This document shows, piece after piece, positions 1 through 64,000 of a stretch of 64,000 nucleotides of DNA. The stretch comes from Pseudomonadota bacterium (GTDB lineage Bacteria > Pseudomonadota > Alphaproteobacteria > Geminicoccales > Geminicoccaceae), in assembly GCA_030549795.1 (NCBI GenBank), contig JAUQQO010000016.1, positions 1 to 64,000 of the forward strand, given 5' to 3'. A program made the position numbers and the translations under genes. The number at the start of each line of letters is the position of its first letter. Positions within the stretch are counted from its first letter, which is position 1. The notes below the pieces were generated by a model. That model was not told the DNA's origin and ran no database searches. It saw only the letters and a list, made by a program, of their open reading frames with translations.

Positions 1-64
1 CGCTCTTTGCCATACCCGCTCCATCGTGTAGCAGCGGCAAAAGCGATGGTCGGAGAGGGGGCTC

Positions 65-829
65 ATGTCCAGCCTGTTCTGGCTCGAGGATCGGATCGCG
101 CTCGTTACCGGTGCCTCGCGTGGGCTTGGTTTCGCGATGGCGGAGGCGCTCGCCGCCCATGGAGCGCGGGTGATCCTCAACGGTCGCAATCCCGAAACCG
201 TAGCCGCCGCTGCCAAAAAGCTCACGGATCTCGGTTATCACGCGGAAGCTTTGGCTTTCGATGTCACCGATGCCAATGCGACCCTGGATGCGATCGAGAA
301 GATTCGTGAAGTCTTCGGCAGGCTGGACATCCTCGTCAACAACGCCGGCATTCAGCACAGGGCACCGTTGACCGAGTGGACCGATGCCGATTTCGAGCGG
401 CTGTTGCAGAGCCATCTCGTTTCGGCCTTTCGTCTCGCGCGCGAGGCAGCCAAGCTCATGATCCCGCAAGGGCGCGGGCGGATCATCGCCACCGGTTCGG
501 TGATCGCCGTCCTCGCTCGGCCGACCATCCACGGCTATGTCGCCGCCAAGACTGGGCTGCACGGCCTTACCCGCTCGCTTGCGGCCGAGCTCGGGCCCAA
601 GGGGATCACGGTCAACGCGATCGCGCCGGGCTATTTCGTAACCGATATGAACACGGCCCTGTTGGCCGATGAGGCCTTCAACGACTGGGTCAAAAAACGC
701 ACGCCCTTAGGACGCTGGGCACAGCCGCACGAGATCGCAGGCGCCGTCGTCTTTCTCGCTTCCGATGCCGCCTCCTACGTCAACGGCCATGTTCTCGTGG
801 TCGACGGCGGCCTCTCGGTAACGCTTTAA
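65..829 (+). CDS. SDR oxidoreductase, gluconate 5-dehydrogenase-like
   Basis: A 254-aa classical short-chain dehydrogenase. The Rossmann nucleotide motif TGASRGLG is near residue 15, NNAG near residue 92, the catalytic YxxxK as Y-V-A-A-K near residue 159, and the C-terminal VNGHVLVVDGG is typical. The sequence most resembles gluconate/2-deoxy-gluconate 5-dehydrogenases (IdnO type), which interconvert gluconate and 5-ketogluconate with NAD(P)H in the cytoplasm. The ATG at 65 follows a GAGAGGGG ribosome site. An FGGY kinase gene starts 144 bases downstream, consistent with sugar or sugar-acid catabolism. The exact substrate cannot be read from the sequence, because SDRs of this type act on many polyols and keto acids. 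Confidence 0.85.
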   Translation: MSSLFWLEDRIALVTGASRGLGFAMAEALAAHGARVILNGRNPETVAAAAKKLTDLGYHAEALAFDVTDANATLDAIEKIREVFGRLDILVNNAGIQHRAPLTEWTDADFERLLQSHLVSAFRLAREAAKLMIPQGRGRIIATGSVIAVLARPTIHGYVAAKTGLHGLTRSLAAELGPKGITVNAIAPGYFVTDMNTALLADEAFNDWVKKRTPLGRWAQPHEIAGAVVFLASDAASYVNGHVLVVDGGLSVTL

Positions 830-973
830 CCGCAGCCATAGCCCGCGCAGGCACCCCGCTTCGGCTCGGCCGAAAGAGTCGAACCCAGCCGGCTGAGCGC
901 GTGGGCGAAGCGGGGCTTTGCGGATCCGCCGGGCCGCCTATCCTAGCGCGCGGGGATCGGGGGGAAGGCGCGG

Positions 974-2506
974 ATGGTGGATGCGCCGCTTCTTGTGGGC
1001 ATCGATGCCGGATCGAGCCGCATCCGGGCGGTGGCGTTCGCGCTCGATGGCCGCGTGGTGGCGCAGGCCGATCGCCCCACCCCCTACCGCCGCCCCGGCC
1101 CCGGCCTCGCCGAGCTCGACGCCGAGGAGCTGGTCGCGTGCACCGTCGCTACTTTGGGCGCGCTTGCGAAGGCTCTCGATGATCCGCGCCGGGTGGTCGG
1201 TCTTGCGGTTGCGAGCGTGGGCGAAGCGGGGGTGCTGCTCGACGCGCGGGATCAACCGCTCGCCCCGATCCTCGCCTGGTTCGACGCGCGTCCGAGCGCC
1301 GAGCGCCCGCGCGCCTTGGCTCAGCTGTCGGCTGAGCGCCTGGCGCAAGTGGCCGGGGTCACCCTCGATCCGATCTTGGGCCTACTCAAGCTCTTATGGT
1401 ACGCGCGCAATTTGCCGGAAGCCTTCGCGCGCGCGCGAAGATGGCTGCACATCGCCGACTGGTTGGCCTTCCGTTTAGGCGGCGCGCCGGCAACCGATAC
1501 GAGTTTAGCCTCACGCAGCGGCCTTTTGGACCTCGAGCGCGCGTGTTGGTCGGAGGAGCTCGCGCAATCCTTGGGTCTTTCGAGCGCGCTTTTGCCTGCC
1601 ATCCTGCCCACGGGCACGCCCATCGGCACGCTGCGTCCCGAGCTCGCCGCCGCGATCGGGCTTTCGCCTGCGACCGTGATCGCGGTGGGCGGCTACGACC
1701 ATGCGATGGGGGCATTGGCGGTTGGTGCCGAGGAGCCGGGAAGCGTGCTCGACAGCATGGGAACCGCCGAAGGTCTTCTCTTACCTCTTCGCGCGCCGGT
1801 CCTTAACGGGCGGCTCGCTGCCCACGGCTTCAACCAGATCCTCATCCACGCCGACCGCCCGATCGCCTGCGTGCTCACGGGTCTTGCCACCTCGGCTGCG
1901 GCGATCGACTGGGCGCATGCGCTGCTCGCACCCGCCCGCTCGCGCGAGGCGCTCCTTGCCGCGGCGGCTGCCGTTCCGCCCGGCGCTGGGGGTGTGTTCT
2001 TCGTACCGCATCTGCGCTTTGCGAGCCCACCGGCGCATGTCTGCGAGGCGCGCGGTGTCTTCTTCGGTTTGTCGACGCAAACAGATGCCGCCGTGCTCTT
2101 TCGCGCCGTACTCGAAGGAGTGGCGCTCGATTGGCAGCATATTTTGACCGCGCTGTGCGAAACGCTTGGAGAACCTTTGCCCGCGCGTATCCTCGCGATC
2201 GGTGGCGGTACCCGCAACGCGCTTCTCCTTACGATCAAGGCGAGTCTCGCCGGGCGGCCGATCGCTGCCGCCGAGATGCCAGAAGCCACGGCGCTTGGAG
2301 CGGCGCTCGCAGCTGGCCTGGGTGCCGGTCTTTTCCCGACCCTCGCTGCGGCGCGCGCGCACCTTCGGCTTCCCTTGCGCCAGGTCGATCCCGATCCGGC
2401 TTGGCCCTCGGCTCGGGCGCAGCGTCACCTTGCGCGCTATGGCGAGCTCGTGGCGGCGCTTGTACCGCTGCAGCGCCGCGCCGCAGCGTGGCGGGAGGAG
2501 GGGTGA
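974..2506 (+). CDS. FGGY-family carbohydrate kinase
   Basis: A 510-aa two-domain kinase of the FGGY family (xylulokinase, gluconokinase, glycerol kinase relatives). The N-terminal ATPase-fold phosphate-1 motif is GIDAGSSRIRAVAF at residues 9-22. A C-terminal GGGTRNALLLTIKASL segment around residue 415 corresponds to the family's adenosine-binding region. The ATG at 974 is preceded by GGGGGAAGG at good spacing. It lies behind a gluconate-dehydrogenase-like SDR on the same strand and converges with a peptide-type ABC operon. A role in phosphorylating a sugar or sugar acid is well supported; the substrate is not determined. The length is normal for the family. Confidence 0.85.
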   Translation: MVDAPLLVGIDAGSSRIRAVAFALDGRVVAQADRPTPYRRPGPGLAELDAEELVACTVATLGALAKALDDPRRVVGLAVASVGEAGVLLDARDQPLAPILAWFDARPSAERPRALAQLSAERLAQVAGVTLDPILGLLKLLWYARNLPEAFARARRWLHIADWLAFRLGGAPATDTSLASRSGLLDLERACWSEELAQSLGLSSALLPAILPTGTPIGTLRPELAAAIGLSPATVIAVGGYDHAMGALAVGAEEPGSVLDSMGTAEGLLLPLRAPVLNGRLAAHGFNQILIHADRPIACVLTGLATSAAAIDWAHALLAPARSREALLAAAAAVPPGAGGVFFVPHLRFASPPAHVCEARGVFFGLSTQTDAAVLFRAVLEGVALDWQHILTALCETLGEPLPARILAIGGGTRNALLLTIKASLAGRPIAAAEMPEATALGAALAAGLGAGLFPTLAAARAHLRLPLRQVDPDPAWPSARAQRHLARYGELVAALVPLQRRAAAWREEG

Positions 2507-2533
2507 GCGTGCCGTTGCCGCCCGCCGCGAATG

Positions 2534-3325
2534 TCAAGGCGAGTGCGGAGAGGGCTCGGGAAGCCGCAAGGCGGCGGCGAGGAGCGCGCGCGTCGCATCA
2601 GCGCGCGGCGCGGCGAGCAGCGCTTCGACCGGGCGGTCCTCGACGATACGGCCCGCGTCCATGACCAGAACGCGGTCGGCGACCGCGCGCACGAGCGCGA
2701 GATCATGGGTGATCACGAGCGTGGCGAGGTTCGTCTCGGCGCGCAGCCGCTCGATGAGATTGAGGATCTGGGCCCGAACCGAGAGATCGAGGGCGGAAGT
2801 GGGCTCATCGAGGACCAAAAGCCGGGGGCGGCTCGCAAGCGCCCGCGCGATCGCCACCCGTTGCCGCTGGCCGCCCGAGAGCTCGTGCGGAAAGCGCAGG
2901 GCGAGCGCGGGATCGAGCCCCACGGCGCGCAACAGTTCGCCCACCCGCACCTGAAGTTCTTCGCGTGGTGCGAGGTCGAAGGCGCGCAACGGATCGGCGA
3001 GCAGAGCACCCACCCGCCGTCTGGGGCCCAAGGCGGCGAGCGGATCTTGGAAGACCATCTGCAGCTCGGCGCGCAGCCGCCGCAAGGGCTCGCCGCGCAG
3101 GGCGAGGAGATCGCGGCCCAAGAAGTGGATGCGCCCGGCGTTCGGCTCGAGCAAACGCACGATGAGCCGAGCGAGTGTGCTCTTGCCCGCCCCCGACGCG
3201 CCGACGAGCGCCACCCGTTCGCCGGCATGGAGGGCGAAGCGGACGCCGGCAACGAGCGGCCGTGGTGCGCCGCGCGGTGAAAAGACGAGGTCTTCGACCT
3301 CGAGCAAAGGCGGAGGAGCGCTCAC
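2534..3325 (-). CDS. Peptide-type ABC transporter ATPase (DppF/OppF-like)
   Basis: A 263-aa ABC ATPase, the last gene of a five-gene import operon. Walker A is GASGAGKST, the signature LSGGQRQRVAIARALA, and Walker B LLVLDEPTSALD; the H-loop histidine is in VITHDLAL. I chose the GTG at 3325 because it overlaps the stop of the upstream ATPase gene by four bases (GTGA). The longer reading frame upstream has no family-like sequence. It lies in the cytoplasm and pairs with the neighbouring ATPase to drive uptake of di/oligopeptides or similar solutes. It converges with the FGGY kinase gene with 27 bases between stops. Confidence 0.9.
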   Translation of the reverse strand: MSAPPPLLEVEDLVFSPRGAPRPLVAGVRFALHAGERVALVGASGAGKSTLARLIVRLLEPNAGRIHFLGRDLLALRGEPLRRLRAELQMVFQDPLAALGPRRRVGALLADPLRAFDLAPREELQVRVGELLRAVGLDPALALRFPHELSGGQRQRVAIARALASRPRLLVLDEPTSALDLSVRAQILNLIERLRAETNLATLVITHDLALVRAVADRVLVMDAGRIVEDRPVEALLAAPRADATRALLAAALRLPEPSPHSP

Positions 3326-4266
3326 GGCGAAAAGAGATGACAGGCCACGCCATCGCGCGGCGTTCCCGTCCAACCCGGTGAGAAGGTGCGGCAGTGCGGC
3401 TGCGCGAACGCGCACCGGGGGGCGAAGGAGCAGCCGACGAGCGCGGCTTCGGGATCGGGAGGGGTCCCCGGGATCTCGGGCAGGGGGCGCGGCGGCGGCC
3501 GCGCGAGCGAGAGTGCCGCGGCGAGCAGGGCGCGCGTATAGGGGTGGCGCGGCGCACCGAGCACCCGCGCACTCGGCCCCGCTTCCACGCAGCGACCGGC
3601 GTAGAGCACGAGGATGCGGTCGGCGATGCGGGCAGCCACCGCGGGATCGTGGGTCACGAGGACAAGGGCCATGCCCCGCTCGCGCACGAGCGAGTCCAAG
3701 AGATCGAGGATCTGCGCTTGTGTCGCGGTGTCGAGAGCAGAGGTCGGCTCGTCGGCGAGCAAGAGTTTGGGGCCGGCGGCAATGGCGATGGCGATGGCGA
3801 TGCGCTGACGCTCGCCACCCGAGAAGCGATGCGGGACGTCGCGGGCGCGCGCGCCCGCGGGCTCGATTCCGACCCGGCGCAGAAGCGCCACCGCTTGCGC
3901 GCGGGCAACACGCCAGGAGACGTCTTTGTGGAAGCGGATGGGCTCGGCGATCTGGGTCGCCACGTCCATCACCGGATCGAGGCTCGAGAAGGGATCTTGA
4001 AAGACGAAGCCTATGTCCTTGCCGGGAATCGGCCGTCGGCCGAGTGCGGGAAAGTCGAGGGTTCCCTCAACTTGCGCTTGGCGGTCGAGCAGGCCCGCGA
4101 TCGCGAGGAGTGCGGTACTCTTGCCGGCGCCGCTTTCGCCCACAAGTGCCACCCGCTCGCCGGGATCGAGGACGAAATCAAAGCCGCGCAGCGCCCAGAT
4201 CCGCCCTTTGTCGGCGGCAAAGCAGACGCGCAGCGCACGCACAGAGAGCAAAGGGATCGTGCTCAC
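3322..4266 (-). CDS. Peptide-type ABC transporter ATPase (DppD/OppD-like)
   Basis: A 314-aa ABC ATPase with Walker A GESGAGKST, signature FSGGERQRIAIAIAIAAG, Walker B LLLADEPTSALD and an H-loop in LVTHD. The C-terminal extension contains the oligopeptide/dipeptide segment GCSFAPRCAFAQPHC, with a cysteine pattern as in Dpp/Opp ATPases that bind an Fe-S cluster. The GTG at 4266 forms a GTGA overlap with the permease stop and starts directly at the conserved domain. The frame extends further upstream, but those roughly 50 codons look like a shadow of the permease gene. Part of the operon SBP-permease-permease-ATPase-ATPase. Confidence 0.9.
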   Translation of the reverse strand: MSTIPLLSVRALRVCFAADKGRIWALRGFDFVLDPGERVALVGESGAGKSTALLAIAGLLDRQAQVEGTLDFPALGRRPIPGKDIGFVFQDPFSSLDPVMDVATQIAEPIRFHKDVSWRVARAQAVALLRRVGIEPAGARARDVPHRFSGGERQRIAIAIAIAAGPKLLLADEPTSALDTATQAQILDLLDSLVRERGMALVLVTHDPAVAARIADRILVLYAGRCVEAGPSARVLGAPRHPYTRALLAAALSLARPPPRPLPEIPGTPPDPEAALVGCSFAPRCAFAQPHCRTFSPGWTGTPRDGVACHLFSP

Positions 4267-5096
4267 AGGGCGACCCGGCGGGCGGCGGTGGCCTCGGCGA
4301 AGCCTTCGCCCACGAGGTTGACCGCCAGTACGGTGAGCACGAGCAGCGCACCCGGCAACAGCGCAAGCCACGGTGCCGAGACCAAAACCGCGCGGCCTTC
4401 TGCGATCATCGCTCCCCAAGAGGCGCGGTTGGGATCGCCGAGGCCCAAAAAGGCGAGCGCCGCTTCGATGAGAATCGCTGCCGCTGCGGTGAGTGCCGCA
4501 AGCGGCACCACAGGCGGCAGCGCATTGGGCAGGACTTCCTTGACCGCTACCTGGGTGCGGGTGAGACCTGCGGTGATCGCCGCGAGCACGAAATCCGCGC
4601 GCTTAAGGCGCATCACTTCGGCGCGGATAAGGCGTGCCGGTGCCGGCCAGGAGGCGGCGGCGATGGCGAGCACGAGCGTCTCGAAGCCGGGTCCGATCAC
4701 GCTCACAAGCGCAAGCGCAATGAGAAAACCGGGTACGATCTGGAAGGCCTCGGCTAGGCGCATCGAAACCTCATCCACAAAGCCGCCTGCAAAGCCGGCG
4801 AGAAGCCCGAGCGCGGTGCCGAAGAGCAAAGCAGCTGTAGTGGCGGTGAAGGCGACCGCAAGCGAGGTGCGGGCCCCGGCGAGCAAGCGGGCCAAGAGAT
4901 CGCGCCCGAGCCGATCGGTCCCAAGCGGATGGGCGGGATCGACGAAAGGTGCGAGGAGCAAGGCTTGTGAGGGCGCATCCGGATCGCGCGGCCACACGAG
5001 CGGACCGGCGATCGCGAGCAGGCTCAAAAGCGCGAGCAAAAGCAAGCCCAGGACTGCCGTCGGCTCGCGAAGGAGCCGCAAAAGAGCCGTGGTCAC
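4263..5096 (-). CDS. Peptide-type ABC transporter permease (DppC-like)
   Basis: A 277-aa inner-membrane permease of the DppC/OppC family. It has one N-terminal membrane segment (about residues 13-33), then the DppC-type HPLGTDRLGRDLLARLLAGA segment, then five further hydrophobic segments. The EAA-type loop that contacts the ATPases lies around residues 180-200. The ATG at 5096 overlaps the upstream stop as ATGA, so the two permeases are probably translationally coupled. It pairs with the DppB-like permease to form the channel. Confidence 0.9.
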   Translation of the reverse strand: MTTALLRLLREPTAVLGLLLLALLSLLAIAGPLVWPRDPDAPSQALLLAPFVDPAHPLGTDRLGRDLLARLLAGARTSLAVAFTATTAALLFGTALGLLAGFAGGFVDEVSMRLAEAFQIVPGFLIALALVSVIGPGFETLVLAIAAASWPAPARLIRAEVMRLKRADFVLAAITAGLTRTQVAVKEVLPNALPPVVPLAALTAAAAILIEAALAFLGLGDPNRASWGAMIAEGRAVLVSAPWLALLPGALLVLTVLAVNLVGEGFAEATAARRVAL

Positions 5097-6079
5097 GAGG
5101 GCGAGTCTGCGAGCTCAATCCTCGGGTCGAGCCACCCGTAGAGCAGGTCGACCGCGAGGTTGAGGATGATGACGAGGAGCGCACAGACGAGCACGACGCC
5201 CACGAGCAATGCGGGGTCGCGGTAGATGACCGCCTCGAAGGCGAGCCGACCGAGACCGGGTACGGCAAAGAGGCTCTCGACCACCACGCTTCCGCCCACC
5301 ATGGAGGCACCGTGCACGCCGACGACGGTGACGAGCGGGACGAGAGCGTTGCGTGCCACATGGGCGAAGAGGAGCCGGCGACGCGGGATGCCCTTGGCGC
5401 GCGCGGCGCGCACGAAATCGCTGCGCCAGGCCTCGACCATGCCGGCGCGCAACACGCGCGCATAAAGCGCGGCGTACACGAGGCCTAAGGTGAGGACGGG
5501 CAAGACCATGTGTCGGGCGAGATCGCACAAGCGCGCAAGACCCCGATAGTCCGCCCCGATCGTCTCGATGCCGGCCGAGGGCAGCCAGCGAAGCCGCACG
5601 GCAAACAGCAAGACCAAGACGATGCCGAGCCAAAAGCTGGGGGTGGCGTTGAGCGCCAGCACGCAGGCGGAAGCGAGGCGGTCGCGCAGGCTTCCGGGGC
5701 GGCTGCCGGCAAGAAAGCCGAGGATCCCGCCGACAAGGAGAGCTACGGCCATAGCCGAGAAGGCGAGCAGAAGCGTGATCGGCAGCCGCTCGAGGAGGAG
5801 GGCGCGCACCGGCCGATTGAAGGTGAGCGAGATGCCGAGATCGCCCGTAGCCAGGCCGGCCAGATAGAGGAGGAAGCGTGTCCAGGGGGTCTTATCGAGA
5901 CCCCAGCGCGCGCGCAGCTCGTGCAAAAAGCCGGCATCGCCGCCCAAGCTCGCGACATAGGCATCGACGGCATCACCCGGGGCGGCTTCGAGCAGCACGA
6001 AGCAGCCGGTGATCACGAGTGCGAGCACCAAGGGTGCGTGCGCGAGGCGCCGACGGACGAGCGCGAGCCCGGGGCTCAT
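5093..6079 (-). CDS. Peptide-type ABC transporter permease (DppB-like)
   Basis: A 328-aa inner-membrane permease of the DppB/OppB family. It has an N-terminal membrane segment (LVLALVITGCFVLLEAAPGD), a large periplasmic loop containing RWGLDKTPWTRFLLYLAG, and a C-terminal multi-spanning domain. The late LPVLTLGLVYAALYARVLRA and ARAKGIPRRRLLFAHVARNA segments are the conserved ATPase-coupling region. The ATG at 6079 overlaps the solute-binding-protein stop by four bases (ATGA), which excludes the longer upstream frame. Confidence 0.9.
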   Translation of the reverse strand: MSPGLALVRRRLAHAPLVLALVITGCFVLLEAAPGDAVDAYVASLGGDAGFLHELRARWGLDKTPWTRFLLYLAGLATGDLGISLTFNRPVRALLLERLPITLLLAFSAMAVALLVGGILGFLAGSRPGSLRDRLASACVLALNATPSFWLGIVLVLLFAVRLRWLPSAGIETIGADYRGLARLCDLARHMVLPVLTLGLVYAALYARVLRAGMVEAWRSDFVRAARAKGIPRRRLLFAHVARNALVPLVTVVGVHGASMVGGSVVVESLFAVPGLGRLAFEAVIYRDPALLVGVVLVCALLVIILNLAVDLLYGWLDPRIELADSPS

Positions 6080-7668
6080 GACTCGAGCCAGCAGTCGGCC
6101 CAGTTGGAGACCGCCCAGCGCGGGTTGGTGGCGACGTTGCGCACGCGCGTGCGCGCAACCGTAAGGAAGGTGAACTCGCATACCGGGATGAGCGGCAGGT
6201 CTTCCATGGCGAGCTTTTGGAAACGCCGGTAAAGGGCGGCACGCTCGGCGGGGTCGAGGGCGCGCGCAGCAGCGCGGATCACGGCGTCCATCTCGGGATT
6301 GGCGTAGCCGTACTGGTTCGAGAACGGCACCCCGGGCGGCAAACCGCTCTCGTAGAGAATGGTGGTCGAGATCGCGGGATCGTTGCGGTACACGGGCGAG
6401 CCGATGGCGAGATCGAAGGCGTGGTCGGTATAGACCGCCTTTTGGTGCCCAGCTGGATCCTTGATCACAAGGCGCGCCTCGATCCCGATCGCCTTGAGCG
6501 CTTCGCGCAGATATTCGCCCATCTGGCGGGTCTGCTCGAACCAGGGCGCGGGCAAGAGATCGACGCGGAAGCGCACGCCATCGGCCTGGCGCGGGTAGCC
6601 CGCCTCGTCGAGCAGGGCTTCCGCGCGCTTGCGATCGAAGGGATAGCTCGGCACCTCGTCGGTAAAAAAGGTCGTATCGAAGCGCGGCACGGGGCCCGTG
6701 GCCGGTTTGGCCCAGCCGAGGAAGATGGCGCGCACCACGAACTCGCGGTCGATGGCATGGGCAATAGCCCGGCGCACGCGCACATCCGACAGTTCCTTGC
6801 GCCGATGGTTGATCTCGACGGTGAGCTGATAGGTGATGCCCTCATAGCCCTTGTCGATCACCGCGATGCCGGGGACGGCGGCAAGGCGCTTTAGGTCGGC
6901 CAAGGGCACCGCCGAGAAGGCGGCCAAGTCGATTTCGCCGGCTTCGAGGGCGGCAGCAATGGCGCCGCGATCGGGCAGCACGCGATAGACGATGCCATCA
7001 AGCCAGGGCAAAGGCGCACCCCAATAATCGGGGTTGCGCTCGAGGCGGTAAAACTGGCCGGGCCGATGCTCGACGAAGCGGAAGGGGCCGGTTCCGATCA
7101 GTTTCTGATTGTGCGGATTGGTGAGCACATCAGTGCCCGCGAAGAGGTGCCGCGGCACGACGGCGGTCAACGCCGGAAGCGCGTTGGCGACGAGCTGAAC
7201 GGGGGTGGGGGCGGAAAAGCGCAGGATCGCGGTTGAGGGATCGGGCGTGTCGACCGCCTCGAGATCCTTAAAGAAAGCGCGGCCCAAATTCTGGTGCTTC
7301 TTCCACAGCTCGAGCGCGCAAAAGGCGACATCGGCGCTCGAAAAGGGCGTGCCGTCGTGGAAGCGCACATCCGATCGCAAGCGGAACGTCACGCTCAGGC
7401 CGTCGGGCGAGCCCTCCCAAGCGAGCGCAAGGCGCGGCTCGAGCCCGCCTTGGCCATAGGCCATTTCGGCCAAGGGCTCGATCACCTTGCTCGCGACGAA
7501 GAACACGCCATTGGAGGCGACGAGGGCCGGGTTGAGGTTGCGCGGCTCCGTGTCGGCTGCGACCACGAGCACACCACCACGGCGCGGCGGCTCGGCGCGC
7601 GCGATGCCAGCCGGCGCGAGAGCAGAGAGAAGCGAACAGGCGAGCAGCTCACGACGGCGCAAGGTCAT
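6076..7668 (-). CDS. Periplasmic solute-binding protein of a peptide-type ABC importer
   Basis: A 530-aa family 5 extracellular solute-binding protein and the first gene of the five-gene importer. The N-terminus MTLRRRELLACSLLSALAPA ends in IARA, a plausible export signal with an arginine-rich start (possibly Tat). Mature landmarks include GGVLVVAADTEPRNLNPALV and the family segment FRLRSDVRFHDGTPFSSADV. The ATG at 7668 is chosen because the signal peptide starts there. The family binds peptides, but members also take opines, nickel or glycosides, so the ligand is open. Its promoter should lie in the 118-base gap shared with the divergent superoxide dismutase gene. Confidence 0.88.
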   Translation of the reverse strand: MTLRRRELLACSLLSALAPAGIARAEPPRRGGVLVVAADTEPRNLNPALVASNGVFFVASKVIEPLAEMAYGQGGLEPRLALAWEGSPDGLSVTFRLRSDVRFHDGTPFSSADVAFCALELWKKHQNLGRAFFKDLEAVDTPDPSTAILRFSAPTPVQLVANALPALTAVVPRHLFAGTDVLTNPHNQKLIGTGPFRFVEHRPGQFYRLERNPDYWGAPLPWLDGIVYRVLPDRGAIAAALEAGEIDLAAFSAVPLADLKRLAAVPGIAVIDKGYEGITYQLTVEINHRRKELSDVRVRRAIAHAIDREFVVRAIFLGWAKPATGPVPRFDTTFFTDEVPSYPFDRKRAEALLDEAGYPRQADGVRFRVDLLPAPWFEQTRQMGEYLREALKAIGIEARLVIKDPAGHQKAVYTDHAFDLAIGSPVYRNDPAISTTILYESGLPPGVPFSNQYGYANPEMDAVIRAAARALDPAERAALYRRFQKLAMEDLPLIPVCEFTFLTVARTRVRNVATNPRWAVSNWADCWLES

Positions 7669-7786
7669 GGCGAAGCGGAAAATCCCAGTTGCGGGTGCGA
7701 TGGTTGCGCTTGGCGTGCGCCGGCGAGCATGCCAAATTGGCGAAGGGTGATAACGACCATTCGTGCGTGCAAGAGGGGGGCCAAGC

Positions 7787-8491
7787 ATGCAGCGGCGTAC
7801 GGTTCTTGCGGGTCTTGCCACGGTTCCGATCTTCGCCCGAACGGTGTGGGCGCAGGCCCCGACTGGGCCGCACAGTCTGCCTCCGCTTCCCTATCCGACC
7901 AACGCTCTTGAGCCCCACATCGACACGCGCACGATGGAGCTCCACCACGGCGCCCATCATCGCGCGTACGTGAACAACCTCAACGCCGCGCTCAAAGACC
8001 ATGGCGAGGCGGCGAAGCTGCCGCTCCATGAGCTCTTGGCCAAGCTCGCCGAGCTGCCCGAGAGCATTCGCACAGCGGTGCGCAACAACGGCGGTGGCCA
8101 TGCCAACCACACCATGTTCTGGCAGGTCATGGGGCCGGGCGGTGGCCAGCCCTCGGGCGCGCTCAAGGAAGCGATCGACCGCGACTTCGGCGGTCTCGAG
8201 AAGCTGCAGGAGCAGTTCAACGCGGCAGGCCTGCGGGTGTTCGGCTCCGGTTGGGTGTTCGTCACCGTGGATCAAGCCGGCAAGCTCGCCATCGTCACCC
8301 GGCCCAACCAGGACACGCCACTTATGGAAGGTGGCCGCGTGCTCTTCGGCAACGATGTTTGGGAGCACGCCTATTATCTCAAATATCAGAACCGCCGCGG
8401 CGATTATTTAAAGGCCTGGTGGAATGTCGTGAATTGGGCCGAAGTGGGCAAGCGCTACGAGGCGGCCAAGGCAGGCACGCTCGCGATCTGA
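7787..8491 (+). CDS. Exported Fe/Mn superoxide dismutase
   Basis: A 234-aa iron/manganese superoxide dismutase that detoxifies superoxide. Metal ligands are visible: His in the MELHHGAHHRAYVNN segment, His in GGGHANHTMFW, and Asp and His in NDVWEHAYYLKY. Unlike cytoplasmic forms it begins MQRRTVLAGLATVPIFARTV and ends the leader at WAQA. This is a twin-arginine-like or Sec signal, so the enzyme is probably periplasmic. The ATG at 7787 follows GAGGGGGG. It is a single gene, divergent from the ABC importer, and a terminator-like hairpin follows the stop. Iron versus manganese preference cannot be settled by eye. Confidence 0.92.
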   Translation: MQRRTVLAGLATVPIFARTVWAQAPTGPHSLPPLPYPTNALEPHIDTRTMELHHGAHHRAYVNNLNAALKDHGEAAKLPLHELLAKLAELPESIRTAVRNNGGGHANHTMFWQVMGPGGGQPSGALKEAIDRDFGGLEKLQEQFNAAGLRVFGSGWVFVTVDQAGKLAIVTRPNQDTPLMEGGRVLFGNDVWEHAYYLKYQNRRGDYLKAWWNVVNWAEVGKRYEAAKAGTLAI

Positions 8492-8499
8492 GCCGAAAG

Positions 8500-8537
8500 C
8501 CGGTGGGAGGTGCTCAAGCGCCTGCGCCACCGGTTTT
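8500..8537 (+). terminator. Rho-independent terminator after superoxide dismutase gene
   Basis: CCGGTGG at 8500-8506 pairs with CCACCGG at 8527-8533, followed by TTTT. It begins nine bases after the stop codon. The loop of about 20 bases contains further pairing (GGTGC with GCGCC). Confidence 0.65.
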
Positions 8538-8572
8538 GTCGTCGGCCCCCGGCGGCGGCGAGGCGAGGGCAC

Positions 8573-9676
8573 TCAAGCCAGGGCGTCGAGCGCCTGCAGC
8601 ACCCGGTCGCCCATCTCGGAGGTCGAGACGCGCGTGCAGCCGGGCTGCATGATGTCCGCTGTGCGGTAGCCGGCATCGAGCGTGCGCGCCACTGCCCGCT
8701 CCAGGCGATCGGCTTCAGCCGGCAAGTCCAAGCTATAGCGCAGGAGCATGGCGAAGGAGAGGATGCAGGCGAGGGGATTGGCGATCCCTTTGCCGGCGAT
8801 GTCGGGAGCGCTGCCGTGCACAGGCTCGTAAAGCGCCGGGCGGCGGCCATCGGGGCGGGGTGCGCCGAGCGAGGCAGAAGGCAGCATGCCCAAAGAGCCG
8901 GTGAGCATCGCCGCGCAGTCCGACAAGAGATCGCCGAAGAGATTGTCGGTGACGATCACATCGAACTGCTTGGGATAGCGCACGAGCTGCATGGCGCAGT
9001 TGTCGGCGTACATGTGCTCGAGGGCGACGTCGGGAAACTCGCGATCGTGCACCGCTTGCACGACCTCGCGCCAGAGCACGCCCGTGTACATGACATTGGC
9101 TTTTTCGACCGAGGTCACCTTGTTCTTGCGCTTGCGCGCGAGCTCGAAGGCGACGCGCGCGATCCGCTCGATCTCGCCCGTGGTGTAGACTTGGGTGTCG
9201 ATAGCGCGTTTTTGGCCATCAGGTAGTGTTTCGATGCCGCGCGGCTCACCGAAATAGACACCACCTGTGAGCTCGCGCAAAATCATGATGTCGAGCCCTT
9301 CGACCAGTTCGCGCTTGAGCGTGGAAGCATCGGCCAGTGCCGGGAAGACCACCGCCGGGCGCAGATTGGCGAACAGCCCCAGTTCTTTGCGCAAGCGCAA
9401 CAAGCCGCGTTCGGGTTTTTTTTCGAAGGGCAGCGAATCGTATTGGGGACCGCCGACGGCTCCGAACATGACGGTGCCGATCGCCTTCGCCTTGGCGAGG
9501 GTCTCTTCGGTCAAGGGCACTCCGAAGCGGTCGATCGCCGCCCCGCCGACCACGTCCTCTTCGACTCGGATCGCCAGTTGGCGGCGCGCGTACCAGCCGA
9601 TGACCCGCCGCACCTCGGCCATCACTTCGGGGCCGATACCGTCACCGGGAAGAAAGAGGATCGTGCGCTCGCTCAT
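8573..9676 (-). CDS. leuB: 3-isopropylmalate dehydrogenase
   Basis: A 367-aa leucine-biosynthesis enzyme that oxidatively decarboxylates 3-isopropylmalate using NAD+. It opens with the typical [20 protein letters not shown]. It also shows the substrate loop [14 protein letters not shown], the metal-binding [20 protein letters not shown] region near residue 245, and the NAD-binding [18 protein letters not shown]. The length is typical. The gene follows leuD on the same strand with an 81-base gap, so leuD-leuB are likely co-transcribed. The ATG start agrees with the family N-terminus. Confidence 0.97.
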
Positions 9677-9757
9677 TCGTCGTCCTCGCGGATCGCACCC
9701 CGCACGGGCGGACTTTCACACCGCACATCGCCGGGGAAAGGGCGGAAAGGGAAAGGC

Positions 9758-10378
9758 TTAAGCCGGCTGCGGGTCGAGCCAGGGGAATTCGCGCCGGCGA
9801 CGCTCCTCGAAGGCGGCGATGGCATCGAGGTGCTGCAGCGTGAGCCCGATATCGTCGAGCCCGTTCAACAGGCAATGCCGCCTGAAGGGATCGATCGCAA
9901 AGCGCACCACGGCTTTCGATGGCGTGCGGATCTCTTGCGCCTCGAGATCGACCTCGAAGGTCGGATCCTCGGCCTCTTCGGCTTCGCGCATGAGGGCTGC
10001 GACTTGGTCTTTGTCCAAGGTGACCAAGAGCATGCCATTTTTGAAGGCATTGTTGTAGAAAATGTCGGCGAAAGAGGGGGCGATCACGCAGCGGATGCCG
10101 AAGTCCAACAATGCCCAAGGCGCGTGCTCGCGCGAGCTACCGCAGCCGAAGTTCTCGCCGGTGATCAAGATCTTGGCGTTGCGATATTTGGGTTTGTTCA
10201 AGACGAAATCGGGGCGCTCGTTCCCCTCGTCATCGTAGCGCAGGGATTCGAAGAGCGCCACGCCGAGGCCCGTGCGCTTGATGGTCTTGAGGTGCCGAGC
10301 CGGGATGATCTGATCGGTATCGACGTTGATGAGCGGCAAGGGCGCCGCGACACCGCGTAGCTTGGTGAAGGGTTGCAT
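9758..10378 (-). CDS. leuD: 3-isopropylmalate dehydratase small subunit
   Basis: A 206-aa small subunit of isopropylmalate isomerase, which with LeuC (not in this window) converts 2- to 3-isopropylmalate. Diagnostic segments are [19 protein letters not shown] near residue 20 and [20 protein letters not shown] near residue 73. The ATG at 10378 is the family start; the longer frame beyond it has no similarity. Together with leuB it makes a partial leucine operon, with leuC and leuA located elsewhere. Confidence 0.97.
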
Positions 10379-10464
10379 GGTTGCCGTTCCGGATCGAGGG
10401 CTTCTGCTGCTTAGGCAGTTCGCGTCCGTTCGACAACCCCATGAGCGCGGAAAGCGGGCGCGTT

Positions 10465-12141
10465 TTACGCCGCGCCTGCGCCTTCCAGAAGGCGCCGCGC
10501 CACCACTTGCGCCTGGATCTCGGCGGCGCCTTCGAAGATGTTGAGGATGCGGGCATCGCACAAGATCCGCGAGATCGGATATTCGAGCGCGTAGCCGTTG
10601 CCCCCGTGGACTTGTAGCGCTTGGTCGGCGGCCATCCAGGCGACCTGTGCGGCCAGAAGCTTGGCGAGGCCGGCCTCGAGATCGCAGCGCTTGCCCGCGT
10701 CCTTGGCGCGCGCGGCGGACAGTGTCAGCTGGCGGGCGAGCTGGGTTTCCACGGCTGCCCAGGCGAGCTTTTGGTGCACGCGCGGGAAGGCGATGATCGG
10801 CTTGCCGAACTGCGCGCGCGCGCGGGCATAAGAGAGCCCCTCCTCGATCGCCGCCACGGCCACGCCCACGGCGCGTGCCGCGGTTTGAATGCGCGCGCTC
10901 TCGAAAGTGGCCATGAGCTGCTTGAACCCCTGGCCTTCCACGCCGCCCAAGAGGTTCTCAGCGGGCACTTTGAAGCGGTCGAAGGAGAGCGTGTACTCCT
11001 TCATGCCGCGGTAGCCGAGGACCGGGATCTCACCGCCCGAAAGCCCGGCAACGGGGAAGGGATCGGCATCGGTGCCGCGCGGCTTCTCGGCGAGTAGGAT
11101 GGAAAGGCCTTTGTGACCGCGCTCGGGCCGCGTGCGGCAGAGGATGGTCATGAAATCTGCCCGCGCGGCATGGGTGATCCAGGTCTTCTGACCGGTCACG
11201 TACCAATAACCGTCTTCCAGCACTGCGCGGGTTTCGAGATTAGCCAGATCAGAGCCTACGTTGGGCTCGGTGAACACCGCGGTTGGGATGAGCGCACCGC
11301 AAGCAAGCTTGGGCAGATAGCGCGCCTTCTGTTCAGCCGTGCCCGCGCTCGCGATGAGTTCGCCTGCGATCTCGTTGCGGGTGGGCAAAGAGCCGACACC
11401 CAAATAGCCGCGCGAGAGTTCCTCGCTCGCGCAGCACATCGCAACCTTGCTCATCCCGAGCCCGCCGAAGTGCTCGGGAACGGTAAGACCAAAGACGCCG
11501 AGCTCGGCGAGCTCGGCCAGCACCGCATCGGGGATGAGCAGGTCCTTTTGGTGCCAGAGCTGGGCGTAAGGGCGGATCTTCTCGTCTGCGAAGCGCCGCA
11601 GCTGGGCGACCATGAGCTCGAGGCTCTCGTCCTCGAGCCCGGGATCGCCGAGGGCACCCGGCTCTAAGAGCTCGGCGAGGAGCCGCCGCAGCTCGGGGCG
11701 ACCACCCTCGTGGATGAGCGCCCGCACATGCGGCTGCGCGAGCGCGGCGAGGTCGGCCTCATCAAGCCCGAGCTCGTGCGGGCGCACGATCTCGCCCTGC
11801 GCCATCGGCCAGCCGCCCGCAAGTCGGGCCAGATATTCGGAAAAACCCCACGCGAGCTGGATGCGCTCGCGCTTGCCGAGGCGGTTGGCTTCGGCGAGCC
11901 GTCGCGCCCACTCGAAGAGAGCTTCGAGGGCGCGCAGGTGCACCTCGAGCCAGGCGAGACCGTGCGCAGCATGTTGGTTCTGTTCGAGCCGTTCCTGATC
12001 CACTCGGCCGGTCGGCGCCAAGCGGGCGGCGAGCCGCTCGCGCGCCCGGTCGCGAACGTCGCGTGCCGCGGCCAGTGCCGCAGCGCAGCTCTCGAACAGC
12101 TGCGCTGCCGTTGCGTCGCGTTCGCCGGTGATGTCGAGCAT
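10465..12141 (-). CDS. mcd: (2S)-Methylsuccinyl-CoA dehydrogenase
   Basis: A 558-aa flavoprotein of the acyl-CoA dehydrogenase family. It is longer than ordinary family members (about 380 aa), with a roughly 150-residue N-terminal helical extension. That extension is the hallmark of methylsuccinyl-CoA dehydrogenase of the ethylmalonyl-CoA pathway. The core has [19 protein letters not shown], the flavin segment [29 protein letters not shown], and the catalytic-base region [14 protein letters not shown]. The ATG at 12141 is 35 bases below the stop of ccr, so the two are one operon. The assignment is strengthened by ccr and ecm next to it. The product, mesaconyl-C1-CoA, is hydrated by an enzyme not present here. 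Confidence 0.93.
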
Positions 12142-12176
12142 GGCCCGTCTCTCCGCCCGCGCGCCCGCTGTGGCCT

Positions 12177-13790
12177 TTAGTCTTCGAGCGCCTCTTCGAG
12201 GGTGCGCATGCCCGGCCGTTTGGCCTGCACCAGCACCGCCATGTTGCCGGGCTTGTGCTGGTTCTTCCACATCTTCACATGCGCGCGCGGGATGTCGTGC
12301 CAGGCGAAGACCTCGCTCATACAGGGATCGACCTGACGGTTGATGACGAAGCGGTTGGCGGCACTCGCCTGCTTGAGGTTGGCGAAGTGGCTCCCTTGCA
12401 CCCGCTTCTGCCGCATCCACAGATAGCGCGCATCGAGGGTGAGTTTATAGCCGGTGGTGCCGGCGCAGATCACCACCATTCCGCCGCGTTTGACGACGAA
12501 CGTCGAAACCGGGAAGGTCGCGGCACCGGGGTGCTCGAAGACGATATCGACGTCGACTTTGCCGGTGATATCCCAGATCGCCTTACCGAAACGCTTGGCT
12601 TCCGCGAGCCATTTGCCGTACGCTTCTCTGTCCATGGGATCCGGCATCTCGCCCCAGCAGTTGAACTGGGCGCGGTTGATGACGCCCTTGGCCCCCAAGG
12701 ACATCACGAACTCGCGCTTGTCCTCATCCGAAATCACGCCGATGGCATTGGCACCCGAGGCGGCGATGAGTTGCACCGCCATCGAGCCGAGACCGCCGGC
12801 CGCCCCCCACACGAGCACATTGTCGCCGGGCTTGAGGGTGTGCGGCGGATGGCCGAAGAGCATGCGGTAGGCGGTGGCGAGGGTGAGGACGTAGCAGCCC
12901 GACTCCTCCCAGGTGAGGTGTTTGGGCCGCGGCATCAGCTGGCGCGACTGCACGCGACAGAATTGGGCGAAGGAGCCATCCGGGGTCTCGTAGCCCCAGA
13001 TGCGCTGGGAGGGCGAGAGCATGGGATCGCCCCCGTTGCACTCCTCATCGTCCCCGTCGTCCTGGTTACAATGGATGACGACCTCGTCGCCCACTTTCCA
13101 GCGTTTTACCTTCGAGCCCACCGCCCACACGATGCCGGCGGCATCCGACCCGGCGATGTGGAACGGCTGCTTGTGCACATCGAGCGGTGAAATGGGAATG
13201 CCGAGGCACGCCCACACGCCGTTGTAGTTGACCCCGGCTGCCATCACCATGACGAGGCATTCGTCCTCGCCGATCTCATGGGTGGGGACGATCTCCTGCT
13301 GCATGGCGGTCATGGGATCGCCATGCCGCTCCTTGCGGATCACCCACGCCCACATGTTGCGCGGCACATGGCCTAAGGGCGGGATCTCGCCGATGGCGTA
13401 GAGATCCTTGGTGACGATGCGGTTGACCATCGGCGCAGCGGGCTCGCGGTGGATGGGGATGACCTGGGCGCTCGCCGAGGGGCTTGCCCCCGCCGCTTCG
13501 CCCGCCGCGCGCTCCCCCGCCGCTGGCGCGGCAGGGCCCACCGCGCTTGCGCTCGCGCTCACTTGACCGTCGGTGCCGGTGGCGGCGGCGACGTCCTCGA
13601 AGAAATCCGACGGCTCGAGCGGGATGCCCTCGCGCCGCGCGATGGCGAGCAGCTCCTCTTGTCGGCGGGCCGGGATCGCCCCGCGCCGCACCCAGCCCGA
13701 GACCGCCGTCTGCCAGATGCCCAACAGCTCTGCCACCCGCTGCTGCGAGCCGAACTTGGCGATGATCCGCTCGACGTTCTGCCTGCTCAT
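12177..13790 (-). CDS. ccr: Crotonyl-CoA carboxylase/reductase with N-terminal HTH domain
   Basis: A 537-aa protein. Residues from about 125 to the end are a full crotonyl-CoA carboxylase/reductase, which reductively carboxylates crotonyl-CoA to ethylmalonyl-CoA with NADPH. Recognisable parts are DLYAIGEIPPLGHVPRNMWA, AAGVNYNGVWACLG, HCNQDDGDDEECNGGDPM, VLVWGAAGGLGSMAVQLI and GSHFANLKQASAANRF. Known Ccr proteins are about 430 aa. Here about 120 extra residues precede the core: a Cro-like helix-turn-helix (residues 1-65; QQRVAELLGIWQTAVSGWVR is the HTH) and an Ala/Ser/Gly/Pro linker (about 70-118). The start at 13790 has a strong GGGAGGG site, while the internal ATG at 13430 (Met121) has none obvious, so the fusion looks genuine. 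It is co-transcribed with mcd and divergent from ecm. Confidence 0.93.
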   Translation of the reverse strand: MSRQNVERIIAKFGSQQRVAELLGIWQTAVSGWVRRGAIPARRQEELLAIARREGIPLEPSDFFEDVAAATGTDGQVSASASAVGPAAPAAGERAAGEAAGASPSASAQVIPIHREPAAPMVNRIVTKDLYAIGEIPPLGHVPRNMWAWVIRKERHGDPMTAMQQEIVPTHEIGEDECLVMVMAAGVNYNGVWACLGIPISPLDVHKQPFHIAGSDAAGIVWAVGSKVKRWKVGDEVVIHCNQDDGDDEECNGGDPMLSPSQRIWGYETPDGSFAQFCRVQSRQLMPRPKHLTWEESGCYVLTLATAYRMLFGHPPHTLKPGDNVLVWGAAGGLGSMAVQLIAASGANAIGVISDEDKREFVMSLGAKGVINRAQFNCWGEMPDPMDREAYGKWLAEAKRFGKAIWDITGKVDVDIVFEHPGAATFPVSTFVVKRGGMVVICAGTTGYKLTLDARYLWMRQKRVQGSHFANLKQASAANRFVINRQVDPCMSEVFAWHDIPRAHVKMWKNQHKPGNMAVLVQAKRPGMRTLEEALED

Positions 13791-13911
13791 GCGCGCCCTC
13801 CCGCATCGGCGTCAGCAGCGTGTCACGAAAGATGCTGGGCGTCAATAACGTTTTGTGTTTGACGCGCTGCAGCACGCATGTTAGGGAGCGGTTGGGATCA
13901 CTCAAGCTGCG
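13791..13911. promoter_or_regulatory. Divergent ccr/ecm promoter region with GCGTCA elements
   Basis: These 121 bases separate the outward-facing ccr and ecm genes. GCGTCA occurs at 13809-13814 and 13839-13844. GCGTCAA at 13839-13845 is repeated inverted as TTGACGC at 13859-13865, with centres 20 bases apart (about two helical turns). Each arm also reads as a TTGACG -35 box, one facing each gene, but no convincing -10 box is visible on either side. The region may therefore hold promoters, an operator, or both. The HTH on the neighbouring Ccr makes an operator worth testing. Confidence 0.45.
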
Positions 13912-15927
13912 ATGGCGGAGGAGACCATGGCCGAGGGAGGCACCGGGAGGCGGGAACCACGGCGCGATCCGCCCTGGCTGTTCCGCACCTATGCCGGGCA
14001 CAGCTCGGCGCGCGCCTCCAACGCGCTCTTCCGCCAGAACCTCGCCAAGGGTCAAACCGGGCTCTCGATCGCCTTCGATCTGCCGACCCAGACCGGCTAT
14101 GACAGCGATCATCCGCTGGCAAAGGGCGAAGTGGGCAAGGTCGGGGTGCCCATCTGTTCGATCGCGGATATGGAGGTGTTGTTCGAGGGGATTCCGCTCG
14201 CGCGCATGAACACCTCGATGACCATCAACGCCACCGCGATCTGGTTGTTGGCCCTCTACATCGCGGTCGCCGAACGGCAGGGCGCAGCGCGCGCTGAGCT
14301 TGCCGGCACCACGCAAAATGACATCATCAAAGAATATTTGGCGCGCGGCACCTACATCTTCCCGCCCGGGCCGTCGCTGAAGCTCACAACCGACCTCATC
14401 GTCTTCACCGCGCGCGAGATGCCGCGCTGGAACCCGATCAACGTCTGCTCCTATCACCTGCAGGAAGCGGGGGCGACGCCGGTCCAAGAGATCGCCTATG
14501 CACTGGCAACGGCGATCTGCGTGCTCGATGCGGTCAAAGCCTCGGGGCAGATCGCACCGGAAGATCTCCCGAAAGTGGTGGGGCGAATGTCGTTTTTCGT
14601 CAACGCCGGCATTCGCTTTATTACCGAAATGTGCAAGATGCGCGCGTTCACCCGTCTTTGGGATAAGATCACGCGCGAGCGCTACGGGGTAGAAGATCCC
14701 AAACTGCGACTGTTTCGCTACGGTGTGCAGGTCAACTCCTTGGGTCTTACCGAGCAGCAGCCGGAAAACAACGTCTACCGCATCTTGCTCGAAGCCTTGG
14801 GGGTGACCCTTTCCCGGCGCGCCCGCTGCCGGGCGCTGCAGCTGCCGGCGTGGAACGAGGCGCTCGGATTGCCGCGCCCGTGGGACCAACAATGGTCGCT
14901 GCGCCTTCAACAGATTTTGGCATACGAGACCGATCTGCTCGAGTTCGAGGACATTTTCGACGGTTCGCCGGTGATCGAAGCGAAAGTGCGCGAGCTCGAA
15001 GAACAAGCGCTCGCCGAATTGGCCCGCGTGGAAGCGATGGGCGGGGCGATCGCGGCGGTGGAAAGCGGCTATATGAAGGCGCGGCTCGTCGAGAGCAACA
15101 CGAAACGTGTTGCGGCGATCGCGTCGGGCGAGCTCAAGGTGGTGGGGGTGAACTGTTTCACCGAGAGCGAGCCCTCGCCCTTGACCGCCGACGGCGGCGG
15201 CTTTTTGGCCGTCGATCCGCGCGCGGAAGAGGAGCAGATCGCGCGCCTTAAGGCGCATCGCGAGCGCCGTGACGCGCGAGCCGTCGCCAATGCCCTTGCT
15301 GCGCTGCGCCAAGCCGCGCAGGAGGGCCGCAACCTGGTTCCCCCCTCGATCGAATGCGCCAAGGCCGGAGTGACCACCGGCGAATGGGCACAGGTGTTGC
15401 GCGAGGTGTTCGGCGAGTACCGCGCACCGACGGGTGTTGGGGCGGTTGTCGGCGTCGAAGCCGATCTCTTGGCGCCGGTGCGGGCGAAAGTCGAAGAGGC
15501 GAGCCGCCGGCTCGGCCGTCGGCTCAAGATCCTGGTCGGCAAACCGGGCCTCGATGGTCATTCCAACGGCGCCGAACAGATCGCGGTGGCGGCGCGCGAT
15601 TGCGGCATGGAAGTGGTCTACGACGGCATCCGCCTCACCCCGGCGCGCATCGCGACCACTGCCCTCGAAGAGGGCGTGCACGTGGTCGGCCTTTCCATTC
15701 TCTCGGGCTCGCACGAGCCGCTCGTGCGCGAAGTGCTCGAGCGCATGCGGGCTCTTGGCATTGGGGAGGTGCCGGTGGTGGTAGGAGGCATCATTCCCCC
15801 GGCCGATGCCGACCGGCTGCGCGCGCTCGGTGTGGCGCGGGTCTATACGCCCAAGGACTATCGGGTCGACCAGATCATGGCGGATATCGTCGACATCGCG
15901 CTCTCGGCCAGGCGCAAGGCGGCCTAA
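13912..15927 (+). CDS. ecm: Ethylmalonyl-CoA mutase (B12-dependent)
   Basis: A 671-aa adenosylcobalamin-dependent acyl-CoA mutase converting (2R)-ethylmalonyl-CoA to methylsuccinyl-CoA, the step between Ccr and Mcd. The N-terminal barrel has GLSIAFDLPTQTGYDSDHP, RMNTSMTINATAIWLLALY and GTTQNDIIKEYLARGTYIFP. The C-terminal B12 domain has the lower-ligand motif KPGLDGHSNGAEQ (DxHxxG) near residue 545 and the GLSILSGSHEPLV loop. The size suits an Ecm, in which substrate and B12 domains sit on one chain. The divergent position opposite ccr-mcd supports Ecm over methylmalonyl-CoA mutase. The start is ATG 13912 or ATG 13927. Confidence 0.93.
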   Translation: MAEETMAEGGTGRREPRRDPPWLFRTYAGHSSARASNALFRQNLAKGQTGLSIAFDLPTQTGYDSDHPLAKGEVGKVGVPICSIADMEVLFEGIPLARMNTSMTINATAIWLLALYIAVAERQGAARAELAGTTQNDIIKEYLARGTYIFPPGPSLKLTTDLIVFTAREMPRWNPINVCSYHLQEAGATPVQEIAYALATAICVLDAVKASGQIAPEDLPKVVGRMSFFVNAGIRFITEMCKMRAFTRLWDKITRERYGVEDPKLRLFRYGVQVNSLGLTEQQPENNVYRILLEALGVTLSRRARCRALQLPAWNEALGLPRPWDQQWSLRLQQILAYETDLLEFEDIFDGSPVIEAKVRELEEQALAELARVEAMGGAIAAVESGYMKARLVESNTKRVAAIASGELKVVGVNCFTESEPSPLTADGGGFLAVDPRAEEEQIARLKAHRERRDARAVANALAALRQAAQEGRNLVPPSIECAKAGVTTGEWAQVLREVFGEYRAPTGVGAVVGVEADLLAPVRAKVEEASRRLGRRLKILVGKPGLDGHSNGAEQIAVAARDCGMEVVYDGIRLTPARIATTALEEGVHVVGLSILSGSHEPLVREVLERMRALGIGEVPVVVGGIIPPADADRLRALGVARVYTPKDYRVDQIMADIVDIALSARRKAA

Positions 15928-16023
15928 AGCGATCCCGGCATAAGATCGCGCCCGCGTTTGCGACGGTTGCTCGCTCCCTTGCAGCCCTGCACGATGGCCG
16001 CAACGCGCAGGGAGGCTTAAGCG

Positions 16024-17178
16024 ATGGACGAGATCCGCGTCGCCACCTTCGACGGCCCGGGGGCCAAGCCGGTGATTCGCACCGTGCCCAAGCCAGCCGT
16101 GCCGAAAAAGGCGGCGCTCATCCGCATCGCCTGCTGTGGGGTGTGCGGCACCGACCTCCACATCCTCAAAGGGCACTGGCCCAAGCCCCTGCCCTGGCCG
16201 TTCACGCTCGGCCACGAGCTCGCCGGTGTCATCGTCGAGAAGGGCCCGGACCTTGAAACCGACTGGACCGGACAGAAGCTCGAGGTCGGCTCGAAGGTCA
16301 TGCTGCCGCCCTTGATGCCCTGCGGCAGCTGCGATTGGTGCCGGCGCTATCCCGAGCACGCCAACAAATGCTTAACCCCGGTCTATTACGGCCGCTACAT
16401 CGGCTTCGATAAACCACCCCATCTGTGGGGTGGTTGGGCCGAGATGGTCTATGTCGATCTCGACATGTTCCCCGGCACCAAGATTTATAAGCTCCCTGAC
16501 GACATGCCGCTTCTTTTGGGGTCGCTCTCCGAGCCCTTGACCTCCTGCATCCGCGGCTTCGAGCGCGCCAAAAAAGTGGGCGGATTTCCCTGGGGTGCGT
16601 CGGTCGTCATCCAGGGCACGGGCCCCATCGGCATCCTCGCCATCGCCGCCGCCTACGAGATGGGCGCCGGCCGGGTGATCGCCGTTGGTGCACCCGAAAA
16701 ACCGCGGCTCGAGCTCGCCCGCGCGTTCGGGGCGGTTGGCACCGTCAACATCGAGGAGCTGCGCACGCCCGAAGAGCGGATCCGCCGCGTGCGCGAGCTC
16801 GTGGGTGGCTATGGGGCGGATGTGGTCATGGACTGCTCGGGTCATCCCAGTGCCGGACCCGAGGGGATCGAGTTCTTGCGCGATGGTGGCGTCTATATCG
16901 AAATGGGCCAGTTCACCGATGCCGGACCGATCCTCACCAACTGGCACCGCATCTGCACCAAGGATGTGACGATCCTCGGTTCCTGGGGCTTTACCGCCAA
17001 CGACATCCCCTTGGGCATCCGCATGCTCGATCGGGCCCGCGACCGCTATCCCTGGCGATCGATGCAGACTCTCTTCCCCTTCGATGAAGAGGGCGTGCAG
17101 GCGGCGATCGACGCCGCCAATGCGATGCGTGCGGTCAAAGCGACGATCGTCCCCAACGCCGAGTTGCTCGCCCTTTAA
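16024..17178 (+). CDS. Zinc-binding alcohol dehydrogenase family protein
   Basis: A 384-aa medium-chain dehydrogenase. Catalytic zinc ligands are in CCGVCGTDLHILKGHW (Cys) and LGHELAGV (His-Glu). The structural-zinc lobe has CGSCDWCRRYPEHANKC with four cysteines. The cofactor site is IQGTGPIGILAIAAAYEMGA, and SLSEPLTSCI precedes it. It is oxidised or reduced with NAD(P) in the cytoplasm; the substrate is unknown. It starts 96 bases after ecm on the same strand. Such enzymes may serve sugar-alcohol, aromatic or terpene alcohols. Nothing in the sequence ties it firmly to the ethylmalonyl-CoA pathway. Confidence 0.85.
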   Translation: MDEIRVATFDGPGAKPVIRTVPKPAVPKKAALIRIACCGVCGTDLHILKGHWPKPLPWPFTLGHELAGVIVEKGPDLETDWTGQKLEVGSKVMLPPLMPCGSCDWCRRYPEHANKCLTPVYYGRYIGFDKPPHLWGGWAEMVYVDLDMFPGTKIYKLPDDMPLLLGSLSEPLTSCIRGFERAKKVGGFPWGASVVIQGTGPIGILAIAAAYEMGAGRVIAVGAPEKPRLELARAFGAVGTVNIEELRTPEERIRRVRELVGGYGADVVMDCSGHPSAGPEGIEFLRDGGVYIEMGQFTDAGPILTNWHRICTKDVTILGSWGFTANDIPLGIRMLDRARDRYPWRSMQTLFPFDEEGVQAAIDAANAMRAVKATIVPNAELLAL

Positions 17179-17191
17179 GACCGCTGCCCGG

Positions 17192-17320
17192 TCACGCGGG
17201 CAGGGAGCCTTCGCTGCAAGGCGCCGGGCTGGGAAGTTGTAAGGCCGCCCGGCCACGCGGTCACAGAGCCTTCCGCAAACGCCGATCTCGCGCGATGTTC
17301 GCCCGCGGTGCAGCGAAAGA
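17192..17320. repeat. Imperfect direct duplication between two dehydrogenase genes
   Basis: The gap between the two zinc dehydrogenase genes holds two related stretches. GCCCGGTCACGCGG near 17186 followed by GGAGCCTTCGCTGC, and GCCCGGCCACGCGG near 17248 followed by AGAGCCTTCCGC, are about 62 bases apart. No hairpin with a T-tract follows, and no gene is evident here. Confidence 0.4.
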
Positions 17321-17347
17321 CACGGGGCGAGCAAGCGAGAGCGGGGG

Positions 17348-18346
17348 GTGCCGTCTGTGCCGACGATGCGTGCGATGCTGCTCGATGAGCCGGGCCGGCC
17401 GCTGCGGCTGGTCGCGCTGCCGATTCCCGAGCCGCAGCCGGGCGAGGTCCTCGTGCGCGTGCGCGCCTGTGGGGTGTGCCGGACCGATCTGCACCTCGTC
17501 GATGGCGAGCTTCCCGACCCCAAGCTGCCGATCATCCCCGGGCACGAGATCGTGGGGGAAGTGGCGGCGCTCGGAGAAGGCGTTGAGGGGCTGACCCTCG
17601 GCCAGCGGGTGGGGGTGCCGTGGCTCGCGCGCACTTGTGGAATGTGCCGCTTCTGTTCGAGCGGGCGCGAGAACTTGTGCGATTCGCCGCTCTTTACCGG
17701 CTATACCCGCGATGGCGGCTATGCCGAGTACACGGTCGCCGATGCCCGCTTCTGTTTTCCGTTACCCGCGGGCGATCCGATCGCCCAGGCACCGCTCCTC
17801 TGCGCCGGGCTCATCGGCTACCGCGCCTACCGCATGGCCGGCGCGGCGAAGCGGCTCGGCATCTACGGCTTCGGGGCGGCGGCCCACATCCTCGCGCAGA
17901 TCGCGCGCGCGGACGGTTGCGCGGTCTACGCCTTCACCCGCCCGGGCGATGCGGCGGCACAGGCGTTCGCGCGCGAGCTCGGTGCGGTGTGGGCGGGCAA
18001 CAGCGACGAGCTGCCGCCCGAGCGGCTCGATGCGGCGATTGTCTTTGCGCCGGTGGGCGCACTCGTGCCCTTGGCCCTACGCGCGGTCGACAAGGGCGGG
18101 GTGGTGGTCCTGGGCGGCATCCACATGAGCGACATCCCCTCCTTTCCCTATCGCATCCTGTGGGAAGAGCGCGTCGTGCGCTCGGTCGCCAACCTCACCC
18201 GCGCCGACGGGCTCGGTCTCTTCGCTAAGCTTGAGCAACTTTCGGTGGAAACACACACCGTCCGATTCCGGCTCGAAGAAGCGAACGCAGCCCTCGACGC
18301 GCTGCGCGCGGGTCGTTTGCAGGGGGCAGCCGTGCTGGTAATCTGA
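17348..18346 (+). CDS. Zinc-dependent alcohol dehydrogenase (AdhP/AdhA-like)
   Basis: A 332-aa medium-chain alcohol dehydrogenase. It has CGVCRTDLHLVDGELP (catalytic Cys), PGHEIVGEV (His-Glu), and the structural zinc motif CGMCRFCSSGRENLC. The shortened cofactor motif GIYGFGAAAHILAQ has GFGAAA rather than GxGxxG. This is typical of the family of zinc alcohol dehydrogenases that includes AdhA of enteric and soil bacteria. The first in-frame start is GTG 17348; ATG 17366 is the alternative and matches the usual N-terminus MRAMLLDEPG better, but it lacks a ribosome site. A Crp/Fnr regulator gene follows after 60 bases on the same strand, possibly controlling it. Confidence 0.87.
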   Translation: MPSVPTMRAMLLDEPGRPLRLVALPIPEPQPGEVLVRVRACGVCRTDLHLVDGELPDPKLPIIPGHEIVGEVAALGEGVEGLTLGQRVGVPWLARTCGMCRFCSSGRENLCDSPLFTGYTRDGGYAEYTVADARFCFPLPAGDPIAQAPLLCAGLIGYRAYRMAGAAKRLGIYGFGAAAHILAQIARADGCAVYAFTRPGDAAAQAFARELGAVWAGNSDELPPERLDAAIVFAPVGALVPLALRAVDKGGVVVLGGIHMSDIPSFPYRILWEERVVRSVANLTRADGLGLFAKLEQLSVETHTVRFRLEEANAALDALRAGRLQGAAVLVI

Positions 18347-18406
18347 GTGCGAGGCCTCCGATCGCTCTGAGATCGACGCGTCGGAGAAAAGGGAGGACGT
18401 CGGCTT

Positions 18407-19108
18407 GTGGACAAGCTCCAGCGCGTCCGCGAGGCGCTCGCCGACAGCGATGTCTTCGGTTGTCTGACCGATGAGGAGATTGACCGGCTTTTGAGCTTGG
18501 GCACCCTTGTTAGAGTGCCAGCCGGCAAAGTGATCTTCCAAAAAGGCGATCCCGGCGACAGCCTGGCGGTCGTGGTCAGCGGGCGGGTGCGGATCGGCAC
18601 GCTTACCCCCGAGGGCCGCGAAGCGGTGCTCAATTTCATCGAGCCCGGCGAGACCTTCGGCGAGATGGCGCTTCTTGATGGCAAGCCGCGCAGCGCCGAC
18701 GCCACCGCGATCGAGGCGTGCGAGCTCTTCTGTCTTAAGCGCCGGGATGTGCTCGCCTTTCTCGCCGCCCATCCCGACGTCGCGCTACGAGTGATCGGCC
18801 TGCTCTGCCAGCGGCTGCGGCGCGCCACCGAAATGGTCGAGGATGCGGCGCTGCGCAGCATGGGGCCGCGCATCGCGCGCGCGCTGTTGCGCCTCGCAGC
18901 CGATCATGGGCGCGAAATCGCAGGCGGTGTGCGGATCGAGCTGGACTTGAGCCAGCGCGAACTCGGCGCTTATTGCGGACTCGCGCGCGAGAACGTGAGC
19001 CGCCAGCTCGCGCTCTGGCGCGATGCCGGGTTGATCGGCAAAGAGGGACGGCGCCTTGTGTTGCGCGACCGCGCAGCGCTCGCGCGCATCGCCGCCGAAA
19101 GCCGCTGA
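18407..19108 (+). CDS. Crp/Fnr family transcriptional regulator
   Basis: A 233-aa regulator. The N-terminal cyclic-nucleotide-binding fold spans about residues 20-140 (IFQKGDPGDSLAVVVSGRVR and FIEPGETFGEMALLDGKPRS, the latter resembling the phosphate-binding cassette with Arg-Ser). A long dimerisation helix and a C-terminal winged HTH (LSQRELGAYCGLARENVSRQ) follow. There is no N-terminal four-cysteine cluster, so it is not an FNR-type oxygen sensor; cAMP binding is possible. The GTG at 18407 has a GGGAGGA site at 18391. It sits after a zinc alcohol dehydrogenase gene and before yjbQ. Confidence 0.9.
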   Translation: MDKLQRVREALADSDVFGCLTDEEIDRLLSLGTLVRVPAGKVIFQKGDPGDSLAVVVSGRVRIGTLTPEGREAVLNFIEPGETFGEMALLDGKPRSADATAIEACELFCLKRRDVLAFLAAHPDVALRVIGLLCQRLRRATEMVEDAALRSMGPRIARALLRLAADHGREIAGGVRIELDLSQRELGAYCGLARENVSRQLALWRDAGLIGKEGRRLVLRDRAALARIAAESR

Positions 19109-19131
19109 GGCGAACAACGGGGAGAATTCGG

Positions 19132-19548
19132 TTGATCCGGCGCGAGAGGCTGATCGTCGAGACCCGCGGGCGCGGTTTTCGCGATCTTACCGCGCGGGTG
19201 CGCGAGGCGGTGGCGCGTCTTGCCGGTGATTGCGACGGGCTCGCGCATCTGTTCTGCCGCCACACGAGCTGCTCGCTCATCATTACCGAGAACGCCGATC
19301 CCGACGTGCGCGGCGATCTCGAGCGGCTCGCGCGGCGCTGGGCGCCCGATGGCGATCCTATTTACGCCCATGAGCTCGAGGGGCCGGATGATATGGCCGC
19401 GCACGCCCGCACGGTGCTAACCGGCTGCGAGCTCACCCTGCCCATCGAGAAGGGGCGTCTTCTGCTCGGCACCTGGCAGGGCATCTTTTTGTGGGAGCAT
19501 CGCACCACCCCGCACGAGCGCGAGCTCGTGTTGACCGTGTACAGCTGA
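19132..19548 (+). CDS. YjbQ/UPF0047 family protein
   Basis: A 138-aa protein of the UPF0047 (YjbQ) family. The signature histidines and cysteine are in GLAHLFCRHTSCSLIITENAD, and a second conserved part is LPIEKGRLLLGTWQGIFLWE followed by HRTTPHERELVLTVYS. Members have weak thiamine-phosphate synthase activity, but the physiological role is unsettled. I chose TTG 19132, preceded by GGGGAG at eight bases, because upstream codons in this frame belong to the crp/fnr gene. The start is 24 bases from the regulator stop, so the two are likely co-transcribed. Confidence 0.85.
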   Translation: MIRRERLIVETRGRGFRDLTARVREAVARLAGDCDGLAHLFCRHTSCSLIITENADPDVRGDLERLARRWAPDGDPIYAHELEGPDDMAAHARTVLTGCELTLPIEKGRLLLGTWQGIFLWEHRTTPHERELVLTVYS

Positions 19549-19607
19549 AGGCCGCGCGCGTTCGATCCTTTCGCTGCCGACCGCGCTTTTGAGACCGGAG
19601 ACCCCAC

Positions 19608-19991
19608 GTGAGCGACCTTCCCGTCCTTAGGCTCGAGATCGGTTCCGTTGTGCTCACCGCCGATCTCTTCGATACCCCGACCGCGCGCGCGATTGCCCGC
19701 GCCGTACCGTTCGAATCGCGCGCCCAGAGATGGGGTGAAGAGGTCTATTTCGCGGTGCCGGTCGAAGCGGCGCGCGAAGCGGATGCGCGCGATGTGGTGG
19801 AGCCGGGCGAACTCGCCTTCTGGGTGGAAGGGCGGTCGATCGCCATCGCCTTCGGCCGCACTCCAGTATCGCGCGGCAACGAATGTCGGCTGGTCGCTCC
19901 GGTCAACATCTGGGGGCGGGCGCGCGAGGACGTGCGCGCGCTCAAGGTGGTTCGGCCCGGCGATCGCATCCGCGTCGCGCCGGGAGCATGA
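19608..19991 (+). CDS. Cyclophilin-like fold protein (TM1367/DUF369 type)
   Basis: A 127-aa protein with the arrangement of the small cyclophilin-like family. These parts are visible: LRLEIGSVVLTADLFDTPTA, WGEEVYFAVPV, ELAFWVEGRSIAIAFGRTPV and a C-terminal RPGDRIRVAP. Members have a cyclophilin-like barrel but no demonstrated prolyl isomerase activity. It starts with GTG 19608. Its stop overlaps the start of the next gene as ATGA, so it is translationally coupled to a Cys/Met-type PLP enzyme. The function is unknown. Confidence 0.75.
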   Translation: MSDLPVLRLEIGSVVLTADLFDTPTARAIARAVPFESRAQRWGEEVYFAVPVEAAREADARDVVEPGELAFWVEGRSIAIAFGRTPVSRGNECRLVAPVNIWGRAREDVRALKVVRPGDRIRVAPGA

Positions 19992-21151
19992 GCTCTATGG
20001 CGAGCCCGTCCCACAGCGTGCGCCCGGCCACCCTGCTCGCGCAGCTCGCAGGTGCGATCGACGAGGCAACGGGCGGACTCGTCCCGGCCTTGCAAGCCTC
20101 CACCACGTTCCTGCGCGATCCCGACAATCGCTACCGGCGCGGCTTCGATTACGGGCGCGACGCCAACCCGCTTACCCGTCTGTTCGAATCGGTGCTCGCC
20201 GCGCTCGAAGGGGGTGCCGCGGCGCGCGCCTTCGCCTCGGGCATGGCAGCCATGACGGCGGTTCTGCGCACCTTGCCTGAGGGTGCGCATGTGGTGGCCC
20301 CGCGCGTGATGTATTGGGGTTTGCGCAAGTGGCTGCAAAAGGCGGCAGCACGCAACCGGCTCTGTGTCGACTTCGTGCCGATCGACGATCTCGATGCCGT
20401 CCGTGCGGCGCTTCGGCCGGGGGTGACGCAACTTTTGTGGGTCGAAACCCCCGCCAATCCGACCTGGGTGGTGGCCGATCTCGCTGCGCTCGCCGAGCTC
20501 GCGCACTGGGCGGGGGCGCGTTTTGTCGTCGACAACACGGTGCCGACCCCGCTTTTGACCCGCCCGATCGCGTTCGGGGCCGATCTCGTCGTCCACAGCG
20601 CCACCAAATACCTCAACGGCCACAGCGATGTGGTGGCAGGTGTGGTCGTCACGGCGCGCGAGGACGAATTCTGGGCCGAGCTCTGTCGCATCCGCCACGA
20701 CGAGGGGGCGATCCTTGGCCCCTTCGAGGCCTGGCTCTTGCTGCGCGGGCTGCGCACGCTCGCGGTGCGGCTCGCCCGCCAGTGCGCTTCTGCCCTGCAG
20801 CTCGCCGCCGCGCTCGAAGGGCATCCGGCGCTCGCGCGGGTGCTCTATCCCGGGCTCGCGAGCCACAAAGGCCACACCATCGCCGCGCGGCAGATGCAGG
20901 GCGGGTTCGGCGGCATGCTCTCGATCGTGGTGCGGGGAGGAGCGGAAGCGGCGATCGCCGCTGCGGCGGCGGTGCGGATCTGGAAACGGGCGACCTCCTT
21001 GGGCGGGGTCGAGAGCCTGATCGAACACCGCGCCTCGATCGAGGGCGAGGACAGCCCGGCACCGCCCGGGCTCTTGCGTCTTTCGGTCGGGCTCGAGGAT
21101 TGGCGCGATCTCTTGGCCGATCTCGAGGGCGCGCTCGCGCGCACGGGTTAG
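19988..21151 (+). CDS. Cys/Met metabolism PLP-dependent enzyme (trans-sulfuration family)
   Basis: A 387-aa fold-type I PLP enzyme of the cystathionine gamma-synthase/beta-lyase/methionine gamma-lyase family. Visible parts are FDYGRDANPLTRLFE, ASGMAAMTAVL, LLWVETPANPTW, the PLP aspartate in FVVDNTVPTPL, and the PLP lysine in HSATKYLNGHSDVVAG. The C-terminal SLGGVESLIEHRAS is also typical. The start is ATG 19988 (overlapping the upstream stop) or ATG 19997. The exact reaction (lyase or synthase, which sulfur amino acid) cannot be decided by inspection. The upstream YjbQ and cyclophilin-like genes are on the same strand. Confidence 0.88.
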   Translation: MSSMASPSHSVRPATLLAQLAGAIDEATGGLVPALQASTTFLRDPDNRYRRGFDYGRDANPLTRLFESVLAALEGGAAARAFASGMAAMTAVLRTLPEGAHVVAPRVMYWGLRKWLQKAAARNRLCVDFVPIDDLDAVRAALRPGVTQLLWVETPANPTWVVADLAALAELAHWAGARFVVDNTVPTPLLTRPIAFGADLVVHSATKYLNGHSDVVAGVVVTAREDEFWAELCRIRHDEGAILGPFEAWLLLRGLRTLAVRLARQCASALQLAAALEGHPALARVLYPGLASHKGHTIAARQMQGGFGGMLSIVVRGGAEAAIAAAAAVRIWKRATSLGGVESLIEHRASIEGEDSPAPPGLLRLSVGLEDWRDLLADLEGALARTG

Positions 21152-21752
21152 GCAAAGCGTATCCTCACGCCCGCATCCTCGTCCCCCGGCCGCGCTTTAG
21201 GCGAGAAGCGAGCGCGACGGCCACTCAACCTTCGACCGAAAAGCGCTGGCTGCGCGCTGGATAGAACGGAAGGCAAGGGGTCAAGCGGCGCATACCGCGC
21301 TTGCAAAGCTGGCCGCGCAGTTAGGCGTTTGGGCGCCCGTACGAGCGCGTTCGGATGCGGGGTTGGTTCCGTTTGTTCGCGGCCGCATCGCTCGCGTAGG
21401 GACAGAGCTTTCGCACCGACCGCGCAAGGGGCAGCAAATGGCCCCACTCTTCCCGACTTACGCTTTCTGGCCTCACGCCACGGCGGCTTGGAACATCGTC
21501 TTTTGGGCGCGCTGTTATCAGGGCCCGCCGGCTTTGCCGCGCGCGTGCAAGAACGCGCCCAGCGCGTGAACCGATGCCGCACGCGCCTCACCGTCGGCAC
21601 GCCGAGCCGAAGCGAACCCGCAGGCCCGGTTCCGTTCCGGCACCCTCTCGGTCGGCGCGGGCCTGCGCGTGCGCAGCGGTTCCACACCGAGGATCGTGAC
21701 GCTATGTGCCGTGGTTGCCCGTGGGCGGGTAGCCAAAGGGGAGTGCGCGCCC
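21152..21752. other. 600-base stretch with no confident gene
   Basis: Between the PLP enzyme and the next dehydrogenase there is no reading frame that I recognise on either strand. One small candidate is ATG 21439 to 21569 on the plus strand (43 codons), preceded by AGGGG at a suitable distance. Its product is rich in aromatic residues (LFPTYAFWPHATAAWNIVFW) and has no known relative to me. No tRNA, terminator or clear repeat is visible. The GC content appears similar to its surroundings. Confidence 0.5.
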
Positions 21753-22799
21753 GTGACCGTCCGTGCTGTCGTCTGTCATGCCGCTTTCGATCTGCGCGTC
21801 GAGGAGCGCCCGTTACCTCCGCTCGAGCCGCACCAGGTGCGGGTTAAGCTCGCCGCGGCTGGTATTTGCGGCTCGGATCTGCACTATTATCACGAAGGTG
21901 GCATCGGTGATTTCCCAATCCTGGAGCCGCTCGTGCTCGGCCATGAGATGGCGGGGACGGTGGTGGAGATCGGACCCGCGGTGGTCGGGCTCGCGCCGGA
22001 AACGCCCGTCGCCGTGAACCCGACCTGGCCCTGCCCGGGCGTGCGCTTCGATCTCGGCGCCCGCGGCCATCTCGATCCCGAGATCCGCTTCGCCGGCTCC
22101 GCCCGCACGCTTCCCCACACCCAGGGCTTCTTCCAAGAGCTCGTCACGGTGCGCGCCGAACAGTGCCGCCCGGTGCCCGCTAACCTGCCGCTCGAAGAGG
22201 CGGCGATGGCCGAACCCTTGGCCTGTTGCCTGCACGCCATCCGCCGCGCCGGCGACGTGCTCGGCCGGCACGTGATGGTGTTGGGCTGTGGTCCCATCGG
22301 CTGTTTGACGATCGCAGCCGCTCGCCTGGCCGGAGCGGCACGCGTTACCGCCTGTGATCTCGTTGCGCAGACGCTTGCCAAGGCGAAGGCGATGGGGGCG
22401 GACGAAACGATCGATCTCGCCGCCGACCGCACCCCGCTCGAGCGGCTGCAGGCGGGTGGCGGGACGGTCGATGTGGTCATCGAAGCCGCGGGTTCGCCCC
22501 AAGCGGTGCGCGACGGGCTGCTCGCCGTGCGCCGCGGTGGGACCTTTGTCCAGTTCGGCGTTCTGCCCAAAGGCGCGCACCCCATACCGATCGACCCCAT
22601 CGTCGGCAAAGAGCTCGACGTCTTCGGCACCTTCCGCTTCTGGGAGGAGTTCGACTGGGCCGTGGATGCGATCGCCCGCCGCCGCATCGACGTGCGCCCG
22701 CTTTTGAGCGAGCTCGTGCCCTTGACCCGGGCCAAGGACGCCTTCGCGCTCGCGGCCGACCGTACCCGCGCGATGAAGGTTCAGCTCGTGCCCGGCTGA
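21753..22799 (+). CDS. L-idonate 5-dehydrogenase-like zinc dehydrogenase
   Basis: A 348-aa medium-chain zinc dehydrogenase close to L-idonate 5-dehydrogenases (IdnD). It has AAGICGSDLHYYHEGGIGDF, VLGHEMAGTVVEIG, EPLACCLHAIRRAGDVLG and a cofactor site VLGCGPIGCLTIAAARLAGA. Those enzymes oxidise L-idonate to 5-ketogluconate, which a gluconate 5-dehydrogenase like the one at 65-829 would reduce. I chose GTG 21753, which has AAAGGGGAG just upstream; the frame starts earlier but without similarity. The loop that normally carries four structural-zinc cysteines is short here (NPTWPCPGVRFDLG), so structural zinc may be absent. Confidence 0.82.
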   Translation: MTVRAVVCHAAFDLRVEERPLPPLEPHQVRVKLAAAGICGSDLHYYHEGGIGDFPILEPLVLGHEMAGTVVEIGPAVVGLAPETPVAVNPTWPCPGVRFDLGARGHLDPEIRFAGSARTLPHTQGFFQELVTVRAEQCRPVPANLPLEEAAMAEPLACCLHAIRRAGDVLGRHVMVLGCGPIGCLTIAAARLAGAARVTACDLVAQTLAKAKAMGADETIDLAADRTPLERLQAGGGTVDVVIEAAGSPQAVRDGLLAVRRGGTFVQFGVLPKGAHPIPIDPIVGKELDVFGTFRFWEEFDWAVDAIARRRIDVRPLLSELVPLTRAKDAFALAADRTRAMKVQLVPG

Positions 22800-22880
22800 G
22801 CCTCGATCGCCGATTTTCGGTTGCTTTCGCGTCAAACAAGGCTAGCTCTTGAGAACGGAGTGGTAAGGGAGGGGCTCGCG

Positions 22881-23117
22881 ATGAGCTTGATGAGCTATTT
22901 GGACAAGGCACAGCACCGGCTTTTTGATCTCGCGCGCATGCTCGATGAGCTGGGCGACAAGCCGGGCGTCAGCGATGCCCGCGCCGAACTCGAAGCGGTG
23001 CGCGAGCGCTTGAAGGCCTTGCGCATGCAGGGTGCCGATCTCTCGGAAGAAGCCGTGCAAGGCTTCTCGCAGCGCCTTGATACGCTGGTTGCCCGCATCG
23101 GCGCGCTGCGCGCCTAA
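22881..23117 (+). CDS. Small helical protein of unknown function
   Basis: A 78-aa protein with no family that I recognise. It begins MSLMSYLDKAQHRLFDLARM and is almost entirely predicted amphipathic helix with heptad-like leucines (DARAELEAVRERLKALRMQG). There is no signal peptide or membrane segment. The ATG at 22881 follows GGGAGGGG, a strong ribosome site. The frame begins earlier at 22821 without support. It stands alone between an IdnD-like gene and malonyl-CoA synthetase. Confidence 0.6.
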   Translation: MSLMSYLDKAQHRLFDLARMLDELGDKPGVSDARAELEAVRERLKALRMQGADLSEEAVQGFSQRLDTLVARIGALRA

Positions 23118-23221
23118 AGCGCAGCACCCGTGGCTTGAGCGCGCTTTAGGCTGAAGGCGACGGCGGCTAAAAGGGGCGCGCCGGGCATGCATGCGGGCGG
23201 CTCGGCGGCGGGGAGCAGGAG

Positions 23222-24760
23222 ATGGACGAGTCGCTGTTCGCCAAACTGCGCCAAGGTTTCGTGGGCCGCGAGGACGCGGTCTTTCTCGAGACGATCGATG
23301 GCCGGCTGTGGCGCTATCGGGACCTCATCGCGCGATCGGCCGCTTATGCGCGCATGCTCTGTGACCATGGTCTTACTCCCGGCGACCGCGTGGCGGTGCA
23401 GGTGGAGAAATCGCCCGAGAACCTCTTTTTGTACTTCGGCTGCATCCGCGCAGGTGGCGTCTATCTTCCCCTCAATACTGCCTACACGCTCGCCGAGCTC
23501 GACTATTTCTTGAGCGACGCCGAGCCCAAGTTGGTCGTGGTGGCCCCCGAGCGGGTCGAAGCGGTGCGCGCGCGCGTGCGCGATGCGGTGGTGCTCGCGC
23601 TCGATGCGCAGGGGCGCGGCAGCGCCGCCGAGGCGGCAGATGCTGCCGCGGGCGATTTCTCGGATGTTCCGCGCAGCGCAGACGATCTCGCCGCCATCCT
23701 CTACACCTCGGGCACCACCGGGCGATCCAAGGGGGCGATGCTCACGCATCGCAACCTCGCCTCCAATGCGCTCGTGCTCAAGGACTATTGGCGAATGACG
23801 GCCGAGGATGTGCTGTTGCACGCGCTGCCGATCTATCACGTCCATGGTCTGTTCACCGCTACCAACACGCTCGTAGCAGCGGGCGGATCGATGATCTTCT
23901 TGCCGAAGTTCGATCTCGATCTGATCTTCCGCTTCCTGCCGCGGGCGACCGTCATGATGGGGGTGCCGACCTATTACACCCGCATGCTCGCCGATCCGCG
24001 CCTCACCCGCGCGGCGGTCGCGCACATGCGGCTCTTCATTTCCGGCTCGGCGCCATTGTTGCCCGAGACCTTCCGCGCGTTCCAAGAGCGCACCGGGCAC
24101 ACCATCCTCGAGCGCTACGGGATGACCGAGACGGGGATGAACGCATCCAACCCCTACGAGGGCGAGCGGCGGCCGGGCACGGTCGGCTTTCCCTTGCCCG
24201 GTGTGGAGATCCGCATCACCGATCCCGAAAGCGGCCGGCCTCTGCCGGTGGGCGAGATCGGCATGATCGAGGTCCGCGGGCCCAACGTCTTCAAAGGATA
24301 TTGGAGAAATCCAGAGAAAACAAAAGCCGAATTCAGGCCAGACGGATTTTTTATCACCGGTGATCTCGGTCGCTTCGACGAAAAGGGCTATCTCGCGATC
24401 GTCGGCCGCGCCAAGGATCTCGTGATCTCCGGTGGCCTCAACGTCTATCCGAAAGAGGTGGAAGAGGCGATCGACGCTTTGCCGGGGGTGGTGGAAAGCG
24501 CGGTCATTGGCGTGCCGCATCCGGATTTCGGGGAAGCGGTGGTCGCCTGTGTGGTGCGCGCGCCCGGCGCTGCCATCAGCGAGGATGCGATCCAACGGGC
24601 GCTTCAAGAAAAACTCGCCGCGTTTAAGCGGCCGAAGCGCATTTTGTTCGTCGAGGAATTGCCGCGCAACAGCATGGGCAAGGTGCAAAAGAACCTCTTG
24701 CGCGAGCGATTCCGCGATCTCTTTGCGCAACCGCCGGCGATGGCGGGCGCAGCCTCTTGA
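23222..24760 (+). CDS. matB: Malonyl-CoA synthetase
   Basis: A 512-aa AMP-forming acyl-CoA synthetase that ligates malonate (or methylmalonate) to CoA. The P-loop is ILYTSGTTGRSKGAMLTHRN near residue 160. The adenylate motif is ERYGMTETGMNASNPYEGER, whose MxxSNPY part is characteristic of MatB. Further parts are FFITGDLGRFDEKGYLAIVG and the C-terminal catalytic lysine region RNSMGKVQKNLLRERF. The ATG at 23222 follows GGGGAGCAGGAG. In this organism malonyl-CoA could feed fatty acid synthesis. A malonate decarboxylase or transporter is not nearby. Confidence 0.9.
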   Translation: MDESLFAKLRQGFVGREDAVFLETIDGRLWRYRDLIARSAAYARMLCDHGLTPGDRVAVQVEKSPENLFLYFGCIRAGGVYLPLNTAYTLAELDYFLSDAEPKLVVVAPERVEAVRARVRDAVVLALDAQGRGSAAEAADAAAGDFSDVPRSADDLAAILYTSGTTGRSKGAMLTHRNLASNALVLKDYWRMTAEDVLLHALPIYHVHGLFTATNTLVAAGGSMIFLPKFDLDLIFRFLPRATVMMGVPTYYTRMLADPRLTRAAVAHMRLFISGSAPLLPETFRAFQERTGHTILERYGMTETGMNASNPYEGERRPGTVGFPLPGVEIRITDPESGRPLPVGEIGMIEVRGPNVFKGYWRNPEKTKAEFRPDGFFITGDLGRFDEKGYLAIVGRAKDLVISGGLNVYPKEVEEAIDALPGVVESAVIGVPHPDFGEAVVACVVRAPGAAISEDAIQRALQEKLAAFKRPKRILFVEELPRNSMGKVQKNLLRERFRDLFAQPPAMAGAAS

Positions 24761-24832
24761 GCTCGGCCGGCTCCACACCTTTGCGTATCGGCGGCTGAAG
24801 AGCCGGGCGGCGCCTGCACGGCGGGGGGGGGC

Positions 24833-25621
24833 TTATTGCGCGGTCCAGCCGCCGTCGATCGTAAGTGCGGCGCCACGGATCTGAGAGGCCGCCTCCGAGC
24901 ACAAAAAGACCACGAGCGATCCGATATCCTCCGGGCTCACGAACTCCAGGCTCGGTTGTTTTTCGGCGAGCAGGGCGCGTTTGGCCTCCTCGAGCGCGAG
25001 GCCTTCGCGTGCGGCACGGTCCTCGATCTGTTTGTGCACGAGCGGGGTGAGCACCCAGCCCGGGCAGATGGCGTTGCAGGTGATGCGCGTGCGCGCGGTC
25101 TCGAGCGCCACCACCTTGGTGAGCCCGACGAGTCCGTGCTTGGCCGCGACGTAGGCGGATTTGTTGACGCTCGCAACGAGCCCGTGGGCGGAAGCGATGT
25201 TGACGATGCGGCCCCAGTCGCGGGCGAGCATCTGGGGCAGAACGAGGCGGATGGTGTGGAAGGCAGCCGAGAGGTTGACCGCCAAGATCGCGTCCCAGCG
25301 CTCGATGGGGAACTCGTGCACGGGGGCGACGAACTGGATGCCGGCGTTGTTGACGAGGATGTCGATTTTGCCGAGCTCGGCCGTGGCGTGCTCGATCATC
25401 GCCTCGATCTGATCGGGACGCGCCATGTCGGCGCCATCGTACACGACCTTAACGCCATACTCGCTTGCGAGCTGATCTTTGAGCCTGGCGATGAGCGGCG
25501 CCTCGCCGAACCCGTTGATGAGCAGATCCGCGCCTTCGCGCGCGAGCGCCCGCGCAATCGCGAGGCCGATGCCGCTTGTGGATCCCGTCACCACCGCCGC
25601 TTTGCCCGAAAGTGCGCCCAT
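24833..25621 (-). CDS. bdhA: 3-Hydroxybutyrate dehydrogenase
   Basis: A 262-aa SDR closely matching D-3-hydroxybutyrate dehydrogenases. It has the cofactor motif TGSTSGIGLAIARALA, NNAGIQFVAPVHEFP, the Ser-Tyr-Lys triad in VNIASAHGLVASVNKSAYVAAKHG, and CPGWVLTPLVHKQIEDRA, where the conserved QIxxRA segment is diagnostic. It interconverts 3-hydroxybutyrate and acetoacetate, connecting polyhydroxybutyrate turnover to acetoacetyl-CoA and so to the Ccr pathway. The ATG at 25621 has an upstream GGCGGGAGCAGGG. It is convergent with matB. Confidence 0.93.
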   Translation of the reverse strand: MGALSGKAAVVTGSTSGIGLAIARALAREGADLLINGFGEAPLIARLKDQLASEYGVKVVYDGADMARPDQIEAMIEHATAELGKIDILVNNAGIQFVAPVHEFPIERWDAILAVNLSAAFHTIRLVLPQMLARDWGRIVNIASAHGLVASVNKSAYVAAKHGLVGLTKVVALETARTRITCNAICPGWVLTPLVHKQIEDRAAREGLALEEAKRALLAEKQPSLEFVSPEDIGSLVVFLCSEAASQIRGAALTIDGGWTAQ

Positions 25622-26031
25622 CGCCCTGCTCCCGCCTTTCACCCGAGGCTCTCTTAGGCGAGCCGTGGCCAGGCTGTCGACGGTTGCAAGCGCGCCGAAC
25701 CGGCGCGAGGAGGCGTTGCTGCGCAAGGCAAGGCGCGGCGATCGGCAGCTTTGGGCTCGTGACCAGCTGTGTGAGCCCGAGCGGTAACCCAAGGCCCGCG
25801 CAAAAAATCGGGTTTTCGGGCCGGGAGTTGTGTCGGTTGCTCGAGCGCACCCGCCGCGATCGGCTGCGCCTTCTCAAAATCAGCGCTCGAAGCTGTGGCG
25901 CGCACAGGACCGCAACGATTGAGGATCGTTCATTCGAGCTGCACCATGCCGGGCCCGGCCCGTGCACCCCGCAACCGCGTTTTCGAAGGCAGATCGTGAT
26001 GGGGAGCCTATAGCCGAGCGGTCATCGTCGA
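25622..26031. other. 410-base intergenic stretch without a recognised gene
   Basis: This gap lies between the start of bdhA (minus) and the end of the ChaC-like gene (minus). Short frames exist on both strands but none looks like a protein family. It probably holds the bdhA promoter. A GGCTCGTGAC...GTGTGAGCC pairing near 25752-25775 is a possible hairpin without a T-tract. I see nothing else definite. Confidence 0.4.
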
Positions 26032-26592
26032 TCATCGCGATGGTCGAGGACGATCGCGATCGGCTTCGAGCTCGCGCAGGAGCGATTCGAGTTCGGGCTC
26101 GACGATGCCGAGCTCGCGCAGATGCACGACCGTCTCGCGCAGATAGTCGAAGTTGCTGCCGCCCACTCCGCGCGCGCTCGCAAGCCGCTTGAGGATTTCG
26201 GCGCGCGCAAGATCGCGCTCAAAGCGCGGATCGTCGGCGCGCGCGAGATAGGTCCAGGCCTCGACCCGAGCCCCGCTCTCGAGGAGGGTGATCGGGAGCT
26301 TGCGCCGTTCGTAGAGATAACCGCGCACATTCTCGCGTGCATCGAGCGCTTCGAGGATCTGCGGCTCGAGCGCGGCATCGATGGCGAAGGCGCGGCCGAT
26401 GCATGCGCCGCCGGGAGCAAGACCCAACACGCAACCCGGACGCTCAGGAGTGCCGCGCCAATGCTCAGAGCGGATGCAAAACGCCCGGTGCCAGCCGTCG
26501 AGACGCGCGGGAGCGGAGCGCGAAAACGGAAAGTCGGGCCGCCACATGAGCGAGCCGTAGCCGAAGATCCAAACTGGCTGCGCAGCACTCAT
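26032..26592 (-). CDS. ChaC-like gamma-glutamylcyclotransferase
   Basis: A 186-aa protein of the ChaC/GGCT-like family, which cleaves glutathione to 5-oxoproline and Cys-Gly. The nucleotide-like substrate loop is IFGYGSLMWRPDFPF at the N-terminus. The catalytic glutamate region is ALDARENVRGYLYERRKLPI. The C-terminal NFDYLRETVVHLRELGI is also typical. The ATG at 26592 overlaps the stop of the DUF3422 gene as ATGA, making it the last gene of the aromatic/histidine operon. Confidence 0.9.
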   Translation of the reverse strand: MSAAQPVWIFGYGSLMWRPDFPFSRSAPARLDGWHRAFCIRSEHWRGTPERPGCVLGLAPGGACIGRAFAIDAALEPQILEALDARENVRGYLYERRKLPITLLESGARVEAWTYLARADDPRFERDLARAEILKRLASARGVGGSNFDYLRETVVHLRELGIVEPELESLLRELEADRDRPRPSR

Positions 26593-27854
26593 TCGGGGCG
26601 GGCAAGACGAGCGCGCAGGCGGCGCATGCCGAACCAGACGGTGAGGACCACGAGCGGTGCCAAAACGGCGGTCACAAGCGCTTCTTCGAACCCGAACAGA
26701 TAATGCATTGCTGGCTCAACCACTTTGGCCAGCACCGAGAGGGCGTAATAGCTGATGGCCACAACCGACAGACCTTCGACCGTTTCTTGCAGGCGCAATT
26801 GTGCCTTCGTCCGCTCGGCCATGCCGGCGAGGATTTCCTGGTTTTGCGCTTCGAGCGCGACATCGACGCGCGTGCGCAGGAGATCGGTGGCGCGCGCAAG
26901 GCGCGTGCTCACGCTCTCGGTGCGTGCGGCGATCGCCGCACAAGTCGCCATCGCCGGTCCCAGCCGCCGCTCCAGGAAGGGGGTCAGGCGTTGGTAACCG
27001 GAAATCGAAGTCTCCTGCAGTTCGGCCAGGCGCTGTTGGACGATCCGGTGGTAGGCCTGAGCGGCCCCGAAGCGGAACGCATGGGCGTCCACCAAGCGCT
27101 CGAGCTCGCGCGAGAGCGCGGTCAACCGTTCGAGCAGCGCCCGCTCCCCGGCGGGGCCGTGAACGCGGGTCAGGTCCTCGACGATCTCGTGCAGCCGCTG
27201 TTCGAGGCGGGCGATCGCCGGTGCTTGCTCTTGCGCGAGCGGATAAGCAAGAAGCGCGAGCATCCGATAGGTATCGATCTCGACCAGCCGGCGCACGGTA
27301 CGGCCCGCACGCGCCGCGGTGAGCCCGCGATCGAGCAAGAGATAGCGGGTAAAGCCCTGAGGGCCGATGCGAAAATCGGTGAAAAGCCGCGCGTGCGCAC
27401 CGGCGATGAGCGCCCCTGCGACATCGTCGTGGCCGAAGAAGCGCTCCACGAGCAGCGCCGCGGGATCCCCCGGATCGGCGAGAAAGCGGATATCGGCGGC
27501 GGCGATGCGCAGCTCCCCGAGCCCGGAGGTGATCTCCTCGAGCAAGGCGGGCAGGGGAAGGGAAGGGGTGAGCAAATCTTCGGGCAAAGCCTCGACGAGG
27601 GTGAGGGTGCCGAACTCCCCGTGGCCCTCCCATTTGACGCGCGCGGTGCCGATCTCGACGATCGCCTGCTTGGCTCCCGCTGTCGGCACCGGGAGAGCGT
27701 TGCGGGCGCAAAAGGCTTGAAAGGCTTCTTTGAGTTGCCGCGAGCCGGGATCGAGCAGGGCGACATGCAGCACCCGTCCGGGTGCGTGCAAGGGAATGCT
27801 CGGGCGGCTGTGCAGCTCTTCGTTGAGCCGATGGCGCAGGGGATGGTCGTGCAC
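26589..27854 (-). CDS. DUF3422 family membrane protein
   Basis: A 421-aa protein of the DUF3422 family. It begins VHDHPLRHRLNEELHSRPSI, typical for the family, and has a mostly soluble body rich in helices. Near the C-terminus are two membrane segments (VAISYYALSVLAKVVEPAMH and ALVTAVLAPLVVLTVWFGMR) separated by a short loop. I chose GTG 27854, four bases after the tyrA stop. The frame continues upstream, but that part is a shadow of tyrA. The function is unknown; the family resembles magnesium-transporter-like tail-anchored proteins in architecture. It is translationally linked on both sides. Confidence 0.82.
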   Translation of the reverse strand: MHDHPLRHRLNEELHSRPSIPLHAPGRVLHVALLDPGSRQLKEAFQAFCARNALPVPTAGAKQAIVEIGTARVKWEGHGEFGTLTLVEALPEDLLTPSLPLPALLEEITSGLGELRIAAADIRFLADPGDPAALLVERFFGHDDVAGALIAGAHARLFTDFRIGPQGFTRYLLLDRGLTAARAGRTVRRLVEIDTYRMLALLAYPLAQEQAPAIARLEQRLHEIVEDLTRVHGPAGERALLERLTALSRELERLVDAHAFRFGAAQAYHRIVQQRLAELQETSISGYQRLTPFLERRLGPAMATCAAIAARTESVSTRLARATDLLRTRVDVALEAQNQEILAGMAERTKAQLRLQETVEGLSVVAISYYALSVLAKVVEPAMHYLFGFEEALVTAVLAPLVVLTVWFGMRRLRARLARPE

Positions 27855-27858
27855 GGGC

Positions 27859-28626
27859 TCAGCCGGCGCTGTTGTTGCGCCGCGCCTCGGCGGCCGCGGC
27901 AAGCCGCTCTTCGAGCGCCCGCGCGGTTGCAAAGAAGCGTTCTTTGGCCTCGGCCACGAAGGGATTCTCGCTCTCGATCGCCAAGAAGAGCTCGTCCGAA
28001 TCGTAGCGCACGAGCTCAACGCTCTGCATGAGCAGCTCCCAGGTGCGGGTCGTCTGCAAAAGGTCCTTGGGTTCGATTTCGACCATGATCTTGGCGATCA
28101 GATGGGTAAGACCCTGCACATAGGCGAGCTCGCGGTCGTGTCGTTCGGGGGTGGTGCGGATCACCTTCAAGCGCAAGCGCTGCTCGAGAAAGCGCGCAAG
28201 GCACTCTTCGCGTCCGCCGCGGCCGGGGCAGAGCGCGATCTTAAGGCCAGCGATGCCATCGCGGCCGCTCTGCGGGCCGAACAGCGGATGGGTGCACACG
28301 AAGTCGACGGAAGCGGGCAGGAGCTGTTGGAGCAGGCGGTAGGGTTTGAGCTTGACCGAGCAGACGTCGACCACGAGCGCCCCGGGGCGCAGGTGCGGCA
28401 CCATCGCACGGATCACGCGCTCGAACTTCTGCACCGGTACCGCCGGGACGACGATGTCGGCGGCTGCCGCGCGCGCGAGGTCGACCGCTTCCACATCATA
28501 GACGGCGGTCACTTCCGAGAGATCGCGGAACGGGTCGAAGACGAAGGTGCGGAAATAGGGCACGAGGTGGCGGAGCATGAACTCGCCGAAAGCCCCGCAG
28601 CCGATCACTCCGAGTGTCTTGGCCAT
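27859..28626 (-). CDS. tyrA: Prephenate/arogenate dehydrogenase family protein
   Basis: A 255-aa NAD-dependent dehydrogenase of the TyrA type, which makes 4-hydroxyphenylpyruvate or tyrosine from prephenate or arogenate. The cofactor motif is GVIGCGAFGEFMLRHL. VVDVCSVKLKPY and THPLFGPQSGRDGIAG carry the catalytic histidine region, and ELAYVQGLTHLIAK the second conserved His. The ATG at 28626 shares its A with the hisC stop (TGATG). The operon order chorismate mutase-hisC-tyrA is consistent with tyrosine/phenylalanine synthesis. It is short compared with TyrA proteins that carry ACT domains. Confidence 0.9.
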   Translation of the reverse strand: MAKTLGVIGCGAFGEFMLRHLVPYFRTFVFDPFRDLSEVTAVYDVEAVDLARAAAADIVVPAVPVQKFERVIRAMVPHLRPGALVVDVCSVKLKPYRLLQQLLPASVDFVCTHPLFGPQSGRDGIAGLKIALCPGRGGREECLARFLEQRLRLKVIRTTPERHDRELAYVQGLTHLIAKIMVEIEPKDLLQTTRTWELLMQSVELVRYDSDELFLAIESENPFVAEAKERFFATARALEERLAAAAEARRNNSAG

Positions 28627-29744
28627 CAAAGCGCACCCGCGTGCGGTGGCCCCTGGAGAAAGGCGCGCAGGACCTCGACCAGTTTGTGGTTGTCCTCTTC
28701 CAGTCCGACGCTGATCCTAAGCGTATGCGGCAGGCCGTAGGCACCCATCGCGCGCGGGATGAGCCCGTGGCGCTCGAGGAAAGCTTCCGCCGCCGCGGCG
28801 TCGCGGCCCGGCTCGCGCGGGAACTCGACCAAGAGGAAGTTGCCGACCGAAGGATAGACGAGAAGGCCAAGTGCCAACAACTGCTCGCGCAGCCAGGGCA
28901 GCCAGCGGTCGTTGTGCGCTTTCGCGCGCGCTTGGTGCTCGAGATCCTCAAGCGCCGCGATCGCCGCCTCTTGCGCCGGCTGGCTCACATTGAAGGGGCC
29001 ACGGATGCGGTTGATCGCATCCACCACCGCAGGCGAACCGTACATCCAGCCCACGCGCAGCGCGGCAAGGCCGAAGAGTTTGGAAAAGGTGCGGGTCATC
29101 ACCACGTTCTCGTGCTCGCGCGCGAGCTCGATCCCGCTCGAATAATCGGGTGCCGAGACGAACTCGGCATAGGCGGCATCGATCACGAGCAGCACATCGG
29201 GTGGAAGCTGTGCGTGCAGGCGACGGAGCTCCGCGCCGGTCAGATATGAGCCCGTGGGATTATTGGGATTGGCGAGGAACAGGATGCGGGTGCGCGAATT
29301 TACCCGCGCGAGCAGGGCATCCACATCCGCCTTGAGATCGCGTTCGGGCGCGGCCACGGGATGGGCGCCGGCGGCAAGCGCCGCGATTCGATACATGAGA
29401 AAGCCGTGCGCCGAGTGCAGGACCTCGTCGCCGGGGCCGGCATAGGCGCGTACGAGAAGTGCAATGAGCTCGTCCGAGCCGGCACCGCACACGATCCGAT
29501 CGGGATCGAGGTTGAAGCGGCGGCCGATCGCCGTGCGAAGCGCGCTGCAGCTGCCATCCGGATAGCGGTGCAGCCGCTCGGCGGCGTTTTTGAACGCGGC
29601 GATCGCCTTGGGGCTCGCCCCGATGGCGCTCTCGTTGGCGGAGAGTTTGATCGCCGGTCGGCCGCCTTCGGTTTCGGCCTTGCCGCCGACATAGGGGCTG
29701 ATCTCGAGGATGCCGGCACGCGGGCGCAGGGCAAGCGGCGACAT
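28626..29744 (-). CDS. hisC: Histidinol-phosphate/aromatic aminotransferase
   Basis: A 372-aa fold-type I aminotransferase. It has LSANESAIGASPKAIAAF, VCGAGSDELIALLVRAYAGP, LANPNNPTGSYL, a PLP-lysine region RTFSKLFGLAALRVGW, and the C-terminal arginine in PHTLRISVGLEEDN. In alphaproteobacteria the HisC in this operon position commonly serves both histidinol phosphate and prephenate/aromatic keto acids, here inferred from its place between chorismate mutase and tyrA. The ATG at 29744 is three bases after the upstream stop. Confidence 0.9.
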   Translation of the reverse strand: MSPLALRPRAGILEISPYVGGKAETEGGRPAIKLSANESAIGASPKAIAAFKNAAERLHRYPDGSCSALRTAIGRRFNLDPDRIVCGAGSDELIALLVRAYAGPGDEVLHSAHGFLMYRIAALAAGAHPVAAPERDLKADVDALLARVNSRTRILFLANPNNPTGSYLTGAELRRLHAQLPPDVLLVIDAAYAEFVSAPDYSSGIELAREHENVVMTRTFSKLFGLAALRVGWMYGSPAVVDAINRIRGPFNVSQPAQEAAIAALEDLEHQARAKAHNDRWLPWLREQLLALGLLVYPSVGNFLLVEFPREPGRDAAAAEAFLERHGLIPRAMGAYGLPHTLRISVGLEEDNHKLVEVLRAFLQGPPHAGAL

Positions 29745-29747
29745 GGG

Positions 29748-30629
29748 CTACTCCGAAGCCAGGGCAAGTGGGAACGAAGCGCGCTCTTGCTCGTCCTTTG
29801 CCGACAAAGGTCGCGGATAAGCACCGAGCACGACGGCACAGCGCAGCTGCGCGCGCACAAGCGGCGGGAAGATTTCGAGCGGCACCTCGCCGCGCGCGCG
29901 ATGGCCGGCGATTTCGATCAGATGACGCGTGCGATCCTCGTCTTCGAGGCTCGCAAGCGCGCGCGGTGCGAAGCCGGCTTGGTTGAGCGCAGCCAACAGC
30001 CCCGCGCGGCTCGAGGTCGATTTGGTCTCGAGCGCGAGCAGCGTGCGGTCATCGCCTGAGGGTTCGCTTGCGAGCGCGGCGAAGGCGAGGGCTTCAAAGC
30101 AGGTGCCTTGGGCGAGAAAGGGAAGGCGGGCGATGGCGCTCAATTTTTCGGCCGGTGGAGCGAGCAAGGCGCTCCACCAGTCTTCTTGCGCCTCGGGCAG
30201 CGGCAGCACGGCGATCTGCGCTTCCCCGGCAGCGACTTTGGCGAGCGCGCGCTGCGGATCGGCTGCGCGTTCGGCCGGGGTCACCGAGCCGAACTGATCG
30301 CGGGCGAGATCCCACACCCATTCCCGTCCCGCAGGCGCCCACACCGCAAGCGAGAGGGGGGTTTGCAGCCGGATCGAGGCGGCGAGCAGCTCGCGCCAGG
30401 TGCGCACGAGCGTGTCGAGGGGCACGCGGCCATGCGCGCGGACAGCGAGGCGGCGCAAGATCGCGGCTTCGCGCGCCGGCCGCAGCGCGAGGCCGGGGCG
30501 TTCGCTTACGGCTTTGGCGGAGGCGATGCGTGCCACCACCGCGAAGCGCTCGACCAACAGATCGAGGATGCGGTCGTCGATGCGGTCGATTTCGGCGCGC
30601 AACGAAGCGAGATCGGGCTCGGGCGACAT
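29748..30629 (-). CDS. Chorismate mutase with C-terminal extension
   Basis: A 293-aa protein whose first roughly 95 residues are an AroQ-type chorismate mutase (LRAEIDRIDDRILDLLVERF, ASAKAV, RPAREAAILRRLAV, LVRTWRELLAASIRLQ), converting chorismate to prephenate. The remaining 200 residues resemble a weak periplasmic-binding/prephenate-dehydratase-like body (QIAVLPLPEAQEDWWSAL), followed by a possible ACT-like end (TRHLIEIAGHRARGE). I could not confirm a dehydratase active site. I chose ATG 30629, where the mutase domain begins. It is the first gene of a five-gene minus-strand operon. Confidence 0.82.
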   Translation of the reverse strand: MSPEPDLASLRAEIDRIDDRILDLLVERFAVVARIASAKAVSERPGLALRPAREAAILRRLAVRAHGRVPLDTLVRTWRELLAASIRLQTPLSLAVWAPAGREWVWDLARDQFGSVTPAERAADPQRALAKVAAGEAQIAVLPLPEAQEDWWSALLAPPAEKLSAIARLPFLAQGTCFEALAFAALASEPSGDDRTLLALETKSTSSRAGLLAALNQAGFAPRALASLEDEDRTRHLIEIAGHRARGEVPLEIFPPLVRAQLRCAVVLGAYPRPLSAKDEQERASFPLALASE

Positions 30630-30712
30630 CGGGATCCGGAAGGGGAACGGCGCCTTCGAGGTAGCGCCCGCTTGTCGTCGCGTAAAGTCGCGCCAACTCG
30701 TGCGGGCGAGAC

Positions 30713-30718
30713 TTGACA
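30713..30718 (+). promoter_or_regulatory. -35 box of the metA leader promoter
   Basis: A perfect TTGACA lies 35 bases before the aptamer. No strong -10 box is visible at standard spacing, so only the -35 element is recorded. Transcription from here would enter the riboswitch. Confidence 0.5.
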
Positions 30719-30747
30719 GAGGCGGGTGAGCCACCCAGCTTGCTGGC

Positions 30748-30803
30748 TACGTGGTGATTTGGGCCGGCCGGCTTGCGGGCCACGTAAAATAAGCCGCTAA
30801 AAG
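30748..30803 (+). promoter_or_regulatory. SAM-II riboswitch aptamer
   Basis: The leader of metA matches the SAM-II consensus. Stem P1 ACGTGG (30749-30754) pairs with CCACGT (30780-30785). The conserved TGATTTG follows the 5' strand (30755-30761), GCCGGC...TTGCGGGCC forms the upper part, and AAAATAAGCCGCTAAAAGG provides the pseudoknot and 3' conserved region. SAM-II elements sense S-adenosylmethionine and are largely confined to alphaproteobacteria. The downstream gene makes O-acylhomoserine for methionine synthesis, as expected. Confidence 0.92.
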
Positions 30804-30843
30804 GTCGGGCATCGCTCGGACCCGACCATTGGTCGGGTTTTTT
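30803..30843 (+). terminator. Riboswitch terminator with overlapping antiterminator
   Basis: CCCGACC (30821-30827) can pair downstream with GGTCGGG (30831-30837), followed by TTTTTT (30838-30843), a strong intrinsic terminator. The same CCCGACC can instead pair with an identical upstream GGTCGGG (30803-30809), directly after the aptamer, which would prevent termination. The arrangement predicts SAM-dependent transcription attenuation of metA. Confidence 0.85.
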
Positions 30844-30900
30844 GTTGCCCGCGGCTTTTGCGGTGCGGCCGGCTGCGAGGGTGACGAGGGTGGACCGACG

Positions 30901-31851
30901 ATGCCGATTAAGATCCCCAACGATCTTCCCGCAGCTGAAAAGTTGCGCGCCGAGGGCGTGATGGTCATCGGCGAGGACGAGGCACTGCGTCAGGACATCC
31001 GTCCGATGCAGATCGCCCTTCTCAACCTCATGCCCGACAAGCCGAAGACCGAGACCCAACTTGCGCGTCTTTTGGGGGCGACGCCGCTGCAGGTGGAGCT
31101 CACTTTGCTCACCACCTCGAGCTACCGGCCCAACACGGTGCCGTTGAGCCATTTGCAGGCGTTTTACACCACCTGGGAGGAAGTGCGGCACCGCAAGTTC
31201 GACGGTCTGATCGTGACCGGTGCTCCAGTCGAGCTACTTCCCTTCGAAGAAGTCAAGTATTGGCCCGAGCTTTGTGCGATCTTCGATTGGTCGCGCACGC
31301 ATTGCCATTCGAGCTTTTTCATCTGCTGGGGCGCACAGGCTGCTCTCTATCACTTCCACAAGGTGCCGAAGCACACGCTGCCCACCAAGCGTTTCGGCAT
31401 CTACACGCACTATGTCATCGAAACCCGGGACGCCCGCCGGCCGCCGCTGTTGCGCGGCTTCGACGACTATTTTTTGGTTCCGGTATCGCGGCACACGGAA
31501 GTGCGGATCGAAGACCTGCCCAAGGACGCCGGGCTCGAAGTGCTCGCCGTCTCCAACGCGGCGGGTTTGTGCTTGCTCCATGAACCGAAATATCGTGCCG
31601 TTTACATGTTCAACCACCTCGAATACGATACGATGACTCTGCACGACGAGTACATGCGCGACAAGGCGCGACGGTCGGACGTGTCGATGCCGATCAATTA
31701 CTATCCGGACGACGATCCGACCAAGCCGCCGCGCAATTGCTGGCGCGCCTATGCCCACCTCTTGTTCGGCAACTGGATCAACGAAATGTACCAGACCACT
31801 CCTTACGACATTTCGTTGATCGGGGTGGAGCACCAGGCCAAGGCTGCCTGA
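30901..31851 (+). CDS. metA: Homoserine O-acetyltransferase of the MetA family
   Basis: A 316-aa MetA-family acyltransferase that activates homoserine for methionine synthesis. The catalytic cysteine is Cys142 in FFICWGAQAALYH, and the His-Glu pair is in FNHLEYD (His239, Glu241). The acyl-CoA selectivity position, residue 111, is glutamate (GAPVELLPFEEV). In characterised MetA enzymes Glu at this position goes with acetyl-CoA and Gly with succinyl-CoA, so this is predicted to be an acetyltransferase. The ATG at 30901 is chosen because the family N-terminus MPIKIPNDLPA begins there. It is controlled by the SAM-II riboswitch. Confidence 0.95.
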   Translation: MPIKIPNDLPAAEKLRAEGVMVIGEDEALRQDIRPMQIALLNLMPDKPKTETQLARLLGATPLQVELTLLTTSSYRPNTVPLSHLQAFYTTWEEVRHRKFDGLIVTGAPVELLPFEEVKYWPELCAIFDWSRTHCHSSFFICWGAQAALYHFHKVPKHTLPTKRFGIYTHYVIETRDARRPPLLRGFDDYFLVPVSRHTEVRIEDLPKDAGLEVLAVSNAAGLCLLHEPKYRAVYMFNHLEYDTMTLHDEYMRDKARRSDVSMPINYYPDDDPTKPPRNCWRAYAHLLFGNWINEMYQTTPYDISLIGVEHQAKAA

Positions 31852-31932
31852 GCCTCGCCGCAACGGGCTCGGCGTTCAAGCTATCTTAACCGCTCGCCAC
31901 TTAAGATCGCGGCGCGGAGATGTGGGCGCGCG

Positions 31933-32199
31933 ATGAGCGAGTGTTTGTCTTCAGCGGTTCTGTGCAGCTTCGCCGAGCTCATCGCTGAATATGCGCGGAT
32001 GGCCCTCGTCGACCTCCGCCTCGTCCTCTACCGCTGGGGCATCGACGGCTGGTCGGTCGCCGCCGTCGGGTGGGGGGTGGCAGCCGTGCTCTATCTGCGC
32101 TTGCGCTACGCACGCTTGCCGCGCCGGCCGGGCGCCGTCCGGCTTCCCGCCGAGCCGCCGCCCACGGCGCGGGACGGGCATGAGAGCACTCCTGGTTGA
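31933..32199 (+). CDS. Small single-pass membrane protein, unknown
   Basis: An 88-aa protein that I do not recognise. It has one hydrophobic segment (WSVAAVGWGVAAVLYLRLRY) in the middle, preceded by a helical stretch and followed by a basic, proline-rich tail. GGAGATGTGGGCGCGCG precedes the ATG at 31933, an acceptable but not ideal ribosome site. It lies between metA and an aminotransferase gene on the same strand. It might be spurious. Confidence 0.45.
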   Translation: MSECLSSAVLCSFAELIAEYARMALVDLRLVLYRWGIDGWSVAAVGWGVAAVLYLRLRYARLPRRPGAVRLPAEPPPTARDGHESTPG

Positions 32200-32258
32200 C
32201 GGCTGCGGCTGCCGCCCTTCACCATGCCGGAGCGGGCCAAAGCCCGCGGGAGGCCGGC

Positions 32259-33599
32259 ATGCTCGAGTCACCATCTATTCCCGCGCCGAACGATCTCGAG
32301 GCGCATTGGATCCCGTTTACACCCAACCGCCACTTCAAGCGCCATCCGCGGCTGATCGCACGGGCAGAAGGGGTCTGGTACTACACCCCGGAAGGACGTC
32401 CGGTCCTCGATGCCACCTCGGGCTTGTGGTGTTGCAACATCGGGCATCGCCATCCCAAGGTCGTCGAGGCGATCCAACGCCAGGCAGCCGAGCTCGACTA
32501 CGCACCACCGTTCCAGTTCGGCCACCCCAAATCCTTCGCGTTGGCGGCGCGGCTGCGGGATCTGTTTCCCGGTGATCTCGACTATGTCTTCTTCACCAAT
32601 TCCGGCTCGGAATCCGTCGACACCGCGCTCAAAATCGCGCTCGCCTATCAGCGCGCCATCGGGCAGGGCACCCGCACCCGCCTGATCGGCCGCGAGCGCG
32701 CCTACCACGGGGTGGGCTTCGGCGGGCTCTCGGTAGGCGGTATGGTCAACAACCGGAAATGGTTCGGGCCGCTCTTACCCGGCGTCGATCACTTGCCGCA
32801 CACGCTCGATCTCGAGCGCAACGCCTTCTCCCGCGGTCAACCCCAATTCGGGGCCGAGTTGGCCGATGCGCTCGAGCGCATCGTCCAGCTGCACGATCCC
32901 TCCACCATCGCCGCGGTGATCGTCGAGCCGGTAGCGGGCTCGATCGGGGTCTATCCGCCGCCTGTGGGCTATCTCGAGCGGCTGCGCGCGATCACCGAGA
33001 AGTACGGCATCCTCTTGATCTTCGATGAGGTCATCACCGGCTTCGGTCGGCTGGGTGCGGCGAATGCGTGCGAATATTTCGGCATCGTGCCCGATATGGT
33101 CACGCTGGCCAAAGGACTTACAGCCGCTACGGTGCCCATGGGCGCGGTCATGGTCCGCCGACCGATCTACGAAGCGATCGTCGAGAAGAACCCGGCGCCG
33201 GAAAAGGTCATCGAACTCTTCCACGGCTACACCTATTCCGCGCATCCGCTCGCCTGTGCGGCGGCGCTGGCTGTGCTCGAGGTCTATCGAGATGAAGATT
33301 TGTTCCGACGCGCCGCCCAGCTCGCGCCTTATTTCGAAGAGCGGCTGCACGCGCTCGCCGATCACCCGCACGTCGTCGACATCCGCAACCTCGGGCTTAT
33401 GGGGGCGATCGAGCTCGCGCCGCGGCCCGGCCGCGCGAGCGAGCGCGCCTATGATGCGATGTGCGCTGCGTTCGAGCGCGGTCTTATGATCCGAGTCACG
33501 GGCGACACCATCGCACTCTCCCCGCCCTTGATCGCAACGCGCGAGCATCTCGACCGCATCTTCGACATCTTGGCAAAAGTGCTGGCCGAACTTCCGTAA
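32259..33599 (+). CDS. Class III omega-amino acid aminotransferase
   Basis: A 446-aa class III PLP aminotransferase resembling beta-alanine/omega-amino acid:pyruvate transaminases. It has ATSGLWCCNIGHRHPKVVEA, FFTNSGSESVDTALKIALAY, the PLP aspartate in LLIFDEVITGFGRLG, and the PLP lysine in LAKGLTAATVPMGAVMV, followed by HGYTYSAHPLACAAAL. The ATG at 32259 follows GGGAGG. The amino donor (beta-alanine, 4-aminobutyrate or another omega-amine) is not determined. A bidirectional terminator separates it from the convergent copper-chaperone gene. Confidence 0.9.
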   Translation: MLESPSIPAPNDLEAHWIPFTPNRHFKRHPRLIARAEGVWYYTPEGRPVLDATSGLWCCNIGHRHPKVVEAIQRQAAELDYAPPFQFGHPKSFALAARLRDLFPGDLDYVFFTNSGSESVDTALKIALAYQRAIGQGTRTRLIGRERAYHGVGFGGLSVGGMVNNRKWFGPLLPGVDHLPHTLDLERNAFSRGQPQFGAELADALERIVQLHDPSTIAAVIVEPVAGSIGVYPPPVGYLERLRAITEKYGILLIFDEVITGFGRLGAANACEYFGIVPDMVTLAKGLTAATVPMGAVMVRRPIYEAIVEKNPAPEKVIELFHGYTYSAHPLACAAALAVLEVYRDEDLFRRAAQLAPYFEERLHALADHPHVVDIRNLGLMGAIELAPRPGRASERAYDAMCAAFERGLMIRVTGDTIALSPPLIATREHLDRIFDILAKVLAELP

Positions 33600-33650
33600 C
33601 CGAGCGCTCCGCCAACCGGCTCGGCGCAGCGCTGCGCGCGCACAACTCCA

Positions 33651-33697
33651 AAAAGAGGCGGTGCACCGCCGCCCAAGCGTCGCGTGCACCGCCTTTT
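33651..33697. terminator. Bidirectional Rho-independent terminator
   Basis: GGCGGTGCAC (33657-33666) pairs perfectly with GTGCACCGCC (33684-33693). It is flanked by AAAA on the left (33651-33654) and TTTT on the right (33694-33697), so it can terminate both convergent genes, the aminotransferase on the plus strand and the copper chaperone on the minus strand. Confidence 0.85.
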
Positions 33698-33700
33698 ATG

Positions 33701-34231
33701 TTAGTGCGTCTGCCCGTGCTTGTGGCCGTGCTCTTGCCCTTGGCCGCCCATCGCACCGCCGCTTGTAGCGCGCACCTCGACCTCGAGCGGGATCTCGCCC
33801 GCTTTTTCGAGAACGAGCTTGAGCGGGAATCGTTTGCCCGCCTCAAGCGGCTCTTTAAGGCCGATGAACATGATGTGCAGCCCACCCGGCTTGAGCTCGA
33901 CGGTAGTGTGCGCGGGAAGCTCGATCGCTGGGATCTCGATCATCCGCGCTACCCCTTGGGCGTCGATCTGGTGCGTGTGCAGCTCCACTTTGCGGGAAAC
34001 ACCGGCTTCCGCCCGCAGGATGCGATCGGCCTCGCCATGGTTGCGGATGGTCATGTAGGCGGCACCGTTCGCTTGACCCTGGGCAGTGGCCCGGGCCCAG
34101 ACCTGGCTCACCTCGATCGATCCCTTCTTGACCGGTTCGCCAGCGAAGACGGGGTACGCCAAGGGAAGGATGGCCGCGGCCGCAACGAGCGCGCGGCGCA
34201 GCGCGGGTGAGCATAAAGCATGGATCGACAT
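33701..34231 (-). CDS. Periplasmic copper chaperone PCu(A)C
   Basis: A 176-aa exported protein of the PCu(A)C family, which delivers copper to cytochrome oxidase in the periplasm. A signal peptide (SPALRRALVAAAAILPLAY, cleavage near VFA|GEP) precedes the domain. The metal-binding pattern is in VELHTHQID, GVARMIEI and ELKPGGLHIMFIGL. The C-terminal tail EHGHKHGQTH is histidine-rich and probably adds copper binding. The ATG at 34231 follows GGAGAGGTG. It is preceded by a Cys-rich small protein gene on the same strand, likely co-transcribed. Confidence 0.92.
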   Translation of the reverse strand: MSIHALCSPALRRALVAAAAILPLAYPVFAGEPVKKGSIEVSQVWARATAQGQANGAAYMTIRNHGEADRILRAEAGVSRKVELHTHQIDAQGVARMIEIPAIELPAHTTVELKPGGLHIMFIGLKEPLEAGKRFPLKLVLEKAGEIPLEVEVRATSGGAMGGQGQEHGHKHGQTH

Positions 34232-34286
34232 ACGACACCTCTCCTTGTTGATCGTTACCGAAGTGGCCGAAGCTCGGCTCGGTCGA

Positions 34287-34634
34287 TCAGCGAAGAGGCG
34301 GGGCCCGACCCGGCGGGCGCCAAAAGTCGCGCAAGCGCACCGAAGCACGGCTGCACAGGCGAAAGCGCGCGAAAGGCTTGCGTGCCGTCCACAAGTGGCC
34401 AATGCGCGGCAGCACGCCCTTGAGGTTGGGGCTATCGCCGCAGCGCGGGCAGCAGAGCACGCAGGCAAAGGGGTGCGATGCCGGGGCGAGCGGGTCGGCA
34501 CGCCCGAGATCCTTAGAAGCGCGGCAAAGCGCAGCGGCGAAATCCGGCACCGGCTCGCGCAAGCCCCAGGCGAGCGGGCCGATGGCGAGCAGCCACGCGA
34601 GGACGAGACTGAGGATCGAGCGGGCGAGCATCAT
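34287..34634 (-). CDS. Small Cys-rich membrane protein, DUF2946-like
   Basis: A 115-aa protein. An N-terminal hydrophobic segment (SILSLVLAWLLAIGPLAWGL) acts as signal or anchor. HPFACVLCCPRCGD in the middle holds a CxxCCxxC metal-type cluster, and the tail is basic. Small proteins with this layout (DUF2946 type) often sit beside copper genes in proteobacteria. Here it precedes PCu(A)C by 55 bases, suggesting copper handling. The start is TTG/ATG 34634 or ATG 34631. The family assignment is tentative. Confidence 0.6.
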   Translation of the reverse strand: MMLARSILSLVLAWLLAIGPLAWGLREPVPDFAAALCRASKDLGRADPLAPASHPFACVLCCPRCGDSPNLKGVLPRIGHLWTARKPFARFRLCSRASVRLRDFWRPPGRAPPLR

Positions 34635-34970
34635 GCCGAGCGCGCAATGTCCCTCTTGTGCGCCCTAGCCGAAGCCTCGCGCGCGGTCCAGCACCCCAAG
34701 CGCCGCACGGCGGTGGCGGTTGGAACCGCGCCTTGGGCCAAAAGGCGCGATGACGCCAAGGCAGCAGCTGCTTTGATCTCCGCGTCGGATCGGCAAGAGT
34801 GCCGCACGAGCACAAAGGGCGGGCGCAAAACCCGCCGCCTCGGCCTCCTATCGCGCCGCGATTTTGCCCTCATGCTTCTTTTCTCGGCACTGAGGCGCCC
34901 ACGGGGAAAAGGGCGGAAAACGCGCTCTGCCGCGCGAGCGCGGTGCGAGCGGCCGTTCAACCCCGAAGAA
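34635..34970. other. Gene-free stretch, putative leader side of the repeat array
   Basis: This 336-base interval lies between the copper genes and the first degenerate unit of the CRISPR-like array. No convincing gene is seen. An AGGGCGGGCGC...GCGCCGCGATTTTGCCC hairpin-like portion near 34815-34867 and AAAAGGGCGGAAAA near 34907 are present, but no clear promoter. In type I-E orientation the leader should lie here. It is not AT-rich, unlike most leaders. Confidence 0.35.
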
Positions 34971-35652
34971 CCAATGGCCACTTTGCGGCTGACACGGCGG
35001 CCCCAAATTCGTGACGATCCGTGGCGATGGCCCGCGCCACACGCTGCGCCGTTCGCTACCGCAAGTGCGGTTCACACCGACCGCCGGCAGGCGCGGATGA
35101 CACGATGACGGCGGCCCGAAATTCGTGACGATCCGAGGCAATGCCCCTCACGCGCGGATGACACATGGGCAGGCAGATCACCTGCGGCCGGCGAGCAGGC
35201 GATGCCCTACGCACGCGGAGGACCCGCCGCACCGGCGCAGGCGATCATGAGCGAGGCAGGCGATGCCCCACACGCGCGGATGACCCGGTGTGCTGCGCGC
35301 AGGACCGCCACGTCGCGACGGCGATGGCCCACGTGCGCGGATGACACGCAACCATGTTCGTTCCTAGGGCCGAGAGGCGGGGCGATGGCCGACGCGCGCG
35401 GATGACACACCGTGCGGGCCGGTTCGGCGTGCGCAGTTCACACCGACGGCCGTTGCGCACGGATGACCCGCGAGCCGCCGTGTCCGACGCCATGCCGGGA
35501 GCCGCCGATGGCCGACGCGTGGGGATGTCACACCGAAATCCGCGGCGCCATCCCCTCGATCTGCGCTGCTGCTCGAAGCGCGCGGATGACACGGCGCTGA
35601 TTGGGCCCGGCTTGCCGAGGCGGCCGCCGATGGCCCGCGCGCGGATGACACA
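34971..35652 (+). repeat. Array block A (units 1-12)
   Basis: Units share the left half GCGATGGCCC or GCGATGCCCC and the right half CGCGCGGATGACACG or GACCCG. Examples are the units at 35321-35348 and 35382-35409. Units 1-2 (34971-35050) are more degraded. Units 3 and 9 share a different left half containing TTCACACCGAC. Unit 12 contains the perfect palindrome CCGCGCGCGG. Confidence 0.65.
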
Positions 35653-35671
35653 CTATCCACCATCGTAGACG

Positions 35672-35948
35672 CAAAGCGCGATCGGCCCGCGCGGGCGCGC
35701 GGACGACGCAAGGCGAGGGGGCGCGAAGCGCGCCAACACCGGCCGAGCTGGGCGCGCAGATGACGCTCTGCCCAGCGCCGGTGCCAGCGGTGTCAGTGAG
35801 AGCCCCACACAGGCGCGCGGGCGACGCGCGCATTGGCGCGAGCCCGCGGCTCGAGCGCCCGTGCTTTCCGCCAGCGCGGATAGCTCCTCGTCGGCCGAGC
35901 TCAGCTCGACCGCGAAGCCCTGTGTTCCTCGCCGACGCGGATAGCGCG
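35672..35948 (+). repeat. Array block B (units 13-17), most degenerate
   Basis: Anchors are at 35702, 35759, 35820, 35879 and 35940 (spacings 57-61). Units 13-15 keep only GGCGCGCGGACGACG-like right halves. Units 16-17 (from about 35860 and 35920) introduce the left half GTGCTTTCCGCC or GTGTTCCTCGCC and end GCGGATAGC. They are transitional between blocks A and C. Confidence 0.5.
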
Positions 35949-35980
35949 ACGGAGGCGACTGATGAGGCGCGATCGGCTGG

Positions 35981-36314
35981 CTGTGTTCCGCGCGGGCGTG
36001 AATGTACCGACTCTGTCGTGTGCGTAAATTATCGTGACTTCCTGTGTCCCGCGCAGACGTGACTGCGCCGCCTGATTGGGCCGTCTACGACGTCGCGCCA
36101 GACTGTCTTCCGCGCGGGCGTGGATGCACCGGATTGGCCCCCTCGATCTTGCCGAACCGCTGCCTGTCTTCCGCGGGGCCGTGGATGCACCGATCGCCCA
36201 AATCGAGGGTGATGCCGCGGCGCCCTGTGTTCCGCGCGGGCGTGAATGCACCGCCTATCGGCTGTGTGGTCGCCTCGCCGCAGATCTGTGTTCCGCGCAG
36301 GCGTGGATGCGCCG
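35981..36314 (+). repeat. Array block C (units 18-23), best conserved
   Basis: Six 29-base units at exact 61-base steps. Left half CTGTGTTCCGCGC (T to C or G changes at one or two positions); right half GGGCGTGGATGCACCG with A/G at one position. The stem CCGCG...CGTGG (with one G-U pair) recurs in units 20 and 21 although the four-base loop differs (CGGG and GGGC). The 32-base spacers have no similarity to each other. Confidence 0.75.
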
Positions 36315-36345
36315 ATTGCCGATCCGCTCCGCCTCTCTCTTCGCG

Positions 36346-36554
36346 CTGTGTTCCCGCTGGCGCCGATGCCCCTAACGACCGCGACGCACCGACGCGACAG
36401 CGCGCGCTCTATTCCCGCCGGCGCGGATGCCCCGGCAGCCAATTGGCCCAGAGATATTCGTCCGCTGTGTTTCCGCAGGCGCGGGTGCCCCCTCTGCCGC
36501 GCACGACCAGCTGCCGCTGCCGCGCGCTCTATTCCCGCCGGCGCGGATGTCCGC
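36346..36554 (+). repeat. Array block D (units 24-27)
   Basis: Units start at 36346, 36407, 36465 and 36527. Two of them (36407, 36527) share CTCTATTCCCGCC followed by GGCGCGGATG; the other two have CTGTGTTCCCGCT and CTGTGTTTCCGCA. The stem CCGC...GCGG with loop CGGC is perfect in units 25 and 27. Unit spacing is 58-62. Confidence 0.65.
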
Positions 36555-36582
36555 ATCACGCGAACCCGCGGCTTCAGCGCAG

Positions 36583-36791
36583 CGGTTCTTCTGCGCGCGC
36601 ATGGACCGGGTTATATCTGGGCATTGCTCGCAACAAAACTCACGGTTCTTCTGCGCGCGCATGGACCGCGTTGTACGATCGCAGTCCCACGCGCGCCGGC
36701 AGCCGGTTCTTCTGTGCGCGCACGGACCGCGCCTTCCATGGCAGTGAGCGAGCATCGCTCGCGCCCTTTTGCTCGCGCGTCCACGGCGCGT
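36583..36791 (+). repeat. Array block E (units 28-31), right end
   Basis: Units at 36583, 36643 and 36704 carry CGGTTCTTCTG followed by GCGCGCATGGACCG. The first two are identical over 26 bases. In the third, two substitutions change the 10-base palindrome TGCGCGCGCA to GTGCGCGCAC, still perfectly self-complementary. A fourth degraded unit near 36765 ends the array. Confidence 0.65.
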
Positions 36792-36931
36792 GGGATGAGA
36801 CGGCGTGCAATGCGTGCGTCTGCACGGCGCACGCACGCACCGCGCGCGGCGGGGTGCGGCATCCGGGAAGAGGCATCGGCGGGGGTGGCTTTTCGTGACC
36901 CTTCGTTAGCCGCTCCAGCGCAAAGCCCCGT

Positions 36932-38539
36932 TCAAGCGACCGCGAGCAGGCGCTCGATGAAGTCGTTCCAGCCGACGGCATCGAGAAAAGCGAAGCGATC
37001 CGGCACGTAGCTCGACCACCCCGCCGCTTGCGGTTCGGGAAGATAAATTGAAAGACCGTTGGCGCCGCGCACCGTACCGGCATGGGCGAGGACGAGCTCG
37101 TCCAGAGCGGCGCGCGCTGTACGCGCCGCAGCGTCGATCGCGGGATCGTCGAGCCGGCGTTCGACCGCGGCGAGAAAGCCGTCGAGGTCGCGGTAGGGAT
37201 AGCTCGCATCGCGCGGGAAGGCCTGCGCGTCGCGCACGGCGCGCGCGATGCGCGCGAGCTCGTGCGCCTCGGCAGCTTGGCCCACCGTGTCGAGGAAAGC
37301 TTCGAGGGCTTCCTCGAGGCGTGGCATGGCGTCGAGATCGAGGGCGGAGAGGGTGATGCCAGGCTTGTTCGCATAGGCTGCCGCGTAAGATCGAACCGCA
37401 GCGCGAGAAAGCGCTTGGGCATCGAGCTCGGGAGTGCGCGCGAGCGCCGCGAGCCAACGATCATAGGCCCAGCCCGGGTTGGGCTCGAGGTCTTGGGAGG
37501 CGACCATCACCCGCGCCAGCGCGTCGAACTCGCTCGCAACCTCGGCCATCCCCATCAAACAGGCATCGAATCCGAGGAAGTCGAGCCGCCCGATCCCCGA
37601 ATCGGCAATCGCTCGGCGCATTTCATCGAGCGTGAGGCGATCCCCGCGGCTCGAGAAATCCCAAGCCGCACCCTCGAGGCCGCCGCCGTGGTTCCAGATC
37701 ACGAGGCCGTAGCGCTCGGCCGGGAAGGACTCCTTCGCCCAGGCGATGAATTCCCGCAAAGTCTCGGGATCGCCCGTGTTGCGCTCGCCGATCGAAACCA
37801 GTTCGCTGCCAACTCTGCGCGGATCGCCATCGAAGCGCACCGGCCCGCGAAGCGTGTCGGCAAAGTCGAAGGTGTTGTGGCCATAGCGCGGATGGCCGTC
37901 GAGCAGGACCACGAGGTTCACTCGATCGGACAGCCGCACCCGCTCCATCTCGGCGAGATCGAGCACGGCAAAGGGTTCGAGGTCGTTGTCGGCGGCCATG
38001 TAGACCATGAGGGTCCATTCGGCTTGTGCCGCAGCACCGCTCTCGCCCGACGCAATCGTAAGCGATGGTAACTTGTCCGGTGTCACCGGACGCATCGGAT
38101 TGTGGGCGAGATCGCAAAAGGCGCGAGCGGAGAACTTGAGGCTGTAGCTCGCGCCCGGGCGCAGTTCGGCCTCGGGAACGAGGCGCACGAGCGATCCCTC
38201 GATGAACACCTGGTCGGCGTCGCGCGCGGCGATGCGCAGCCTGTGGCCTGGGCTTTTGAGCGTGATCGAACCGGAGCCGGCGACGACCGGCTCATCGAAG
38301 CGCAAGATAATAGGATCGGCTGCGCTCGGCCGGCCGCTTTGGGGAAGGGACACCTCGAGGAGCAGCGGCCCGAGCCGATCCGGAACGCCACCTGGCCTGC
38401 CGGTATCGCGCCCGGCCTCGGCGACGACCGGGACCGGGACGTCCATCGCGGGGAAGGCGGTCTCGGCGCGCGCGCGACCGAGGCTTCTGATCCACTCGTC
38501 GAAGGGCAGGGTCGGCTTCCGCGTTGCTGTGCCTGGCAT
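36932..38539 (-). CDS. Clostripain-family (C11) cysteine peptidase
   Basis: A 535-aa protein with a C-terminal clostripain/C11 peptidase domain. ASAEWTLMVYMAADNDLEPF-like text opens the domain near residue 185. The catalytic histidine is in YGLVIWNHGGGLEGAAWDF and the catalytic cysteine in LDFLGFDACLMGMAEVASEF. Residues about 65-170 look like an Ig-like bacterial domain (ADPIILRFDEPVVAGSG, LRPGASYSLKFSARAF). There is no clear signal peptide, so its location is uncertain. The start is ATG 38539; GTG 38569 is also possible. It is a single gene next to the CRISPR-like array and divergent from a radical SAM gene. Confidence 0.85.
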   Translation of the reverse strand: MPGTATRKPTLPFDEWIRSLGRARAETAFPAMDVPVPVVAEAGRDTGRPGGVPDRLGPLLLEVSLPQSGRPSAADPIILRFDEPVVAGSGSITLKSPGHRLRIAARDADQVFIEGSLVRLVPEAELRPGASYSLKFSARAFCDLAHNPMRPVTPDKLPSLTIASGESGAAAQAEWTLMVYMAADNDLEPFAVLDLAEMERVRLSDRVNLVVLLDGHPRYGHNTFDFADTLRGPVRFDGDPRRVGSELVSIGERNTGDPETLREFIAWAKESFPAERYGLVIWNHGGGLEGAAWDFSSRGDRLTLDEMRRAIADSGIGRLDFLGFDACLMGMAEVASEFDALARVMVASQDLEPNPGWAYDRWLAALARTPELDAQALSRAAVRSYAAAYANKPGITLSALDLDAMPRLEEALEAFLDTVGQAAEAHELARIARAVRDAQAFPRDASYPYRDLDGFLAAVERRLDDPAIDAAARTARAALDELVLAHAGTVRGANGLSIYLPEPQAAGWSSYVPDRFAFLDAVGWNDFIERLLAVA

Positions 38540-38580
38540 GGTGGGGCCCGATCGGCTCGCGAGCCTCACCTAATGCGAGA

Positions 38581-38640
38581 ATAGTAAAAATTTCGTTTAC
38601 ACAATCAAGCGAACACGTCGCTTGGCATGTCGGCTCGCTC
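38581..38640. promoter_or_regulatory. AT-rich divergent promoter region with palindrome
   Basis: Between the C11 peptidase and radical SAM genes lies an unusually AT-rich patch (ATAGTAAAAATTTCGTTTAC). It is followed by AAGCGA (38607-38612) and its inverse TCGCTT (38618-38623), spaced by five bases. This probably carries promoters for one or both genes; the palindrome may be an operator. Confidence 0.4.
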
Positions 38641-38761
38641 GCCTTTCGCGCGAGAAGCGGCAGCGCCGATCCGCAGCCGGCGCCACCGCGGGGGCCTTGG
38701 AGGGCCTGGAACGTGTGCCTTCGATGCGGCAGATTCGTTCACGCTTCGTTCGGGGGCGAAG

Positions 38762-39832
38762 ATGCGCGAGGGGCCACGGCGGGGACGGGGGGCGACGGCG
38801 AACCCGAAGGGACGCTTCGCTCGCACCCATTGCGAGCCTTTCGACGATGGGTGGGGGTCGCTTGCCGCGTTCGCGGCCGAGCCCGCGCCTGCGACCGAGG
38901 TGCGCCCCGATCGCGCCCGCGGGCTCATCACCTACAATCGCTCACCCGATGTCGGCTTCGACCGCTCGCTCAATCCTTACAGAGGCTGTGAGCACGGGTG
39001 TATCTATTGTTACGCGCGACCGAGCCACGCTTATCTCGATCTTTCTCCCGGTCTCGATTTCGAGACCAAGATCTTCGCAAAAGAACGCGCGGCGGACATC
39101 TTACGCGAGGAGCTGGCACGGCCGGGCTATGTTTGCGAGGTGTTGGCGCTCGGTACCAACACCGACGTCTATCAGCCGATCGAACGTCGGCTCGCGATCA
39201 CCCGCGCGGTTCTCGAGGTCTTGCTCGAGGCGCGCCATCCCTTCACCGTCACCACCAAGGGCGCGGGGATCTTGCGCGACCTCGACCTCTTGGCCGAGGC
39301 GGCACGTCTCGAGCTCGTGCGGGTGGCGATCTCGCTGACCACGCTCGACGGCGCGCTCGCACGGGTGATGGAGCCGCGCGCCGCCGCTCCCTGGCGACGC
39401 CTCGAGGTGGTGCGCGCGCTCGCGGGCGCGGGCGTGCCGGTGGGCGTCAATCTCGCTCCGCTCATCCCCGGTCTCAACGACCACGAGATCGAGCGCATCG
39501 CCCGCGCCGCCGCCGATGCCGGTGCCGGCTGGCTCGATTGGGTCCTCCTGCGCCTGCCGCACGAAGTCGCAGACCTGTTCGTCGCCTGGCTCAAGGCGCG
39601 GTTCCCGCAGCGGGCCGCGCGCGTGCTCGCGCTTGTGCGCGCCTGCCGCAACGGTGCGCTCAACGATGCCCGTTTCGGCTCCCGCATGCGCGGCGAGGGC
39701 GCCTACGCCGCTTTTCTCGCGGAGCGGGTGGCGAAAGCGCAGCGGCGCTTCGGCCTCGACCGTGCGCCACCGCCGCTGCGCACCGATCGCTTCCGGCCGC
39801 CGCGCCGCGACCCTCAGCTCTCGCTCTTTTAA
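38762..39832 (+). CDS. PA0069-family radical SAM protein
   Basis: A 356-aa radical SAM enzyme of the PA0069/spore-photoproduct-lyase-like family. It begins MREGPRRGRGATANPKGRF, the family's RGR..NP..RF opening. The 4Fe-4S ligands are in NPYRGCEHGCIYCYARP (CxxxCxxC), followed by SHAYLDLSPGLDFETKI and GTNTDVYQPIERRL. The substrate is not known. ATG 38762 is chosen by this N-terminus; the frame is open earlier. GGGGGCGAAG precedes it. Confidence 0.88.
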   Translation: MREGPRRGRGATANPKGRFARTHCEPFDDGWGSLAAFAAEPAPATEVRPDRARGLITYNRSPDVGFDRSLNPYRGCEHGCIYCYARPSHAYLDLSPGLDFETKIFAKERAADILREELARPGYVCEVLALGTNTDVYQPIERRLAITRAVLEVLLEARHPFTVTTKGAGILRDLDLLAEAARLELVRVAISLTTLDGALARVMEPRAAAPWRRLEVVRALAGAGVPVGVNLAPLIPGLNDHEIERIARAAADAGAGWLDWVLLRLPHEVADLFVAWLKARFPQRAARVLALVRACRNGALNDARFGSRMRGEGAYAAFLAERVAKAQRRFGLDRAPPPLRTDRFRPPRRDPQLSLF

Positions 39833-39847
39833 GCTTTTAAGGCGCGA

Positions 39848-40819
39848 TCACCGCGCGCACGCCGCCGAGGCGGCGTCGACAGGCTGCTCGGCGCGCAGAT
39901 AGCCGAAGCCGGGCAGCAGGCGCTGTTCGATGATCGCCTCGATCTCCGCGATTTGCGCCGGGGTGAAGTCCTTGCGCCAACCGCCGGCTTCACCGCGGCG
40001 GGTCTTGTAGGATGCGGGGTTGGAGCGATCCGCCGCCTTGAGGCGGCCGCCGGCGAACCAAAAGCGGTTCTCGGCTTCCATCTTGCGCATGTTCTCGAAG
40101 CTGCCGAAGCGCACCGCTTCGGCGATCTCCTCTGCTGTGCCGGGGGTTCCGATGAAGTCGAGTACGCGGGCGAGCGTGCCGGCTGTATCGGCCTTGAGGT
40201 CTTCGAAGCGCAGGACATAGATGTCCTTGAGCTTCGGCAACTCGCGCGCCCAGCCGTTCATCCAGTCGATGACTTTGACGATGCCGGCATCGTGCCGAGC
40301 AACGAACGTGAACAGATCGATGTCTTCGGTAGGATAAGCATTGATGATCTTCTTGCGCGGCCGCATGCGGTATTTCCATTGGTGGTACTGGGACACCGCC
40401 ACATCGGCCGGATGGCGCACGAGGAGCACGACCTTGCGATCGTAGTAATCGACCTTGCTGTCCACGTTGCCCGTATAGTCCTTAGTATAGTTGTCATGCG
40501 TAAAGAAAATCTTAGGGATCCGCCTGTCCCGCAAATGAAAGTTTTCGAATCCGATCAGCGAGCGCTCGGAAAAGCCATGCCGATAGCTGTAAAAGCGCGA
40601 CAACATCACGCGAAGCCAAGTCCGCCCGCTCTTTCCAAAGGAGACGATGACGACATCAGCACGGCGAAGCTTCTGCCACTGTTCACGGCCCCGCAACCAA
40701 CGTTCGATGCGGATCCGCTTCGGCTCCGGCATCCAGAACAAAGGTGCCAGCACGGCGGTCCGCAGGGCGAGCTTCCACGCCGAGGAGAGAGCCGGTTTGA
40801 CGAGCGCGACAGGCAGCAA
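39848..40819 (-). CDS. PAPS-dependent sulfotransferase domain protein
   Basis: A 323-aa sulfotransferase. The 5'-phosphosulfate loop is VIVSFGKSGRTWLRVMLSRF and the 3'-phosphate motif VVLLVRHPADVAVSQYHQWK. FTHDNYTKDY and LRFEDLKADTAGTLARVLDF are further family segments, and the C-terminal GEAGGWRKDFTP is typical of cytosolic-type sulfotransferases. It transfers sulfate from PAPS to an unknown acceptor. TTG 40819 has GGAG at good spacing; ATG 40924 (358 aa) and ATG 40732 are alternatives. The ATG at 40924 would share its CATG with the divergent gene's start. Confidence 0.82.
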   Translation of the reverse strand: MLPVALVKPALSSAWKLALRTAVLAPLFWMPEPKRIRIERWLRGREQWQKLRRADVVIVSFGKSGRTWLRVMLSRFYSYRHGFSERSLIGFENFHLRDRRIPKIFFTHDNYTKDYTGNVDSKVDYYDRKVVLLVRHPADVAVSQYHQWKYRMRPRKKIINAYPTEDIDLFTFVARHDAGIVKVIDWMNGWARELPKLKDIYVLRFEDLKADTAGTLARVLDFIGTPGTAEEIAEAVRFGSFENMRKMEAENRFWFAGGRLKAADRSNPASYKTRRGEAGGWRKDFTPAQIAEIEAIIEQRLLPGFGYLRAEQPVDAASAACAR

Positions 40820-40922
40820 GGAACAGGCTCCGCTCTGGTATGACAGGCGCGCGCTTGGTAGGGCTGACCGTGACCCGCGACAAGTGCTGCCGCGGTCGCG
40901 GCTATGCAAGGGGAAGGCGTCC

Positions 40923-41507
40923 ATGCGCCAGCAGATCGGTGCCGCGCTTTTGGCTGTCCTCGCGCTATCGGGGCTCGCCGGCGAGGCGGCGGCTCAAGTC
41001 CTTTGGGCCGGGGGCGGCGGAGGGGAGCGGATCGCCGGGCGCGACCGCGAGCGGGCGCGCGAAGCGTGCCGGCAGGAAGCGCGCCGGCGCGACTTTTCCG
41101 TGCGCGAGACGGGGGCGGTGCGCGACGCCGGACAGGACCGGCTGCGCATCCGCATGGAGCTCGAGCGCCGCGGCGACCGCTGGATCGGCCAGTGTACCTA
41201 TGATCTTCGCGACCGCCGCGCCGAACTGGATGTGCGACGGCTCGACCGCTCCGCAGATCGCAAGCAGGCGCGCGAGCAAAGCCGCGAGCGCGGGCGCGCG
41301 GCAGATTCGCGCGCAAACGTGCGCGATGCCTGTGCGCGCGCGGCGGTGCCCGATTCGCGCTACCAGATCCTCACCATGGGGCGCGTGCGTCGGGAAGGCT
41401 CGGTATCCTTTCTGCCGATGACGCTCCTCGTCGAATCGTCGCAGATCGACGTGCGCTGCGTCTTCGACCACCGCACCGGCATCGCCACCATTCCCAATCT
41501 GCGCTGA
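40923..41507 (+). CDS. Exported basic protein of unknown function
   Basis: A 194-aa protein. A signal peptide (MRQQIGAALLAVLALSGLAG, cleavage near AAA) is followed by an arginine-rich body with several cysteines (AREACRQEARRRDFSVRETG, WIGQCTYDLRDRRAEL, CVFDHRTGIATIP). It has two repeated units around residues 45-95 and 130-190, each with a C..R..G pattern, hinting at an internal duplication of a small beta-domain. No family is recognised. ATG 40923 follows AGGGGAAGGCG. It diverges from the sulfotransferase. Confidence 0.7.
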   Translation: MRQQIGAALLAVLALSGLAGEAAAQVLWAGGGGGERIAGRDRERAREACRQEARRRDFSVRETGAVRDAGQDRLRIRMELERRGDRWIGQCTYDLRDRRAELDVRRLDRSADRKQAREQSRERGRAADSRANVRDACARAAVPDSRYQILTMGRVRREGSVSFLPMTLLVESSQIDVRCVFDHRTGIATIPNLR

Positions 41508-41608
41508 CCGGTTCGCTGCCGTGGGCGCGCGCATTCCGACCACTTAAGCGCATGGACAGCGGCCGAGCGCGGTTGGCTTTTCGCTCCCACAACCGATAGG
41601 ACCGCGCC

Positions 41609-42352
41609 ATGGCCCAACAGCAGCGGCTGTTCATCGGCACATCCGGCTGGAGCTACGCCAGTTGGCGCGGTTGCTTCTACCCGGAGAAGCTGCCGGCCGG
41701 GCGCTGGCTCGAGCACTATGCCCGAGTGTTCGACGCGGTCGAGCTCAACGCGAGCTTCTACAGGCTGCCCAAGCGCGAGCTCGTCGCCCGCTGGGCCGCG
41801 GTCACCCCTGAGCACTTCCGCTTCGCGGTCAAGGTCTGGCGGGCGCTCACCCATCTCCACCGCCTCGAGCCGCGCTTCGATCTCTTCGAGGCCTTCATCG
41901 CCCGCATCGAACCCTTAGCCGACAAGCTCGGGCCCTTGCTCTTCCAATGCCCGCCGCGCTTTCCCGCCGATCCCGCGCGTCTTGAGGCGTTTCTTGCGAT
42001 GCTTCCGCGTGGACTTAAGGCCGCCTTCGAGTTCCGCGATCCCTCCTGGCACACGCACGAGATCGCGACCCTCCTCGATCGATTCGGTGCTTCCTTCGTC
42101 ACTTTCGAGCTCGCTTCGCTGCGCGCGCCGCGTCTTGTCACCGGCAACCGTGTCTATCTGCGCCTGCACGGGCACCTCGTTCGCTACGCCGGGCGCTACG
42201 GCCGCGAGGGCTTGGCCGAGTGGGTGCCCTGGCTCATCGAAGAGCGGGAGCGCGGTCGTGAACTGTGGATCTTTTTCGACAATACCGACGCGGAGGCGGC
42301 GGCGGTCGAAGACGCCTTGCTGTTGCGCGATCTCCTCATCGGAGGTGGTTGA
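41609..42352 (+). CDS. DUF72 family protein (YecE-like)
   Basis: A 247-aa protein of the DUF72/YecE family, a TIM-barrel fold of unknown activity. It shows IGTSGWSYASWRGCFYPEKL, VELNASFYRLPKRELV, FRFAVKVWRALTHLHRL, FEFRDPSWHTHEI and a C-terminal FFDNTDAEAAAVEDALLLRD. The length and opening are typical. ATG 41609 is taken. It precedes the DUF3300 protein gene by 74 bases on the same strand. Confidence 0.9.
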   Translation: MAQQQRLFIGTSGWSYASWRGCFYPEKLPAGRWLEHYARVFDAVELNASFYRLPKRELVARWAAVTPEHFRFAVKVWRALTHLHRLEPRFDLFEAFIARIEPLADKLGPLLFQCPPRFPADPARLEAFLAMLPRGLKAAFEFRDPSWHTHEIATLLDRFGASFVTFELASLRAPRLVTGNRVYLRLHGHLVRYAGRYGREGLAEWVPWLIEERERGRELWIFFDNTDAEAAAVEDALLLRDLLIGGG

Positions 42353-42426
42353 GGCCATGCCCATGGTGCGACAGTTGGCCGCACCCGTCGTGCGTATCCG
42401 GGGGTGAGTGCGCGGGGGCCACAACC

Positions 42427-44430
42427 ATGGTGAGCACCGCGCGGGCGGCTACATTGACGGGCGTGCTGCCGGAGATCGCACCTGTGACCGCGCGCGTCCT
42501 CGCTTCCTTCCCCGCTCTTGCCTGCACGCTCGCGCTTCTTTTGGGAGCGCCGGCTGCACCCCTCGCGCAGCTTCCGGCTGCGGCCGAAGTGGCCGCGGCG
42601 CAGCCGCAACGCCCGCCGATCGCGCTTGAGGCGGCCAAGCGCCTTCTGGCACCGGTCGCGCTCTTTCCCGACCCCGTTCTCTCGGCAGTCCTCGAGGCGG
42701 CGACCACGCCCTTAGATGTGGTCGAAGCCGAGCGGTTCCTCACCAAGCGCGAAAAGGACCCGACGCTTCAGCCGGATCCGGAGTGGAGCCCGGCGGTGGT
42801 GGCGCTTTTGAACCATCCCGAGCTTTTGCGCCGGATGAGCGAAGATCTCGATTGGACGCGCGCGCTCGGCACCGCGGTGGCCGAGGACCTGCCGGTCGTG
42901 CAGGAGGCGATCCAGGAGATCCGCCGCGGCGCGCTCGCCCTCGGGCTGCTCGCCGACACTGAATTCCAGCGGGTGGTGGTCGAGGAGGACGTCATCGCCA
43001 TCGAGCCCGTCGACCCCGAGCTCGTGCGGCTGCCGGTTTACGATGCCGAGGCGCTGTTGGCCGCGCTCGCCTCAGAGCCGCAAGTCCGCAGCGCAGCCCA
43101 AGCTCCATCAGAGCCGGCGCTCGCCCCGCCGCCGCCCAAGCCCGTCCCGCCGCCTCCGCCGGCGTCGGTGGCCGAGCGCGAACCCGCCCTTGTGCCGCCC
43201 GCTCCGCTTTCGGCTTACGAGCCCTATCCGGCAGTGCCGACGACCCCGCCCACGGTGAGCTACGGCCCTCCCGAGCGCAGCTTTTGGTCGGATGCCGCCA
43301 TCTTCGCGGGCGGAGCGGTGCTGGGCGGTATCCTGGGCTATATCCTCGCCGATCGCGACGACGACAAAAAAGTCGTCAAGAAATATTATTATTTCGGCGA
43401 TCGCCGGCCGCATTGGTGGTGGCGCGAGCGGGTGCATTGGCGCGACGACGACTGGCCGCCGAGGCGGCGGATCGTCAAGATCGACAAAGTCGTCATCAAG
43501 GACAGCAATGTCTACATCACTGGCAACGACGTGATCGTGCGCCGCCTCGGCGAGCGCCGCGTCGAACTCGCGCGTTTGCGGCGGCCCGAGGAGCCCGACC
43601 GCTGGTGGGAGTGGCCGAGCTTCGCCAAGCATGGGCGCGCGTCTTCGCTCTTGGTCCCCAAGACGCGCGCCGGGGAAGCGGTGCCGCTCGCCGTGCCCGC
43701 CTACGAGACGGAAGGGATCGAGCGCCGCGAGCGGGAGAAGGAGCACCGACCCATCGCCGTCCTGCCGTCCCGCCGCGGCGAGGGTGAGCGCGCGCTCGCG
43801 CCAACCGGCCCGCTGCCCCCGTCGGCTGCGCCGCAGCGCCTCAACGCGCCTGCTGCCGACCGCGAGCAACTGCGCCGGATGCGAGAAGAAGAGCGTCGGC
43901 TCGAGCGCGAGCGGCGGCTCGAACAGAAGCGGCTCGAAGAAGAACAGCGTCGGCTCGAGCGCGAGCGCGCGCGCGAGCGAGCGGAAGCGGAACGCCGCGC
44001 GCGCGAGCAACGTCGGCTCGAACAGCTCAAAGCCCTCGAAGAGCGCGAGCGCCAGGAAAAACTCCTGCGCGCGCAGCAAGCCGAGCAGGCCAAGCTGTTG
44101 CGCCAAAAGGAAGAGGCGGCGCGGCTCGAACGGCAGCGCCAGAGAGAAGCCGAACGTCTGCTTCAAGAGCAGCGCCGACAGGCAGCCGAGCAGGCGAAGC
44201 TGTTGCGCCAGCAGGAAGAAGCGGCGCGGCGCGAGCGCGAGCGGCAGCGCGAAGTCCAGCGCTTGCTCGAAGAGCAACGCCGCCAGCAGGCCGAACAGGC
44301 CAAGCTGTTGCGGCGTCAGCAGGAAGAAGCAGCGCGGCTGGAGCGGCAGCGGCAGCGGGAAGCCGAGCGCGCGGTGCGCAGCGAGCGACGCGCGCGAGAG
44401 GAGGAGTGGTGGCGCCGGCGCTTCGAGTGA
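42427..44430 (+). CDS. DUF3300 protein with long charged coiled coil
   Basis: A 667-aa protein with four parts. An N-terminal signal (VLASFPALACTLALLLGAPA, cleavage near PLAQ) comes first. A DUF3300-like domain (EAAKRLLAPVALFPDPVLSA, AERFLTKREKDPTLQPDPEW) follows. Next are a proline-rich segment (about 215-275), a glycine-zipper-like hydrophobic segment (AAIFAGGAVLGGILGYILAD) and a Trp/Asp/Lys-rich part. Last is a roughly 200-residue Glu/Arg/Gln coiled coil. In the coil a 34-35-residue unit containing EQAKLLRQ.EEAARLERQRQ is repeated three times. The start is ATG 42427, or GTG 42484, which has GGAG nine bases upstream. Probably periplasmic or envelope-associated; function unknown. Confidence 0.8.
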   Translation: MVSTARAATLTGVLPEIAPVTARVLASFPALACTLALLLGAPAAPLAQLPAAAEVAAAQPQRPPIALEAAKRLLAPVALFPDPVLSAVLEAATTPLDVVEAERFLTKREKDPTLQPDPEWSPAVVALLNHPELLRRMSEDLDWTRALGTAVAEDLPVVQEAIQEIRRGALALGLLADTEFQRVVVEEDVIAIEPVDPELVRLPVYDAEALLAALASEPQVRSAAQAPSEPALAPPPPKPVPPPPPASVAEREPALVPPAPLSAYEPYPAVPTTPPTVSYGPPERSFWSDAAIFAGGAVLGGILGYILADRDDDKKVVKKYYYFGDRRPHWWWRERVHWRDDDWPPRRRIVKIDKVVIKDSNVYITGNDVIVRRLGERRVELARLRRPEEPDRWWEWPSFAKHGRASSLLVPKTRAGEAVPLAVPAYETEGIERREREKEHRPIAVLPSRRGEGERALAPTGPLPPSAAPQRLNAPAADREQLRRMREEERRLERERRLEQKRLEEEQRRLERERARERAEAERRAREQRRLEQLKALEERERQEKLLRAQQAEQAKLLRQKEEAARLERQRQREAERLLQEQRRQAAEQAKLLRQQEEAARRERERQREVQRLLEEQRRQQAEQAKLLRRQQEEAARLERQRQREAERAVRSERRAREEEWWRRRFE

Positions 44431-44560
44431 GCCGATCCCGTTTGCCGAACACCTCGACGATCCTCCTGGCGCTGCCATGCATTGGCTCTAAGCGATCCGC
44501 TCGTTGAGGATCACCGAGCCTGTGGCGAGATCCAGTTGATATCGCGCGGAGACGGGTGCC

Positions 44561-44926
44561 GTGCTCCTCGACCTCTTCTTGCTCCTCGCTTTTCAGCTCT
44601 TAGGTGAGCTTTTGGTCTTTTTGCTCGCCCTTCCCGTGCCGGGTCCGGTGGTCGGCCTCGTGCTCCTCTTCGCCCTTTGCCTGATCCGCCGCCGCGTTCC
44701 GGCCACGCTCGAGACCACCGCGCGTGCGCTGCTCGCGCATCTTTCCCTTCTCTTCGTGCCGGCGGGGGTGGGAGTGATGCTGCACTTCGCCCGCATCGCC
44801 ACGGAATGGCCGGCGATCCTCGCGGCCCTCGTGCTCTCGACTTGGATCGCGGTTGCGGTGAGCGGCCGGCTGTTCGCCGCCCTCCTCGCCCGCACGCGAG
44901 CCTCCGCCGCCGAGGACCGACCATGA
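44561..44926 (+). CDS. CidA/LrgA family membrane protein
   Basis: A 121-aa holin-like membrane protein with about four hydrophobic segments. It includes ELLVFLLALPVPGPVVGLVL (the conserved P-x-P-G-x-x-x-G region) and LSLLFVPAGVGVMLHF. The CidA/LrgA family is implicated in murein hydrolase control and, in later work, in export of small carboxylates such as pyruvate. It starts GTG 44561, and its stop overlaps the LrgB-like gene as ATGA. The two are clearly one operon. Confidence 0.9.
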   Translation: MLLDLFLLLAFQLLGELLVFLLALPVPGPVVGLVLLFALCLIRRRVPATLETTARALLAHLSLLFVPAGVGVMLHFARIATEWPAILAALVLSTWIAVAVSGRLFAALLARTRASAAEDRP

Positions 44927-45645
44927 CGCCCGAACGCCTCGCCGCCTTTTGGGTCTATCTCCAAACCGGGCCGCTTTTCTGGCTCACCCTCACGCTCGCC
45001 GCCTATCTCGTGGCACAGGCGCTCGCGCGCTCGGCCCGCATGCATCCGCTGATCAATCCAGTGGCGATCGCGGTGGCTCTCCTCGTAACGGTGCTCACCC
45101 TCACCCGCACGCCCTACGAGCGCTATTTCGAGGGTGCCCAGTTCGTGCATTTTCTCTTGGGTCCGGCCACGGTCGCGCTCGCCGTGCCCTTGTGGCAGCA
45201 CCGCGAAGCGGTGCGCTCGGCGCTGCTGCCCATGGTGGTGGCGCTGTTGGTCGGTTCGGCGAGCGCGGTGGTGAGCGCCGTTGCCATCGCCTGGGCACTC
45301 GGTGCCAGCGCGGCGACGCTCGTCTCTCTCGCCCCCAAATCGGTGACCACCCCCATCGCCATGGCGGTAGCCGAGCGGGTCGGTGGGCTTCCCTCGCTTA
45401 CCGCGGTGCTCGTGATCGCAACCGGCATGCTCGGGGCGATGACCGCGGGCCCGCTCCTCGACCGGTTGGGTGTGCGCGAGCCGCGCGCCCGCGGTTTCGC
45501 CGTCGGTCTTGCCGCGCACGGCATCGGCACCGCGCGGGCATTTCAGGAGAGCACGCTCACCGGCACTTTCGCCGCCATCGCCATGGCCGGCAACGGCGTC
45601 ATCACAGCGCTTCTCGTCCCGGCCCTGTTCGCCGTTTTGGGCTAA
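44923..45645 (+). CDS. CidB/LrgB family membrane protein
   Basis: A 240-aa integral membrane protein of the LrgB/CidB family with about seven hydrophobic segments. It has HPLINPVAIAVALLVTVLTL, FLLGPATVALAVPLWQHREA, SLAPKSVTTPIAMAVAERVG and HGIGTARAFQES, all typical. It works with the LrgA-like partner, with which it overlaps by four bases. It converges with the AlkB gene, stop codons overlapping. Confidence 0.92.
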   Translation: MTPERLAAFWVYLQTGPLFWLTLTLAAYLVAQALARSARMHPLINPVAIAVALLVTVLTLTRTPYERYFEGAQFVHFLLGPATVALAVPLWQHREAVRSALLPMVVALLVGSASAVVSAVAIAWALGASAATLVSLAPKSVTTPIAMAVAERVGGLPSLTAVLVIATGMLGAMTAGPLLDRLGVREPRARGFAVGLAAHGIGTARAFQESTLTGTFAAIAMAGNGVITALLVPALFAVLG

Positions 45646-46283
45646 AGGCGCGGGCCGGTGACCCGGCGCAGCGTCAAATTGACCCGTCCGCCGCCCGGCA
45701 CGAGGTCGCTCGTCCCGGGCAGGATGCGGTCGACGCCGTGATAGGCGCGCCGGCTCTCCCCGGCGAGCACCACCACATCACCGCTCGCAAGAGGTAAGGC
45801 AACCGTCGGCCCGCGGCGGGTGAGCCCGCCTAAGCGAAAGATCGCCGTATCGCCGAGCGAGATGGAGAGCACCGGCACCTCTTGTGCCTCTTCGTCCTCA
45901 TCGCGGTGCAGGCCCAGCTTCGCCCCCGGCCGATAGAGGTTGACGAGGCAACATTCGGGTTCGGGTCCCGCGACGAGTTCGCGCCAGAGCGCGAGGAGCA
46001 CATCCGGTATGGGCGGCCACGGCCGCCCGGTCGTGGGGTGGGTCGGCGCATAGCGATAGCCGCGGATGTCGCTTACCCAGCCCAGGCGGCCGAGGTTGGC
46101 CATGCGCACCGAGAAGGGCCGCCCCGTGCGCGGCATGGTGGGGGTAAACCACACCTCCGGCTCGACCAGCGCCCAGATCTCGCTCAACAGTGCCACCTGC
46201 GCGGATCGATCGAGAAAGCCCGGCAGGTGGCGAAAGCCCTCGGGCGGAACCGCGCGTGAAAGTACGGCTTTGGTGCTGTCCAT
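45642..46283 (-). CDS. AlkB-type 2-oxoglutarate/Fe(II) dioxygenase
   Basis: A 213-aa AlkB-family dioxygenase that oxidatively removes alkyl groups from nucleic acid bases. The iron ligands are His-x-Asp in GLHRDEDE and His in YHGVDRILP, and the 2-oxoglutarate arginine is in GGRVNLTLRRV. CCLVNLYRPGAKLGLHRDED is the family core. ATG 46283 overlaps the ATG of the divergent TRIC-like gene through a shared CATG. The 3' end overlaps the LrgB-like stop. Confidence 0.9.
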   Translation of the reverse strand: MDSTKAVLSRAVPPEGFRHLPGFLDRSAQVALLSEIWALVEPEVWFTPTMPRTGRPFSVRMANLGRLGWVSDIRGYRYAPTHPTTGRPWPPIPDVLLALWRELVAGPEPECCLVNLYRPGAKLGLHRDEDEEAQEVPVLSISLGDTAIFRLGGLTRRGPTVALPLASGDVVVLAGESRRAYHGVDRILPGTSDLVPGGGRVNLTLRRVTGPRL

Positions 46284-46965
46284 GGATGCCTTGCTTACCC
46301 TTCTCGACCTGGCCGGCGTGTTCGTCTTCGCCGTCTCCGGTGCCTTGACCGCCTCGCGCAAGGAGCTCGACCTCGTCGGCTTCGCCTTCATCGCCACCGT
46401 GACCGGGCTCGGCGGCGGCACGCTGCGCGATCTGTTGCTCGACCTGGGGCCGGTCTTCTGGGTCCACAAGCCCCACTATCTGTTGGTCACGACGATCGCG
46501 GCCGTGCTCGTCTTCTTCACCGCGCACCGGGTCGAGGTCCGCTATCGCCTTCTTATGTGGGCCGATGCCTTAGGCCTTGCTCTCTTCTGTGTGGTGGGGG
46601 CGCGGATCGCGCGCGATGCCGGCGCACCCTTCCCGGTTGCGGTGCTCATGGGGATGACGAGTGCGGTCGTGGGCGGGCTCTTGCGCGATATCATCTGCAA
46701 CGAGCTGCCGCTCGTCTTGCGCCGCGAGCTCTATTGGACCCCCGCCCTTTTGGGGGCTGTGGTCGCGATCGGCCTCGATGGGCTGGGTCTGCCGCCGGCT
46801 GTGGGCGGGTTGTTCGGCTTCGCGGCTGCCTTTGCGCTGCGCGCCGCCGCGCTCCTCTTCGATCTCGCGCTGCCCGCCTACAAGCCGCGCCCCGGACGCG
46901 CTTGGGGGCGCGAGGTGCCGGCTTCGGCGCTGCGCGCAACCGGTGGCCGCCCTCAGACGCCCTAG
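46282..46965 (+). CDS. Trimeric intracellular cation channel family protein (UPF0126)
   Basis: A 227-aa membrane protein of the bacterial TRIC/UPF0126 family. Two repeats of three membrane helices are visible. The two signature motifs are TGLGGGTLRDLLLD (first repeat) and SAVVGGLLRDIICNELPLVL (second repeat). These channels carry monovalent cations in characterised examples. ATG 46282 overlaps the AlkB ATG on the other strand. The last 25 residues are basic and soluble. Confidence 0.9.
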   Translation: MDALLTLLDLAGVFVFAVSGALTASRKELDLVGFAFIATVTGLGGGTLRDLLLDLGPVFWVHKPHYLLVTTIAAVLVFFTAHRVEVRYRLLMWADALGLALFCVVGARIARDAGAPFPVAVLMGMTSAVVGGLLRDIICNELPLVLRRELYWTPALLGAVVAIGLDGLGLPPAVGGLFGFAAAFALRAAALLFDLALPAYKPRPGRAWGREVPASALRATGGRPQTP

Positions 46966-47097
46966 CCATCGGCCTTTCGTGGCCTTCAACCTGCGCACCG
47001 CAGACGGTCGGCGGCAAGGGCGATGCGGCCCGATCGCGGGTCGGGGCTTGGCAAGTCCGAGCCTCGGATTGCACAATAACGCTGAGGCAGGGGTAGC

Positions 47098-47382
47098 GTG
47101 CAGTCGCGCGTGGCGGTTCGGGTCGTGATTCGCGGACGTGTCCAAGGCGTGGGGTTCCGCGCCTGGACGGTACGCGAGGCGCGGCGGCTCGGACTTAAGG
47201 GTTGGGTGCGCAACCGCCGCGACGGGTCGGTCGAGGCCCTGTTTGCCGGTCCACCCGAGCAGGTCGCAGCCATGCTCGCCCTCTGTCGCGAAGGGCCGCC
47301 GCTGGCGCGCGTCGATTCGCTCGCGAGCGAGACGGTGCCCGAGCCGGCCCTTGAAGGGTTCGAGGAGCGACCCACGGTCTAG
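47098..47382 (+). CDS. acyP: Acylphosphatase
   Basis: A 94-aa acylphosphatase that hydrolyses acyl phosphates. The anion-binding loop and catalytic arginine are in [20 protein letters not shown], and the catalytic asparagine in [19 protein letters not shown]. The length is typical. It starts with GTG 47098. A DUF6134 gene follows 30 bases later. Confidence 0.93.
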
Positions 47383-47412
47383 GGCCAAAGGACCGGGGCG
47401 GAGGAGGACTGG

Positions 47413-48096
47413 ATGCGCGCGGAAAGCTTTTCTGCGCGCGGTGATCGGCGAAGCTTCGCGCGCGGGCTCGCGGCCTGTGCCTTGTTGTGCGCACACGGCC
47501 ATCGGACGCTGGCCGCCGAGGTGGTCCCCGAAGATCGGCACTTCGTGGTGCTGCGCAAGGGCGAAGAGATCGGTACCCACCGCGCCACCTTCAGGCTCGG
47601 CGCGAGCGGGCTCATCGTGCGCCACGCGATCGATCTGCTCGTCCGCTTCGCTGGCCTGCCGGTCTACCGATACCGGCAGAGGGCGGAAGACCTCTGGCGA
47701 GCCGGGCGGTTGGTCGCGAGCGAGGCGGAGACCGATGACAACGGCGAGCGCACAAAAGTGCGCTTGTACGAGCGCGGCGGGCGGCTGATCTGCGACGGGC
47801 CCAAGGGCGTCTTGGAGGTCGCCACCGGCACGATGACCGATCTCAGCTATTGGAACCCGGCGATCGTGCGCGAGCGGCAGCTCGTGAGCGCGCGCGACGG
47901 GGATCTCTCGCCTCTGTTTGCCTCAGGCGGCGCGCGCGAGACGATCACGGTGCGCGGTCTGCCCTGTCCCGCCCGGCGCTGGGACGTCGTGTTGGGCGAG
48001 AACGACAGCGGCGTCATCTGGTACGACGAAGCGGGCAGGATCGTCCAAGCGCTGGTGCGCACGCGTGGCCAGGTGCTCGAATATCGGCTCCTGTGA
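47413..48096 (+). CDS. DUF6134-like exported protein
   Basis: A 227-aa protein. The N-terminus DRRSFARGLAACALLCAHGH looks like an export signal with twin arginine. The mature part has FVVLRKGEEIGTHRATFR, IDLLVRFAGLPVYRYRQRAE and CDGPKGVLEVATGTMTDLSY. This layout, a beta-rich domain opening with xxGxxIGxH, matches proteins annotated DUF6134 in alphaproteobacteria; function unknown. ATG 47413. The stop overlaps the YraN start (GTGA). Confidence 0.75.
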   Translation: MRAESFSARGDRRSFARGLAACALLCAHGHRTLAAEVVPEDRHFVVLRKGEEIGTHRATFRLGASGLIVRHAIDLLVRFAGLPVYRYRQRAEDLWRAGRLVASEAETDDNGERTKVRLYERGGRLICDGPKGVLEVATGTMTDLSYWNPAIVRERQLVSARDGDLSPLFASGGARETITVRGLPCPARRWDVVLGENDSGVIWYDEAGRIVQALVRTRGQVLEYRLL

Positions 48097-48473
48097 GCGC
48101 AAAAGACGACCGCCGAGCGCGCGCCCGGCGACAACGGGCCGAGCGCAGGGGCCGATGGGCCGAGAGCCTTGCCGTGTGGTTCCTGCGTCTGCGCGGCTTT
48201 TCCATTCTCGCCCGACGCTGGTCGAGCCCGGTGGGCGAGCTCGACCTCGTCGCCCGCAAGGGTGATCTGCTCGTCTTCGTCGAGGTCAAGCGCAGAGCCG
48301 AGCTCGCACCGGCGCTTTCAGCACTGGCGGCGCCGCAGCAGCGGCGCATCGCCCGCGCCGCGCAGGCGTTTTTGGCCGCCCGGCCGCATCTTTGGGGCTT
48401 GCCCTGCCGTTTCGACGTGATCGCCGTCGGCGGGCTGCGCTTGCACCATCTCGTCGACGCCTGGCGGCCATAA
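48093..48473 (+). CDS. YraN/UPF0102 endonuclease-like protein
   Basis: A 126-aa protein of the YraN family with a restriction-endonuclease-like fold. The motif is PVGELDLVARKGDLLVFVEV followed by K-R-R (D...ExK). The N-terminal RRGRWAESLAVWFLRLRGFS is also conserved. The role is unknown, possibly Holliday junction or DNA repair related. GTG 48093 forms a GTGA overlap with the preceding gene. The frame is open upstream, but that is a shadow of that gene. Confidence 0.9.
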   Translation: MSAKDDRRARARRQRAERRGRWAESLAVWFLRLRGFSILARRWSSPVGELDLVARKGDLLVFVEVKRRAELAPALSALAAPQQRRIARAAQAFLAARPHLWGLPCRFDVIAVGGLRLHHLVDAWRP

Positions 48474-48591
48474 GCCGCGGCGGGGAAAAAGGATGCGCCC
48501 GCGCCGAGCTTGCTGTGCGCGCTGCGGGCTTGGCCACTTGCGCCCGTGCCGCTAACCGGCGGCGAGAAGCGGAAAAAAGGGGAAAGGACGC

Positions 48592-49758
48592 GTGAGCAGG
48601 GTTCACCTCTTTGAGCCGTTGCGCCTGCGCGGGCTCGAGCTCGCCAACCGCATCGTGGTCTCGCCGATGTGCCAGTATCGCGCCAACGACGGCTTCCCGA
48701 CCGACTGGCATCTCGTGCATCTTGGCAATCTCGCGATGAGCGGGGCGGCGCTTGTGATCCTCGAGGCGACTGCGGTGAGCCCACAAGCGCGCATCACCAA
48801 GGCCTGTCTTGGGCTGTGGAGCGATGCGCACGCCGAAGCGCTCGAGCCCATCCTCGCCTTTTGCCGGCGCGACGGTACGGCCAAGCTCGGCATCCAGCTC
48901 GGCCACGCCGGGCGAAAGGGCTCCGCGAAGACGCCGCTTGAGGGCGGGGCGCCGTTGCGTCCTGAAGAGGGGGCCTGGCAGACGGTTTCCGCTTCCGATC
49001 TTCCCTTCGATGTCGGCTGGCCGCCTCCCAAGGCTGCCGATGAGCGCGAGCTCGCCGCGATCGAAGCCGATTTCGCGGCTGCGGCGCGGCGCGCGGCGCT
49101 GCTCGGGTTCGACCTTTTGGAAGTGCACCTCGCCCACGGCTATCTCTTGCACCAGTTCCTCTCGCCGCTCTCCAATCGGCGCAGCGACCGTTTCGGCGGC
49201 GATCTCGAGGGGCGCATGCGCTTTCCCTTGCGGGTGGTGGAGGCGGTGCGCGCCGTGTGGCCCGATGATCGGCCGCTCGCGGTGCGCGTTTCGGCCACTG
49301 ATTGGATCGAGGGCGGCTGGGATCTCGAGCAGACGCTCGTGCTCGCCCGAGCCCTCAAGGAACGCGGGGTCGACCTCATCGACGTCTCTTCGGGCGGGCT
49401 CGACCCGCGCCAGAAGATCCCGCTCGCTCCCGGTTACCAAGTCCCCTTCGCCGAGGCCGTGCGTCGAGCCACGGGGCTTGCGACCATCGCGGTCGGCCTC
49501 ATCGTCACACCTGCTCAAGCGGAAGCGATCCTCGCCCAGGGCCGAGCCGATCTGATCGCGCTCGCGCGGGCCATGATGGACGACCCGCGCTGGCCCTGGC
49601 ATGCGGCGCAAGCCTTTGGCGTCACGATCCCCTATCCGGCGCAATACCAGCGCTGCAGACCGGCGGTTTGGCCCGGGGCGGCCTTTAAAGTCGGGGCCGA
49701 GGCCGGCGGAGAGGCGCACGCGTTGGGTGCGGCCGAAGCAAAGGTGCGCGCGGGATGA
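48592..49758 (+). CDS. YqjM-type NADH:flavin oxidoreductase (old yellow enzyme)
   Basis: A 388-aa FMN ene-reductase of the YqjM subclass. The opening LFEPLRLRGLELANRIVVSP contains the FMN segment, with the subclass cysteine in SPMCQYRANDG. The substrate-binding pair is in IQLGHAGRKGS, the proton donor near HLAHGYLLHQFLSPLSNRRS, and the FMN phosphate site near the C-terminus. It reduces activated C=C bonds with NAD(P)H. It starts GTG 48592 after a GGGGAAAGG site. Its stop overlaps the modE start as ATGA. Confidence 0.92.
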   Translation: MSRVHLFEPLRLRGLELANRIVVSPMCQYRANDGFPTDWHLVHLGNLAMSGAALVILEATAVSPQARITKACLGLWSDAHAEALEPILAFCRRDGTAKLGIQLGHAGRKGSAKTPLEGGAPLRPEEGAWQTVSASDLPFDVGWPPPKAADERELAAIEADFAAAARRAALLGFDLLEVHLAHGYLLHQFLSPLSNRRSDRFGGDLEGRMRFPLRVVEAVRAVWPDDRPLAVRVSATDWIEGGWDLEQTLVLARALKERGVDLIDVSSGGLDPRQKIPLAPGYQVPFAEAVRRATGLATIAVGLIVTPAQAEAILAQGRADLIALARAMMDDPRWPWHAAQAFGVTIPYPAQYQRCRPAVWPGAAFKVGAEAGGEAHALGAAEAKVRAG

Positions 49759-50180
49759 GAGCCGGCAACCGCCAGCTGGGCGTGCGCATTCGCTTGGTGC
49801 TCGCCCCCGGTATCGCCATCGGCCCGGGAAAAGCGGACCTTTTAGAAGCGATCGCCGAGACGGGCTCGATCGCGGCGGCAGGGCGCAAGTTGGGCATGAG
49901 CTATAAGCGCGCCTGGCAATTGGTCGAAGCGCTCAACCATGCGTTCGCTGAACCGCTTGTGAGCGCTTCGCGCGGAGGCAGCGGGCGTGGGGGAGCCGTG
50001 CTCACCGCCCTCGGTCATGAGGTGCTCGAGGTCTATCGCAGGGTCGAGCGGGCGAGCGCGGCGCTTGCCGAAGCCGATCTCGCTCGGCTGCGCACGCGCC
50101 TGGCGAGGCGGGCGGAAACACGAGATGAGGCGCAGGCCCAAAGGTTGACGACCGCATCCGGCTCCGATATTGCCAGGTGA
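49755..50180 (+). CDS. ModE-like winged-helix regulator, short form
   Basis: A 141-aa protein that consists of the ModE N-terminal DNA-binding domain only. The HTH is SIAAAGRKLGMSYKRAWQLV, followed by the LysR-like wing and a helical tail. The molybdate-binding (MOP) repeats of full ModE are missing, so it may be a DNA-binding-only regulator or sense molybdate otherwise. Its position directly before modABC makes it the likely repressor of that operon. A palindrome overlaps its stop codon. ATG 49755. Confidence 0.85.
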   Translation: MRAGNRQLGVRIRLVLAPGIAIGPGKADLLEAIAETGSIAAAGRKLGMSYKRAWQLVEALNHAFAEPLVSASRGGSGRGGAVLTALGHEVLEVYRRVERASAALAEADLARLRTRLARRAETRDEAQAQRLTTASGSDIAR

Positions 50181-50189
50181 GCATATCGG
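50164..50189. promoter_or_regulatory. Candidate ModE operator at modA
   Basis: CCGATAT (50164-50170) is repeated inverted as ATATCGG (50183-50189), with a 12-base spacer. The palindrome overlaps the modE stop codon and ends just before the modA ribosome site GGGAGGAG. TAT-type half-sites fit ModE boxes in general. It is inferred, not demonstrated. Confidence 0.55.
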
Positions 50190-50200
50190 GAGGAGTGCGC

Positions 50201-51010
50201 ATGGAAAAATCCCTCGGCTTCACGCGGCGAGGCTTTTGGGCCGTCTTGAGCGCGGCAGCCGCGCTTGGGCAGGTGAACGCGTCCTATGCGCAGGAACCTC
50301 CCCTGGTTGCCGCCGCTGCCGATTTGCAGTTCGCGCTTGCCGAAGTTGCACAGATCTTTGAGAAAGAAAATGGATCGGCCGTTAAACTTGTCTTCGGGTC
50401 ATCTGGAAATTTTGCGCGCCAGATCCGCCAGGGGGCGCCCTTCCAGCTCTATCTCTCGGCCGATGAAGACTATGTACTTGAGCTCGCTCGTGATGGCTTT
50501 ACGAAAGATGAGGGTACTCTTTACGCGATCGGCCGTATCGTCTTGAAAGTGCCGACGGGCTCACCGCTGGAGCCCGATGGTACGCTTGAAGATCTTGCCC
50601 GCGCGCTTCGCGACGGACGCCTTAAGCGGTTTGCGATCGCCAATCCCGAACACGCGCCTTATGGCAAGCGCGCCGAGGAAGCACTGCGCCATAAAGGCAT
50701 TTGGGAGGAGATCAAACCCTTTCTCGTCTACGGGGAGAATGTGAGCCAAGCTGCCCAGTTCGCCACTTCGGGCAACGCCCAAGGCGGAATCATCGCCCTT
50801 TCGCTCGCGCTCTCTCCCAAGCTCAAGGCCTTGGGCAAGCACGCTCTCATTCCTGCCGAGTGGCACGCGCCTTTGCGCCAGCGCATGGTCCTTTTGAAGA
50901 ACGCAACCCCGATCGCCGAGCGCTTCTACGCCTATTTGCAGGAGGAACCGGCGCGGGCGATCTTCCGCCGCTATGGATTCGTTCTCCCGGGCGAAGTCGT
51001 AAGCGAGTGA
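50201..51010 (+). CDS. modA: Molybdate ABC transporter substrate-binding protein
   Basis: A 269-aa periplasmic molybdate-binding protein. A signal peptide (TRRGFWAVLSAAAALGQVNA, cleavage near SYA) precedes PLVAAAADLQFALAEVAQIF. The oxyanion loops are in KLVFGSSGNFARQIRQGAPF and IANPEHAPYGKRAEEALRHK, and AKFATSGNAQGG-like text is the third loop. ATG 50201 has GGGAGGAG upstream. It is the first of modA-modB-modC. Confidence 0.93.
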   Translation: MEKSLGFTRRGFWAVLSAAAALGQVNASYAQEPPLVAAAADLQFALAEVAQIFEKENGSAVKLVFGSSGNFARQIRQGAPFQLYLSADEDYVLELARDGFTKDEGTLYAIGRIVLKVPTGSPLEPDGTLEDLARALRDGRLKRFAIANPEHAPYGKRAEEALRHKGIWEEIKPFLVYGENVSQAAQFATSGNAQGGIIALSLALSPKLKALGKHALIPAEWHAPLRQRMVLLKNATPIAERFYAYLQEEPARAIFRRYGFVLPGEVVSE

Positions 51011-51045
51011 ATCGCATTGCGTGAACCTGACTCGGGAGACGCTCC

Positions 51046-51714
51046 TTGGACTGGGTCGCTATTGGCTTGTCGCTTAAGCTCGCGGTGGTCACGGTGGCGC
51101 TCTTGCTGCCGATCGGTATCATCCTTGGCCGCTTTCTCGCCTATCGGGACATCCGCGGCAAAGAGTTCATCGAAGCGTTAGTGGCCCTGCCACTCGTCCT
51201 CCCACCAACTGTCTTTGGCTATTATCTGCTCGTCGCCTTCGGCATGGCCTCGCCGATCGGCAAATTGTGGTACGAGCTGTTCGGCCATCAGCTCGTCTTT
51301 ACTTTCGAGGGCCTCGTCGTCGCCTCGGTGATTTTCAACTTACCCTTTGCCGTGCAGCCGATGCAGCGTGCCTTCGAGGCGATTGCCCCCGATCTCCGCG
51401 CCGCTGCCGCATGCTGTGGGATGGCGCCCTGGCAGGCGATTCTCAAGGTCGAGATGCCTTTGGCTTGGCCCGGAATTTTAACCGCACTCGTCCTCTCTTT
51501 CGCGCACACGCTTGGAGAGTTCGGCATCGTGCTCATGGTGGGCGGTGCCATTCCCGGCGAGACCAAAACGGTGGCGATCGCGATCTACGATAGAGTTCAG
51601 GCCTTCGACGATGTCGCTGCTGGCCAAATGGCGCTCTTTCTCTTGATATTCTCCTTGTTTACGATCGCCGTCACCTCGTTCGCCTCGCGCCGCGTGGGGC
51701 GCCGGTTGGGCTGA
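51046..51714 (+). CDS. modB: Molybdate ABC transporter permease
   Basis: A 222-aa inner-membrane permease of the ModB family with five hydrophobic segments. It contains ALPLVLPPTVFGYYLLVAFG and the ATPase-coupling loop CGMAPWQAILKVEMPLAWPG, then HTLGEFGIVLMVGGAIPGET, strongly characteristic of ModB. The start is TTG 51046 after GGGAG. It is between modA and modC. Confidence 0.95.
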   Translation: MDWVAIGLSLKLAVVTVALLLPIGIILGRFLAYRDIRGKEFIEALVALPLVLPPTVFGYYLLVAFGMASPIGKLWYELFGHQLVFTFEGLVVASVIFNLPFAVQPMQRAFEAIAPDLRAAAACCGMAPWQAILKVEMPLAWPGILTALVLSFAHTLGEFGIVLMVGGAIPGETKTVAIAIYDRVQAFDDVAAGQMALFLLIFSLFTIAVTSFASRRVGRRLG

Positions 51715-51718
51715 GTTT

Positions 51719-52867
51719 ATGCTCGAGCTCGAAGCGGAACAGGACGCTCCGATCCCTCTTGCTGCACGGTTGTCCTGCGGGCGCGCAGAGCTCATGGCGC
51801 TCGTCGGTCCTTCGGGGAGCGGGAAGACGACGCTGTTGCGCACGATTGCCGGCCTGTACGTGCCCAAAAAGGGGTGGGTGCGCGTCAATGGCGCGATCTG
51901 GTTCGATTCGGCGCGCAAGATCGTGCTGCCGACGCACCGGCGCCGGGTCGGCTTCGTCTTCCAATCCTATGCGCTCTTTCCCCACATGACCGCGCTTGAG
52001 AACGTGATGGCGGCGATGGGGGAGCGGCGGCGCTCGGAACGCGAGGCCCGCGCCCGAGAACTCTTGCGCCTGGTCCATCTCGAAGGCCTCGAGCACCGCC
52101 GACCGGCTGAACTTTCGGGAGGTCAACAGCAGCGCGTGGCGGTTGCGCGTGCACTTGCGCGCGAGCCGGATGTGCTGCTCCTCGATGAACCCTTCTCGGC
52201 CGTCGACCGCGCCACCCGCCAACGGCTCTATGAGGAGATCGCCGAGCTTAGGCGGGTGTTGTCGATGCCTGTGGTGCTCGTCACCCACGACCTCGAAGAG
52301 GCGATAGTGCTCGCCGATCGCCTCACCGTCCTGCATCACGGCCGCACGCTGCAGACCGGCACACCGGCTGAAGTCACCACCCGCCCGGCTTCACCGGAGG
52401 TGGCGCGGTTGGTCGATGTGACCAACCTGTTCGAAGGCGTCATCGCCGGCAAGGACGAAGCGCGCGGGCTCGTCCTTTTGGATTGGTGTGGAAAGCTCCT
52501 CGAAGTGCGCAGCGAACAGGCGGCTTCGCCGGGCACGCGAGTTCCCTGGGTGATCCCGGACGGTTTCGTCCTCTTGCATCGGCGCGATCGGCCCTCGCGC
52601 GGCGAACGCGAGAACCCGGTGCCCGGCCGCATTGTGCGCATGGTGGTGCTGGGACAGACGGCGCGGCTCGCCCTCGCGCCTCACCACGCGCCCGATTTGC
52701 CCATTCGCTTTTCGGTACCGATCCACGTAGCGCGACGTAACGGCCTCGCCCCGGGGGTAGAGGCGACGGTGTCGCTCCTCGCCGATGGCATCCACCTCAT
52801 GACCGAAAGCAACCCGAGCGTACGGGTCAGCCCGCCATCGCGATCAGAGACCGTAGTTCCGGCCTAG
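51719..52867 (+). CDS. modC: Molybdate ABC transporter ATPase
   Basis: A 382-aa ATPase with Walker A GPSGSGKTT, signature ELSGGQQQRVAVARALA, Walker B LLLDEPFSAVD and H-loop LVTHD. The C-terminal part (about 270-365) contains a MOP-like regulatory domain (ENPVPGRIVRMVVLGQTARL, GVEATVSLLADGIHLM). That supports molybdate and may couple uptake to molybdate sensing. ATG 51719 is four bases after modB. The stop is eight bases before the TauE-type gene. Confidence 0.93.
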   Translation: MLELEAEQDAPIPLAARLSCGRAELMALVGPSGSGKTTLLRTIAGLYVPKKGWVRVNGAIWFDSARKIVLPTHRRRVGFVFQSYALFPHMTALENVMAAMGERRRSEREARARELLRLVHLEGLEHRRPAELSGGQQQRVAVARALAREPDVLLLDEPFSAVDRATRQRLYEEIAELRRVLSMPVVLVTHDLEEAIVLADRLTVLHHGRTLQTGTPAEVTTRPASPEVARLVDVTNLFEGVIAGKDEARGLVLLDWCGKLLEVRSEQAASPGTRVPWVIPDGFVLLHRRDRPSRGERENPVPGRIVRMVVLGQTARLALAPHHAPDLPIRFSVPIHVARRNGLAPGVEATVSLLADGIHLMTESNPSVRVSPPSRSETVVPA

Positions 52868-52874
52868 GCCGGCG

Positions 52875-53696
52875 GTGATGCGCACGGCACTGCTCGCCGC
52901 CGCCTCAGGGGCTGTGATTGCCGTCTTGGGCGGACTGATCGGGCTCGGTGGGGCCGAGTTCCGGTTGCCGGTGCTCGTAGGCTTGCTCAATCTCACCCCG
53001 CGCGCGGCCGTGCCGGCGAATCTTCTCATAAGCTTGATCACGCTCATCACCGGTCTCTTCGGGCGGCTTTTGAGCCTCGACCCGGCGCCGCTTATGCCTC
53101 TTCTTCCCGAGATGGCCGCCCTTGCTGCCGGCGGTGTCGTGAGTGCGTTCGGCGCGCCCGTGTTGTTGGCCCGCTTAAGCGACCGCCGTCTTGCTCGCTT
53201 GCTTGGCCTTTTATTGGTCGCGATTGGCTTTCTTCTCGTGATCGAGGCCTTTGTACCCGGCGATCCTGTGCGCTTCGTCCCACCGGGCCTTTTGCCCACC
53301 CTCGTTTTCGGCCTCCTGCTCGGTTTGCTCATCGGCCTCGTCGCGGCCCTTTTGGGGGTTGCAGGCGGTGAGCTCTTGGTCCCGAGCTTCCTCTTCCTCT
53401 TCGGCGCGTCGATCCACACCGCCGGGACCGCGAGCATACTCGTCTCGCTCGTGCTCGTTCCGGTTTCGCTTGTGCGCTATGCTCTGTTGGGGGCGTTGCC
53501 GCGCGGAGGTGTGGTGCGCTCGATTGTGGTTCCCATGGCCCTCGGCTCGGTGGTCGGGGCGGCAAGCGGCGGCCTCATCACCGGTCTCGTCTCGGCTTCC
53601 CTCCTCAAGTTCGTGCTCGGGCTCGTGTTGATCGTCTCGGCGGCTAAGGTGCTGGTTGTGCGCTCTAAGCCGGCTCGCAGTGCCGAGGCGGGCTAG
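52875..53696 (+). CDS. TauE/SafE family anion transporter
   Basis: A 273-aa integral membrane protein of the TauE/SafE (sulfite exporter) family with about eight hydrophobic segments. The paired motifs are GGLIGLGGAEFRLPVLVGLL near the N-terminus and LIGLVAALLGVAGGELLVPS in the second half. It is very likely co-transcribed with modABC, so it may move sulfite, sulfoacetate, molybdate or a related oxyanion. The start is GTG 52875 or ATG 52878. It converges with a FAD oxidoreductase gene, sharing a CTAG stop. Confidence 0.88.
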   Translation: MMRTALLAAASGAVIAVLGGLIGLGGAEFRLPVLVGLLNLTPRAAVPANLLISLITLITGLFGRLLSLDPAPLMPLLPEMAALAAGGVVSAFGAPVLLARLSDRRLARLLGLLLVAIGFLLVIEAFVPGDPVRFVPPGLLPTLVFGLLLGLLIGLVAALLGVAGGELLVPSFLFLFGASIHTAGTASILVSLVLVPVSLVRYALLGALPRGGVVRSIVVPMALGSVVGAASGGLITGLVSASLLKFVLGLVLIVSAAKVLVVRSKPARSAEAG

Positions 53697-54943
53697 CGAA
53701 AGCGCGCCGGCGCATAAAAAGAGAGATCGATGCCCGGATCTCGTTCCGCGAAAAGGTCCGCGATCAATCGCCCGGTGAGCGGGCCGAGAGTGAGACCGAT
53801 GTGTTGGTGGCCGAAGGCCAAAACGAGATTGGGGCAGGAGGGGACGCGGCCGATCACCGGCAGGCTGTCGGGAAGGGTCGGCCGGCAGCCCTGCCATTCC
53901 GATACGATTTTCGCTTCGAGCCCGGGCAAGAGCCGTTGCGCTAAGGGCACGAGCCTGCGGATGCGCCGATAGTCGGGTTTCGCCCAGGGGCTCGCGAGCT
54001 CGACGCCGCCGGTGAGGCGAATGCCCCCCGCCATGGGGGCGAGGATAAAGCCGTGATCGCAGGAATAGACGGGTCGGCTCAAGCTCTGGGGTGGATGCGG
54101 CAGCATCACGTGATAGCCGCGCTCGGCATCGAGCGGCAGCCGCATCCCACCGAGTGCGGCAAGGCGCTTGGAGAAGGCGCCAGCCGCGAGCACCACCGCA
54201 TCGACAACAAGCCGCCCGGCGGAGGTAGAAACCGCGACGATACGCCGATCCTGAAAAGCAAAGCCTTCCGCCCAGGCGCGCAGAAAACGACCCCCGCGCT
54301 CGTAAAAGCCACGCGCGATGCCTTGCACATAGCCACAAGGATCAAGGACGGCGCGGTTCTCCTCGAGCAGCACCCCGGCTTCGAGATCGGGAGCTAGGGC
54401 CGGCTCGAGGTCGTGCAGCTCTTTGCGGTCGAGGAGCCGGTAGCGACGTCCAAAACGGTCCCAAAGGCGACGATCGAACGCGATCGACGAGAGCAACGTT
54501 TCTTCTTTGCGCGCCACTTTGAGCCAGCCGCCCGAGCGCACGAGCGCGCCCAAGCCGCATTCCTGGATCACCGTATCGTGCGCGGCATCGGCACGCGCGA
54601 GAAGCTGGGCGAGCGCCTGAGCGAGCGCTTCGACGCGCTTGGGCCGCGCATTGGCCACCATCCGCACAAGCCACGGAAAAAGGCGCGGCAGATAGCGCCA
54701 GCGGATGGCAAGCGGGCTCGTGCGGTCGCGCAAGAGGGCGGGGACTTTGCGGAGGAGCGCCGGGGTGAGCACCGGGGCGATGCTGTAAAGACTGATGATG
54801 CCGGCATTACCAAACGAGGTTCCGGTGCCCGGTTCGCGCGGGTCGACGAGCGTCACCTGATGCCCATCGCGTTGCAGGAAAAAGGCGCAGCTCGTGCCGA
54901 CGATGCCGGCGCCGATCACGGCGATGCGCAGACCGTCCGCCAT
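53693..54943 (-). CDS. FAD-dependent D-amino-acid dehydrogenase-like oxidoreductase
   Basis: A 416-aa DadA-type flavoprotein. FAD-binding motif IAVIGAGIVGTSCAFFLQRD at the N-terminus, SFGNAGIISLYSIAPVLTPA, VVLAAGAFSKRLAALGG, and a C-terminal GFGHQHIGLTLGPLTGRLIAD-type FAD loop. The membrane-associated DadA oxidises D-amino acids, passing electrons to the respiratory chain. ATG 54943 has GGAGGAGCC directly upstream; the open frame further up is spurious. The substrate is not certain. Confidence 0.88.
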   Translation of the reverse strand: MADGLRIAVIGAGIVGTSCAFFLQRDGHQVTLVDPREPGTGTSFGNAGIISLYSIAPVLTPALLRKVPALLRDRTSPLAIRWRYLPRLFPWLVRMVANARPKRVEALAQALAQLLARADAAHDTVIQECGLGALVRSGGWLKVARKEETLLSSIAFDRRLWDRFGRRYRLLDRKELHDLEPALAPDLEAGVLLEENRAVLDPCGYVQGIARGFYERGGRFLRAWAEGFAFQDRRIVAVSTSAGRLVVDAVVLAAGAFSKRLAALGGMRLPLDAERGYHVMLPHPPQSLSRPVYSCDHGFILAPMAGGIRLTGGVELASPWAKPDYRRIRRLVPLAQRLLPGLEAKIVSEWQGCRPTLPDSLPVIGRVPSCPNLVLAFGHQHIGLTLGPLTGRLIADLFAERDPGIDLSFYAPARFR

Positions 54944-54972
54944 GGCTCCTCCACCGCTCGCACCGCTCTCGC

Positions 54973-55659
54973 TTAGGCCGGGCGGGGCGATCGGTCGAGC
55001 CGGCATCGCGCAACCGCGGTGCGCGGGCGGAGCCGCCGTGCGAAGGGCGCAAGGCGGGCGAAGAGATCTTGCGCTGTGACCACGCCCCGGGGTGTGATGG
55101 GGATCCCCGCGGCTGCGAGCACCTCCGCCACCCATCGGTTGCAGGTGCGCAAAATGTGGAAGGGGTCGCGGGCAGCGAAGAACAGGCTCTCGGCGCTGCG
55201 CCCAGGCGCGATCGGGCGAAGTGGACCCGAGGGATCCTCTTCGAGGCTCGCAAGCGCGCGGGCATGAGCACGTGCAATGCCCGCCTCGCTCGCTTCAAGA
55301 AGCCAGAGCTCATCGGCCGGGATCAGCGCCATCGGCCCCTTGTGCGCGGTGAGGTTGAGCGCGCTCGCGCTCGGCCAGAAGAGGGCGCGCAGCGCCAACC
55401 CGAAGGGTGGATCGGGGTGCGGATAATAGAGCCGGTCGCCAAAGCCGAGCTCGAGCCAATCGGCATCGGGAGCGATGCGGCGGAACGGGGAATCGGACGG
55501 CACCGCCGAAGCGGGGAGGACGATACCCGTATGCCAGGCATGGCGCGCGACCAAAAGCGGCAAGCCAGGCTCCTTTTGCGCGGCGGGCGGAGCGGGAGCC
55601 GGTGCGGCACAGGCGGCAAGCCAGCTCACGAGCGCGAGCCAGAGCGCGCCCCGCCGCAA
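54973..55659 (-). CDS. DUF2459 family lipoprotein
   Basis: A 228-aa protein of the DUF2459 (TIGR02117) family, whose core RHAWHTGIVLPASAVPSDSP and the later LRTCNRWVAEVLAAAGIPIT, with Cys, are diagnostic. The N-terminus LRRGALWLALVSWLAAC is a lipoprotein signal with lipobox LAAC. I chose TTG 55659; no ATG or GTG fits, and it is preceded by GGCGAG. The fold resembles NlpC/P60 cysteine peptidases with the His and Cys conserved, so it may act on an envelope substrate. It diverges from NAD synthetase. Confidence 0.8.
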   Translation of the reverse strand: MRRGALWLALVSWLAACAAPAPAPPAAQKEPGLPLLVARHAWHTGIVLPASAVPSDSPFRRIAPDADWLELGFGDRLYYPHPDPPFGLALRALFWPSASALNLTAHKGPMALIPADELWLLEASEAGIARAHARALASLEEDPSGPLRPIAPGRSAESLFFAARDPFHILRTCNRWVAEVLAAAGIPITPRGVVTAQDLFARLAPFARRLRPRTAVARCRLDRSPRPA

Positions 55660-55729
55660 CCGACAGCAAGGCTCGCCGCCTTTGAAGAAGGCGAGTAAGT
55701 TGGCTTGGAGCGTTGGCGCGGAGGATCTC

Positions 55730-57475
55730 GTGAGCGAGCCTTTGGTGATTGCCTTAGTGCAGATCAATCCGACGGTCGGCGACATCGAGGGCAACCTCGA
55801 ACTCTTGCGCGAAACCCGCACCCGCGCTGCGGCGGCGGGGGCCGACCTCGTGGTGTTTCCTGAGCTGGCCATCGTCGGCTATCCCCCGGAAGATCTCGTC
55901 CTCAAAGCCGCGCTATGGGACTATGCGTATGATGCGCTCGTGCGGCTCGCACGCGAAACCGCCGACGGCGGCCCGGCTGTGGTGGTGGGCACGCCCTGGC
56001 GCGAGAAGGGCAAGCTCTACAACGCCGTAGCCTTGCTTGCCGAAGGCCGCATCGAAGCCTGGCGCGCCAAACACGCGCTGCCCAACTACGGCGTCTTCGA
56101 TGAGAAGCGGGTCTTCGAGCCCGGTCCCGTACCCGGCCCGGTCCCCTTCCGCCGCACCGATGGAACGCTCGTGCGCTTGGGCCTCATGATCTGCGAGGAC
56201 ATGTGGGTGGAGGACGTGGCGGAAGCGCTCGCCGAAACGGGTGCGGAGATCCTGATCGTCATCAACGGTTCGCCCTTCGAGCGCGACAAGCCGGATGTGC
56301 GCTTGCAGCTCGCGGTGGCGCGGGTGACCGAGAGCGGCTTGCCGCTGCTCTACGTCAACCAGGTGGGGGGGCAAGACGAACTGGTCTTCGATGGCGCCTC
56401 GTTTGTGCTCGATGCCCGCCGCAACCTCATAGCCCAGGCCCGCGCCTTCGCGCCCGATCTGCTCATCACCCGCTGGCGGCAGGAGGGGGAACTGTGGGTT
56501 CCGGTGGAAAAGGGTCGCATCGAGCCGCCGCTTGAGCGCCTCGAGGCGATCTGGCGGGCGATGGTGCTCGGTCTTAAGGACTATGTCGAAAAGAACCGTT
56601 TCCCGGGCGTCGTGCTCGGCCTTTCGGGAGGGATCGACTCCGCAGTCTCGGCGGTGGTCGCGGTCGATGCGCTCGGCAGCGCGCGCGTGCACACGGTCAT
56701 GATGCCCTCGCGCTACACCGCGCGCGAGAGCATCGAGGACGCAGCGGAGGTGGCGCGGCGGTTGGGGGTACGCCACGATGTGATCGGCATCGAGCCGGCC
56801 GTGGCGGCATTCGAGCAGATGCTCGCCCCGCTCTTCGCCGGTCGTGCCCCCGATACCACGGAAGAGAACATTCAAGCGCGCATCCGCGGCGTGCTCTTGA
56901 TGGCCATCTCCAACAAGTTCGGCCCGATGCTGCTCACGACCGGAAACAAATCGGAGATGTCGGTGGGCTATGCCACCCTCTACGGCGACATGTGCGGCGG
57001 CTTCTCGGTGCTCAAGGACGTGTACAAGACCACCGTGTTCGAGCTCGCCCGCTGGCGCAACGCCCATCGCCCGGAGGGGCTTTTGGGCCCCAGCGATCCC
57101 ATCCCCGAGCGGGTGATCACCAAACCGCCCTCTGCCGAACTGCGCCCCGATCAGAAAGACGAGGACAGCCTGCCGCCTTATCCCTTGCTCGACCAGATCC
57201 TCGAGGGGTTGATCGAAGAGGACTTAAGTCCGAGAGAGCTGGTCGCGCGTGGCTTGCCGGCGGACGTGGTGCGGCGCGTGTCCAACATGCTCGACGCGGC
57301 AGAGTACAAGCGCCGCCAAGCTCCGCCCGGGGTCAAGATCACCCGCAAAGCCTTCGGTCGCGACCGCCGCTATCCGATCACCAACGCCTTCCGCCGCTTG
57401 GGGCTCGTGGTGCCGAAGGCGAGCCCGCAGGCTACAGCGCCCGTGCATTCGCAGGAGCTCTTGACGCTCGAGTGA
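55730..57475 (+). CDS. nadE: Glutamine-dependent NAD+ synthetase
   Basis: A 581-aa two-domain enzyme that amidates nicotinate adenine dinucleotide to NAD+. The N-terminal glutaminase (nitrilase-like) has the catalytic glutamate in VVFPELAIVGYPPEDL, lysine in the KHALPNYGVFDEKR segment, and cysteine in LGLMICEDMWVEDVAEALAE. The C-terminal synthetase has the PP-loop VVLGLSGGIDSAVSAVVAVD near residue 300 and TTGNKSEMSVGYATLYGDMC. GTG 55730 has GGAGGA upstream. The open frame reaches 55475, but that region overlaps the divergent lipoprotein gene. Confidence 0.97.
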   Translation: MSEPLVIALVQINPTVGDIEGNLELLRETRTRAAAAGADLVVFPELAIVGYPPEDLVLKAALWDYAYDALVRLARETADGGPAVVVGTPWREKGKLYNAVALLAEGRIEAWRAKHALPNYGVFDEKRVFEPGPVPGPVPFRRTDGTLVRLGLMICEDMWVEDVAEALAETGAEILIVINGSPFERDKPDVRLQLAVARVTESGLPLLYVNQVGGQDELVFDGASFVLDARRNLIAQARAFAPDLLITRWRQEGELWVPVEKGRIEPPLERLEAIWRAMVLGLKDYVEKNRFPGVVLGLSGGIDSAVSAVVAVDALGSARVHTVMMPSRYTARESIEDAAEVARRLGVRHDVIGIEPAVAAFEQMLAPLFAGRAPDTTEENIQARIRGVLLMAISNKFGPMLLTTGNKSEMSVGYATLYGDMCGGFSVLKDVYKTTVFELARWRNAHRPEGLLGPSDPIPERVITKPPSAELRPDQKDEDSLPPYPLLDQILEGLIEEDLSPRELVARGLPADVVRRVSNMLDAAEYKRRQAPPGVKITRKAFGRDRRYPITNAFRRLGLVVPKASPQATAPVHSQELLTLE

Positions 57476-57513
57476 CGCTCCGGGGGGAGGGGCGGGTTGT
57501 TAGGAAAAAGATC

Positions 57514-57550
57514 TTGACAATACGGGTGCGCAGTCCTAGATTGCGCGCCA
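57514..57550 (+). promoter_or_regulatory. Sigma70-type promoter, probably leaderless
   Basis: TTGACA (57514-57519), 17-base spacer, TAGATT (57537-57542). The predicted transcription start is at or within one base of the A of the ATG at 57550, so the mRNA would have no 5' leader. There is no ribosome site directly upstream of that ATG. Confidence 0.75.
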
Positions 57551-58233
57551 TGAGCAAGCCCCGTCCCGACAGTTTCGACCGTCGCCTCGCTGCGCGCCTG
57601 CTCGCAGCGGGCGAACCCACCGTGCTCGTCGCCGAGCTCTTGGGTCTTCCGCGCCTCGAGCTCGAGGCGGCGCGCACGGTCGATCCCGATCTTGTGGCGC
57701 TCGAGCGCTATTATGCCGAAATCGAACGGTGGCCGGCGTCGCGCCGGCGCGCCCGCGCCCGCAAGCTCTTTTTGATCGCCCTCGAACATGCCCTCGAGCG
57801 GGGCGAGATCCGCGGTCTGAGCTGGGCGGCTCGGCTTCTTGAAAGCGTGGTCGAACCGAGCGCGGCCGAGGAGGGCGAGAGCGAAGACGAGGTCGAAGCG
57901 GTCGAAAAGACGCTCTCGCCCGAGGAACGGGCGATTTGGGACGCGCTCGATTACAGCCGCTGGCCCGTCCCGCCGGCGATTCCGCCGCAGCCGGGGGCGC
58001 CACCCTGCAAAGGCCCGCTTGAGGTGCCCAACGATGCCGGCAGCGAGGCCGAGCGCATGCAGGAGCCGATTCCCTGGCCACCTCCCGGCGCGCGTGCGGG
58101 CTCGGCGTCGACGCGCGTGCCCGCGGCGCCACGAGCGGACGAGCCGCCGGCGGGCGGGACGGCGAGTGCCGCGGCGAGCGAGCCCGGGCGCGGCGGCACG
58201 GCGCGCTGGCCTCCTCACTTGCGCCCACTTTAG
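57550..58233 (+). CDS. Hypothetical protein with acidic middle and proline-rich tail
   Basis: A 227-aa protein I do not recognise. Residues 1-100 are helical (RRLAARLLAAGEPTVLVAEL, RYYAEIERWPASRRRARARK). Residues about 104-125 are very acidic (EEGESEDEVEAVEKTL). The last 80 are Pro/Ala/Gly-rich and probably disordered. ATG 57550 sits at the predicted transcription start of a strong promoter. No signal or membrane segment is seen. The neighbours are nadE and a tRNA dihydrouridine synthase. Confidence 0.65.
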   Translation: MSKPRPDSFDRRLAARLLAAGEPTVLVAELLGLPRLELEAARTVDPDLVALERYYAEIERWPASRRRARARKLFLIALEHALERGEIRGLSWAARLLESVVEPSAAEEGESEDEVEAVEKTLSPEERAIWDALDYSRWPVPPAIPPQPGAPPCKGPLEVPNDAGSEAERMQEPIPWPPPGARAGSASTRVPAAPRADEPPAGGTASAAASEPGRGGTARWPPHLRPL

Positions 58234-58273
58234 GCGGGCGAGCGCACGCGAAGGCTGGACCGAAAGGCCCCGA

Positions 58274-59281
<1,008 letters not shown>

Positions 59282-59342
59282 CGGTTCCTTAACGCGCGGT
59301 GCGGTAAGAGTGGATTGGTGGCGGATCGGCGGGGAGAGGCCG

Positions 59343-59546
59343 GTGAACGCAGCTGTGAGCGGGTTGCGGCGCGTTCATGCCGCGCAAGAAGGTGGTGTCG
59401 CGATCGAATACGCGCTCTTGGCGTCGCTCATGGCCGTCGTTTGCGCGGCGGCTCTGCTTGCCTTCAGCGACGCGGCCGATGGCCTCTGGCGTCAGATCGC
59501 ACAAGCGCTCGCAGCCGCCTTTTCGGGTTCACCGCCCGCGCCTTAA
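59343..59546 (+). CDS. Flp/Fap-type pilin component
   Basis: A 67-aa Flp-type type IVb pilin. A short leader ending with double glycine in HAAQEGGVAIEYALLASLMA precedes the hydrophobic segment VVCAAALLAFSDA. The conserved Glu five residues after the processing site is in AIEYAL. It would be cut by a TadV/CpaA-type prepilin peptidase. GTG 59343 follows GGGGAGAGG. It stands alone, with no tad/cpa assembly genes in the window. Confidence 0.8.
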   Translation: MNAAVSGLRRVHAAQEGGVAIEYALLASLMAVVCAAALLAFSDAADGLWRQIAQALAAAFSGSPPAP

Positions 59547-59560
59547 ACGCGCCGCCTGGC

Positions 59561-61027
59561 TCAGCGGAACGCCGGTTCATCGAAGCTGCGCAGCTTGCGC
59601 GAGTGCAAGCGCTCGGGCCCTTGCGCGCGCAAGATGCGGATCGCCTCGAGGCCGATCAAAAGGTGCTGTTCGACGCGCGCGCGATAAAAGGCATCGGCCA
59701 TGCCGCGCAGCTTGAGCTCACCGTGCAGCGGTTTGTCGGAGACGCACAAGAGCGTGCCGTAGGGCACGCGAAAACGGAAGCCGTTGGCGGCGATGGTGGC
59801 ACTTTCCATGTCCACCGCGATCGCCCGCGCCTGATTGAGCCGCTCGAAGAGCTCCCGATAGCGCAGCTCCCAGTTGCGGTTGGCGGTGGTCATCACGGTG
59901 CCGGTGCGCATGCGGGTCTTAAGATCGATGCCGGAAAGCCCCGTCACCCGCGCCACCGCCTCCTGCAGCGCCACTTGGATCTCGGCGATCGGCGGCACCG
60001 GCACGAACAGCGGCACCTCGCGATCGAGGACGTGGTCGTCGCGCACGTAACCATGCGCGAGCACATAGTCCCCGAGGCGCTGGCTGCGCCGCAAGCCGGC
60101 GCAATGGCCGAGCATGAGCCAGCAGTGCGGGCGCAGGACGGCGAGATGATCGGTGATGGTGCGCGCATTCGAGGGGCCCACGCCGATGTTGACGAGTGTC
60201 ACCCCGCGTCCGTCGCTGCGCACGAGATGATAGGCGGGCATCTGCGGCAGATGGCGCGGCGGCTCGCCGCTGCGCGCACCCGAGGCAGTGGTCACCACCT
60301 CCCCCGGCTCGACGAGCTGCTCGTACTCGTCGCCCTGCGCCACGAGCCGGCGCCCGAGCTCGAGGAAATGCTCGACGTAGCGCTGGTAATTGGTGAGCAA
60401 CACGAAGCGCTGGAAATGTTCGGGGCGCGTGCCGGTGTAGTGGTGCAGGCGGGCGAGCGAATAGTCGACCCGCTCGGCCGAGAACAGCGCCAAAGGCGCC
60501 GGCTCGCCGGGTGGGGGGCGAAAAGTGCCGTTGGCGATGGCGTCGTCGGTGGCGGCGAGATCGGGCATCGCGAAGCAGGACTGCAGCTCCTTGGCGCGCT
60601 GCGGATCGAGCCCGACGATGGCCTCTTCGAGGACGTAAGGGAGCGGGATCGGCCGGCGCGAGATCCCGACCACCACCGGCACGCGGTGGTTGGCGATCAA
60701 AATCCCGATTTGCGTGCGGTAATATTCGCGGAACAGCGCCGGGCGGGTGAGCGTGGTGGCATAGAGGCCGGGCTCGTGGAGGACGCCGTAGGCGAGCCGC
60801 CCGTCGAGGTTGAGATCGCCGAGCTCCACCTTCACGCCCACAAAAGGGTAATGGGCATCGGGCGGGTCCAAGCGGCGCTCACCGGCGACAAAGCGCGCGA
60901 AGGCCGCACGCAGGCGCGCCACAGCGGCATCATAGAGCGCTTCGATGCGGGCAACCGCCGAATCGGCGTCCCCGTGCTGGCTGAGATCACGAAACCCGAG
61001 TGCGGCGAAAGCGGAAAGAGCGTCCAT
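59561..61027 (-). CDS. amn: AMP nucleosidase
   Basis: A 488-aa AMP nucleosidase that splits AMP into adenine and ribose 5-phosphate. The N-terminal domain has YPFVGVKVELGDLNLDGRLA and RPALFREYYRTQIGILI. The C-terminal phosphorylase-fold half has VTLVNIGVGPSNARTITDHL, MLGHCAGLRRSQRLGDYVLA, AIAVDMESATIAANGFRFRV and LLCVSDKPLHGELK. ATG 61027 is chosen; the frame starts ten codons earlier. It converges with the Flp gene. Confidence 0.95.
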   Translation of the reverse strand: MDALSAFAALGFRDLSQHGDADSAVARIEALYDAAVARLRAAFARFVAGERRLDPPDAHYPFVGVKVELGDLNLDGRLAYGVLHEPGLYATTLTRPALFREYYRTQIGILIANHRVPVVVGISRRPIPLPYVLEEAIVGLDPQRAKELQSCFAMPDLAATDDAIANGTFRPPPGEPAPLALFSAERVDYSLARLHHYTGTRPEHFQRFVLLTNYQRYVEHFLELGRRLVAQGDEYEQLVEPGEVVTTASGARSGEPPRHLPQMPAYHLVRSDGRGVTLVNIGVGPSNARTITDHLAVLRPHCWLMLGHCAGLRRSQRLGDYVLAHGYVRDDHVLDREVPLFVPVPPIAEIQVALQEAVARVTGLSGIDLKTRMRTGTVMTTANRNWELRYRELFERLNQARAIAVDMESATIAANGFRFRVPYGTLLCVSDKPLHGELKLRGMADAFYRARVEQHLLIGLEAIRILRAQGPERLHSRKLRSFDEPAFR

Positions 61028-61266
61028 CGCAGGCGATCCCGAACGTGGTGCCGGCACCTAGCAGAAAAGGAGGACGGATTTGAGACCCGCATGCGGCGGC
61101 AACCGGAGGGCGCACCGACCGCCGCGGGGTGGGCGCACAACAGCGCGGCCGAACAGCGGCGCTTGCGCGCCGAGCCGCTGAGGGCGGAACTCGAGAAGGG
61201 GGCCGCGGTGTCGCTCTGCTCGATCGCCGTGCTCCACGATCGCTCCCTCAACGAAGGATCGAGCTA

Positions 61267-62100
61267 ATGGACGTGTCCTCTTATCCGCGTCTTCCCGAAA
61301 CCCTCGAGATCGACGCCTATGCGCCGGCACAGATCGCAGAACGGGTCGAGCGAGCCGGAGTGGCCAAGGCCCGTCTGCCGCTTTTGCAGACCTTCACCCT
61401 CGGTGTGCTCGCCGGTGCCTTCATTGCGCTTGGGGCGCTCTATTGCACGCTCGTGCTCACCGAACCCGCGATGGGGTTCGGTCCGGCGCGCCTTTTGGGC
61501 GGCATAGCCTTTTCGCTCGGGCTCGTGATGGTGGTGATCGCCGGGGCGGAGCTCTTCACCGGCAACAATCTTCTGGTCATGGCCTGGGTGGATGGGCGGA
61601 TCACGGGGCGGGAGGTCCTGCGCAACTGGGCGGTGGTCTATCTCGCCAATTTCGTAGGAGCGCTCGGTCTCGCACTCCTGGTCTGGCTCGCCGACGCCTT
61701 GGCGCTCGGCGGTGGGCGGATGCTCGAGACGGCAGCCGCCATGGCACGCGCCAAGGTCGCTCTCGCACCTCTTGAAGCCTTCTTCCGCGGCATCCTGTGC
61801 AACCTGTTGGTGTGCATGGCGGTATGGCTGTCCTTCGCCGCACGCGAAGTCACCGGAAAAATCTTAGCAATCGTCTTTCCGATCTCAGCCTTCGTCGCGC
61901 TCGGGTTCGAGCACTCGATCGCCAACATGTACATCATACCGGTCGCGATGCTCTATGGGATCGAAGGAGTAGACTTGCGTGGTTTCATCGCCAATCTCGT
62001 GCCTGTAACGCTCGGTAACCTGGTCGGCGGGGGTGGGCTCGTGGCACTGGCCTATTGGCTTTGCTACCGCTTCCGCGCGCGAGCGGCAGATGGGCGTTGA
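61267..62100 (+). CDS. Formate/nitrite transporter family protein
   Basis: A 277-aa integral membrane protein of the FocA/NirC family with six main hydrophobic segments. VLAGAFIALGALYCTLVLTE, the half-helix loops VIAGAELFTGNNLLVMAWVD, RNWAVVYLANFVGALGLALL, and FEHSIANMYIIPVAML with the conserved His-Ser region are visible. It could carry formate, nitrite or hydrosulfide. ATG 61267 shares its A with a TAA of an upstream frame (TAATG), but that frame is not convincing as a gene. GAAGGA is a usable ribosome site. Confidence 0.92.
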   Translation: MDVSSYPRLPETLEIDAYAPAQIAERVERAGVAKARLPLLQTFTLGVLAGAFIALGALYCTLVLTEPAMGFGPARLLGGIAFSLGLVMVVIAGAELFTGNNLLVMAWVDGRITGREVLRNWAVVYLANFVGALGLALLVWLADALALGGGRMLETAAAMARAKVALAPLEAFFRGILCNLLVCMAVWLSFAAREVTGKILAIVFPISAFVALGFEHSIANMYIIPVAMLYGIEGVDLRGFIANLVPVTLGNLVGGGGLVALAYWLCYRFRARAADGR

Positions 62101-62159
62101 GCAAACTTTAACCGTCGGGTGGCAGACTCGCGCGCGAAGTCACGAAGAGGAGCCCGGCG

Positions 62160-62732
62160 ATGTCGTTCGCCCTGCCCGAGCAGGCGGCGCGCGTCCAAGC
62201 ACCGCACAAGCAGGCGGTGCGTGCTGCGCCCGAACAGTTGCGCGCCCGTGCTCGCTCCGGCCCGTTGTGGGTGCTCTTGGTGGTTGCGATCCTCGCCGCG
62301 GTCGGCGTGGCCGCCGCTCTGCTGTCGCCTCTAGGGCAGACGTTGTTCCCGGTGCACCGGGCTCAGCGTAGCGGCGATCCCGCGCGCACCTATCTCGTTA
62401 CCGAAGCGGTGGATCGCCGGCAGATGCAGCCGGTGTGGACGCTCGTGAACTTAAGCGGGCTTACGCGCATCTGCGAGAAGGCGCGGGCGTATACGGTCGT
62501 GCGGCAGATCGATGGTGCCGGGGCGGTGCCCACCCGCTTCATCGTCTATTGCCGCGACCAGGGGTTCTGGGTGGTGCAGGCGGATGCCGAGGCCGACCGC
62601 TATCTCACGCTCGGGCCGGTGGCGACGGTCGAGGAGGCGGAAGCGCTGCTCGACCAAAAGGGCAATTTCCTCTGGGATGCGCGCCGGCCGCCGCAGCGAA
62701 CCGTTCGGTCGACCCGCGATGCGGGCGGGTAG
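62160..62732 (+). CDS. Membrane-anchored protein of unknown function
   Basis: A 190-aa protein with one N-terminal membrane segment (GPLWVLLVVAILAAVGVAAA, about residues 35-54). A basic cytoplasmic head precedes it and a soluble domain of 135 residues follows. The soluble domain has a single cysteine pair (RICEKARAY, IVYCRDQGFW). No family is recognised. ATG 62160 follows GAGGAGCCCGGCG. It is on the same strand as the FocA-like gene. Confidence 0.7.
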   Translation: MSFALPEQAARVQAPHKQAVRAAPEQLRARARSGPLWVLLVVAILAAVGVAAALLSPLGQTLFPVHRAQRSGDPARTYLVTEAVDRRQMQPVWTLVNLSGLTRICEKARAYTVVRQIDGAGAVPTRFIVYCRDQGFWVVQADAEADRYLTLGPVATVEEAEALLDQKGNFLWDARRPPQRTVRSTRDAGG

Positions 62733-62802
62733 CTTGCGCGGGGCCCGCTGACGCGCCGCCTTTGCCGCCCTAGACTGGCGCCGCGGCGCAAGGAGGAGGC
62801 AG

Positions 62803-64000
62803 ATGGACGCGAACAGGGCTTCGGGCGCGGAGCAACGCAGCGCCTTCGACTGGGCCGATCCCTTCCGGCTGTGGGACCAGCTCACGGAAGAAGAGCGGCT
62901 CATCGCCGAGACCGCGCGCGCCTATGCGCAGAGCCGGCTCATGCCGCGGGTGCTCGAGGCGTTCCGCCACGAACGCTTCGATCGCGCCATCTTCCGCGAG
63001 ATGGGCGAGCTCGGCTTTTTGGGCTCCACGCTACCCGAAGCGTATGGCTGCGCGGGTGGCTCCTATGTCGCTTATGGGCTCATCGCGCGCGAGATCGAGC
63101 GGATCGATTCGGGCTTCCGCTCCGCTATGAGCGTGCAGTCCTCGCTCGTCATGTACCCGATCTTCGCCTATGGCGACGAGGCGCAGCGCCGGCGCTGGTT
63201 GCCCAAGCTCGCTAAGGGCGAGCTCGTAGGCGCTTTCGGGCTCACCGAGCCCGACCATGGCTCGGATCCGGGCGGCATGCGCACCCGGGCGCGCAAAGTG
63301 GCCGGCGGCTTTGTGCTCTCGGGCAGCAAGACCTGGATCACCAACGCGCCCATAGCCGACCTCTTCGTGGTGTGGGCGAAGGACGAAGAGGAGGTGATAC
63401 GCGGCTTCGTCCTCGAGCGCGGCACGCCGGGTCTGTCCACCCCGACCATCGAGGGCAAGTTCAGCCTGCGCGCCTCGCCCACCGGCCAGATCGTGATGGA
63501 CGGCGCCTTCTGTCCCGAGGCCAATGTGCTGCCCGGGGCTCGGGGCCTCAAAGGTCCGTTCGGCTGCCTCAACCGCGCCCGCTACGGCATCGCCTGGGGC
63601 GTGATGGGTGCAGCCGAATTCTGCTGGCACGCCGCCCGCGCGTATGTTCTCGAGCGCAAGCAGTTCGGCCGACCCCTGGCGGCCAACCAGCTCATCCAAA
63701 AGAAACTCGCCGATATGCAGACCGAAATCGCCTTGGGTTTGCAGGCAGCCCTGCGTGTCGGTCGGCTTCTCGACGAAGGGCAAGTGTTGCCGGAAGCGAT
63801 TTCGCTGATCAAGCGCAACAATTGCGGCAAGGCGCTCGAGATCGCGCGCATGGCGCGTGACATGCACGGCGGCAACGGCATCGCCGACGAATACCATGTC
63901 ATTCGCCATATGTTGAACCTGGAGGCGGTCAATACGTACGAAGGCACGCATGACATCCACGCGCTGATCCTGGGCCGCGCGCAGACCGGCATCCAGGCCT
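62803..64000 (+). CDS. gcdH: Glutaryl-CoA dehydrogenase, 3' end outside window
   Basis: A partial gene; 399 codons are seen without stop up to the window edge, nearly the full length (about 395-410 aa for the family). It has the acyl-CoA dehydrogenase fold with [20 protein letters not shown] at the start, [17 protein letters not shown], the flavin region [20 protein letters not shown] and the catalytic-base region [20 protein letters not shown] (Glu in YEGTHD). Its [18 protein letters not shown] and RALSVIKRN-like parts resemble glutaryl-CoA dehydrogenases, which oxidise and decarboxylate glutaryl-CoA to crotonyl-CoA in lysine/tryptophan degradation. ATG 62803 follows AAGGAGGAGG. Confidence 0.88.

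Follow-up and report, generated by a model that had tools for sequence, protein, structure and literature searches.

The crotonyl-CoA carboxylase/reductase (Ccr) encoded in the 64,000-nucleotide stretch of Geminicoccaceae DNA analysed here (the window) carries a Cro-type helix-turn-helix (HTH) domain on a long N-terminal tether, and we posit that this protein, HTH-Ccr, is a PutA-like trigger enzyme that acts on the divergent promoters of its own gene and of the neighboring acyl-CoA mutase gene, ecm (probability about 0.7). We infer that it binds the spacer between the two genes, that it represses rather than activates them, and that it thereby feeds back on the amount of enzyme. The textbook trigger enzymes PutA, BirA, and NadR have been treated as a handful of oddities. 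HTH-Ccr is like them in that a metabolic enzyme domain and a DNA-binding-type domain form one chain; it differs from all three in its long flexible tether and in belonging to an HTH type that recurs on many enzymes. The likeness to PutA extends to the arrangement of the target: PutA is a single-target regulator that binds only the putA-putP divergent spacer (PMC8249747), a role that for HTH-Ccr is predicted. The two proteins nonetheless combine different enzymes with different DNA-binding folds, a ribbon-helix-helix in PutA but a Cro-type HTH in HTH-Ccr.

The first-pass annotation had read the gene as one continuous frame that joins an HTH domain, a linker, and a complete Ccr, and this architecture withstood comparison with domain models and solved structures (Table 1). 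Residues 141-531 match TIGR01751, the Ccr equivalog model, with 620 bits (cut-off, 378.55) over profile positions 3-397 of 398, and the solved Ccr 4gi2 aligns end to end with residues 126-536. Judged from sequence, residues 126-537 are a complete, full-length Ccr core, for which reductive carboxylation is predicted. HTH-Ccr shares this core with known Ccr proteins (TIGR01751; 4gi2, 6na3), along with an acyl-CoA mutase and an acyl-CoA dehydrogenase as neighbors, whereas the solved Ccr chains lack the HTH and the linker, their match beginning at HTH-Ccr residue 125 or later.

Table 1. Features of the HTH-Ccr locus, in window coordinates.
Feature	Coordinates	Strand	Basis or remark
HTH-Ccr fusion gene, 537 aa	12177..13790	-	single uninterrupted frame, ATG start; kept in relatives
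Cro-type HTH domain, residues 1-66	13593..13790	-	NF046037 and P22_Cro matches; AlphaFold2; nearest folds
Putative recognition helix, residues 27-36 (QTAVSGWVRR)	13683..13712	-	helix from AlphaFold2; invariant residues in carriers
Ala/Ser/Gly/Pro linker, residues 67-125 (~60 aa)	13416..13592	-	dN/dS, low identity, low pLDDT
Crotonyl-CoA carboxylase/reductase domain, residues 126-537	12180..13415	-	TIGR01751; 4gi2 alignment
Divergent acyl-CoA mutase, by context ethylmalonyl-CoA mutase (ecm)	13912..15927	+	TIGR00641, TIGR00640
ORF with acyl-CoA dehydrogenase, downstream of ccr	10465..12420	-	PF02771/PF02770/PF00441 from residue 265
ccr-ecm divergent spacer, presumed operator region	13791..13911	.	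AACAC enrichment in carriers
AACAC/GTGTT word, the sole exact one in this spacer	13855..13859	+	weaker than in most relatives
Imperfect inverted repeat TGCTGGGCGTCAA / TTGACGCGCTGCA	13833..13871	.	13-nt arms, 85%, 13 nt apart

The HTH belongs to a named family with a recognizable fold. Residues 6-58 match NF046037 ("carph-isopro," a model that only names the domain) with 61-65 bits (61.2 for the full protein, 63.0 for residues 1-120), exceeding the curated cut-off of 38 bits, and this is the sole NF046037 match in the window's genome. The same residues match PF14549 (P22_Cro) marginally, with 30.5 bits for the full protein and 32.6 for the N terminus alone against a gathering cut-off of 30.2. 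Structure prediction gave a confident Cro-like model of the domain (AlphaFold2 monomer, 15 family sequences as input; pLDDT 95.6), with helices at residues 3-13, 16-23, 27-36, and 41-54 and a short fifth one. Among solved structures, a profile search placed Xfaso1 Cro (3bd1, E 1.4e-6) nearest, together with a Cro hybrid and P22 Cro, and the nearest folds found by Foldseek are again Xfaso1 Cro (3bd1, TM 0.69) and N15 Cro with operator DNA (6on0), with E-values that are weak for so short a model. The domain, previously labeled Cro/CI-type, can accordingly be narrowed: it is of the Cro type represented by P22, N15, and Xfaso1 Cro and close to YdaS, and the CI part of the label did not hold. These Cro proteins (PF14549; 3bd1, 6on0, 1rzs) resemble it in sequence and in DNA-binding core fold but are free-standing, whereas the C terminus of the HTH in HTH-Ccr runs on into linker and enzyme. 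Dimeric binding to palindromic operators, the mode of the P22_Cro family, is predicted for the HTH of HTH-Ccr. The AlphaFold2 model of the full-length protein is poor outside the HTH (mean pLDDT 51), with the linker at pLDDT 25-30.

Far from being unique, as had been implied, the fusion is common to a whole family. All 20 full-length ccr copies examined in Geminicoccaceae and relatives bear the HTH, and within the window's family every ccr that is not broken by a contig end is fused in full; a few genomes of this family are without ccr, including two nearly complete ones of genus g16 (G022 and G040). A scan of GTDB with the HTH alone returned 22 loci, mostly from named Geminicoccaceae or unclassified Alphaproteobacteria MAGs, among them Arboricoccus pini and the complete MAG KatS3mg117, together with one MAG labeled Rhodospirillales and one labeled Rhodocyclaceae; each of the 19 loci with a full-length ORF that was read encodes the Ccr fusion. 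Across the class, 121 of 385 genomes contain a Ccr-like match, and outside the family none of the matches in these genomes extends into the HTH, all of them starting at query residue 70 or later; some 115 other genomes of the class have Ccr and no HTH. Three loci of one genus (L092, L093, and L095) have WGFDT..GGLAQF in Ccr where the other aligned proteins have WGYET..GSFAQF (HTH-Ccr residues 267-268), a Glu-to-Asp change that adjoins a CO2-binding site of Ccr.

Among the 20 carriers, the median pairwise dN/dS is 0.18 for the HTH, 0.17 for Ccr, and 0.95 for the linker (residues 67-120), which has a mean identity of 23% and keeps its frame and little else. By this estimate, purifying selection on the HTH equals that on the Ccr domain. 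None of the 20 departs from the shared sequence at residues 24-29 (G24-A29) and 31-33 (S31-W33), which span the turn and the point where the recognition helix begins. Position 121, by contrast, is Met in only 4 of the 20 carriers, and an internal start at Met121 is therefore not a conserved feature. Taken together, the in-frame fusion across relatives, the dN/dS values, and the unconserved Met121 exclude a lost stop and a sequencing error, as well as any internal start that is conserved. The worry that a frameshift or lost stop had joined a small HTH gene to ccr, or that translation begins at Met121, is thus dispelled at the sequence level: we found no point in its favor, the 20 in-frame copies come from different assemblies, and an artefact is hardly credible.

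The surroundings of ccr look like an ethylmalonyl-CoA pathway cluster. By context, the divergent mutase upstream is ethylmalonyl-CoA mutase and the acyl-CoA dehydrogenase downstream is methylsuccinyl-CoA dehydrogenase; no equivalog model passes for the ORF that holds the latter, whose true start lies inside that ORF. An apparent N-terminal extension of LeuD (9758-10561) was rejected as an artefact of an upstream GTG and is without an HTH.

At the presumed operator region, the word AACAC sets the carriers apart. The carrier set comprised 20 ccr-ecm spacers, with 170 bp upstream of ccr used for L105, L108, and L109, in which no adjacent ecm start was recognized. AACAC occurs at 18.7/kb in these spacers versus 1.05/kb in their flanks and 1.18/kb in 35 upstream regions of non-fused ccr, an approximately 18-fold enrichment, and is present in 20/20 carrier spacers versus 7/35 non-fused promoters. 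The longer YAACAC is present in 19/20 carriers versus 4/35 non-fused promoters, at 14.6/kb versus 0.68/kb in flanking DNA and 0.67/kb in the non-fused regions, and its 43 sites in carrier spacers exceed the mean of 3.4 and the maximum of 9 in 500 shuffles. Because the pattern was found and then counted in the same sequences, these figures draw their weight from the contrast with flanking DNA and with promoters of non-fused ccr. The carriers also amount to essentially a single family, in which the fusion and the spacer words have a common history, so that shared ancestry is a confounder. In two loci (L097 and L098) the spacer contains a 17-bp dyad, GTGTTG-N5-CAACAC. In each of the searched genomes with GTGTTGACNNYCAACA (G017, G006, and G020), the site has no mismatch-free copy other than the one at ccr; since it has 13-14 fixed bases, such uniqueness is also expected by chance and shows only that the site is uncommon. 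The spacing of half-sites varies between genera. AACAC is thus enriched at the carriers' own gene, a dyad is found in some genera only, and the window's genus has a degenerate version: the window's own spacer holds no exact YAACAC, one AACAC, and degenerate forms. Over the whole window, YAACAC occurs 29 times, compared with 18 expected from shuffles; none of the 29 lies in the ccr-ecm spacer.

The inverted repeat in the window's spacer includes two divergent TTGACG boxes; CGTCAA...TTGACG is kept in most relatives and may represent no more than a pair of -35 boxes. A promoter scan yielded no passing sigma-70 candidate, and a reading of CTAACA / TTTGACG as the -10/-35 pair of ecm was dropped because of this and because 14 nt separate the two elements in the window. 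Non-fused ccr promoters from many families (L174-L213) have shared words of their own, such as TGCATTGCAAAA, with GCAAAA in 21/35; these words look like the site of a different, common regulator.

HTH-Ccr has parallels on other enzymes. The class was searched with the 66-aa HTH domain and NF046037, ORFs were read, and representatives were checked with family models. Related HTH domains are found at the N termini of CarA, ArgB, PyrB, SerA, HisZ, PdhA (E1 alpha), CoaBC, and GlmU, as well as NnrDE (NAD(P)HX epimerase/dehydratase), a TorD-like chaperone, and mitofilin-like proteins, making at least ten metabolic proteins besides Ccr. Partners vary between lineages, and recognition helices differ from partner to partner. 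The HTHs of HisZ, CoaBC, the TorD-like protein, and others score more weakly against NF046037, and because not all exceed its cut-off, common descent of all HTH parts is not claimed. For CarA, the palindrome TGGGAA-N5-TTCCCA was derived from four carA upstream regions and then sought genome-wide (four genomes, about 10 Mb): it occurs exactly at five places in the four CarA-HTH genomes; three of the genomes account for four of these, all at carA, while the fourth genome has a one-mismatch site at carA and its single exact copy elsewhere. For HisZ, a search of six AT-rich HisZ-HTH genomes from two families gave eight copies of TTCATANNATATGAA, seven of them upstream of hisZ-HTH and one elsewhere, whereas the reversed control pattern gave 0; one genome is without it. 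Because each is all but confined to its fused gene across genera or families, these two palindromes give a general rule its strongest support. Dyad scores of single upstream regions were mostly not significant versus shuffles, and the palindromes at NnrDE, PyrB, CoaBC, ArgB, TorD-like, and GlmU genes are therefore leads only; no palindrome was seen at SerA. HTH-bearing enzymes probably regulate their own genes, and the balance tips, if only slightly, toward a broader proposal, namely, that Alphaproteobacteria have repeatedly recruited Cro/YdaS-type HTHs to the N termini of Ccr, CarA, ArgB, PyrB, SerA, HisZ, PdhA, CoaBC, GlmU, and NnrDE. Each fusion would have a recognition helix and a private palindrome of its own, and together they would form a general class of self-limiting, one-component enzymes, represented in Geminicoccaceae by HTH-Ccr.

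We envisage the following mechanism. Ccr is known as a tetramer, and each subunit of HTH-Ccr would carry a Cro-type HTH on a flexible tether of ~60 residues; oligomerization of the enzyme would bring the HTHs together and so provide pairing, which a Cro core on its own does not have. The HTH pairs could then grip AACAC-based half-sites that overlap the TTGACG boxes in the ccr-ecm spacer, and once there is enough enzyme, the promoters of ccr (with the downstream acyl-CoA dehydrogenase) and ecm would be held down. With so long a tether, the HTHs could plausibly pair up on half-sites set at different distances, in keeping with the variable arrangement of these half-sites. Negative feedback on the enzyme level is the simplest function; HTH-Ccr might instead activate ccr and ecm. 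Alternatively, HTH-Ccr could bind the same spacer in a ligand-gated manner, with crotonyl-CoA, NADPH, or a CoA ester in the active site altering its oligomeric state or HTH pairing, in which case flux would be sensed and not amount. We consider such gating possible but rather unlikely. PutA switches with its substrate (PMC8249747), and CoA esters of the ethylmalonyl-CoA pathway act on RamB of Paracoccus (PMC10370305), but the linker of HTH-Ccr is long, unconserved, and almost neutral, with no conserved coupling element visible, which argues against tight allosteric coupling; simple feedback by enzyme amount fits such a linker at least as well as ligand sensing does. The first-pass annotation had proposed an enzyme that senses crotonyl-CoA or NADPH and regulates its own divergent region: the regulatory half of this proposal gains from selection on the HTH, the carrier-specific AACAC words, and the analogy with CarA and HisZ, whereas the sensing half found no support.

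Two further readings appear improbable. The AACAC sites could belong to a separate Geminicoccaceae regulator of ethylmalonyl-CoA genes, with the HTH doing something else or nothing. Other alphaproteobacteria have separate regulators, such as the TetR-type CcrR of Methylobacterium (cited in PMC10370305), and the shared words of non-fused ccr promoters are in keeping with this; yet three genomes have no further copy of the strict dyad, and constraint on the HTH is strong. The HTH could also be a tag of many proteins that serves DNA or nucleoid tethering, localization, or stability instead of gene-specific regulation, as its presence on very different proteins, a mitofilin-like membrane protein included, might suggest. 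A general tag sits poorly, however, with recognition helices that differ by partner, with CarA and HisZ palindromes that differ from each other and are nearly restricted to their own promoters, and with spacer words that are carrier-specific.

An NCBI model for the domain and enzymes with fused DNA-binding domains are already known; a search of the open-access literature returned no paper on the NF046037 domain, HTH-Ccr, or the recurrent pattern. Should HTH-Ccr and its parallels prove to bind their private palindromes, a single small module of phage type would be at work in at least ten metabolic proteins, each paired with a matching operator. This would amount to a natural toolkit for feedback at the level of the enzyme and would let the co-evolution of recognition helix and operator be studied directly, and the key enzyme of the ethylmalonyl-CoA pathway would be its own regulator in this Geminicoccaceae lineage.

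The commonest partner of the HTH is the mitofilin-like membrane protein (L041-L061, e.g., L053, L058, L059, and L060), in which the HTH lies N-terminal of a likely membrane helix; at L053, L059, and L060, the upstream frame resembles, by eye, uroporphyrinogen-III synthase. TorD-like chaperones with an N-terminal YdaS-type HTH are encoded at L145, L154-L156, and L163, and the region upstream of L154 contains GGTCATAG-N7-CTATGACC.
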